38,301 nucleotides of DNA from Palleronia aestuarii (GTDB lineage Bacteria > Pseudomonadota > Alphaproteobacteria > Rhodobacterales > Rhodobacteraceae). The position numbers and the translations under genes were made by a program. Shown one piece after another: positions 1 to 38,301 of the stretch (positions within the stretch are counted from its first letter, which is position 1; the number at the start of each line of letters is the position of its first letter). Location: positions 1 to 38,301 of the forward strand of contig NZ_QKZL01000028.1 in assembly GCF_003253995.1 (NCBI RefSeq), given 5' to 3'. A model generated the notes under the pieces. It was given only the letters and a program-made list of their open reading frames with translations, made no database searches and had not been told where the DNA came from.

Positions 1-29
1 GGTAATCTCCGACATGACCGCCTCCCAAA

Positions 30-1097
30 ATGGATTGTTGCGATCCCACCCTGGCACGTCGATGCCGTCGGGGGGCGGTTACAGCATCAAGGCCGACCGA
101 CCTGCGGGACGACCCGGACTTCGCACCGTTCCGGGCCCTCATGCGCGACAGGCTCCTCGCGACCTGCCCAATGGCAGCCGGCGATGACGTGCTCGGCGAA
201 CGGCTCGAGGCCCGGCGGCTTCATTCCCTGCGATCCGCCGCCCGCGAGATCGGCGTCGGATCGAAGATCCTCGAGCAGTTCCTTGTGCGGCATGGCGCGA
301 TCGCGCCGGATGACGACCGGCCCGATACCCGGAAGACGTTCGACGCCGCGGCCTACGCCGATCTGCTGGCCGAGATCCCGACGCTCGTCGGGCCGAAGGA
401 GATGCGCCGCGCCATCGGCGCAACACTGCCGCAGTTCCGGGCCCTCGTCGACGCCGGCCTTCTCGTGCCACGCATCGACATTTCGACGGTCAGGTTCCCG
501 TGGCGACTGTCGGACGGAACCCATCTCCTCGACCTCTTGCTCGCCGATGCAACCCGGATCGATCCGGCCGATCGAGACTGGGAGCATATCAACCGCGCGC
601 CGAACCGAACTGGCGTCGATCTGCGAAGGATCGTCGAGGCGATCGAGGAGAAGCGATTGCGGGTCGGGCATCGACCCGATCTTGCAAGGTATGCCGGTAT
701 CTTCGTTTGCAGGAACGACGTCGACACCCTGAAGGACCATCGGTCTCTGCGACAAAGACCGGCGTTCCCAAGCGCGGGCGAGTTCGGCCGATCGATCGGA
801 TTGCGGAACCGGGCTGATTTCCAGAGGCTCGTGGATGATGGCCATACATCGGGCACGCCGCTCCCGAACCCGAGGACGCACCGCGTACATGTCTATATCA
901 CGAAGGAAGACGCCGCGGCATTCCATGCGAAGTTCATGACGATCTCCACGATCATCCGCGAAACCGGTCTGCACCGGAACTCCGTGAGGTCCTTGATCAA
1001 GGAACGCGGCGTCGAGCGTTTCCGACCCGCCGGCGAGGATTACGGTCCGATCTATCTCCGGGCAGATGTCGAACGGGCGCTATCGCTGCGACTTTGA
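30..1097 (+). CDS. TniQ-family C-terminal region, probable gene fragment
   Basis: A 355-residue frame that matches, by my recollection of roseobacter TniQ proteins, the half that follows the TniQ domain. It has a 'vlGE..e.RRLHS.r.AAreigv' segment near residues 55-80, a 'ETPTLVGP'-like segment near 112-125, and a run of helix-turn-helix-like blocks such as 'ETGLHRNSVRSLI' near residues 315-330. TniQ/TnsD proteins help choose target sites for Tn7-like and Tn5053-like transposons. The Cys-rich N-terminal TniQ domain is absent: an in-frame TGA at 15-17 closes the frame just upstream, and I see no convincing continuation in the other two frames before the window edge. The gene may be truncated or frameshifted, or its first part may lie outside the window. 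The first ~25 residues are Cys/Arg-rich and may not be genuine. The family call rests on pattern memory only. Confidence 0.5.
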   Translation: MDCCDPTLARRCRRGAVTASRPTDLRDDPDFAPFRALMRDRLLATCPMAAGDDVLGERLEARRLHSLRSAAREIGVGSKILEQFLVRHGAIAPDDDRPDTRKTFDAAAYADLLAEIPTLVGPKEMRRAIGATLPQFRALVDAGLLVPRIDISTVRFPWRLSDGTHLLDLLLADATRIDPADRDWEHINRAPNRTGVDLRRIVEAIEEKRLRVGHRPDLARYAGIFVCRNDVDTLKDHRSLRQRPAFPSAGEFGRSIGLRNRADFQRLVDDGHTSGTPLPNPRTHRVHVYITKEDAAAFHAKFMTISTIIRETGLHRNSVRSLIKERGVERFRPAGEDYGPIYLRADVERALSLRL

Positions 1098-1194
1098 GGG
1101 AATATAGGCGGTAAGATGCCCGCCGGGAACCGCAGGTCCGCACGGTCGAACGCGGCGAGATAAGCGTCAGGTCCATCGCACTCAAATCCGTTTT

Positions 1195-1229
1195 TTGTCG
1201 TAAAGACGGAGAACCGTTGTCGGACGTCA
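1195..1229. mobile_element. Possible transposon right end with two 22-bp-spaced repeats
   Basis: The hexamer ttgtcg occurs at 1195-1200 and again at 1217-1222, 22 bp apart, each preceded by a CCGTT-type run. Read on the minus strand from 1229, the outer end begins TGACGTCCGACAACGG, placing GACAA at the same offset (bases 9-13) as in the Tn7 right end. This lies between the TniQ-like fragment and tRNA-Trp, where the end of a Tn7-like element would be expected. The resemblance is short and could be chance. Confidence 0.25.
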
Positions 1230-1242
1230 ACTGGCGGATCGC

Positions 1243-1318
1243 TGGCAGGGGTTGGGGGACTCGAACCCACGACCCTCGGTTTTGGAGACCGATGCTCTAC
1301 CAACTGAGCTAAACCCCT
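1243..1318 (-). tRNA. tRNA-Trp (anticodon CCA)
   Basis: On the minus strand the sequence folds as a standard 73-nt tRNA plus encoded CCA (1243-1245). The acceptor arm is AGGGGTT paired with AACCCCT; the D arm is 'agctcagttggtagagc'; the anticodon loop 'tctCCAaaa' gives CCA; the T arm contains 'ggttcgagtcc'. In many alphaproteobacteria tRNA-Trp is followed by secE-nusG. Here the DNA just past its 3' end is the TniQ-like fragment, which suggests that an element inserted at this tRNA. Confidence 0.96.
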
Positions 1319-1374
1319 AGGCCGCTCGCTGGGTATGACAGCCGGAGGTGGCGGTCAAGGGGCTTGGCCGGAGC

Positions 1375-1399
1375 GGAACATCCACGGGGACTTCGCGTT
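1375..1399 (+). promoter_or_regulatory. EcfG-type (general stress) promoter
   Basis: GGAAC (1375-1379), 16 bases, then CGTT (1396-1399): an exact match to the alphaproteobacterial EcfG/SigT consensus. Transcription would start near 1406, leaving a ~35-nt leader before the DUF892 ATG at 1441. Stress induction fits the family downstream. Confidence 0.7.
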
Positions 1400-1440
1400 C
1401 TGAAGAGCAAGACTGGAATAAACCCGATCGGAGGATGCCA

Positions 1441-1935
1441 ATGGCAATGAATTCCCTCAAGGACGTCTATCTCGACCAGCTTCAGGACATCTACAGCGCG
1501 AACCGCCAGAGTCTCGACGCGACCACGAAGCTCGGCCGCGTGGCGAGCGACAAGGAACTGAGCGAGGCGCTGATCGCCGGCCAGAACGGCATCAGCGAGG
1601 GGATGGAGAAGATCGCGAAGCTCTGCAGCGACCACGGCATCGAGCCCACCGAGGAGTTCTGCAAGGGGATGGAGGGTCTCGTGAAGGAGGTCCATGCCCA
1701 CGCCCTCGACGAGGAATTCGGCAGCGACGACGTGCGCGACGCGATGATCATCACGCAATACCAGCGGATGGTGCATTACGCGCTCGCCGGATACGGCTGC
1801 CTCGCGGCCTTCGCCAACCGCCTCGACCTCGACGGCGACGCGGCGGTGCTGCAGGAATGCCTCGACGCCACCGCGGATGGCGACCGCCACATGACGGCCA
1901 TCGCGACCAAAAAGGTCAACGCCGCCGCCGTCTGA
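1441..1935 (+). CDS. DUF892 ferritin-like protein (YciE/YciF type)
   Basis: A 164-residue protein of the DUF892 family, four-helix ferritin-like proteins tied to general stress responses; E. coli YciE and YciF are the known relatives. The opening 'LKDVYLDQLQDIYSANRQ' is the family signature. Acidic and His residues ('EVHAHALDEEFGSDDVRDAMIITQYQ', 'HYALAGYG') are spread along the predicted helices, as expected for a ferritin-like fold; metal binding is inferred, not shown. The start at 1441 is chosen because CGGAGG at 1429-1434 sits 6 nt upstream; an ATG at 1435 is too close to it. The gene is a single unit with an EcfG-type promoter in front and a strong terminator behind. It lies 66 bp beyond tRNA-Trp transcribed the other way. 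Confidence 0.9.
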   Translation: MAMNSLKDVYLDQLQDIYSANRQSLDATTKLGRVASDKELSEALIAGQNGISEGMEKIAKLCSDHGIEPTEEFCKGMEGLVKEVHAHALDEEFGSDDVRDAMIITQYQRMVHYALAGYGCLAAFANRLDLDGDAAVLQECLDATADGDRHMTAIATKKVNAAAV

Positions 1936-1962
1936 TCCCGCTTCCCTGCCGATCCCGCCTCT

Positions 1963-1992
1963 CCCCCGCGCCCGTCGCGGGGGATTTTTTTT
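1963..1992 (+). terminator. Rho-independent terminator of the DUF892 gene
   Basis: Perfect 8-bp stem CCCCCGCG/CGCGGGGG (1963-1970, 1976-1983) with a 5-nt loop, then eight T residues (1985-1992). It lies 28 bp after the stop codon, and the oppositely oriented gene ends at 2008. Confidence 0.92.
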
Positions 1993-2007
1993 GCCGCGCC
2001 CGGGCGG

Positions 2008-2712
2008 TCACACCATGCGGATCACGTTCTTGTCGATGGCGAGGATATAGCCGCGCCGCGCGATCGTCTTGACCAGAAGCTCGCTCACCATCTGATTGCC
2101 GAGCGCGTCGCGTAGACGTTTGATCCGCGTGGCGCCCGCCGCCTCGTCGCAATCGGCGGCCGCACGGCCCGAAACCATCGCCTCGATCTCCGCCCCCGTC
2201 AGCACGTCCTCGTCCATCCGCGCCTCGGCGAGCACGCTCAGCGTCTCGATCGCGGCCTCGGTGAGCGCGAAGCCCATGTTGTTGAGATAGACCGTGCGCT
2301 CCTCCCGGCTGATCATCAGGGAGGAGACCTGGATGCCCGCGCGCTCGATCTCGCCCATGCGGCGGCTGAGCGCGACGATGGTCACGAGGAAGACGAGCGC
2401 CGCCACGAGGAGCGCGGTGGCGAAGACCAGGAGCACGAGGATCATCACCCGGTAGCTCGCCAGGACCTCCGAGAAGGACGTGCCCGATTGCGCGAGGATC
2501 TCCAACAGGCGGATCGAGTCGATGGAGGTCAGCCCCGCATTCTCCGCGAAAAGCTGCTCCACCCGCGCGTTGAAGGCGTTGGCGTCGGGCAGGCTCACGA
2601 TCAGTGCCGCCACCGCGACGAGCAGGACGGCGACGATGGCGGCGATCCCCAAGGCGGCGATCCGGCCGATGTTGCGGCTACTTTCAGTAACGGAGGTAAT
2701 ACGCGCCAGCAT
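2008..2712 (-). CDS. Membrane-anchored winged-helix protein
   Basis: A 234-residue protein of unknown function. Hydrophobic segments at about residues 17-41 and 89-115 flank a ~48-residue loop that should face the periplasm. Residues ~130-234 resemble the winged-helix DNA-binding fold of OmpR/ToxR-type regulators: 'FALTEAAIETLSVLAEARMDED', then 'ATRIKRLRDALG' as a possible recognition helix, and 'LVKTIARRGYILA' as the hairpin. This is the reverse order of ToxR and CadC, where the DNA-binding domain is N-terminal. The start is set at 2712, the first Met before the first membrane segment; it overlaps the end of the upstream gene by 29 nt, so the two are probably co-transcribed. Earlier Mets at 2820 and 2778 would overlap that gene much further. 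No close family is recognised. Confidence 0.75.
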   Translation of the reverse strand: MLARITSVTESSRNIGRIAALGIAAIVAVLLVAVAALIVSLPDANAFNARVEQLFAENAGLTSIDSIRLLEILAQSGTSFSEVLASYRVMILVLLVFATALLVAALVFLVTIVALSRRMGEIERAGIQVSSLMISREERTVYLNNMGFALTEAAIETLSVLAEARMDEDVLTGAEIEAMVSGRAAADCDEAAGATRIKRLRDALGNQMVSELLVKTIARRGYILAIDKNVIRMV

Positions 2713-2971
2713 CGGCCTGTCTCTGTTTCGCGCCGTTCTCGTCGAATGTGCCGAGAACCGCGAGAAGTTGCCAGCCATCGCCCCCGATCCTTCGGGCGAT
2801 TGCCGCCTGCGGGTTGGCACATTCGGCGTCGTTCAGCCGAATGACGCCGTATTGCAATTCGAGCGGGTCATCGCCTCGGCTAGCCTTGTAATCGGCATAG
2901 CATTCCGCGCTCGCCGCACCGGACAGGGCGAACAGGAGGATCAGGGCGAGGGGCAGTGCTCTCGGGATCAC
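2684..2971 (-). CDS. Small secreted hypothetical protein
   Basis: A 95-residue protein with a clear signal peptide: 'VIPRALPLALILLFALSGAASA' followed by E, with a likely cleavage after ASA at residue 22. The mature part has two Cys ('ECYADYK', 'AECANPQ') that could form a periplasmic disulfide, and the conserved-looking ending 'GWQLLAVLGTFDE...AGAYYLRY'. I recall similar short proteins in Rhodobacteraceae with no assigned function. The GTG at 2971 is chosen because it begins the signal peptide; no strong ribosome binding site is visible, and the same frame stays open to 3199 with residues that do not look coding. It overlaps the downstream winged-helix gene by 29 nt. Confidence 0.65.
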   Translation of the reverse strand: MIPRALPLALILLFALSGAASAECYADYKASRGDDPLELQYGVIRLNDAECANPQAAIARRIGGDGWQLLAVLGTFDENGAKQRQADAGAYYLRY

Positions 2972-3399
2972 GTGACACGGTCCATGCGGTAAAACGCCCT
3001 TACGATTGAGGCCCGACAGGGCCTGACAAGCGATGACGACGCCCCCGAAGTGCCCCGTCATCCGATAACATCGCGTCGATATTGCACGGCTTTCCCGTTC
3101 GCGGCCAGAGAGAGTGCGGGATGTGGTCGCGCAAGTCGCACCACGCGTCAGGAAACGCGGCCCGATCGGGTCCGTCGTCGCAGGACCGCGCATCTGCATG
3201 ATGCGGCCTGTGGCAGCGGTCCTCCGGGTCAGGACACCGATGGAGGTGCAGCGCCGACACGAGCGCGGCCCCGTCGCTCCGGTTCACTGGCCATATTCCG
3301 CACATCTCGGCCCGGTGAGCCGGATCGGGGCAGGGTCAAAGCACCCTGCCCCATCTTCCCCGCTTGCGAACCACCGCCCCGATGCGCCATTCCCCGCCC
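2972..3399. other. 428-bp intergenic region, no gene recognised
   Basis: This lies between the divergently transcribed secreted-protein gene and rnhB. All six frames are partly open because of high GC, but no frame shows a ribosome binding site, a recognisable domain or a sensible composition. No tRNA, strong terminator or repeat was seen. It presumably holds the promoters of both flanking genes; I cannot place -35/-10 boxes with confidence. Confidence 0.5.
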
Positions 3400-4026
3400 A
3401 TGCCCGATCTCCACCACGAAAGACGCCTGCGCGCGGACGGATACCGATATGTCGCGGGGATCGACGAGGTCGGTCGCGGCCCCCTCGCCGGACCCGTGGT
3501 CGCCGCCGCGGTGATCCTCGGCGAGACGGCGCTGCCTCCCGGCGTCGCGGACAGCAAGACGCTCCGTCCCCTCATGCGCGAGGCCCTCGCCGCGGAGCTG
3601 GAAAGCGCGGCGCAGGTTGGCATCGGATCGGCGAGCGTCGAGGAGATCGACGCGATCAATATCCTCCAGGCGACCTTCCTCGCCATGCGCCGCGCGGTGG
3701 AGGCGCTGCCGATCCGCCCCGATTATGTGCTGGTCGACGGCAACCGGCTCCCCGGCGATCTGCCCTGCCCCGGCACGCCGCTGGTCCGGGGCGACGCGCT
3801 CAGCCTCTCCATTGCCGCGGCCTCGATCGTGGCAAAGGTGGCGCGGGATCGCGTCATGGTGGATTTGGCGCAACATCACCCCGGCTACGGCTGGGAGCGG
3901 AACATGGGATACGGGACCAAAGAGCATCTGGTGGGGCTTAAAAGCCACGGTATCACCCCTCACCATAGACGTTCGTTCCGCCCAATCCACAATATCTTGT
4001 ATCAAGCAGAAACGTCGACGCGCTGA
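3400..4026 (+). CDS. rnhB: Ribonuclease HII
   Basis: A 208-residue RNase HII, which cuts the RNA strand of RNA-DNA hybrids and removes single ribonucleotides and Okazaki primers using two metal ions. The signature '[23 protein letters not shown]' near residues 18-40 supplies the first catalytic Asp and Glu. The third acidic residue is in 'VLVDGNRLP', the fourth in '[29 protein letters not shown]'. '[15 protein letters not shown]' is the usual core helix. The Met at 3400 is preferred by alignment with family N-termini; an in-frame Met at 3382 and a TTG at 3364 are alternatives, and none has a good ribosome binding site. ccrM follows 89 bp downstream on the same strand, an order I recall as common in this family of bacteria. 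Confidence 0.95.
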
Positions 4027-4076
4027 TCGCAAAAAGATTTTGACCGTCCCTCCCCCCTCGCTCATCTTCGGGTTAA

Positions 4077-5210
<1,134 letters not shown>

Positions 5211-5279
5211 TACAGGTTGCCGCCGGCACCGTGGCCGGAGGCGCGCCGTCCAAGGCGCGCCCGCCATGGTGCCCACTCG

Positions 5280-5308
5280 CCCCGCCGGGAGATCCGGCGG
5301 GGCTTTTT
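5280..5308 (+). terminator. Rho-independent terminator of ccrM
   Basis: A 9-bp perfect stem CCCCGCCGG/CCGGCGGGG (5280-5288, 5294-5302) with a 5-nt loop, followed by CTTTTTC. A second hairpin, GCGCGCC/GGCGCGC at 5241-5260, lies just upstream and may add to it. Confidence 0.88.
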
Positions 5309-5331
5309 CGCGTCCGGGGTCGCGCAAACGA

Positions 5332-5361
5332 CGAAGGCCGCCCCGATCGGGACGGCCTTCG
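5332..5361 (-). terminator. Hairpin downstream of the HU gene, probable terminator
   Basis: Perfect 9-bp arms CGAAGGCCG/CGGCCTTCG (5332-5340, 5353-5361) with further pairing possible inside. It lies 21 bp past the HU stop codon on the minus strand. There is no long T run after it, so termination is inferred from position and stem strength. Confidence 0.55.
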
Positions 5362-5382
5362 CTCACCGCTGCTCGACGGCTT

Positions 5383-5673
5383 TTAGCCGTTGACGCTGTC
5401 CTTCAGCGCCTTCGCGATCGTCATCTTGACGACCTTGTCCGCATCCTTCTTGATCTGCTCGCCGGTGGCGGGGTTGCGCACCATCCGCTCGGGCCGCTCG
5501 CGGCAGTAGATCTTGCCGACGCCCGGCAGCGTCACCGCGCCGCCGCCCGACACTTCGTCGGTGATGATCTCCGTCAGCGCGTCGAGCGCCTCGTTCGCGG
5601 CCTTCTTGTCGCTGTCGAGCTTCTCCGCCAAAGCCGCCACGAGCTGGGTCTTCGTCATCGGTTTCGTCGCCAT
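5383..5673 (-). CDS. HU-family DNA-binding protein
   Basis: A 96-residue histone-like protein, the normal HU length. HU dimers bind and bend DNA with little sequence preference, compacting the nucleoid and helping replication and recombination. The N-terminal helices 'TKTQLVAALAEKLDSDKKAANEALDALTEIITDEV' and the arm region 'VTLPGVGKIYCRERPERMVRNPATGEQIKKDADKVVKMTIAKALKD' match the family; the arm carries the Arg-Asn-Pro-x-Thr-Gly DNA-intercalating segment. A strong AGGAG lies 8-9 nt before the ATG at 5673. The gene stands alone, with a convergent ccrM terminator downstream and a ~228-bp promoter region upstream. A Cys in the arm ('IYCRERP') is unusual for HU. Whether it is HU-alpha or HU-beta cannot be decided. 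Confidence 0.95.
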   Translation of the reverse strand: MATKPMTKTQLVAALAEKLDSDKKAANEALDALTEIITDEVSGGGAVTLPGVGKIYCRERPERMVRNPATGEQIKKDADKVVKMTIAKALKDSVNG

Positions 5674-5786
5674 TTGGTTGTCTCCTCGATAGTCCGCCTG
5701 TGCGGCCCTTTTGATGAATAAGCGTTATCTATGGGGGCAACACAACGCTTGGTGGCTGAAAGATCAAGCAAAACTAATGGTGGGAT

Positions 5787-5800
5787 ACCTGATTTCAGGT
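5787..5800. promoter_or_regulatory. Perfect 14-bp palindrome between the HU and amn genes
   Basis: ACCTGA-TT-TCAGGT is a perfect dyad 114 bp upstream of the HU start and 102 bp beyond the amn stop. T-rich sequence follows on the plus strand, but no gene ends in that direction, so an operator is more likely than a terminator. The surrounding ~220 bp is AT-richer than the rest and otherwise holds no gene that I can support. Confidence 0.35.
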
Positions 5801-5901
5801 GATTTTCTTCAAATAATTCCAGATCGGACCGGATCGGCCCCGTGCATCGGCGGATTTCGGCGTGATCCGGCTGACGTTCGAGGCTCGGAAGGGCCGTTCG
5901 A

Positions 5902-7383
5902 TCAAAGAAACGCCGTTTCCTCGAACGAACGCAACTTTCGCGAGTGTATCCGTTCAAGCGGCATTTCCCGGATCGCCTCCATCGCGCGGATGCCGATAAG
6001 CAGATGCCGCGCGACTTGAGTGCGGTAGAAATCCGACGCCATGCCCGGCAGCTTCAGCTCCCCGTGCAGCGGCTTGTCGGACACGCAGAGGAGCGTGCCG
6101 TAGGGCACGCGGAAGCGGAAGCCGTTCGCCGCGATCGTCGCACTCTCCATGTCGAGGGCGATGGCGCGCGATTGCGAGAGCCGCTGCACCGGGCCGGACT
6201 GGTCGCGCAGCTCCCAGTTGCGGTTGTCGATCGTGGCGACCGTGCCCGTGCGCATGATCCGCTTCAGCTCGTAGCCCTCGAGCTCGGTCACCTGCTCCAC
6301 CGCATCCTCGAGCGCGACCTGCACCTCGGCGAGCGCCGGGATCGGCACCCAGACGGGCAGGTCGTCGTCGAGCACGTGGTCCTCGCGAAGATAGGCATGT
6401 GCGAGGACGAAATCGCCCAGCCGCTGGGAGTTCCTGAGACCCGCGCAATGGCCCACCATCAGCCAGGCATGGGGCCTGAGCACGGCGATATGGTCGGTCG
6501 CGGTCTTCGCGTTCGAGGGGCCGACGCCGATATTGACCAGCGTGATCCCCTGCCCGTCGGGCGCCGTGAGATGATAGGACGGCATCTGCGGCATCTTCTC
6601 CGGGGCGGGAAGCGGCGCCTGCCCATCCTCGATCCGCGCGTTGCCCGGCCCGACGAAGCCCGTATAGCGGCTCTCGGGATCGTCCAGCACCATCCGGGCA
6701 TAGAGCTCGAACTCTTCCACGTAAAACTGGTAGTTGGTGAAGAGGACGTGGTTCTGGAAATGCTCGGGATCGGTCGCGGTGTAATGCGCAAGGCGGGCGA
6801 GCGAATAGTCGATCCGCTGCGCGGTGAAGGGCGCGAGCGGCGCGGAGCCGTCGGCGTGACGGAAGCCGCGGCCGTTGACGATGTCGTCATGCGTCGTCGA
6901 GAGGTCGGGCACGTCGAACACGTCGCGCAGCGCGAAATCCATCACCCCGTCCTGCGGCACGGCGACGCCGCCCTGGCCCGATACGGCGAAATGCACCGGC
7001 ATCGGCGTGCTGGACGTGCCGATGATCATCGGTACGCCCTGCGTCTCGATCAGGAGCTTCATCTGTTGGTGGAGGTAATTGGCGAAGAGATCGGGCCGCG
7101 TGATCGTCGTGGAATAGGTCCCCGGCTCGACCACGTGGCCGAAGCTGAGCCGGCTGTCGGCGCTGACATAGCTCGTCGTGGTAAGACGGATCTCCGGATA
7201 GAAGGCGCGGAACCGGGCCTCCGGGCGCCCGCCCGAAAGAGCGCCGGCGAAATGCTCGCATAGGAACGCGGTCGCGATGTCGTAGATTTCGCGCAACCGG
7301 CGGACTGCGGCGGCCGGATCGGTGAAGGCCTCCGGATCGGGGACCGGCGGCGAGATGACGGGGAGCGAGTCCTGGGCGCGCAT
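5902..7383 (-). CDS. amn: AMP nucleosidase
   Basis: A 493-residue cytoplasmic AMP nucleosidase, which hydrolyses AMP to adenine and ribose 5-phosphate and so helps set the adenylate pool. The protein follows the family throughout. The N-terminal domain includes 'YPEIRLTTTSYVSADSRLSFGHVVEPGTYSTTITRPDLFANYL'. The phosphorylase-like catalytic domain includes 'ITLVNIGVGPSNAKTATDHIAVLRPHAWLMVGHCAGLR', 'LGDFVLAHAYLREDHVLD' and 'ALDMESATIAANGFRFRVPYGTLLCVSDKPLHGELKLPGMA'. The start at 7383 is chosen for AAGGAG six bases upstream; the frame extends 18 codons further without family similarity. It is divergent from the topoisomerase IB gene. No terminator is seen after the stop. Confidence 0.95.
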   Translation of the reverse strand: MRAQDSLPVISPPVPDPEAFTDPAAAVRRLREIYDIATAFLCEHFAGALSGGRPEARFRAFYPEIRLTTTSYVSADSRLSFGHVVEPGTYSTTITRPDLFANYLHQQMKLLIETQGVPMIIGTSSTPMPVHFAVSGQGGVAVPQDGVMDFALRDVFDVPDLSTTHDDIVNGRGFRHADGSAPLAPFTAQRIDYSLARLAHYTATDPEHFQNHVLFTNYQFYVEEFELYARMVLDDPESRYTGFVGPGNARIEDGQAPLPAPEKMPQMPSYHLTAPDGQGITLVNIGVGPSNAKTATDHIAVLRPHAWLMVGHCAGLRNSQRLGDFVLAHAYLREDHVLDDDLPVWVPIPALAEVQVALEDAVEQVTELEGYELKRIMRTGTVATIDNRNWELRDQSGPVQRLSQSRAIALDMESATIAANGFRFRVPYGTLLCVSDKPLHGELKLPGMASDFYRTQVARHLLIGIRAMEAIREMPLERIHSRKLRSFEETAFL

Positions 7384-7448
7384 GGCAACTCCTTGGGGAG
7401 GTACCGCGGCTCTAGCGAAATTGCCGCAGGCCGACAAGACGGACGGCC

Positions 7449-7473
7449 GGAACCCACCCCCTCACGGAACGTT
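7449..7473 (+). promoter_or_regulatory. EcfG-type promoter, overlapping a 12-bp palindrome
   Basis: GGAAC (7449-7453), 16 bases, then CGTT (7470-7473): the second exact EcfG-type match in the window. The perfect palindrome CGGAACGTTCCG (7465-7476) covers the -10 element, so a repressor could bind there. The predicted transcript start (~7480) is only about 5 nt before the topoisomerase ATG. Confidence 0.65.
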
Positions 7474-7484
7474 CCGCGGGCATC

Positions 7485-8474
7485 ATGCAGGACGTACCGA
7501 ACCTCGTCTATTTTCCCGATACGCGCCCGGGGATCAGCCGCAGACGCGCGGGGCGAGGATTCAGCTATCGCGCCCCCGACGGCACGCGGATCGAGAACCG
7601 GCGCGAACGCGCGCGGCTCGACGCCCTCGCCGTGCCGCCCGCCTACGAGCAGGTCTGGATCTGCCCCGAGGCGGATGGCCATCTCCAGGCGACGGGCCGC
7701 GATGCCCGGTCGCGCAAGCAATACCGCTACCACGAAGCCTGGACCGCGTTCCGCGCGCAGAAGAAATACGGCGATCTTGCCCGGTTCGGCGCCGCGCTTC
7801 CGCGCATCCGGCGCCGCATCAGCGAGGATCTGGGCGGGGAAGCAGGCGAGCGCCGGGTCGCGACCGCGGCCGTTCTCGCGATGATCGACCGGCTTTCGCT
7901 TCGGGTGGGCAATCGCGACTACGCGGCGGAGAACGGCACCTATGGCGCCACCACGCTGCGGCCGCGCCACGTGGCGCTGACCCCCGACGCATTGACGCTC
8001 AACTATCGCGGCAAGGGCGGCCTGCGCATCAAGCGTCACCTGAAGGATCGACGGCTCGCGCAGGTGCTCCATCAACTCGACGATCTGCCGGGCGCCACGC
8101 TCGTCACCTGGCTCGACGACGACGGCAAGGCGCACGAGGTCACCTCGGCGGAGGTGAACGAGTTCCTCGCGGAGATCAGCGGGCAGGACGGGTTCACCGC
8201 CAAGACCTTCCGCACGTGGAACGGAAGCGCCGCCGCCATGGAAGCCGCGCTCGAGGAGGAAAGCCTGACGATCAAGCGGATGGCCGATGCGGCCGCCGCA
8301 CGGCTCGGCAATACGCCCGCGATCGCGCGGAACAGCTACATCCATCCCGAGGTCATCGCGCTTGCGGACTGGGAGGCGGAGGCGCGGCGCGACCTCGCGG
8401 CCGCCGGGTCGACGCGACGGGGATTGCGACGCGCGGAGCGCGCCCTTCTCCACCTTCTCGATCCCGAGGCCTGA
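7485..8474 (+). CDS. DNA topoisomerase IB (poxvirus-like)
   Basis: A 329-residue type IB topoisomerase, which relaxes supercoils of either sign by forming a transient 3'-phosphotyrosine link. The N-terminal domain ends near 'YRYHEAWTAFRAQKKYGDLARF' (residues ~84-105). The catalytic domain carries 'DRLSLRVGNRDYAAENGTYGATTLRPRHV' with the first active-site Arg, the Lys-containing hairpin 'YRGKGGLRIKRHL', 'TFRTWNGSAAA', and the nucleophile Tyr285 in 'ARNSYIHPEV'. This matches the short bacterial enzymes similar to that of vaccinia. No Shine-Dalgarno precedes the ATG at 7485. The EcfG-type promoter just upstream would give an almost leaderless mRNA and suggests induction under general stress. Confidence 0.93.
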   Translation: MQDVPNLVYFPDTRPGISRRRAGRGFSYRAPDGTRIENRRERARLDALAVPPAYEQVWICPEADGHLQATGRDARSRKQYRYHEAWTAFRAQKKYGDLARFGAALPRIRRRISEDLGGEAGERRVATAAVLAMIDRLSLRVGNRDYAAENGTYGATTLRPRHVALTPDALTLNYRGKGGLRIKRHLKDRRLAQVLHQLDDLPGATLVTWLDDDGKAHEVTSAEVNEFLAEISGQDGFTAKTFRTWNGSAAAMEAALEEESLTIKRMADAAAARLGNTPAIARNSYIHPEVIALADWEAEARRDLAAAGSTRRGLRRAERALLHLLDPEA

Positions 8475-8563
8475 AACGAACGTTGCCTCCGCGCATCATG
8501 ACGCAGGCGAGCCATCACGCGGGGGCCTTGCCAAGGCCGGGCGGTCGCGTCAACTCTCGCGCC

Positions 8564-8998
8564 ATGTCCACCGCCGCCACCTCCGACGACGACCTCCACC
8601 GCTTCGTCGAGGCGCAGGAGGGTGCGTACGAGACGGCGCGCGCCGAGATCGAGCGGGGACGCAAGGTCTCGCACTGGATGTGGTTCGTCTTTCCGCAGCT
8701 TCGCGGGCTCGGGCGGTCGGCGATGGCGCATCGATACGGGATCGTCGATCTCGACGAAGCGGAGCGTTACCTCTCCCATCCGGTGCTGGGCCCGCGCCTC
8801 ATCGAGATGTGCGAGCTGACGCTGGACCATCGCGATCTCTCCGCCGAGGCGATCTTCGGCGCGATCGACGCGATGAAGCTCAGAAGCTCCGCCACGCTCT
8901 TCGCCGCCCTGCCCGCCGCGCCCCTGGTCTTCGCCCGCCTCCTCGACGCGTTCTTCGATGCGCCCTGCCCGGAGACGACGGCGCGGATCGCGGCATGA
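8564..8998 (+). CDS. DUF1810 family protein
   Basis: A 144-residue protein of the DUF1810 family, whose function is not established. It follows the family from start to end: 'DLHRFVEAQEGAYETARAEIERGRKVSHWMWFVFPQLRGLGRSAMAHRYGI', then 'EAERYLSHPVLGPRLIEMCELTL' and 'AIFGAIDAMKLRSSATLFA'. The conserved His/Trp/Met-rich 'SHWMWFVFPQ' patch near residues 36-45 is the strongest signature. The Met at 8564 is used because the family begins just there; the open frame continues upstream but that part overlaps the topoisomerase gene. Its stop overlaps the next gene's start (ATGA at 8995-8998), so the two are translationally coupled. Confidence 0.88.
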   Translation: MSTAATSDDDLHRFVEAQEGAYETARAEIERGRKVSHWMWFVFPQLRGLGRSAMAHRYGIVDLDEAERYLSHPVLGPRLIEMCELTLDHRDLSAEAIFGAIDAMKLRSSATLFAALPAAPLVFARLLDAFFDAPCPETTARIAA

Positions 8999-9876
8999 GA
9001 CTTCTCTCGTTCGGCCATGGCTATTCGGCGCGCGCCCTGGCGCGACAACTCCTGCCCGCCGGGTGGGAGATCACCGGGACCACGCGGCGTGCCGAGAAGG
9101 CGGAGGAGATACGATCCGAGGGCGTGACCCCGCTTCTCTGGCCGGGCACCGATCCGGCGCCGGAGATCGTGCGGGCCACGCATATCCTCGTCTCCGCCGC
9201 ACCGGACGAGGCGGGCGATCCGGTTCTCGGCGCGTGCCGCGACGCGCTCTCGTCGGCCGCGCCGCATCTCGACTGGGTGGGATATCTTTCGACGACCGGC
9301 GTCTACGGCGATCACGGCGGCGGCTGGATCGACGAGGAGACGCCGCTCGCCCCCTCCACGCGCCGCGGCGAACAGCGCGTGGCGGCGGAAGCGGCGTGGC
9401 GGGCGCTCGCGGCGGAAAGCGGCCTGCCGCTCCATATCTTCCGCCTCGCAGGGATCTACGGTCCCGGACGCGGCCCCTTCGCCAAGGTGCGAAACGGGAC
9501 CGCGCGGCGCATCGTGAAACCCGGCCAGGTTTTCAGCCGCATCCATGTCGACGACATCGCGCGGGTCCTCGTGGCCTCCATCGCCCGGCCACGCCCCGGC
9601 GCAGTCTACAACGTCTGCGACGACGACCCGGCACCACCGCAGGACGTCATCGCCCACGCGGCCGACCTCCTCGGCGTCGCGCGCCCGCCGGAGGTCGCCT
9701 TCGAGGACGCGGAGATGTCCCCGATGGCGCGAAGCTTCTACGCCGAATCGAAGCGCGTGCGGAACGACCGCCTGCACGCGGAACTCGGCGTGACGCTCGA
9801 ATACCCCACCTATCGCGACGGGCTCGCGGCACTGCTGCGCGCCGAGACCGGCGCGCATCCCCCCACCGAAGGCTGA
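8995..9876 (+). CDS. YeeZ-like SDR family NAD(P)-binding protein
   Basis: A 293-residue atypical short-chain dehydrogenase/epimerase-like protein similar to E. coli YeeZ, whose substrate is unknown. The N-terminal dinucleotide-binding motif is the modified 'LSFGHGYSARALARQL' (residues 4-19) rather than GxxGxxG. 'HLDWVGYLSTTGVYGDHGGGWIDEETP' holds the active-site-like Ser/Thr and Tyr. 'IFRLAGIYGPGRGPFAKVRNGTARRIVKPGQVFSRIHVDDIA' is the typical substrate-side segment. It starts inside the DUF1810 stop codon and ends 15 bp before ktrA, so DUF1810, this gene and ktrAB may share a transcript. Reduction or epimerisation of a sugar-like substrate is possible but not shown. Confidence 0.85.
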   Translation: MRLLSFGHGYSARALARQLLPAGWEITGTTRRAEKAEEIRSEGVTPLLWPGTDPAPEIVRATHILVSAAPDEAGDPVLGACRDALSSAAPHLDWVGYLSTTGVYGDHGGGWIDEETPLAPSTRRGEQRVAAEAAWRALAAESGLPLHIFRLAGIYGPGRGPFAKVRNGTARRIVKPGQVFSRIHVDDIARVLVASIARPRPGAVYNVCDDDPAPPQDVIAHAADLLGVARPPEVAFEDAEMSPMARSFYAESKRVRNDRLHAELGVTLEYPTYRDGLAALLRAETGAHPPTEG

Positions 9877-9891
9877 TCGGATCAGACCCGC

Positions 9892-10581
9892 ATGGCAAAC
9901 GACAAGCAGAAATCCCGCCCGCAATCCGGCCCCTCCGCGATGTTCGTCGTCGTGGGCCTGGGGAATTTCGGGACCACCGTCGCGCTCGAACTCAAGCGTT
10001 TCGGCAACCACGTCATCGGCATCGACCAGGACGAGCGCCGCGTCTCCGACCTTGCGGAGGAACTCGACCAGGCCATGATCCTCGACGCGCGCGACGAGGA
10101 GGCGCTTCGCGAGGCCGGGATCCAGGAATGCGCGACGGGCCTCGTCGCGATGGGCGAGAACCTCGAGGCGAGCGTGCTCTCGGCGATGAACCTGCGCCTC
10201 GTCGGTGTCGACAAAGTCTGGGCGAAGGCCACGTCGCGCACTCATCACCGCATTCTGTCTCGGCTCGGCGTCGACCGTGTGATCCACCCCGAGGTCGATG
10301 TCGGGCGGCAGATCGCGCAGGCGCTGCACAATCCGCTCGTGCGCGACTACGTGAGCCTCGGCAACGGCTATCACGTCGTCAACATGCGCGTGCCCGAGGC
10401 GCTGACGTCGAAGCGGATCAGCGCGCTCAAGTTGGAGAAGTACGACCTGCGCTGCGTGGGCGTGATGCGCGGCACCAAGTTCGTCGGCGATGCGAGTGCG
10501 GATTGCGAGTTGCAGGCCGATGACCTGCTCCTGGTGCTCGGGCGCCGCAGCGACCTGCGGTCCTTCGCGTCGAGCCTCTGA
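9892..10581 (+). CDS. ktrA: KtrA/TrkA-type K+ channel regulatory subunit
   Basis: A 229-residue cytoplasmic RCK protein that forms a ring on the membrane side of a K+ transporter and gates it in response to bound nucleotides. The RCK_N Rossmann domain opens with 'MFVVVGLGNFGTTVALELKRFGNHVIGIDQDE' (residues ~17-48), including GxGxxG and the acidic strand end that holds the ribose. The RCK_C domain covers roughly residues 140-229 ('DYVSLGNGYHVVNMRVPEALTSKRISAL...DDLLLVLGRRSDL'). One RCK unit of this length fits KtrA rather than the double-length TrkA. Its stop overlaps the start of ktrB (TGATG), a classic coupled pair. Confidence 0.92.
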   Translation: MANDKQKSRPQSGPSAMFVVVGLGNFGTTVALELKRFGNHVIGIDQDERRVSDLAEELDQAMILDARDEEALREAGIQECATGLVAMGENLEASVLSAMNLRLVGVDKVWAKATSRTHHRILSRLGVDRVIHPEVDVGRQIAQALHNPLVRDYVSLGNGYHVVNMRVPEALTSKRISALKLEKYDLRCVGVMRGTKFVGDASADCELQADDLLLVLGRRSDLRSFASSL

Positions 10582-11909
10582 TGGCCTTTCTGGACTGGCT
10601 CAAGCGGCTGCCGCCCCCCGGCATGCTGGCGGCGATGTACTTCATCTTCATCGCGCTGGGCGGGCTCGTGCTGAAACTACCATTCGCCAATACCGGCGAC
10701 GTGGGCTGGGGCGACGCCTTCTTCACGGCGACCTCCGCCGTTACCGTGACGGGGCTCGTCGTCGTCGATACGGGCACTGCCTTCACCCTCTTCGGGCAGG
10801 GCGTGCTCATGGTCCTCATGCAGCTCGGCGGGCTCGGGCTCATGACCTTCGCGGTCCTGCTCCTCTCCGCGCTCGGGATCACGGTCGGCATGCCGCAGCG
10901 GATGATCCTGCGCGAGGATCTCAACCAGACCTCGCTTGGCAACCTCACCACGCTCACCCGCATCGTGTTCGGCGTGGCGCTCGTGGCCGAGATCATCGGC
11001 GGGACGCTCCTCTCTTTCGTCTTCGTGCCCGACCTCGGATGGGGCGCGGGGCTCTGGAGCGCGGCCTTCCACTCCGTCTCCGCCTTCAACAACGCGGGCT
11101 TCGCCCTCTATCCCGACAGCCTCTCGACCTGGGTGGACCACCCGATCGTCACCATCGTCGTGCCGCTTCTCTTCATCATCGGCGGGCTCGGGTTCGTGGT
11201 GCTCGCCGACATCTTCGCCAAGCGCTGCTGGCGGCGCCTGAGCCTGCATTCGAAGCTGATGATATCGGGCACGATCGTCCTCATCCTCGTCGCCTGGGTG
11301 ATGTTCGCGCTCCTCGAATGGAGCAACCCGCGCACGCTCGGCAGCCTCGAGGGGATCGGCGCGAAGCTGCAGGCGAGCTTCTTCCAGGCGGTGACGCCGC
11401 GCACCGCGGGCTTCAACACGCTCGACACGGCCGGGATGCACGACGCGACGGCGCTCATGACGATCGCGCTCATGGTGATCGGCGGCGGCTCGACCTCCAC
11501 GGCGGGCGGGATCAAGGTGACGACGGCGATCGTCCTCATCCTCGGCACCATCGCCTTCTTCCGCCGCTCACAGAACCTCAACGCCTTCGGGCGCCGGATC
11601 GGAACGAGCGAGATGCAGAAGGTCCTGGCACTCGCCACGCTGAGCACGGCGGTCATCTTCATCGGCATCTTCCTCCTGACGCTGAACAACGACACCTATT
11701 TCCTCTCGATGGTTTTCGAGGCGGCGTCGGCCTTCGGCACGGTCGGGCTCTCGATGGGGGCGACCGGGACGCTCGACGGCATGGGCCGTGTCGTCATCAT
11801 GATCATCATGTTCGTGGGCCGGGTCGGTCCGCTCGCGCTCGGGTTCTTCCTCGCCACGCAATCGGCGCCCCGCGTCCGCTACCCTCCCGGCCAGATCTAC
11901 CTGGGCTGA
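10581..11909 (+). CDS. ktrB: KtrB/TrkH-type K+ transporter membrane subunit
   Basis: A 442-residue inner-membrane protein of the Trk/Ktr/HKT superfamily, built from four membrane-pore-membrane repeats. The four pore segments are visible: 'TATSAVTVTGLVV' (near residue 52), 'AFHSVSAFNNAGFALYPDSL', 'FFQAVTPRTAGFNTLD' and 'VFEAASAFGTVGLSMGAT', each with the filter Gly. The length and partner gene fit the Na+-dependent KtrAB type more than TrkH, though the coupling ion cannot be read from sequence. It overlaps ktrA by one base. No terminator is obvious before the CDF gene 90 bp downstream. Confidence 0.93.
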   Translation: MAFLDWLKRLPPPGMLAAMYFIFIALGGLVLKLPFANTGDVGWGDAFFTATSAVTVTGLVVVDTGTAFTLFGQGVLMVLMQLGGLGLMTFAVLLLSALGITVGMPQRMILREDLNQTSLGNLTTLTRIVFGVALVAEIIGGTLLSFVFVPDLGWGAGLWSAAFHSVSAFNNAGFALYPDSLSTWVDHPIVTIVVPLLFIIGGLGFVVLADIFAKRCWRRLSLHSKLMISGTIVLILVAWVMFALLEWSNPRTLGSLEGIGAKLQASFFQAVTPRTAGFNTLDTAGMHDATALMTIALMVIGGGSTSTAGGIKVTTAIVLILGTIAFFRRSQNLNAFGRRIGTSEMQKVLALATLSTAVIFIGIFLLTLNNDTYFLSMVFEAASAFGTVGLSMGATGTLDGMGRVVIMIIMFVGRVGPLALGFFLATQSAPRVRYPPGQIYLG

Positions 11910-11939
11910 CGCGCCGGCATCGGGATTTTCAATCCGCAC

Positions 11940-11964
11940 TGAACCTCACGTTGCCGTGTGCGTT
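11940..11964 (+). promoter_or_regulatory. Weak EcfG-like promoter before the CDF transporter
   Basis: TGAAC (11940-11944), 16 bases, CGTT (11961-11964): one mismatch from the EcfG consensus with the correct spacing. It would start transcription near 11971, about 30 nt ahead of the ATG at 12000. Weaker than the two perfect sites in the window. Confidence 0.3.
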
Positions 11965-11999
11965 GCGTGATGATCAGACATGGCGGTGAGGGCTTTCCG

Positions 12000-13010
12000 A
12001 TGACCGAGGCGAACGGGACGGCGGACGGGGACAACGCGGAGTCACAGGACGGCAGCAAGAAGACGGTCTTCGCCGCGATGTTCGCCAATCTCGCGATCGC
12101 GGTGACGAAACTCGTGGCGGCGCTGTTCACCGGCTCCTCGTCGATGCTGGCCGAAGGCATCCACTCCATCATCGACACGATGAACCAGGTCTTCCTGCTC
12201 ATCGGGATCAATCGCTCCAAGCGGCCACCCGACGAGAAACATCCCTTCGGCTATGGGTCCGAAGTCTATTTCTGGTCGTTCCTCGTGGCGATCTTCCTCT
12301 TTGCGCTCGGCGCGGGCTTTTCCATCCTCGAAGGCATCTACAAGCTCTTCTCGAGCGAAGGCGGGGTGGAATCCCCCCTCATTGCGCTCGGCGTGCTGTT
12401 CCTCGCCTTCTGCTTCGAAGGGTATTCCTGGACCGTGGCCTTCAAGGAGTTCAACGAGCGGCGGCGCGGTCGCGGCATGCTGCGCGATTTCCGGGACATG
12501 AAGGATCCGTCGATCTTCGTCGTGCTCTTCGAGGATTCCGCCGCCTGCATCGGCATCCTTATCGCCGCGGCGGGCATCAGCCTCGCCTGGGCCACCGGGA
12601 TCCATGCCTTCGACGCGATCGGATCAATCCTGATCGGCATCCTTCTCGGCGTGATCGCGGTCCTGCTGGCGATCGAGGTGAAGGGTCTCCTTATCGGCGA
12701 ATCGGCCGAGCCGGAACTCTACGACGCGGTCCGCGAGCGGATCGCCAGGTACGACGAGATCGACGGGATCAACGAGATCCGCACGCTGCACCTGGGCCCG
12801 AACGACATCCTCCTGACGGTCAGCCTCGATTTCGAGGACGACGTTCAGGCGGGCCGGATCGAGGAGATCGTGACCCGCCTCGACGCTGAAATCCGCGATC
12901 ACCAGAAGAGCATCCGCAAGATCTATGTCGAGGTGCAATCGAAGCGGGGCCACGAGGAGATCCGCGCGAGATCGACCCCCGACAACGGGGAGGCCGAAGC
13001 GGAGGCCTGA
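12000..13010 (+). CDS. Cation diffusion facilitator (CDF) transporter
   Basis: A 336-residue inner-membrane CDF protein that would export a divalent metal such as Zn2+, Mn2+ or Fe2+ in exchange for protons. The metal-site motif of helix 2 is 'SSMLAEGIHSIIDTMNQ' (HxxxD). Helix 5 carries 'VVLFEDSAACIGILIAAAGI', the ED-x-AA form I associate with the SLC30A9-like branch rather than the DxxxD of classical zinc exporters, so the metal is uncertain. 'KRPPDEKHPFGYGSEVYFWSFLVA' is typical of that branch. Residues ~225-315 form the cytoplasmic dimerisation domain. The start at 12000 is chosen for GTGAGGG about 9 bases upstream and by the family's N-terminus. It ends 18 bp from the convergent dxs stop. 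Confidence 0.92.
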   Translation: MTEANGTADGDNAESQDGSKKTVFAAMFANLAIAVTKLVAALFTGSSSMLAEGIHSIIDTMNQVFLLIGINRSKRPPDEKHPFGYGSEVYFWSFLVAIFLFALGAGFSILEGIYKLFSSEGGVESPLIALGVLFLAFCFEGYSWTVAFKEFNERRRGRGMLRDFRDMKDPSIFVVLFEDSAACIGILIAAAGISLAWATGIHAFDAIGSILIGILLGVIAVLLAIEVKGLLIGESAEPELYDAVRERIARYDEIDGINEIRTLHLGPNDILLTVSLDFEDDVQAGRIEEIVTRLDAEIRDHQKSIRKIYVEVQSKRGHEEIRARSTPDNGEAEAEA

Positions 13011-13028
13011 CGCGTCCCGCCGCGGGGC

Positions 13029-14954
13029 TCAGGCCCGGCGGCCGAGGCTTTCCACCCCCATCACCTCGAGAACCTTCGCCTCGATATCCTCGGCATTGAG
13101 GCGGGCCACGGCGTACATGTCCTCGGGGGAGGCCTGGTCGATGAACGTATCGGGCAGCACCATCGAGCGGAAGCGGAGCCCGTGGTCGAACACCCCCTCG
13201 TCGGAGAGAAGCTGCGCGACATGGCTGCCGAAGCCGCCCACGCAGCCTTCCTCGATGGTGATGAGCGCCTCGTGCTCGGCCGCCAGCTTCAGGATCAGGT
13301 CGTGATCGAGCGGCTTGGCGAAGCGGGCATCGGCGAGCGTCGGGGTCACGCCGCGTGCCGAAAGCGCCTCCGCGGCCTCCGTGACCTCCTTCATCCGCGC
13401 GCCGAAATTGAGGATCGCGACCCCCTTTCCCTGCGCCACGATCCGGCCTTTCCCGATCTCGAGGATCTCGCCCCGTTCGGGCAGGTCCACGCCGGTCCCC
13501 TCGCCGCGGGGGAAACGGAACGCGATCGGCCCCTCGTCATGGGCCGCGGCGGTCGCGACCATGTGCATGAGCTCCGCCTCGTCGGAGGCCGCCATGACGA
13601 CGAACCCGGGCAGGTTCGCGAGATAGGCCACGTCGAAGGCGCCCGCATGGGTCGCGCCGTCCGCACCGACGAGCCCCGCACGGTCGATGGCGAACCTCAC
13701 CGGGAGCCGCTGCAGCGCCACGTCGTGAACCACCTGGTCGTAGCCGCGTTGCAGAAACGTCGAATAGATCGCCGCGAAGGGCTTCATCCCCCCCGCCGCG
13801 AGGCCCGCGGAGAAGGTCACGCCGTGCTGTTCCGCGATCCCCACGTCGAAGCAGCGCGAGGGATAGCGTTCCGCGAAGAGATTGAGGCCGGTCCCGTCGG
13901 GCATCGCGGCGGTGACCGCCACGATCCGGTCGTCCCGTGCCGCCTCCGCCAGAAGCCCCTTCGCGAAGACGGAGGTGTAGGAGGGCGCGTTCGGCTTCGA
14001 CTTCGCCTGCTCGCCCGTCAGGACGTCGAACTTGCCCGTGGCGTGGCCCTTGTCGCGCGCGCTCTCGGCGGGCTTGAAGCCCTTGCCCTTCTTCGTGATC
14101 GCATGGATCAGTACCGGCCCCGTCGCCCGCGCGCGCACGGTCCGCAGGATCGGCAAAAGCTGCTCCATGTCGTGCCCGTCGATCGGCCCGAGATAGGAGA
14201 ATCCCAGCTCCTCGAAAAGCGTACCGCCGACGGCGAGCCCCTTCAGAAGCTCCTTCGCGCGCTTCGCCCCCTCCTGGAAGGGGGGCGGCAGCATCGAGAC
14301 GGCGCCCTTGGCCGCGGCCTTGAACTCCTGGAACGGCGCGCCCGCATAGAGGCGGGAGAGATAGGAGGACATGGCGCCCGTGGGAGGCGCGATCGACATC
14401 TCGTTGTCGTTGAGGATGACGAACATCCGCCGGCCCAGATGGCCCGCATTGTTCATTGCCTCGTAGGCCATGCCCGCCGACATCGCCCCGTCGCCGATCA
14501 CCGCGATCGCGTCGCCGAGCGAGGGGTCGGGCGATCCGCCGAGGTCGCGCGCAACCGTGAAGCCCAGCGCGGCGGAGATGGAGGTGGAGCTGTGCGCGGC
14601 GCCGAACGGGTCGTAGGGGCTTTCCGAGCGCTTGGTGAAGCCCGAAAGCCCGTCCTTCTGGCGCAGCGTGCGGATCCGGTCGCGCCGTCCGGTGAGGATC
14701 TTGTGCGGATAGCATTGATGCGACACGTCCCAGATCAACCGGTCGCGTGGCGTGTCGAAGACCGCGTGCAGCGCCACGGTCAGCTCCACGACGCCGAGCC
14801 CCGCGCCGAGGTGCCCGCCCGTCTGGCTCACCGCGGAGATCGTCTCCGCACGAAGCTCGTCGGCCACCCGGATCAGGTCCTCGTCGCTCATGGAACGGAG
14901 GTCGGCAGGGTTCGAAACCCGGTCGAGAACGGGGGTCTTCGGGCGGTCGGTCAT
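13029..14954 (-). CDS. dxs: 1-deoxy-D-xylulose-5-phosphate synthase
   Basis: A 641-residue cytoplasmic enzyme that condenses pyruvate and glyceraldehyde 3-phosphate, the first step of the MEP isoprenoid pathway, using thiamine diphosphate. '[19 protein letters not shown]' is near residue 45. The ThDP-binding stretch '[21 protein letters not shown]' is near 150-170. The catalytic Glu is in '[21 protein letters not shown]'. The transketolase C-terminal domain covers the last ~130 residues. The start at 14954 has GGGAGAG upstream and matches the family; an open frame further upstream belongs to the intergenic and ispA region. It is the last gene of the petP-petR-HDAC-xseB-ispA-dxs run, so precursor supply and the prenyl chain-elongating enzyme are co-encoded. 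Confidence 0.97.
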
Positions 14955-15036
14955 GTCTGATGCTCTCCCAATTCGGCCTTCGTGATACAGAAGGCCGCCG
15001 CCCGGCGCAAATCGGCGGACGCGTTTTTCGAAGGGA

Positions 15037-15897
15037 CTAACGGTCGCGTTCGAGCACGAAACGCGCACAATCGCGCAAGGTCTCCGCCCGAGACCCGTAA
15101 GGCGAGAGCGCGTCGCATGCCTCTTCCACCAGAGCGTGCGCGCGCCCCCGCGCGTCGTCGACACCCAGGAGCGAGACGAAGGTGGCCTTGCCCGCCGCCG
15201 CGTCCTTGCCCGCGCGCTTGCCCATCGCCGCGGCGTCGCCATGCGCGTCGAGAAGGTCGTCGGCGATCTGGAACGCCCGGCCGAGCGCGCGCGCATAGGC
15301 GCCGAGCGGCGCGGGATCGGCGCCCGCGAGAACCGCCCCCGCGCGGCCGGACCACTCGATGAGCGCGCCGGTCTTGCCCGCCTGCAACGCCTCCACGGCC
15401 GCGAGGTCGAGCGGCGCCACAGCACTTTCGGCCGCGATGTCGAGCGCCTGGCCGAGCACCATGCCCTCCGCCCCCGCCGCCCGCGCAAGACTTGCGACGA
15501 GCGCCACGCGCACGCCCGGATCGGGATGGCATTCGGGTGCCGCGAGAAGCTCGAAGGCCAGCGTCTGCAGCGCGTCGCCCGCGAGCACGGCCGTGGCCTC
15601 GTCCCATTTCACGTGCACCGTCGGCTGCCCGCGCCGGAGCGCATCGTCGTCCATCGAAGGAAGGTCGTCGTGGACGAGCGAATAGGCATGGAGCGCCTCG
15701 ATCGCCGCCGCCGCCTCAAGCCCGTCGGGTCCGCCGCAGAGCGCCGCCCCCTCGATCACCAGAAAGCCCCTGAGCCGCTTGCCGCCCGAAAGCGCATGGC
15801 GCATCGCGTCATGGACGGGCTCGGCACCCGTCACCGCCCGGTCGAGCCGGGACTGGATGCGCCCGGCATCCTCGCGAAGCCGATCGGCGAAGCTCAC
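15037..15897 (-). CDS. ispA: Farnesyl/geranyl diphosphate synthase family protein
   Basis: A 286-residue short-chain trans-prenyl transferase that joins isopentenyl diphosphate to allylic diphosphates, usually to give farnesyl diphosphate. The first Asp-rich motif is '[24 protein letters not shown]' (near residues 80-103), the second '[14 protein letters not shown]' (near 215-228). '[14 protein letters not shown]' is the conserved Lys/Arg diphosphate-binding segment. The chain length of the product cannot be fixed from sequence; farnesyl synthase is the usual identity in this genomic position. The start is GTG at 15897, which overlaps the xseB stop in a GTGA. dxs follows 82 bp downstream. Confidence 0.93.
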
Positions 15898-16136
15898 TTC
15901 GGATCGAGCGGTTGCGTGCCCGCGGGCTGCCCCTGCTCGTCGAGGGTGATCGCCGCGACCTTCTCCTCGGCCTCCGCGAGCTTGTCGGAGCAGCGCTTCT
16001 TCAGCTCCGCGCCGCGCTGGTAGAGGCGGATTGACTCGTCGAGCGCCACGTCGCCCGAATCGAGCTGGCCCACGACCCTCTCGAGCTCGGCCATCGCCTG
16101 CTCGAAGCTCATCTCGGAGACGGGGGTGTCGCTCAT
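15894..16136 (-). CDS. xseB: Exodeoxyribonuclease VII small subunit
   Basis: An 80-residue subunit of exonuclease VII, which degrades single-stranded DNA to acid-soluble oligonucleotides together with several copies attached to one XseA. The family core 'MSFEQAMAELERVVGQLDSGDVALDESIRLYQRGAELKKRCSDKLAEAEEKVAAI' spans residues ~9-64 and predicts two helices. Length is normal. The gene is locked between neighbours by ATGA (with HDAC) and GTGA (with ispA) overlaps. The xseA partner is not in the window. Confidence 0.95.
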   Translation of the reverse strand: MSDTPVSEMSFEQAMAELERVVGQLDSGDVALDESIRLYQRGAELKKRCSDKLAEAEEKVAAITLDEQGQPAGTQPLDPK

Positions 16137-17062
16137 CGGCTGCGTTCCTCAAGGACGTTGACATGCACCGCGACGGACGCGGCAAGGGCCGGCAAATCAT
16201 ACCCGCCCTCGAGAGTCGAGACGATGCGGCCCGCGCAGACCCGGTCCGCCACGTCGCAGATCCGCTCGGTGAGCCAGGCATAATCCGTCTCGCTCCAGCC
16301 GAGATTGGCGAGCGGATCGTCGGCATGCGCGTCGAAGCCGGCGGAGACGATGACGAGCTCGGGCGCCCAGTCCTCGAGCCGCGGCAATATCTCCGCCTCG
16401 TAGGCCGCGCGCATCTCCGCCCCGCCCGTGCCGGGATCCAGCGGGACGTTGACGATCTGCCCGTGCGCGCCCCGCTCCGACGCGGCCCCGGAGCCGGGAT
16501 AGAGCGGCATCTGGTGCGACGACGCGAAAAGTGCCCGGCTCTCGTCCCAAAGCAGGTCCTGCGTGCCGTTGCCGTGATGGACGTCGAAATCGACCACCGC
16601 CACGCGCGACAGCCCGTGCCGCTCGAGCGCGTGGCGCGCCGCGATCGCCGCGTTGCCGAAGAGGCAGAACCCCATCGCCGTCTCCCGCTCCGCGTGATGC
16701 CCGGGCGGACGGCAGCCGACGAAGGCCGCCCGCGCCTCCCCGCCCAGCACCGCATCGACGGCCGCGACGCAACCGCCCACGCCCCTGAGCCCCGCCTCGA
16801 GCGAGCCCGGCGCCAGATGCGTGTCCGCGTCGAGCTGTCTCCACCCCTCTTCGGGGATCGCGGACCGGACCTTTTCGAGATAGCGCGCGGGATGGCAGAG
16901 CAGCACGTCCTCCTCCGTGCCCCGCGGCGCCTCGCGCCGGTCGAGCCCCGGCACGTCGCGCAGGCCGCGCTCCACCGCGGTGAGCCGCGCGACCTGCTCG
17001 GGATGGCCCTGCGGCGTCACGTGGCCGCGCCCCGCCTCGTGCGAATACCAGATCACGCCCAT
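16133..17062 (-). CDS. Histone deacetylase-family amidohydrolase
   Basis: A 309-residue zinc-dependent deacetylase-fold protein. Bacterial members act on acetylated polyamines, lysines or small amides; the substrate here is unknown. The active site is intact: the paired His of 'GCRPPGHHAERETAMGFCLFGNAAIAA', the zinc ligands in 'VVDFDVHHGNGTQDLLW', the third ligand in 'IVSAGFDAHADDPLANL', and the oxyanion Tyr in 'LEGGYDLPAL'. The ATG at 17062 begins the family-like 'GVIWYSHEAGRGH'. It is followed by xseB with a 4-nt overlap, and petR lies 41 bp upstream. I recall this gene beside xseB-ispA-dxs in related genomes, so it is probably a stable operon member. Confidence 0.92.
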   Translation of the reverse strand: MGVIWYSHEAGRGHVTPQGHPEQVARLTAVERGLRDVPGLDRREAPRGTEEDVLLCHPARYLEKVRSAIPEEGWRQLDADTHLAPGSLEAGLRGVGGCVAAVDAVLGGEARAAFVGCRPPGHHAERETAMGFCLFGNAAIAARHALERHGLSRVAVVDFDVHHGNGTQDLLWDESRALFASSHQMPLYPGSGAASERGAHGQIVNVPLDPGTGGAEMRAAYEAEILPRLEDWAPELVIVSAGFDAHADDPLANLGWSETDYAWLTERICDVADRVCAGRIVSTLEGGYDLPALAASVAVHVNVLEERSR

Positions 17063-17103
17063 GCCGCCCCCTGCCTCTGACCGGGTTCAGTCAAACGCCC
17101 CCC

Positions 17104-17817
17104 TCAATCGGGTGCAAGCAGGTAACCCGCGCCGCGCACCGTCTGGAGATAGCGGGGCTGCTTCGGATCGGCCTCGATCTTGCGCCGGAGCCGCGTGATC
17201 TGCACGTCCACGGCCCGGTCCTGCGCTCCCTCCCCCTCCGGGCCGCCGCGGCCCAGATCCTCGATGAGCTGGGTCCGGCTCACCACCTCGCCGGGCGAGG
17301 CGGAGAAGATCCGCATGAGCTGCGCCTCCGTCGCGGTGAGCCGCACGGGATTGTCCCCCTGCCACATCTCGCCCCGCCCGATATCGTAGCGAATCCGGCC
17401 CAGGTGAAGCACCTTGGGCAGGGCGGGATTGTCGGAGGCGGCAGGCACGCGGCGCAGGATGGCGTTGATCCGCAGAAGAAGCTCCTTCGGCTCGAAGGGC
17501 TTCGCGAGGTAGTCGTCCGCCCCCGCCTCGAGCCCGGCGATCCGGTCGTCCGTCCCGCCCTTCGCGGTCAGAAGCAGGATCGGCATCGCCCGCGCCCGTC
17601 GCAGGTCCCGCGTCAGCGTGACCCCGTCCTCCCCCGGCATCATCACGTCGAGCACGATCAGGTCGAAATCGAGCCCCTCGAGCAGCCGCCGCGCCTGCGC
17701 CGCGTCGCGCGCGCCAGTGACGTAGAAGCCCGCCCGCCCGAGGAAGCGGCAAAGGAGCGCGCGGATCCGCTCGTCGTCGTCGACGATGAGAAGATGCGCG
17801 TCGGACGCATGCGTCAT
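17104..17817 (-). CDS. petR: OmpR-family response regulator, PetR-like
   Basis: A 237-residue two-domain response regulator. The receiver (residues ~8-120) has the acidic pocket 'LLIVDDDERIRALL', the phosphoryl-accepting Asp in 'LIVLDVMMPGEDG', and the conserved Thr/Lys in 'ILLLTAKG' and 'DDYLAKPFEPKEL'. The winged-helix DNA-binding domain (residues ~140-237) includes 'VRLTATEAQLMRIF', 'SRTQLIEDLG', 'RAVDVQITRLRRKIEADPKQPRYLQTVRGAGYLL'. Next to a MarR protein with a 4-nt overlap, it matches the petP-petR pair known upstream of petABC in Rhodobacter capsulatus; here petABC is not adjacent. No sensor kinase is in the window. The symbol is assigned from the pairing and should be read as PetR-like. 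Confidence 0.88.
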   Translation of the reverse strand: MTHASDAHLLIVDDDERIRALLCRFLGRAGFYVTGARDAAQARRLLEGLDFDLIVLDVMMPGEDGVTLTRDLRRARAMPILLLTAKGGTDDRIAGLEAGADDYLAKPFEPKELLLRINAILRRVPAASDNPALPKVLHLGRIRYDIGRGEMWQGDNPVRLTATEAQLMRIFSASPGEVVSRTQLIEDLGRGGPEGEGAQDRAVDVQITRLRRKIEADPKQPRYLQTVRGAGYLLAPD

Positions 17818-18317
17818 TCGGCGGCCTCCGCCGTGCCGCGGAACTGCCGGCGCTGCTCTTCCTCCATCATCGCCTCGAGCACCTCGCGGAATCCCGCGAC
17901 CGCGTCCGGCCCCGCACGGCGGAAGGCGTCGCGCATCCGCGCACTCTGCGCCTCCGCGAGTTCCGCCTCGAGCGCGCGGCCGATCTCGGTCAGGTAAAGA
18001 TGCCGCTCGCGCTTGTCCCGTTCGCCTACGCGGCTCTCCACGCGGCCATCCTCGATCAGCGTCCGCAGCACCCGATTCAGCGATTGCTTCGTCACGCCCA
18101 GGATCGCGAGGAGATTGTTGACCGTCGTGCCCGGCCACCGGTTGATGAAATGCACCGCCCGGTGATGCGCCCGGCCATAGCCGTAGCGCGCGAGGATCCT
18201 GTCGGGGTCGGCCGTGAACCCGCGGTAGGCGAAGAACATCGCTTCGATCCCCGCGCGCAGCTGCGCGTCGGTCAGAAAGAGCAGCGTCTCGCCCCTCGAG
18301 TGATGGCCTTGGGACAT
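17814..18317 (-). CDS. petP: MarR-family regulator, PetP-like
   Basis: A 167-residue winged-helix dimer of the MarR family. The DNA-binding core is 'HHRAVHFINRWPGTTVNNLLAILGVTKQSLNRVLRTLIEDGRVESRVGERDKRERHLYLTEIGRALEAEL', with the recognition helix around 'TKQSLNRVLRTL' and the wing at 'RVGERDKRERHLYLT'. The ATG at 18317 follows GGGAGAA at a good distance; 29 upstream in-frame codons fall in the promoter region and are not family-like. It overlaps petR by ATGA. A perfect TATAAT at 18339-18344 and an AACAAAG/CTTTGTT inverted repeat lie just upstream, which suggests autorepression. Any ligand is unknown. Confidence 0.88.
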   Translation of the reverse strand: MSQGHHSRGETLLFLTDAQLRAGIEAMFFAYRGFTADPDRILARYGYGRAHHRAVHFINRWPGTTVNNLLAILGVTKQSLNRVLRTLIEDGRVESRVGERDKRERHLYLTEIGRALEAELAEAQSARMRDAFRRAGPDAVAGFREVLEAMMEEEQRRQFRGTAEAAE

Positions 18318-18338
18318 CGCGGTTTTCTCCCTGCGTAA

Positions 18339-18417
18339 ATTATAAACAAAGTTTAAGTCAGCTTTGTTGACATTCCAAGGGGCGGGTGTTAGCCGATCCT
18401 CCAAGTTTACGCAACTT
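18339..18417 (-). promoter_or_regulatory. petP promoter with inverted-repeat operators
   Basis: The divergent petP/ilvE region is AT-rich. On the minus strand TATAAT (18339-18344) is a perfect -10 box for petP. Immediately upstream is a perfect 7-bp inverted repeat AACAAAG/CTTTGTT (18345-18351, 18362-18368) covering the spacer and -35 area. A second dyad, AAGTT-N5-AACTT, lies at 18403-18417. The 17-bp centre spacing of the first repeat is typical of MarR operators, so PetP is the obvious candidate. Confidence 0.5.
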
Positions 18418-18469
18418 TGTGTCCGGTATGGACCTATTTTTGTAATATCCAGGAAATGAGGGAAGAACC

Positions 18470-19339
18470 ATGTCAGGCGGCTACGATGATCGCGACGGCA
18501 AGATCTGGATGGACGGCCAGCTCGTCGAATGGCGCGATGCGAATGTGCACATCCTGACCCACGGCCTGCATTACGCCTCCTCCGTGTTCGAGGGGGAGCG
18601 CTGCTACGGGGGCAAGATCTTCAAGGGCCGCCAACATTCCGAGCGTTTGGTCCGCTCCGCGGGGCTCATCGATTTCGAGATCCCCTATTCGCTCGACGAG
18701 ATCGACGCCGCCAAGGACGCCGTGCTGAAGGCGAACGGGCTCACCGATGCCTATGTCCGCGCCATCGCCTGGCGCGGCGCCGGCCCCGACATGGGCGTGG
18801 CCTCCGCCCGCAACCCGGTCCGCCTCGCGGTCGCCGCCTGGGAATGGGGCAATTACTACGGCGATGCCAAGACCCGCGGCGCGAAGCTCGACCTGTCGAA
18901 GTGGAAGCGCCCCTCCCCCGAGACGATCCCGGCGGAGGCCAAGGCAGCCGGCCTCTACATGATCTGCACGATGTCGAAGCACGCGGCGGAAGCCAAGGGC
19001 TGCTCCGACGCGATGATGCTCGATTACCGCGGCTACGTGGCGGAGGCGACGGGCGCCAACATCTTCTTCGTCAAGGACGGCGAGGTGCACACGCCGCTCG
19101 CCGATTGCTTCCTCAACGGCCTGACGCGGCAGACCGTGCTGCAGATGCTGCGCGAGCGCGACATCCCCGTCCACGAGCGCCACATCATGCCCGAGGAGCT
19201 CGAGGGCTTCCAGCAATGCTGGCTCACCGGCACGGCGGCGGAAGTGACCCCGGTGGGCTCCATCGGCGACTACACGTTCGAGGTCGGCGCCATGGCCCGC
19301 GATATCTCCGACGCCTACGAGAAGCTGGTCCGGAGCTAG
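18470..19339 (+). CDS. ilvE: Branched-chain amino acid aminotransferase
   Basis: A 289-residue class IV PLP aminotransferase that swaps the amino group between glutamate and the keto acids of valine, leucine and isoleucine. Family features in order: 'NVHILTHGLHYASSVFEGERCYGGKIFK' near residues 25-52, the segment 'AAGLYMICTMSKHAAEAKGCSDAMMLDYRGYVAEATGANIFFVKDGEV', which contains the PLP-binding Lys region and the cofactor phosphate loop, and 'FLNGLTRQTVLQML'. 'GGYDDRDGKIWMDG' is a normal start, with GAGGGAAG before the ATG at 18470. It is transcribed divergently from petP. Its stop overlaps the end of a small minus-strand gene by 4 bp. Confidence 0.95.
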   Translation: MSGGYDDRDGKIWMDGQLVEWRDANVHILTHGLHYASSVFEGERCYGGKIFKGRQHSERLVRSAGLIDFEIPYSLDEIDAAKDAVLKANGLTDAYVRAIAWRGAGPDMGVASARNPVRLAVAAWEWGNYYGDAKTRGAKLDLSKWKRPSPETIPAEAKAAGLYMICTMSKHAAEAKGCSDAMMLDYRGYVAEATGANIFFVKDGEVHTPLADCFLNGLTRQTVLQMLRERDIPVHERHIMPEELEGFQQCWLTGTAAEVTPVGSIGDYTFEVGAMARDISDAYEKLVRS

Positions 19340-19530
19340 GCTTCGATCCCGCGCGCGATCCTGAGAAACCTGGGCAGGCGCCGCGCGGGACGGACGGGCG
19401 CGGCGCGGTCGAGCCGGACGAGGCGCCGGCTCAGCTCGCCCGCCCGGGCCATCCGGTCGAGCGCGTAGCACCGCGCGAGCGACCGGGTCGTAACCCGCGA
19501 ACCTGACTGATCGAGAACATGACGGGACAT
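19336..19530 (-). CDS. Small basic hypothetical protein (64 aa)
   Basis: A 64-residue Arg-rich protein ('SLARCYALDRMARAGELSRRLVRLDRAAPVRPARRLPRFLRIARG') with no family that I recognise. Support comes from the translation signal: a perfect AAGGAGG lies 6 nt before the ATG at 19530, the best ribosome binding site in the neighbourhood. The last bases overlap the ilvE stop tail to tail. The protein is predicted helical with positively charged faces; binding to nucleic acid or membrane lipid is speculation. It is the final possible member of the minus-strand mtgA-to-eamA cluster, 58 bp after eamA. Confidence 0.55.
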   Translation of the reverse strand: MSRHVLDQSGSRVTTRSLARCYALDRMARAGELSRRLVRLDRAAPVRPARRLPRFLRIARGIEA

Positions 19531-19588
19531 CTCGTTCCTCCTTCGAGTGAATCGCCTGTCCCGCCATCATAGCGTATTGCGCCGCCGG

Positions 19589-20506
19589 CTACATCATTCC
19601 CTTCGCGCGCAGCTTGCGCCGGGCCGTTTCCGCACGGTTCAGCTGGTGCTCGCGCAGGACGATCGCGATGCCCGACCCGATGATCAGCGCGGCGCCCGCG
19701 TAGATCGGCCAATCCGGCACCTCGCCGAACCAGACGAACCCGATCAGCGTCGCCCAGATCATCGAGATGTAGGAGAAGGGCGCCAGCGCCGAGGCGTCGG
19801 CATATTGATAGCTCGCCGTCAGGAACATCTGTCCCACCGCGCCGAAGAGGCCGCATCCCGCGAGGAGCAGCGCTTCGTAGGGAGTGGGCCAGACCCAGCC
19901 GAAGGGCAGCGTGAAAAGCGCGCCCACCGCCGCCGTGGCGAGGAAGTAGAACGCGATCGCCTCGCTCCGCTCCGTGCCCGACATCGCCTTGATGATGACC
20001 TGCGCCAGCGCCGCGAGCCCCGCGGAGGTCAGCGCCATGCCCGCTCCGAGAAGCGCTAGGCCGCTCATGTCGGATGTCCCGAACCGCGGCGCGACGATGA
20101 CGAGGACGCCCGCGAGCCCCGCCGCCACGGCGCCGAGCCGGATCAGTCGGAACCGCTCGCCCAGGATCAGCGCGGCGAAGACCACGAGGAAGACGGGCGT
20201 GGCGAAGCGGATCGCCTGCGCCTCGGCCAGCGGCAGGATCGCGAGCGAGCCGAAGCCCAGCCCCATCGACACCGTGCCCACGACCCCGCGCACCACGTGG
20301 CTGCGGAGGTTGCCGACATAGAGCCCGCTGCGAAGTTCTCCCCGCGCCCAGAGCCATCCCGCGATGATCGGCAGCGACAGGAACGCGCGGAAGAACACGA
20401 CCTGACCGGTCGGCACGGTCTCGGACGCGGCCTTCACGAAGGCCGACATGAAGGTCAGGATCGTGAACGCCACGAGGATGAGGGAGATGCCGCGCAGGGG
20501 AGCCAT
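19589..20506 (-). CDS. EamA/DMT-family transporter
   Basis: A 305-residue inner-membrane protein with about ten hydrophobic helices in two five-helix EamA repeats (residues ~1-140 and ~150-290). It begins 'MAPLRGISLILVAFTILTFMSAFVKAASETVPTGQVVFFRAF', the usual first helix plus the helix-2 'vffR' region. Repeat-end signatures are 'FAALILGERFRLIRLGAVAAGLAGVLVIVAP' and 'IGFVWFGEVPDWPIYAGAALIIGSGIAIVLRE'. Members move amino acids, metabolites or nucleotides out of or into the cell; the substrate cannot be inferred here. No clear ribosome binding site precedes the ATG at 20506; a perfect 12-bp palindrome lies there instead. Confidence 0.9.
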   Translation of the reverse strand: MAPLRGISLILVAFTILTFMSAFVKAASETVPTGQVVFFRAFLSLPIIAGWLWARGELRSGLYVGNLRSHVVRGVVGTVSMGLGFGSLAILPLAEAQAIRFATPVFLVVFAALILGERFRLIRLGAVAAGLAGVLVIVAPRFGTSDMSGLALLGAGMALTSAGLAALAQVIIKAMSGTERSEAIAFYFLATAAVGALFTLPFGWVWPTPYEALLLAGCGLFGAVGQMFLTASYQYADASALAPFSYISMIWATLIGFVWFGEVPDWPIYAGAALIIGSGIAIVLREHQLNRAETARRKLRAKGMM

Positions 20507-20516
20507 GCGGGGCTGC

Positions 20517-20528
20517 TATACCGGTATA
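20517..20528. promoter_or_regulatory. Perfect palindrome TATACCGGTATA before eamA
   Basis: A 12-bp perfect dyad 10 bp upstream of the transporter start codon, in the 40-bp gap after the App1 gene; GGAATACC follows nearby. The shape fits an operator of a GntR- or TetR-like repressor, but no such regulator is encoded beside it. Confidence 0.4.
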
Positions 20529-20546
20529 CGGCGGAATACCAGACGG

Positions 20547-21560
20547 CTACGGCGCGATCCCGCGCGCCTGCAGCATCTCTGCCGCGCCCGCGAAATCCGG
20601 CCCGTCGAAGACGCTCACGCCCTCCTTCCGCATCGCCTCGATCTTCGCGTGGCTCTCCGTATCGGGCCCCGGCCGTGGCTCGCGCAGGATCACGGCGGCG
20701 ATGCGCGATCCGTGCCGGTGCCGGGCGGCGTGATAGACGCTCGCGTCGTGCTGACCGGTATCGCCGACGAGGACGAAGGGCAGATCGGGATTGGCGGCGA
20801 GAATCCGATCGATCGCATCGCCCTTGTGATCGCCATGCGTGCCGGTGAAGAACTTGTCTTCCGAGAGGCCGTAATCGCGCAGGAACATCGGCCCCGCCAC
20901 CAGACCCGCGCGGTCGAAGACCCGCTCGAGGAAGCTGTGCAGGTTCCACGGCGAGGAACTGACGTAATAGACCGGATTGCGCCCGCCGCCCGAGAGGTGG
21001 TCCATCAACGCCACCGCGTCGGGAAAGATCTTCCGCGTGTTGAGCGAGCCCGTGAACGTGGTCCAGAGATTGCGGGCGAGCGAATACGCCCCCGTGTGCA
21101 TCATCGTGTCGTCGATATCGGAGATCACGCCGAACCGCGCCTCCCGGCTCGGGACCATCGCGCGGAAGGAAACCCGGCTCTCCGGATCGCCCGCGATCTG
21201 CAGGTCGATCTCCTGCCAGCCGGGCGCGGCGTCTCCGGGCACATCCAACATGACATAGCCCTCCTCGTCGCTGCGGGTGCTGACGCCGTGAGCGGGCGCC
21301 TCGACGAGCACGTTCGCGACCTCGTTGGTGAAGAAGAGCGAGACCATCTCGCGCAGGTTCTGCCACCGGCTCTGGCCCGGATCGGGCGTGGTCCGGCGCA
21401 GGCTCGCGAGCACCCTGCCGCGCAGGACGAGACCGCCGGGCGTGGCATAGCCGCGATAGGCGTCGAGGACCGGGCGCTCGACGACCCGGTTCGGCCGCAC
21501 GCGGTCAAAAATCCGTTCGGCCAGCAAGGCCAGCTTGTGCAATCCTCTCGTCCCGGCCAC
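20547..21560 (-). CDS. App1-domain (DUF2183) phosphatase
   Basis: A 337-residue HAD-like phosphatase of the family of yeast App1, a phosphatidate phosphatase; bacterial substrates are unproven. The catalytic motif DxDxT is in 'FGVISDIDDTMMHTGAYSLARNLWTTFTGSLNTRKIFP' near residues 142-180. 'NPVYYVSSSPWNLHSFLERVF' is motif II, 'GTHGDHKGDAIDRILAANPDLPFVLVGDTGQHDASVY' carries motifs III and IV. The N-terminal half ('RGYATPGGLVLRGRVL...') is a beta-rich domain found with App1. The start is GTG at 21560, after GGGGGAG; it follows queG by 12 bp, so the two are probably co-transcribed. Confidence 0.9.
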   Translation of the reverse strand: MAGTRGLHKLALLAERIFDRVRPNRVVERPVLDAYRGYATPGGLVLRGRVLASLRRTTPDPGQSRWQNLREMVSLFFTNEVANVLVEAPAHGVSTRSDEEGYVMLDVPGDAAPGWQEIDLQIAGDPESRVSFRAMVPSREARFGVISDIDDTMMHTGAYSLARNLWTTFTGSLNTRKIFPDAVALMDHLSGGGRNPVYYVSSSPWNLHSFLERVFDRAGLVAGPMFLRDYGLSEDKFFTGTHGDHKGDAIDRILAANPDLPFVLVGDTGQHDASVYHAARHRHGSRIAAVILREPRPGPDTESHAKIEAMRKEGVSVFDGPDFAGAAEMLQARGIAP

Positions 21561-21572
21561 GCGGGGCTCCCC

Positions 21573-22958
21573 CTACCCTGTTTCGAGCCGGATTTTAGCC
21601 CAGCGCGCCGCGTCCGCAACGCCCGGGTCGGGATCGGAGACGAGCGGCCCGAGTGCCGCGCCGAGCGCCGGCCGGCCGGAATTGCCGATCGCGTAGCAGA
21701 CGTTGCGCACGAACCGGTCGCGCCCGATCCGCTTGATGGGCGAGCCCGAGAAGGCCGCGCGGAAGCCTGCATCGTCGAGCCCGGCCAGCGCGGCCAGCTC
21801 CGGCGCGCGGCGTCCGGGCGCGGGCGCCAATCTCATGTCCCGCCCCGCAACGGCGAACTTGTTCCAGGGGCAGATGGCGAGGCAATCGTCGCAGCCATAG
21901 ATGCGGTTGCCGATGCCGGGGCGCAGGCTCTCGTCCACCGGCCCGCGATGCTCGATCGTGAGATAGGAGATGCAGCGCCGCGCATCGAGTTCGAAGGGCG
22001 CGGGGAAGGCGTCCGTCGGGCAGATGTCGAGGCATTTGCGACACGACCCGCAATGCTCCGTCTCGGCCCGGTCGGGCGGCAGGTCGAAGGTGGTGAAGAT
22101 CGCGCCGAGAAAGATCCAGTTGCCGAGATCGCGCCCGAGCAGGTTCGTGTGCTTGCCCTGCCAACCGAGCCCCGCGGCCTGCGCCAGCGGCTTCTCCATC
22201 ACCGGCGCGGTATCGACGAAGACCTTGACCGGTGAAACCGCAGGCTTCGCCGCGTGCGCGCTCGATGACGCCCCCTGCGTCTTCGAGAGCGGCACCCGGT
22301 TCCCAGTTTCGCCTGGAAGCGCCTCCCGGTCCCCGGTCTCGCCTTCCTCGCCGGGCTCCATGTCCCCGCGAGGCCCCGGGTCGAGCCCGGGGCGCGACAC
22401 CGCCAGCCCCGAACCTCGGCGCCCCGGCCCCCGCGCCGGGGCCTCCCGGCTCCCCGCCTCGCCCTCGCGCATGTCACCCATGCCGCGACCGGCAGGTGCC
22501 TCCCCGGACGCCTCCCGCACCGGCGTCACCGCCACCCAGCCTTCCGGCCCGTCGAAGCCGCCCGCCTCGGCCACGCCCGCGAGCCAGCGCGCGAGCCGCT
22601 TCAGCCGCTTCTTCACCACGTCGTGGTAGTCGCGCCCCTGCGCGTAGACGCTGACCGCGCCGCGCTCGGCCAGTCCCACGTCATCGAGCGGATCGTGATC
22701 CGGCGTGTAGCTCTCGGCGAGCATCACCACCGACCGCGCGGCGGGCCAGAGCGCGGCGGGGTCGCGCCGCCAGGCCGCCCGCTCCGCCATCCAGCCCATC
22801 TGCCCGTGCCGCCCGGCGGCGAGGAAGGCGTCGAGCCGCCCGGCGGCCTGCGGGATCGCGTCCGGGCGGCACACCCCCATCTTCGCGAAGCCCGCCGCCT
22901 GCGCCTCCCGCGCGAGCGCCGCCTTCAGCGCGGCGCCGGGAGGGACCGCGCCCTCCAC
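21573..22958 (-). CDS. queG: Epoxyqueuosine reductase QueG with a long in-frame insertion
   Basis: A 461-residue QueG, the cobalamin and iron-sulfur enzyme that reduces epoxyqueuosine to queuosine in tRNA. The N-terminal domain (residues 1-135) has '[13 protein letters not shown]' and '[36 protein letters not shown]'. Cofactor binding and catalysis follow in '[40 protein letters not shown]'. Two 4Fe-4S clusters use '[12 protein letters not shown]' and '[13 protein letters not shown]'. The C-terminal end is HEAT-like. QueG is usually ~350-380 residues; the excess is an insertion at about residues 136-243, rich in Gly, Glu, Arg and Pro and probably disordered, between two core segments normally joined by a short loop. 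All catalytic parts remain in frame. The start is GTG at 22958, 4 bp after fzlA. Confidence 0.93.
22230..22553 (-). repeat. Palindromic/repeated insertion within queG
   Basis: DNA of the extra ~108 codons. It contains an 8-bp hairpin GCCCCGGG/CCCGGGGC (22373-22393), a second hairpin GCCCCGG/CCGGGGC (22421-22442), and three imperfect copies of a ~22-bp unit at 22292-22313, 22321-22343 and 22441-22463, encoding 'GETGNR', 'GETGDRE' and 'GEAGSRE'. The peptide '[11 protein letters not shown]' is of a type I associate with dispersed palindromic repeats in alphaproteobacterial genomes. This looks like an inserted repeat element kept open for translation, similar in idea to Rickettsia palindromic elements. 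Confidence 0.6.
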
Positions 22959-22962
22959 GGGA

Positions 22963-23628
22963 TCAGAAGTCCAGGTCGGCGTAATGGGCGGGCGGCCGGA
23001 AGCCCGGCACCACGTCGGCGAGGATGGAGCGGAAGGCCGGGCGCGACTTGATCTTGGCGTACCAGTCCTTGACGTTCTCCGACCGCGTCCAGTCCACGTC
23101 GCTGATGTAGTCGAGGCTGGAAAGATGCGCGGCGGCGGCGAAATCGGCCATCGTCAGCGCGTCGCCCGCGAGCCAGCGCCGCTGGTCCAGCAGCCACGCC
23201 ATGTAGTCGAGATGGAACTTGATCGCCTTCGCCCCGGCCTTCACCGCGGTGCTGTCGGGATAGCCCGTCCCCATGATCTTGCGGTTCACCCGCTCGTAGA
23301 GGAGCTTCGAGGTCACCTCGTCGAAGAACTTGCCGTCGAACCAGGCCACGAGCCGGCGCACCTCGAACCGTGCCTTGGCGCCTTCGGGCAGGAGCGGCGG
23401 GTCGCGGTGGACCTCCTCGAGGTATTCGCAGATCGGCCCGCTCTCGGCGTAATGCGTCCCGTCGATGCGCAGCACCGGGACCTTGCCCGCCGGGTTGCGG
23501 CGTAGGAAGTCGGCGTCGCGCTCCCAGTAGCGCTCCTCGACGAGCTCCACCTCGATCCGCTTCTCCGCGAGGCAGAGACGGACCTTGCGGCAGAAGGGCG
23601 AGAGGGGCACGTGGAAGAGGCGGTACAT
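22963..23628 (-). CDS. fzlA: FzlA-like GST-fold division protein
   Basis: A 221-residue glutathione S-transferase-fold protein resembling Caulobacter FzlA, which binds FtsZ filaments, curves them and is needed for constriction rather than for conjugating glutathione. The thioredoxin-like N-terminal domain is '[52 protein letters not shown]'. The helical C-terminal domain has '[54 protein letters not shown]'. The ending '[10 protein letters not shown]' is, as I recall, characteristic of FzlA. The start at 23628 is chosen over 23688 because the fold begins there and AGAAGG precedes it. queG starts 4 bp after its stop. Confidence 0.85.
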
Positions 23629-23691
23629 GGGGGGCCTTCTGGCTCGTCGGGTCGCGCCCTCCATGACGCGATCGCCACCGGGCTTCAAGCC

Positions 23692-24432
23692 TCAGCCCTG
23701 AAAGCAGGCCGCCCGCCCGTCGCGCGAGATCACGGCCGCCCCGTCGCGGATCGACGCCGCGCGGCGGGTCACGAAATCCGAGGGCGACGCGGCCGATCGC
23801 GCTTTCGGGTCGGGCAGCACCGCGGCGAGCCGTGCCGCCTGGCCCGCGTCGAGCGCGTCCGCCCCCACCCCGAAATAATGCCGCGCCGCCGCCTCCACGC
23901 CGAACACGCCCTCTCCGAATTCCGCCACGTTGAGATAGACCTCGAGGATCCGCCTCTTCGACCAGAAGAGCTCCACGAGCGGCGTCAGACCCGCCTCGAG
24001 CGCCTTGCGCGGCCAGCTCCGCCCCTGCCAGAGCCAGACGTTCTTGGCGACCTGCTGCGTGATCGTGGACGCGCCGCGCGTCCCTCCAGCCGCGATGGAC
24101 GACCGGATCGCGGCCATGTCGAACCCCCAATGGGTGCAGAACCGCGCATCCTCCGCCGCCACGACCGAGCGCGCCATCACCGGCGCGATCTCGTCCATCG
24201 CCACCCACTCCCGCTCCACCGCGCCGAGCCTGCGCCCCTCGAGCGCCATCGTGATCGTCACCGGCGGGTTCACCACCGAAAAGAGCGCGACCGAGCCGAG
24301 GACGAGCGCGATCACGGCGAGGAGCACGCGCACCGCCAGGATGCGGGCCCGCCGCAACCGGCCCACCGGCGCATCGTCGGCCTCCCGGACCCGCCGTGGC
24401 TTGCCGCGCTTCTTCTCCGATTTCGTCCGCAT
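23692..24432 (-). CDS. mtgA: Monofunctional peptidoglycan glycosyltransferase
   Basis: A 246-residue inner-membrane enzyme that polymerises lipid II into glycan strands without crosslinking them. A basic cytoplasmic N-terminus leads into one membrane anchor, 'ARILAVRVLLAVIALVLGSVALFSVV' (residues ~29-54). The GT51 motifs follow: 'SVVAAEDARFCTHWGFDMAAI' with the catalytic Glu near residue 94, 'GASTITQQVAKNVWL' and 'KRRILEVYLNVAEFGEGVFGVEAAARHYFG' with the second catalytic Glu region. There is no transpeptidase domain, and length is normal for MtgA. fzlA begins 63 bp downstream on the same strand, linking wall synthesis and division genes. Confidence 0.95.
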   Translation of the reverse strand: MRTKSEKKRGKPRRVREADDAPVGRLRRARILAVRVLLAVIALVLGSVALFSVVNPPVTITMALEGRRLGAVEREWVAMDEIAPVMARSVVAAEDARFCTHWGFDMAAIRSSIAAGGTRGASTITQQVAKNVWLWQGRSWPRKALEAGLTPLVELFWSKRRILEVYLNVAEFGEGVFGVEAAARHYFGVGADALDAGQAARLAAVLPDPKARSAASPSDFVTRRAASIRDGAAVISRDGRAACFQG

Positions 24433-24577
24433 GGCGCCATCAACCCACCCGCGGCGCGTGCGTCAAGGGCCCGGCCACCGCACGCAGGGGAACTTCCACC
24501 CCCACAGCAGATTGAGAGTGTGAAAACGCGAACACCGCGTTTCCATTTCGCCACAATCGAACATGTCTGGAGTGCCG

Positions 24578-25606
24578 ATGGCCTACACCGCTTCCTCCCC
24601 GTCCTACGGGGACGCCCCCACCGGCGCGCCCCGGCGCGTTTCCTGGGGCGGCATCATCGCCGGCTCGGTGATCGCGGCCGCGCTGATGGTGCTCCTGACC
24701 ACGTTCGGGATCGGCATCGGCGCCTCGACGATCGACCCGACGGGACAGTCGCCCTCCGGCTCCAGCCTCGGCATCGGCGCGGGCATCTATGCCGTCATCA
24801 CCCAGATCGTCGCGCTCGGCGCCGGTGGCTACGTCGCGGCCCGCCTCGCCGGGATCCCGCGCCCCGTCACGTCGCTCATCCACGGCGCCGCGGTCTGGGC
24901 GGTCACCACGCTCTTTCTCGCGACGGTCGCCATCCTCGGCGGCAACGCCCTCTTCGGCGCGGCGTCGAGCCTCGTCGGCAATACCGCGCGCGGCGTGTCG
25001 AACGCGGTCGAGGCGATCGCGCCCGATAACCTGAGCCTTCCCGATCCGGCCCAGATCGCGAGCCAGGTGTCGTTCGACTCGCTCCCCGACGAGGTCCAGC
25101 AGGCGCTCGAGGAACAGGACATCACGCCCCAGAACTTCCAGGACGAGATGCAGCAATCGTTCCGCCAGGTCGTCAGCGAGGAAGAGCAGCAGCAGGTCGT
25201 GGCCAATGCCCGCCAGTCGCTGACCGACATCCTCCGTTCGCCCGGCAATGCCGGGGAGGAACTGCAATCCTTCATCGACGAGACGCTGTCGGGACCGGGC
25301 GCGGTACTGGGTGACGAAGACCGCCAGGAGGCGCTGACCGTTCTCGAGCGGCGCACCGGCATCACGCCCGAAGAGGCGGAGCAGGTCGTGGCGCAGGTCG
25401 AGACCCGGATCGACGAAGCCGTGGCGGAGGTTCGCCAGACCATCGAGGATGCGCAGCAGCAGGCCCTCGACGCGGCGGAGGCCGCGAGCAACGCGGCCGC
25501 CACGACGGCGCTTCTCCTGTCGCTGGTATCTGTCCTGGGTCTCGCCGCCGCCTGCGGCGGCGCGTTCGCAGGCAAGCCCGACCGGTTCGCACGCGACTAC
25601 GCCTGA
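24578..25606 (+). CDS. Membrane protein of unknown function with coiled-coil region
   Basis: A 342-residue integral membrane protein. Hydrophobic helices lie at about residues 25-50 ('WGGIIAGSVIAAALMVLLTTFGIGIG'), 65-90 ('GIGAGIYAVITQIVALGAGGYVAARLAG') and 95-125 ('PVTSLIHGAAVWAVTTLFLATVAILGG'), with a last one at 308-330 ('AATTALLLSLVSVLGLAAACGGAFAG'). Between them is a long acidic, Gln-rich, probably helical segment (residues ~140-305) such as 'QALEEQDITPQNFQDEMQQSFRQVVSEEEQQQVV'. I recall similar unnamed proteins in Rhodobacteraceae but know no function. The start at 24578 is chosen for GGAG 5 bases upstream; the Met at 24563 lacks a site. It converges with gltB. Confidence 0.8.
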   Translation: MAYTASSPSYGDAPTGAPRRVSWGGIIAGSVIAAALMVLLTTFGIGIGASTIDPTGQSPSGSSLGIGAGIYAVITQIVALGAGGYVAARLAGIPRPVTSLIHGAAVWAVTTLFLATVAILGGNALFGAASSLVGNTARGVSNAVEAIAPDNLSLPDPAQIASQVSFDSLPDEVQQALEEQDITPQNFQDEMQQSFRQVVSEEEQQQVVANARQSLTDILRSPGNAGEELQSFIDETLSGPGAVLGDEDRQEALTVLERRTGITPEEAEQVVAQVETRIDEAVAEVRQTIEDAQQQALDAAEAASNAAATTALLLSLVSVLGLAAACGGAFAGKPDRFARDYA

Positions 25607-25619
25607 CCGGGCCTGGATC

Positions 25620-25641
25620 GGGCGGGGCCGACACCCCGCCC
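25620..25641. terminator. GC-rich hairpin between convergent genes
   Basis: Perfect 8-bp stem GGGCGGGG/CCCCGCCC (25620-25627, 25634-25641) with a 6-nt loop in the 40-bp gap between the membrane-protein gene and gltB, which converge here. No T run follows on either strand, so a bidirectional terminator is inferred from position. Confidence 0.5.
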
Positions 25642-25646
25642 GGCCC

Positions 25647-30203
<4,557 letters not shown>

Positions 30204-30366
30204 GGCGCGTTTCCTTCGTTCAGGTGCGGTATGTCCGCCGCGTATTCGTTCCGTGTGATGCGGGCCCGGATGCCCGCCAATGCGTGATTCCCGGAGGCCC
30301 GGCAGGACCGCGCCGGGCAGATCGGCCGCAGCGCGGCGCGATCCGCGCCCGTCCGTCGGCTTCCGG

Positions 30367-30813
30367 TCATGCCGCGCCCTCACTGAGGCTCGCGAAGATC
30401 GCCTCCATCTCCGCGCGCGTCTTCGTCTCGCGCGCTCCGGCGAAGGCATAGCCGCCGGGCTTCGCGTCGATGAAGATTTCCTTCGCGAGCGACAGCCCCC
30501 CGGCATCGTCGAAGAGACCCGCGGAGACGGCGTAGCGTTCGTGCCCCTCGAGCGTCAGCCGGTACCAGAGCGTCGAGTCGCAGGTATCGCACCAGGCCCG
30601 CTCCGCCCAATCGGAGGAGGCATGGCTCCTGACCGGCCCGGAGACGGTCAGGTCGTCGGGCCGCACATCCACCTCCACGAAGGCGGAACCGGTCCAGCGT
30701 CGGCACATCTCGCAATGGCAGGCATGGAGCTCCGCCGTCTCCGGCCGCACCGCGATCTCCACCGCGCCGCAGAGGCAGCGCCCGGAGAGCGTGATCTCGT
30801 CGGAAGCGGTCAT
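30367..30813 (-). CDS. GFA-family (CENP-V/GFA) zinc protein
   Basis: A 148-residue member of the glutathione-dependent formaldehyde-activating (GFA) family. Most members have no proven reaction, and true Gfa activity is doubtful in many. The zinc-binding Cys are all present: 'GRCLCGAVEI', 'HACHCEMCRRWTGSAF' and 'RAWCDTCDSTLWYRL'. The start at 30813 follows GGAGC; the frame continues upstream but enters the 11-bp repeat array, which is not protein-like. It lies between gltD (223 bp upstream) and gltB (163 bp downstream), so it interrupts the glutamate synthase locus. A role connected with nitrogen metabolism is not established. Confidence 0.9.
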   Translation of the reverse strand: MTASDEITLSGRCLCGAVEIAVRPETAELHACHCEMCRRWTGSAFVEVDVRPDDLTVSGPVRSHASSDWAERAWCDTCDSTLWYRLTLEGHERYAVSAGLFDDAGGLSLAKEIFIDAKPGGYAFAGARETKTRAEMEAIFASLSEGAA

Positions 30814-30901
30814 GCGGCGCTCCAGCGTTGGCAGGTCAGCATCGGCAACCTGTTGCGTGATCCATGTTCGACCGGACGTTGCCCCGATCGCGCGAGATGT
30901 A

Positions 30902-31033
30902 TGTACAGGCGCTGCACGAACGATGCACGATCGGTGTACGTCGTCTGCACGGCTGAGGTACGCCCCGTGTACGCGGGATGTACGGCTGATGCACGGGCCG
31001 TGTACGTCCCGTGTACGCGGCGTGTACGCCCGG
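30902..31033. repeat. Array of twelve 11-bp units, TGYACG + 5 variable bases
   Basis: TGTAC or TGCAC recurs at 30902, 30913, 30924, 30935, 30946, (GGTAC at 30957), 30968, 30979, 30990, 31001, 31012 and 31023: twelve units with an exact 11-bp period and no slippage. TG is kept in 11 of 12 units, AC in all, the following G in 11 of 12, while the five bases between are not conserved. The array begins 3 bp past the gltD stop and ends 88 bp before the GFA start codon. The conserved core with free spacers points to DNA- or RNA-protein recognition rather than simple tandem duplication. Because 11 is not a multiple of 3, coding is unlikely. Confidence 0.9.
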
Positions 31034-31036
31034 GGG

Positions 31037-32470
31037 CTACTCGGCGGCCATTGCCGCGCCGCCGGCGAGCTGCGCGAGGATCGCCTGCGCCGCCTCCCGC
31101 CCGTCGCGGATCGCCCAGACGACGAGGCTCGCGCCCCGCTGGATGTCGCCGCAGGCATAGACGCCCGGCAGGCTCGTCTCGTGGGTCTGGAAATCAGCGA
31201 GAACCGTGCCCCAGCGCGTCACCTCGAGCCCCTCGACGCCCCAGAGCTTCGGCAATTCCTCGGGCTCGAAGCCCAGCGCCTTGATGACGAGATCCGCCTC
31301 CTCGACGTAGTCCGACCCCTCGATGAGCTCGGGCACCTGCCGCCCCGTCGCGTCCGGCGCGCCCAGCCGCATCTTCTGCACGATCACGCCCTCGACGCTG
31401 TCGCCCTTGAAACCCTTGGGCGCGGAAAGCCAGACGAACTCCACGCCCTCCTCCTCCGCGTTGGAGACCTCGCGCTGCGATCCGGGCATGTTGTCGCGGT
31501 CCCGGCGATAGAGGCATTTCACGCTCGTCGCACCCTGCCGGATCGCGGTGCGCACGCAATCCATCGCCGTGTCGCCGCCGCCGATGACCACGACTTTCTT
31601 GCCTTCGGCGTTGAGCTTGCCGTTGTCGAAATCCTCGACCGGATCACCGAACGACTTGCGATTCGACGCGGTGAGGAAGTCGATGGCGCGCACGATTCCC
31701 GCCGCGCCGACGCCCGGCGCCTGCAGATCCCGCGTCTTGTAGACGCCCGTGGCGATCAGGACCGCGTCGTGGTTCTCCCGGATCTCCTCGAAGGTGATGT
31801 CGCGGCCGACATCGCAATTGAGCCGGAACGTCACGCCGCCCTCCTCGAGCTGCGCCATCCGCTTCATCACCACGTCTTTCTCGAGCTTGAAGCCCGGAAT
31901 GCCGTAGGTCATGAGCCCGCCGCCCCGATCGTAGCGGTCATAGACCGTGACCTGCACGCCCGCGCGGCGCAGCATGTCGGCACAGGCGAGCCCGCCCGGC
32001 CCCGCGCCGATGATGCCCACGCTCTCCGACCGCTCGCCGCCATTGGTGATCGGCTGCACCCAGCCCTCCTCGAAGGCGGTGTCGGTGATGTACTTCTCCA
32101 CCGCGCCGATCGTGACCGTGCCGTGACCCGATTGCTCGATCACGCAATTGCCCTCGCAGAGCCGGTCCTGCGGACAGATCCGCCCGCAGATCTCGGGGAA
32201 GGTATTGGTCGCCTGGCTGATCTCGTAGGCTTCCTGCAACCGGCCTTCCGCCGTCATCCGAAGCCAGTCGGGAATGTTGTTGTGCAGCGGGCAATGCGAT
32301 TGACAGTAGGGCACGCCGCACTGGCTGCACCGCCCCGACTGCTCGCCCGCCTTCGCCGCCGCGAACTCGCCGTAGATCTCGTTGAAGTCGCCACGCCGCA
32401 GATCGGGTGCACGCTTCTCCGGCATGTCCCGCGCAACGTTCACGAACTTGAGCATAGCTTGCTTTGCCAT
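31037..32470 (-). CDS. gltD: Glutamate synthase (NADPH) small subunit
   Basis: A 477-residue flavoprotein that takes electrons from NADPH and passes them through FAD and iron-sulfur clusters to GltB. The N-terminal cluster domain has 'CSQCGVPYCQSHCPLHNNIPDWL' and 'CGRICPQDRLCEGNC'. The FAD Rossmann motif is 'VGIIGAGPGGLACADMLRRAG' and the NADPH motif 'VVVIGGGDTAMDCVRTAIRQGA'. 'LPGVYACGDIQRGASLVVWAIRDGREAA' closes the FAD site. The ATG at 32470 is preferred, because GGAGGG stands 7 nt before it but directly abuts the ATG at 32476. An 11-bp repeat array starts 3 bp after the stop. Confidence 0.97.
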   Translation of the reverse strand: MAKQAMLKFVNVARDMPEKRAPDLRRGDFNEIYGEFAAAKAGEQSGRCSQCGVPYCQSHCPLHNNIPDWLRMTAEGRLQEAYEISQATNTFPEICGRICPQDRLCEGNCVIEQSGHGTVTIGAVEKYITDTAFEEGWVQPITNGGERSESVGIIGAGPGGLACADMLRRAGVQVTVYDRYDRGGGLMTYGIPGFKLEKDVVMKRMAQLEEGGVTFRLNCDVGRDITFEEIRENHDAVLIATGVYKTRDLQAPGVGAAGIVRAIDFLTASNRKSFGDPVEDFDNGKLNAEGKKVVVIGGGDTAMDCVRTAIRQGATSVKCLYRRDRDNMPGSQREVSNAEEEGVEFVWLSAPKGFKGDSVEGVIVQKMRLGAPDATGRQVPELIEGSDYVEEADLVIKALGFEPEELPKLWGVEGLEVTRWGTVLADFQTHETSLPGVYACGDIQRGASLVVWAIRDGREAAQAILAQLAGGAAMAAE

Positions 32471-32694
32471 AAACATCCCTCCAACCCCCTCCCTCTATCC
32501 CCAACGACGGGGGATGAAAAGACAGTTTATCTGACCCAACTTGGGCAGGAGGTCATTCACCAGTCACGGATTGACAACGTTTACCATAATAACAGGTCCG
32601 TATCGGTTCTAAATATCTGCGGCAGTGCGGCATTATCCGCTTTCACCCGGCGAACCGCTGCGTAGGATGCCGCCGAATTTCCCGGGACTTGTCG

Positions 32695-33498
32695 ATGACC
32701 CTGCTCCATCTCCTCCTCGTGGCGGCGCTTCAGGGATTGACCGAATTCCTCCCCGTCTCCTCTTCGGGGCATCTGATCCTCCTGCCCGCGCTCACGGGGC
32801 TCGACGACCAGGGACTGGCGATCGACGTCGCCGTCCATCTGGGCACACTCGGCGCCGTGATCCTGTTCTTCTGGTCCGACGTGAAACTCGTTCTCTCGGG
32901 GCTGCCCTCGCTTTTGCGCGGCCGCGTCGATGGACCGGGCGCCTGGCTGGCGCTCTGCCTGATCATCGCGACGATACCCGTCGTGATCGTGGGATTCGCT
33001 CTCCAAGTAACAGGGATCGAGGCCGGTTTCCGCTCGATCGCGCTCATCGGATGGACCACCATCATTTTCGGGGCGGTGCTCTATTGGACCGACCAGAAAG
33101 GCACAGAGGAGCGGAGCGCGGGGGAGTGGACGTTGCGCCATGCCGCAATTATGGGGCTCTGGCAGGCGATCGCCCTGATCCCGGGCACGTCCCGGTCGGG
33201 CATCACCATCTCGGCAGGCCGGATCCTGGGCTATGCCCGCGAGGACGCTGCCCGGCTCTCCATGCTCATGTCTATACCGACAATCCTTGCCTCCGGCGTC
33301 ATCCTCGGCCTCGACGTCATCGTCTCTGCGGACCGGGACGTCGCGCGTGACGGTGCCATCGCAGCGGCTTTCGCGTTCGTCGCGGCCTTCCTGGCCCTGA
33401 AACTGATGTTTCGCCTATTGAAATCGGTGAGCTTCACGCCCTACGTGATCTACCGATTTGCACTCGGCATCGTCCTGCTCGCGATCGCCTATTCCTGA
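32695..33498 (+). CDS. uppP: Undecaprenyl-diphosphatase
   Basis: A 267-residue inner-membrane phosphatase that recycles undecaprenyl diphosphate to the monophosphate carrier for peptidoglycan synthesis; high levels give bacitracin resistance. The two signature segments are 'ALQGLTEFLPVSSSGHLILLP' (residues ~10-30, with catalytic Glu and His) and 'LIPGTSRSGITISAGRILG' (near 160-180). About eight membrane helices are predicted. The ATG at 32695 is used; a TTG at 32689 is possible, and neither has a strong ribosome binding site. Its stop overlaps the convergent epimerase gene by 10 bp. Confidence 0.95.
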   Translation: MTLLHLLLVAALQGLTEFLPVSSSGHLILLPALTGLDDQGLAIDVAVHLGTLGAVILFFWSDVKLVLSGLPSLLRGRVDGPGAWLALCLIIATIPVVIVGFALQVTGIEAGFRSIALIGWTTIIFGAVLYWTDQKGTEERSAGEWTLRHAAIMGLWQAIALIPGTSRSGITISAGRILGYAREDAARLSMLMSIPTILASGVILGLDVIVSADRDVARDGAIAAAFAFVAAFLALKLMFRLLKSVSFTPYVIYRFALGIVLLAIAYS

Positions 33499-34478
33499 CT
33501 TCCGCGCAGGTTACGGGCGCTTTCCTTGATGGAGGCGTACTGACCGGAGGTGCGGAACCGCCAGAGATAATCCGGAAGCACCGCTTCCGTCGCCGTGGGC
33601 GCGATACCGAGGTCATCGAAGGTCTTGACCCCCTCGCCCACGACATTGTCCCGGGCAAGGTTCTCCACCTGATCGCGGGTCAGCGGCGCCGCGATCAGTC
33701 CGCCGGTCGCTCGCGACAACGACCCGAAGATCGCCCCCATGATCCGGCCGACCCAGAAGGGCACGCCCAGGATCAGCCGCCGCTTGCGAACGATGACCAG
33801 CATCTCCTGGATGAGCTCGCGGAAGGTCCGGACGTCGGGCCCTCCGAGTTCGTAGAGACCCGGCTCTGCCTTGCCGAGCACGGCGCGTTCGATCGCGTGG
33901 GCCACGTCGTCGACATAGACCGGCTGGAACTTCGTGTTCGCGCCGACGAGCGGAACGACCGGGGAGCGGCGCGACATCGCGGCGAAGCGGTTAAAGAACT
34001 CGTCCTCGTGGCCGAAGAGGATCGACGGACGCAGGATCACGGCGTCGGGAAACGCGTCGCGCACCGCCTGTTCTCCTTCCGCCTTGGTCCGGGCATAGTC
34101 ACTGCGCCCCTCGGCTTCCGCGCCGATCGCAGAAACCTGCACGAGCCGCTCGACCCCCTCCTCCGCGGCGATCCGGGCGATCCGCTCGGCACCCGCCCTC
34201 TGCAAACCGTCGAAACTCTGCCGTCCCGACTCGGCGAGGATACCGACGCAATTGACGACCGCCCGCGAGTTGCGCGTCACGGCCCTTACGGAATCGTCGT
34301 CGCGGATGTTGCAAAAGACCGGCTCGACCTGCCCGACCACCCCGTAGAGGCGCACGAAAGGCGCGTCGTTGGGATGCCTGCAGGCGACACGGACCCGCCA
34401 CCCGGCTTGCGCCATCCGGCGTGCGACATAGCGACCGAGAAACCCCGAACCGCCGAAGATCGTGACCAGATCCGTCAT
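33489..34478 (-). CDS. NDUFA9-like NAD-dependent epimerase/SDR
   Basis: A 329-residue atypical SDR like the NDUFA9 (39-kDa) accessory subunit of mitochondrial complex I; alphaproteobacteria keep such proteins, but a complex I role for this one is not shown. The NAD(P)-binding motif is 'VTIFGGSGFLGRYVARRMAQAGWRVRVACRHP' (residues ~5-36). 'VNCVGILAESGRQSFDGLQ', 'VQVSAIGAEAEGRSDYARTKAEGEQAV' (YxxxK) and 'VILRPSILFGHEDEFFNRFA' follow. The ATG at 34478 is set by the start of the Rossmann fold; upstream in-frame codons run back across the tRNA-Leu gene and are not real. It is divergent from tRNA-Leu. Confidence 0.9.
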   Translation of the reverse strand: MTDLVTIFGGSGFLGRYVARRMAQAGWRVRVACRHPNDAPFVRLYGVVGQVEPVFCNIRDDDSVRAVTRNSRAVVNCVGILAESGRQSFDGLQRAGAERIARIAAEEGVERLVQVSAIGAEAEGRSDYARTKAEGEQAVRDAFPDAVILRPSILFGHEDEFFNRFAAMSRRSPVVPLVGANTKFQPVYVDDVAHAIERAVLGKAEPGLYELGGPDVRTFRELIQEMLVIVRKRRLILGVPFWVGRIMGAIFGSLSRATGGLIAAPLTRDQVENLARDNVVGEGVKTFDDLGIAPTATEAVLPDYLWRFRTSGQYASIKESARNLRGSQE

Positions 34479-34582
34479 GACCGCTCCCCTTTCGCGACTT
34501 TCCCCGGGTTTAGGGCGCACCACGTGGGGGGACAAGTGCCTAAGCCCGTTCGCGCGCCCCGCGACGGGCATCACGGGGGGCG

Positions 34583-34611
34583 TTGACACCCCCCGGACGA
34601 GCGGATAAGTC
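34583..34611 (+). promoter_or_regulatory. Probable sigma-70 promoter of tRNA-Leu
   Basis: TTGACA (34583-34588) is a perfect -35 box; GATAAG/TAAGTC at 34604-34611 is a modest -10 with 15-17 bp spacing. Transcription would start around 34617, about 12 nt ahead of the tRNA. Confidence 0.5.
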
Positions 34612-34628
34612 GCGGCTTCACGTGACCT

Positions 34629-34714
34629 GCCCAGGTGGCGGAATGGTAGACGCGCCAGCTTCAGGTGCTGGTGTCCGTATGGACGTGGAGGTTCGAGTCC
34701 TCTCCTGGGCACCA
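34629..34714 (+). tRNA. tRNA-Leu (anticodon CAG)
   Basis: An 86-nt class II tRNA with encoded CCA (34712-34714). The acceptor is GCCCAGG/CCTGGGC; the anticodon stem CCAGC/GCTGG holds the loop TTCAGGT, giving CAG; a long variable arm 'tgtccgtatggacg' is typical of tRNA-Leu; the T arm is 'gaggttcgagtcctc'. The integrase element starts directly after its 3' end, so the tRNA end is the likely attachment site. Confidence 0.97.
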
Positions 34715-34849
34715 TCCCTTTCCGTGATGGCGTGACGTTCTTCCATTGTTTTACCTTTGGCCTCTGTTTGTGCTGGTCGGAGGAAGGTCACGGCAAGTCC
34801 GCGACCCAGTTATTGTCCATGCCGCTACGACGCGATTACGATCCTCGGC

Positions 34850-35878
34850 ATGGCCACATTCAGAAAAACGAAGTTCGGTTGGCAGGCTCAGGTGGCCCGC
34901 AAGGTCGGTGGTGAAACCGTCCGCAAGGCCCAGACCTTTAAAAGCAAGCGAGAGGCCCAAGTATGGGCTCAGGAGTTCGAGGTCGGGCTGTCCAGCGGAA
35001 CGACTAGCAACGATTCCCTTGCCAGCGTATTCGACCGTTACGCCCGTGAACGGTCCAGGGGAAAGAAGGGCGAGCGATGGGAGGTCATCCGCCTTGCCCG
35101 ATTCAAGCGCGACATTGCGAACGGGAGGCCCCTGGGGAATTACACTATCGGTGAGATTTCCCGTGCCGATCTCGTCGCATGGCGTGATACCCGGCTTGGG
35201 GAGGTCCAGCCCGCCAGCGTCAAGCGGGAGATGAACCTCCTGAAGCATGTCTTCGTCACGGCCGTTGACGAGTGGGAGCTTATCCCGACCAATCCGATGG
35301 CAAAAGTGAAGCGCCCTCCCAGCGGCAGGAGACGTAAGCGCCGCGTCCTGCCCGACGAGATCGAGAAAGTAAGCGCCGCTCTCGACCTCGGGTCCGAACC
35401 GTGGGTCAGCGAGAAGCAGATCACGGGAGCGGCTTTCCTCTTCGCCATCGAGACGGCTATGCGATCGGGCGAGATCCTCAACATGAGAAACCGTGACATA
35501 ACCGGGAGCGTCGTCCGCCCGCCAGAGACGAAGAACGAACACGCCCGCCACGTCCCGATGACTGTCCGGGCTGTCGAGATACTCAACAAGGTTCGGAACG
35601 GGATCGAGGATGCGGACGCCCACCCTTTCGCGATCGACAGCGACAGCTGCGACAGCCGTTTCCGGCTGGCGGTGGTGAAGGCCAAGGTCGATGACCTTCA
35701 TTTCCACGACTCGCGACACGAAGGTATCACCCGCCTCGCGAAGCGCCTGGAAATTTTGGATCTTGCGCGAGTGACGGGGCATAGGAACCTGAATGAGTTG
35801 CTGACGTACTACGAGGCTTCCGGCGACGAATTGGCAGAACGGCTCAACGCTTCGACTTCCAGTGATGAAATCAAATAG
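34850..35878 (+). CDS. int: Tyrosine-type site-specific integrase
   Basis: A 342-residue tyrosine recombinase that would insert and excise the element at the tRNA-Leu 3' end. Residues 1-~55 form an Arm-DNA-binding, AP2-like region ('TFRKTKFGWQAQVARKVGGETVRKAQTFKSKREAQVWA'). The core-binding domain runs to ~165 ('NYTIGEISRADLVAWRDTRLGEVQPASVKREMNLLKHVFVTAVDEWELI'). The catalytic residues are the Arg of 'IETAMRSGEIL', His-x-x-Arg of 'LHFHDSRHEGITRLAK', the His of 'VTGHRNLNE' and the nucleophile Tyr in 'LLTYYEASG'. The Met at 34850 is chosen because the domain starts there; the open frame upstream reads into sequence beside the tRNA. Its last 70 bp overlap the end of the convergent HTH gene. Confidence 0.94.
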   Translation: MATFRKTKFGWQAQVARKVGGETVRKAQTFKSKREAQVWAQEFEVGLSSGTTSNDSLASVFDRYARERSRGKKGERWEVIRLARFKRDIANGRPLGNYTIGEISRADLVAWRDTRLGEVQPASVKREMNLLKHVFVTAVDEWELIPTNPMAKVKRPPSGRRRKRRVLPDEIEKVSAALDLGSEPWVSEKQITGAAFLFAIETAMRSGEILNMRNRDITGSVVRPPETKNEHARHVPMTVRAVEILNKVRNGIEDADAHPFAIDSDSCDSRFRLAVVKAKVDDLHFHDSRHEGITRLAKRLEILDLARVTGHRNLNELLTYYEASGDELAERLNASTSSDEIK

Positions 35879-36084
35879 GGACAACCGTTGCCGCCGCTGA
35901 CGCGATTAAACCGGCCGTCCTTGATCCATGCTCGGATCGTTCTTTCGCTTTTGCCAAGGCGCTCAGCAACGTTCGGAACTGGCAACCATGCTTCTGGCTT
36001 TTTTGTCGTCTGCATCGCCTCTCGCACCGCCTCGACAACGAGGGAACGCAGCTCGTCGGGGGAAACGACGATCACGGCGGCCAT
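35809..36084 (-). CDS. Excisionase-like helix-turn-helix protein
   Basis: A 91-residue protein with a MerR/AlpA-type HTH ('WLPVPNVAERLGKSERTIRAWIKDGRFNRVSGGNGCPYLISSLEVEALSRS', residues ~33-83) of the kind seen in excisionases and in element regulators. The N-terminal part ('VVSPDELRSLVVEAVREAMQTTKK') is a short helix, probably for dimer contacts. The ATG at 36084 overlaps the stop of the upstream gene by one base (TAATG), showing translational coupling. Its position next to int, tail to tail with a 70-bp overlap, supports a role in directing excision, but this is inference. Confidence 0.8.
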   Translation of the reverse strand: MAAVIVVSPDELRSLVVEAVREAMQTTKKPEAWLPVPNVAERLGKSERTIRAWIKDGRFNRVSGGNGCPYLISSLEVEALSRSANSSPEAS

Positions 36085-36623
36085 TAGTCGTCTCTCTCTT
36101 CTGCATAAGCCTCGATCAAGATCGCCTGAGGATTCAAGTTTAGCGCAGCGCAAGCCCGACCGAACATTTGCAACAAGTCGATGATTATGAATGCCTCAGG
36201 CTGCCCCAGTTCGGCCCGGACTGCGGTAATGGGATCAGCGCCAATTTTATGGCAAACGACATTAGACCTGTTTCCCGCTGCAATAAGCAGGGTACCGCCA
36301 TGGGAGGTCTCATACGGCATGGCTATCGCCCTTTGTGGGGCTCGGGTTCGCGCTTGCGGATTATTGTGTCCGAACTTCATGCCTGCGGCGAACGCCAAAC
36401 CAAGGTCCGAGACCCCGGCACGAACAAGTGCTGCGGCAGCACAAATTTCCATTACGTTGTACCATGAGAAGCGGCGATGCTTCCCGCGTTCGCCGCCCCC
36501 TTCGATTGTTTTGTGACCGACGATCACGTTCCGCTTAAGCCAGTTTTGCAGCGTGGACATACTGATGTCGGCAGCCGCGATCACTTCCCTAGCGGTAAAC
36601 ATGCGATGGTAAATTGACATCAT
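36084..36623 (-). CDS. MerR-like HTH regulator of the element
   Basis: A 179-residue protein. Its N-terminus resembles a MerR-type winged HTH: 'MFTAREVIAAADISMSTLQNWLKRNVIVGHKT' (residues ~8-39), then 'KHRRFSWYNVMEICAAAALVRAGVSDLGLAFAAGMKFG' as the wing and following helices. Residues ~100-179 ('MPYETSHGGTLLIAAGNRSNVVCHKIGADPITAVRAELGQPEAFIIIDLLQMFGRACAALNL') are not a known effector domain to me. AGGATC, 7 nt before the ATG at 36623, is the ribosome binding site; a strong inverted repeat stands immediately before it and may control expression. It is followed by the excisionase-like gene. Confidence 0.75.
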   Translation of the reverse strand: MMSIYHRMFTAREVIAAADISMSTLQNWLKRNVIVGHKTIEGGGERGKHRRFSWYNVMEICAAAALVRAGVSDLGLAFAAGMKFGHNNPQARTRAPQRAIAMPYETSHGGTLLIAAGNRSNVVCHKIGADPITAVRAELGQPEAFIIIDLLQMFGRACAALNLNPQAILIEAYAEERDD

Positions 36624-36627
36624 GCGA

Positions 36628-36687
36628 CGATCCTAAAGGTCTCATGACCTTCTAACAGGATCGCAGGTAGAAGGTCAAGAGACCTTT
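36628..36687 (-). promoter_or_regulatory. Nested palindromes / leader hairpin with loop-to-SD complementarity
   Basis: A 20-bp inverted repeat with one mismatch (arms 36635-36654 and 36668-36687) surrounds a 13-nt loop. Each arm is itself a palindrome, AAGGTC-N4-GACCTT, at 36636-36651 and 36671-36686, with centres 35 bp apart. On the minus strand the loop contains CGATCCT (36657-36663), an exact complement of AGGATCG (36628-36634), which is the Shine-Dalgarno region of the MerR-like gene. The structure overlaps the stop codon of the upstream gene (36675-36677). It may be a pair of operators, an RNA pseudoknot switch, or both. Confidence 0.8.
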
Positions 36688-36878
36688 TGTGTTCGCCCTC
36701 GCTTATTCTCGTCCAGCGCGTCGATGACCGGCCCCATCAGTTCGGCGGCCAGTGCCAGAACCTCCGTTGTGCCCTTCCAGTCCAGACCTGAAGTTTCGTT
36801 CTCTTCGGCAAGCATCATGCAGCGGATAAGCGCGGAGACCTGGTAAGCTCGACGCTCAGGATCGATGTCGGAATTCAT
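36675..36878 (-). CDS. Small hypothetical element protein (67 aa)
   Basis: A 67-residue acidic, mostly helical protein ('AYQVSALIRCMMLAEENETSGLDWKGTTEVLALAAELMGPVIDALDENKRG'). I recognise no family. GGAGGG lies 7-8 nt before the ATG at 36878, and the start overlaps the stop of the gene upstream (ATGA, 36875-36878), so the pair is coupled. Its stop codon lies inside the inverted repeat that precedes the MerR-like gene, so translation to the end could disturb that hairpin. Confidence 0.65.
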   Translation of the reverse strand: MNSDIDPERRAYQVSALIRCMMLAEENETSGLDWKGTTEVLALAAELMGPVIDALDENKRGRTQKVS

Positions 36879-37099
36879 GCCGCGCCCTCCACGCGGTCAA
36901 GGCTGTTGGCAAGCTTGTTCGCGAGATCGAGAGCTACCACCGTCACCGACGCAATGGCGTTGCCATAGGCCGGGTTCATCTCACTTCCCATGAGGTCGAG
37001 AGCCTCAAGGCATCCGGCTAACTGCACGGCGTCATTCTGGCAGTCTTTGAGCGAAGGGCGAGCGCGGGCGTTCCCCGCTAAGGGGTGATGATCGGTCAT
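36875..37099 (-). CDS. Small hypothetical element protein (74 aa)
   Basis: A 74-residue, mostly helical protein ('LKDCQNDAVQLAGCLEALDLMGSEMNPAYGNAIASVTVVALDLANKLANSLDRVEGAA') of unknown function. AGGAGAA is well placed before the ATG at 37099. It has the same size and general helical layout as the next gene, though I cannot claim homology. It is the first gene of the minus-strand element operon (74 aa, 67 aa, MerR-like, excisionase-like), divergent from the XRE pair across a 79-bp promoter region. Confidence 0.65.
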   Translation of the reverse strand: MTDHHPLAGNARARPSLKDCQNDAVQLAGCLEALDLMGSEMNPAYGNAIASVTVVALDLANKLANSLDRVEGAA

Positions 37100-37127
37100 T
37101 GCCGAGTTCTCCTGGCTGGGTTAATTG

Positions 37128-37140
37128 TAGAAAATATCTA
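37128..37140. promoter_or_regulatory. Small dyad in the divergent element promoter
   Basis: TAGA-N5-TCTA at 37128-37140 in an AT-rich 79-bp gap between the minus-strand operon and the XRE genes. The position suits an operator for one of the flanking HTH proteins; the dyad itself is short. Confidence 0.3.
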
Positions 37141-37178
37141 ACTCCGCGCCGAATGCGAAGCAAGAGGAAAACTACAAC

Positions 37179-37403
37179 ATGACGCCGCAACAGTGTAAGG
37201 CCGCCCGGGCGATGCTTGGGCTATCGCAAGATGGGCTCGCGAAAAGGTCCGGGGTAGCGGTTTCTAGCATCATCCCATTTGAGAAGGGACAGCGCGCACC
37301 ACGAAACGCAACACTTGCCGCCATCCGCACGGCCCTCGAAGCTGCAGGCGTCGAGTTCATCGAGGAGAATGGCGGTGGCGCCGGGGTGAGGTTGCGGCGA
37401 TGA
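37179..37403 (+). CDS. XRE-family HTH mini-protein A
   Basis: A 74-residue Cro/C1-type helix-turn-helix protein: 'MTPQQCKAARAMLGLSQDGLAKRSGVAVSSIIPFEKGQRAPRNATLAAIRTALEAAGVEFIEENGGGAGVRLRR', read here in pieces, has the recognition helix around 'SSIIPFEKGQ'. The domain covers nearly the whole protein, as in phage Cro-like repressors. AGGAAAA lies just before the ATG at 37179. The stop overlaps the start of the next gene (ATGATGTCC region, start at 37400). It shares the ending 'AIRTALEAAGVEFIEEN' with that gene, so they are paralogues. Likely the lysogeny-type control gene of the element. Confidence 0.85.
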   Translation: MTPQQCKAARAMLGLSQDGLAKRSGVAVSSIIPFEKGQRAPRNATLAAIRTALEAAGVEFIEENGGGAGVRLRR

Positions 37404-37615
37404 TGTCCTTTGCAGCGCAGCTCCGGATGGCCCGCGCTGGACTCGGCTGGTCGCAGGCGCGGGTTGCGGAAACTGCCGGTATTCCTCTTCCCATGTATCA
37501 GGCAATCGAAGAAGGCCGGGATGCCGGTGCCGTACCTGCTTTGGTGCCGATACGAGCGACGCTCGAAGCCGCTGGGGTGGAGTTCATCGAGGGGAACGTG
37601 GCGGACCAGGGGTAA
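37400..37615 (+). CDS. XRE-like HTH mini-protein B
   Basis: A 71-residue paralogue of the preceding protein: 'AQLRMARAGLGWSQARVAETAGIPLP' aligns with 'KAARAMLGLSQDGLAKRSGVAVS', and 'IRATLEAAGVEFIEGN' is nearly identical to the matching part of protein A. The start overlaps the previous stop by 4 bp, so it is translated with it. The recognition-helix positions ('LPMYQAIEEGRDAG') differ clearly, which suggests a different DNA target, or a partner that forms heterodimers. The middle segment 'AVPALVPIR' departs from the XRE pattern. Confidence 0.75.
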   Translation: MMSFAAQLRMARAGLGWSQARVAETAGIPLPMYQAIEEGRDAGAVPALVPIRATLEAAGVEFIEGNVADQG

Positions 37616-37973
37616 GACTGGTGTTTAGACGAACGTTTCGAAGGCGGTACGAGGCGTTAACTTATAAGCTGCGATCCCTGACGAAGAAACCTTGTCTTAT
37701 CAGATTATCAGGATAATATCTAAGGTGCCTGCTGTTGACCTGCTGAAGGCATAAGATCATGCGCGACACGGTGATAAATCTGCCGGCCGTAGCACTACTG
37801 AGGTCAGTAGGAGCGTTTTGTGGGGTTCATGGCAGGCCCCATCGCATGATCGCAGGCTTCATTGATGGACGCGTAGGAGTTGGTCCCTGGCCAAAAGACG
37901 TTTAGTTTGGCGACCGGCGGATCGATGAAACGTTCCGATGTAAATCCTTGACTTATCCTTAGTTGCCTTCAAC
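37616..37973. other. 358-bp stretch without a well-supported gene
   Basis: Low-GC sequence between the XRE pair and the IS end. It holds a short imperfect dyad near 37696-37715 (GATTATC-AG-GATAAT) that may be a weak terminator or operator, and one 48-codon ORF listed separately. No RNA gene or tRNA-end repeat (att site) was found. Confidence 0.5.
37759..37905 (+). CDS. Doubtful 48-aa ORF
   Basis: ATG at 37759 opens 48 codons ('MRDTVINLPAVALLRSVG...GVGPWPKDV') ending at TAG 37903-37905. A GAAGG lies about 11 nt upstream, further than ideal. No homology is recognised and the composition is unremarkable. Listed only because it is the longest plus-strand frame with any ribosome binding site in this stretch. 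Confidence 0.2.
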   Translation: MRDTVINLPAVALLRSVGAFCGVHGRPHRMIAGFIDGRVGVGPWPKDV

Positions 37974-38301
37974 GGGCCTTGTTGCGCAAATCTCCTGACG
38001 GAGGGACTTCCCCTTTCTTCGTTTGAGGTCAGCCGACGGGCTGCGTGACGGGGATGCCGAGGGCGGTGAAGCGGTTGAGGATGGCGATGCGAACTTGGAG
38101 TTCGGCGGTCTGGCGGTCGAAGTCGCGGGACATGAGCTTCTGACCGAGGAGCTTCATGCAGTTCATCTTGGTCTCGACGCGGCTTCGACGGTGGTAGCCG
38201 GACCACCTTCTCCAGAGCGTCCGACCGAAGCGTTTGATGGCGCGCAGGGCCTCGTTTCTCGCACCTGCCCCCGGGCTGTCTTTCTTCCATGGTTTGGCGT
38301 T
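37974..38301. mobile_element. IS5-family insertion sequence, 3' part
   Basis: From 37974 the sequence GGGCCTTGTTGCGCAAATC looks like the terminal inverted repeat of many IS5-family elements. The transposase reads toward it on the minus strand and stops 55 bp inside. The other end and the target duplication are outside the window. The IS appears to sit within or at the edge of the tRNA-Leu element. Confidence 0.75.
38029..38301 (-). CDS. IS5-family transposase, C-terminal part (cut by window edge)
   Basis: The minus strand from the last base encodes 90 residues with no start in the window: 'NAKPWKKDSPGAGARNEALR...' then 'FGRTLWRRWSGYHRRSRVETKMNCMKLLGQKLMSRDFDRQTAELQVRIAILNRF' and a TGA at 38029-38031. 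'WSGYHRRSRVETKMN' contains the conserved Tyr-x2-Arg-x3-Glu-x6-Lys signature with the final Glu of the DDE catalytic triad, as in IS4/IS5-type transposases. The N-terminal part with the two Asp lies beyond 38301. No frameshift is seen in the visible part. Confidence 0.9.
   Translation of the reverse strand, partial: NAKPWKKDSPGAGARNEALRAIKRFGRTLWRRWSGYHRRSRVETKMNCMKLLGQKLMSRDFDRQTAELQVRIAILNRFTALGIPVTQPVG

What the first reader, a model, noticed from the sequence alone, without database searches (positions are those of the whole stretch)
36628..36687. Nested palindromes with a potential SD-sequestering pseudoknot before a MerR-like gene
A 20-bp inverted repeat (19 pairs) consists of two identical smaller palindromes AAGGTC-N4-GACCTT. 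On the transcript the loop carries CGATCCT, a perfect 7-nt complement of the AGGATCG containing the ribosome binding site. The hairpin also contains the stop codon of the upstream gene, so ribosomes finishing that gene would open it. One site could thus combine a DNA operator (two spaced palindromes) with translational coupling through an RNA pseudoknot.
Basis: partly seen in the sequence, partly recalled or inferred. Interest (0 to 1): 0.8.

Follow-up and report, generated by a model that had tools for sequence, protein, structure and literature searches.

The report
Repressor-type operator repeats over regulator's promoter
A striking inverted repeat in front of a small regulatory gene of a phage-like element is most likely a pair of DNA docking sites laid over that gene's own promoter, so that the protein can switch itself off; this is an ordinary design, not a new RNA switch.

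Summary
The repeat is real: arms 36635-36654 and 36668-36687, 19 of 20 pairs. It outscores every other inverted repeat in the window and the best in each of 12 simulated windows. The loop/SD complement and the upstream stop codon inside one arm are also real.

Best reading: a DNA operator. The arms cover a promoter-like pair reading toward the MerR-like gene (TTGACC, 18 nt, TAGAAG), so its own transcript would lack the first arm and the loop. Among nine homologous regulators, window included, 4 have a strong inverted repeat before the gene (7 of 499 control gene starts) and 5 have TTGAC at the promoter position (18 of 499). The repeats differ in sequence. Four of the nine show no significant long repeat. 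Both tests were framed after seeing the pattern.

The pseudoknot is not supported: zero nucleotides would have to cross a 20-bp stem, and loop/SD pairing is only 3-4 nt in the five other repeat-bearing loci. The predicted protein fold is closest to CvkR, a MerR-type repressor of a transposon. Binding by this protein is inferred, not shown. Interest is low to moderate.

The parts
36671..36686 (-). palindrome O1, AAGGTC-tctt-GACCTT, over the -35 hexamer; within arm 36668-36687
   Evidence: only two exact copies in the genome
36636..36651 (-). palindrome O2, AAGGTC-atga-GACCTT, over the end of the -10 hexamer and the likely transcription start; within arm 36635-36654
36673..36678 (-). -35-like hexamer TTGACC, 55 nt before the start codon
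   Evidence: TTGAC at -70..-48 in 5 of 9 homologues against 18 of 499 controls
36649..36654 (-). -10-like hexamer TAGAAG (18-nt spacer); last base not T, as in the majority of alphaproteobacterial sigma-70 promoters analysed in PMC8407463
   Evidence: PMC8407463 passages. The strict scan, which demands that T, found no promoter in 35800-37700
36657..36663 (-). loop segment CGATCCT, complementary to AGGATCG
   Evidence: no comparable match in five other repeat-bearing loci
36628..36634 (-). AGGATCG with the Shine-Dalgarno-like AGGA, 7 nt before ATG
36084..36623 (-). P0001, 179 aa, MerR-type winged-helix regulator; likely ligand of O1/O2 (inferred)
35809..36084 (-). P0002 excisionase-like protein (ATG at 36084, overlapping the P0001 stop as TAATG)
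36675..36878 (-). P0003, 67 aa, no Pfam or PHROG match at E 0.1; its stop codon lies in the first repeat arm
36875..37099 (-). P0004, 74 aa, no significant family match (best PHROG E 0.093)
34757..35878 (+). tyrosine integrase (TTG 34757 or ATG 34841 as start), convergent with the P0001-P0002 genes
34629..34714 (+). tRNA-Leu(cag), likely attachment site (inferred from position)

Best explanation
The repeat is a bipartite DNA operator lying over the promoter of the P0001-P0002 (MerR-like regulator and excisionase-like) genes of a prophage-like element. One palindrome covers the -35 hexamer and the other covers the end of the -10 hexamer and the start region. The MerR-like protein most likely binds both sites as dimers and represses its own transcription, and so the level of excisionase. 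Shown: the repeats, their overlap with promoter-like hexamers, and recurrence of repeats of other sequence at the same place in part of the homologues. Inferred: that the promoter is active, that P0001 (not P0002 or the HTH protein at 37179) is the ligand, and that the effect is repression.
For: (1) TTGACC-18-TAGAAG overlaps the two palindromes at -55/-31 from the ATG. TTGAC at -70..-48 occurs in 5 of 9 homologues and 18 of 499 control gene starts (Fisher p 1.4e-5). The majority of alphaproteobacterial sigma-70 promoters analysed in PMC8407463 lack the last T of the -10 (passages). (2) Inverted repeats of net score 11 or more lie within -90..+10 of the start codon in 4 of 9 family members (window, L006, L011, L012) and 7 of 499 control gene starts (p 1.4e-5); L028 has a weaker repeat (score 9, p 0.0133) and two short palindromes. 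The repeat sequences differ between members. (3) In the window, L011 and L047 the first arm lies on or between the -35-like and -10-like hexamers, so it would not be in a transcript from that promoter. (4) The only mismatch of the 20-nt repeat is the base that makes TTGACC in one arm and ATGACC in the other. (5) The P0001 model's best PDB match is CvkR (7xn2, Foldseek E 7.7e-5), a dimeric MerR-type repressor with a palindromic site (PMC9938897, abstract and passages). (6) GGTC/GACC is over-represented in -75..-1 of the window (p 0.001), L005 (0.005) and L020 (0.0095), not in the other six. (7) No AAGGTC/GACCTT in 37100-37178, the divergent promoter region of the HTH gene.
Against: Four of 9 homologues (L004, L005, L013, L020) have no significant long inverted repeat (p 0.35-0.96), only short dyads or promoter-like hexamers. 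A tenth, more distant full-length homologue that I left out of the nine (L021) has no repeat passing the cut at its gene start. No promoter with a -35 of at least 4 of 6 matches stands at the usual place in L012, and in L006 the best one lies closer to the gene (-34). GGTC sharing does not follow HTH similarity well: L011 is as close to the window protein as L020 (44% in the HTH region) but lacks GGTC; L013 is 50% identical to L005 there and lacks it. The tests were framed. The repeat is longer than two palindromes need (7 of 8 flanking and centre positions also match in inverted order), which a hairpin would also explain. The strict promoter scan found nothing. Model confidence is moderate (pLDDT 72). 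No binding or expression data.
Confidence: 0.72

Rival explanations
1. Same operator, different ligand: the excisionase-like P0002, the HTH protein at 37179 or 37400, or a host factor binds the palindromes.
For: P0002 has an HTH_17-like domain too (E 6.1e-6, 26.8 bits against a cut-off of 27). [quoted passage not shown]
Against: The divergent promoter region of the 37179 gene has no such site.
Confidence: 0.15
2. RNA switch on read-through transcripts: the 20-bp hairpin and a nested hairpin (CGAUCCU/AGGAUCG enclosing the second palindrome) are exclusive, and translation of P0003 decides which forms and so whether the SD is free.
For: 81-nt leader -32.7 kcal/mol, z -5.7; without the first arm the leader folds into the SD-hiding nested hairpin, -19.7, z -3.3. 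Loop/SD match p 0.0022.
Against: In the five other repeat-bearing loci the loop matches the last 16 nt before the ATG by 3-4 nt. In L011, L012, L006 and L047 at most 6 nt separate the second arm from the ATG, so an SD there lies in or by the arm and the layout differs. Transcripts from the internal promoter would lack the loop. The upstream stop codon is inside the repeat region in 2 of 6 such loci. Rfam gives only the tRNA in 34500-38301.
Confidence: 0.08
3. The first reader's pseudoknot, with the loop pairing to the SD while the long stem stays formed.
For: Seven complementary nucleotides.
Against: Zero nucleotides join the 3' end of the 20-bp stem to the SD strand. Keeping 12 stem positions gives -12.9 plus -9.1 for the second stem before any pseudoknot penalty, against -28.2 for the plain hairpin. 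No pseudoknot program was run. Loop/SD match not seen in five other loci.
Confidence: 0.02
4. A mobile palindromic element or other repeat that landed here by chance.
For: The two copies are near-identical over 20 nt in inverted order.
Against: No other exact copy of the palindrome in the genome held; some homologous genes have repeats of other sequence at the same place.
Confidence: 0.03

Closest known systems
CvkR (Alr3614), MerR-type repressor of type V-K CRISPR-associated transposons (PMC9938897; abstract, outline and passages seen)
   Same: Best structural match of P0001, also in the sequence-profile list (E 0.0064, second after 8vd6 at 1.5e-5, a CAP repeat matched over 28 residues with no stretch passing alone); dimeric repressor on a palindromic site in promoters of a mobile element
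   Different: Cyanobacterial; site AnnACATnATGTnnT; represses cas12k and tnsB; the passages seen show no pair of 20-nt inverted operators before its own gene
RdfS, winged-helix excisionase of ICEMlSym-R7A (PMC11963761; passages seen)
   Same: HTH_17-type protein of an alphaproteobacterial mobile element that binds and negatively autoregulates its own promoter
   Different: It is the excisionase itself, oligomerises, and showed no consensus motif; in the window the excisionase-like gene is the next one, P0002
HspR of Helicobacter pylori (PMC6102357; passages seen)
   Same: MerR-family repressor binding an inverted repeat (HAIR-like) that overlaps its own promoter, with cooperative dimers proposed
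   Different: Heat-shock regulator; one central HAIR-like motif with flanking sites that are not conserved
Stl of SaPIbov1 (PMC4936726; passages seen)
   Same: Mobile-element repressor with inverted-repeat sites overlapping predicted promoters before stl, str and xis
   Different: Different protein; 6-bp half-sites spaced by 5 bp, one site assigned to each gene

Membership tests
MerR-family regulator (P0001) | N-terminal MerR-type winged helix | tested here: met
   Foldseek: CvkR E 7.7e-5, the only match with E up to 0.001; CarH, GlnR, CueR follow at E 0.06-0.1; PHROG MerR-like E 0.0047. Pfam HTH_17 E 0.024 is below its cut-off
MerR-family regulator (P0001) | dimerisation through the C-terminal region | not testable with these tools
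   monomer model only
Autoregulatory operator over own promoter | symmetric sites overlapping -35 and -10 of the regulator's gene | tested here: met
   by sequence; the -10 is weak by the E. coli consensus
Autoregulatory operator over own promoter | layout kept in homologues | tested here: inconclusive
   significant repeat in 5 of 9 (p at most 0.0133), not in 4 of 9
Autoregulatory operator over own promoter | binding and repression by the gene product | not testable with these tools
   needs EMSA and reporter assay
H-type pseudoknot that hides the SD | linker long enough to cross stem 1 | tested here: not met
   0 nt for 20 bp
H-type pseudoknot that hides the SD | loop/SD pairing kept in relatives | tested here: not met
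   loop against last 16 nt before ATG: 3-4 nt in L006, L011, L012, L028, L047; 7 in the window

The most novel reading that the evidence does not exclude
The site works on two levels. As DNA it is the autoregulatory operator; on read-through mRNA from the P0004-P0003 genes the 20-bp hairpin keeps the SD free, while ribosomes terminating at the P0003 stop codon inside the hairpin let the nested, SD-hiding hairpin form. Upstream translation would then turn the regulator and excisionase down.
Probability: 0.07. Interest if true: 0.6.

Novelty: new member of a known kind. Interest (0 to 1): 0.25.

Why it matters
It marks the likely control point of the regulator-excisionase genes in a small family of prophage-like elements of Rhodobacterales. 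It also points to a regulator family in which operator sequence changes fast while its place tends to stay, which could be used to work out its DNA-recognition code.

Tried and rejected
Pseudoknot: rejected on geometry, energy and lack of a comparable match in relatives. Genome-wide palindrome family: rejected (exact matches only). Rfam: only the tRNA in 34500-38301. Close homologues of P0001: none by its own peptides in IMG/VR or genome contigs, none by tblastn in the phage and plasmid records, none in IMG/VR with the L020 and L011 proteins. Whole-genome searches gave remote homologues: 6 of 295 and 8 of 390 genomes with P0001, 11 of 394, 11 of 390 and 2 of 385 with alignments, own genome counted each time, genomes partly the same between searches. 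A DNA search in 14 genomes of the genus gave, besides itself, one 24-bp hit, which was not counted.

Rows left out of the nine-member family: L007, L008, L014, L015 (weak single-protein hits, in L008 and L014 with stops inside), L021-L026, L055 and L106-L110 (weak or N-terminal profile hits; L021 is full-length but remote, and one search set it aside from the controls too). Of these I read the gene start of six (L021, L022, L024, L025, L026, L055): one (L022) had a repeat passing the cut. In one search, 7 of 12 loci were read on the wrong side of the gene; re-read five of these, not L007 and L008. The first control count (508 gene starts) still held family members; one search used 7 of 504 and 18 of 508; one search removed 9 family-like starts, leaving 499, and these cleaner numbers are the ones reported.

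Full report
What is there. On the minus strand, genes P0004 (37099-36875), P0003 (36878-36675), P0001 (36623-36084) and P0002 (from ATG 36084 to 35809) run toward a convergent integrase (34757-35878) that starts just after tRNA-Leu 34629-34714. Between P0003 and P0001 lies the inverted repeat: arms 36635-36654 and 36668-36687, 20 nt, one mismatch, 13-nt loop. It has the highest score of any repeat in the window and exceeds the best of each of 12 simulated windows. Its half-site pair AAGGTC-N4-GACCTT has no other exact copy in the 4.54 Mb held of the genome.

What it covers. Read toward P0001, TTGACC lies at -55 and TAGAAG at -31 with an 18-nt spacer. The first palindrome covers the former; the second covers the end of the latter and the likely start of transcription (inferred, about 7 nt on). 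The strict scan found no promoter in 35800-37700; it requires T as the last base of the -10, which the majority of alphaproteobacterial promoters analysed in PMC8407463 lack (passages seen). The single mismatch of the repeat is the base that gives TTGACC in one arm and ATGACC in the other.

Relatives. P0001 has no close homologue in IMG/VR, genome contigs, or the phage and plasmid records as searched. Remote homologues came from whole genomes of the same family and, for L028, from loci with a related integrase (the closest, 89%, is Tropicimonas, Rhodobacterales). Nine in all, window included, form the set tested (the other eight are 24-38% identical to the window protein). Inverted repeats at about the same place are significant in the window, L006, L011, L012 and L028 (p 0.0033-0.0133), not in L004, L005, L013 and L020 (p 0.35-0.96). 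Of 499 control gene starts in the same loci, 7 reach the score of 11 that 4 of 9 members reach. One of those seven, L047, is a different regulator in an element with a related integrase; its repeat also lies over a TTGACA promoter-like pair. Of five such elements with other regulators (L029, L030, L047, L055, L057), only L047 reaches 11. TTGAC lies at -70..-48 in 5 of 9 members and 18 of 499 controls. These tests were set up after the pattern had been seen.

The RNA reading. The leader with both arms is stable (-32.7 kcal/mol, z -5.7), and without the first arm it can hide the SD in a plain nested hairpin (-19.7, z -3.3). A pseudoknot with the full stem is excluded because nothing links the stem's 3' end to the SD strand, and partial opening costs too much (no pseudoknot program was run). 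The loop/SD match is unlikely by chance in the window (0.22% of 5000 shuffles), but in L006, L011, L012, L028 and L047 the loop matches the last 16 nt before the ATG by only 3-4 nt. In four of these five at most 6 nt lie between the second arm and the ATG, so the layout is not the same as in the window. Since the promoter-like pair lies inside the repeat, its own transcript would not contain the hairpin. A switch on read-through transcripts stays possible and is given as the novel case.

The protein. The AlphaFold model of P0001 (pLDDT 72, three sequences) matches CvkR, a MerR-type repressor of CRISPR-associated transposons, better than anything else in the PDB by Foldseek (E 7.7e-5; next 0.062). 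CvkR is a dimer on a palindromic site (PMC9938897, abstract and passages). HspR (PMC6102357, passages) and RdfS (PMC11963761, passages) are known cases of MerR-type or HTH_17-type proteins binding at their own promoter.

Verdict. Most likely an autoregulatory operator over the promoter of a regulator-excisionase pair, a known kind of arrangement. Of the two interpretations, the DNA operator is supported and the pseudoknot is not.

Noticed in passing
35684-35698: AAGGTC-GAT-GACCTT inside the integrase gene, a near copy of the palindrome with a 3-nt centre; it encodes the integrase residues KVDDL, which the L012 integrase also has while its DNA there is not the palindrome (L027), so probably a coding coincidence.
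   Followed up: partly
34700-38301: 11 of the window's 36 AAGGTC/GACCTT hexamers fall in this 3.6-kb stretch; 4 are O1/O2, one lies at 34784, between the tRNA and ATG 34841 of the integrase.
   Followed up: no
L029:7908-8972, L054-L057: Loci with a related integrase (68-89% identity) include IMG/VR contigs of 6.5-13.5 kb; L029 encodes a phage portal protein (Pfam PF04860). The regulators next to the excisionase in L029, L047, L055 and L057 differ from one another and have no Pfam match above cut-off.
   Followed up: partly
L022, start of the distant HTH_17-like gene: 17-nt repeat with 2 mismatches, TTGACAGTGTGTCTGAG/CTCAGACATCCTGTCAA, starting at a TTGACA just before the gene; a second, distant clade with a similar layout in this member, while L024 and L025 did not pass the cut.
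   Followed up: partly
38029-38301: A DDE_Tnp_1-like transposase fragment (E 0.00019, just below its cut-off) runs off the contig end, so the rest of the element is not seen.
   Followed up: no
37179-37403 and 37400-37615: Two small HTH genes in tandem overlapping by 4 nt, divergent from P0004; the first has a counterpart with EFIEENGGGAGVRLRK in L011.
   Followed up: no
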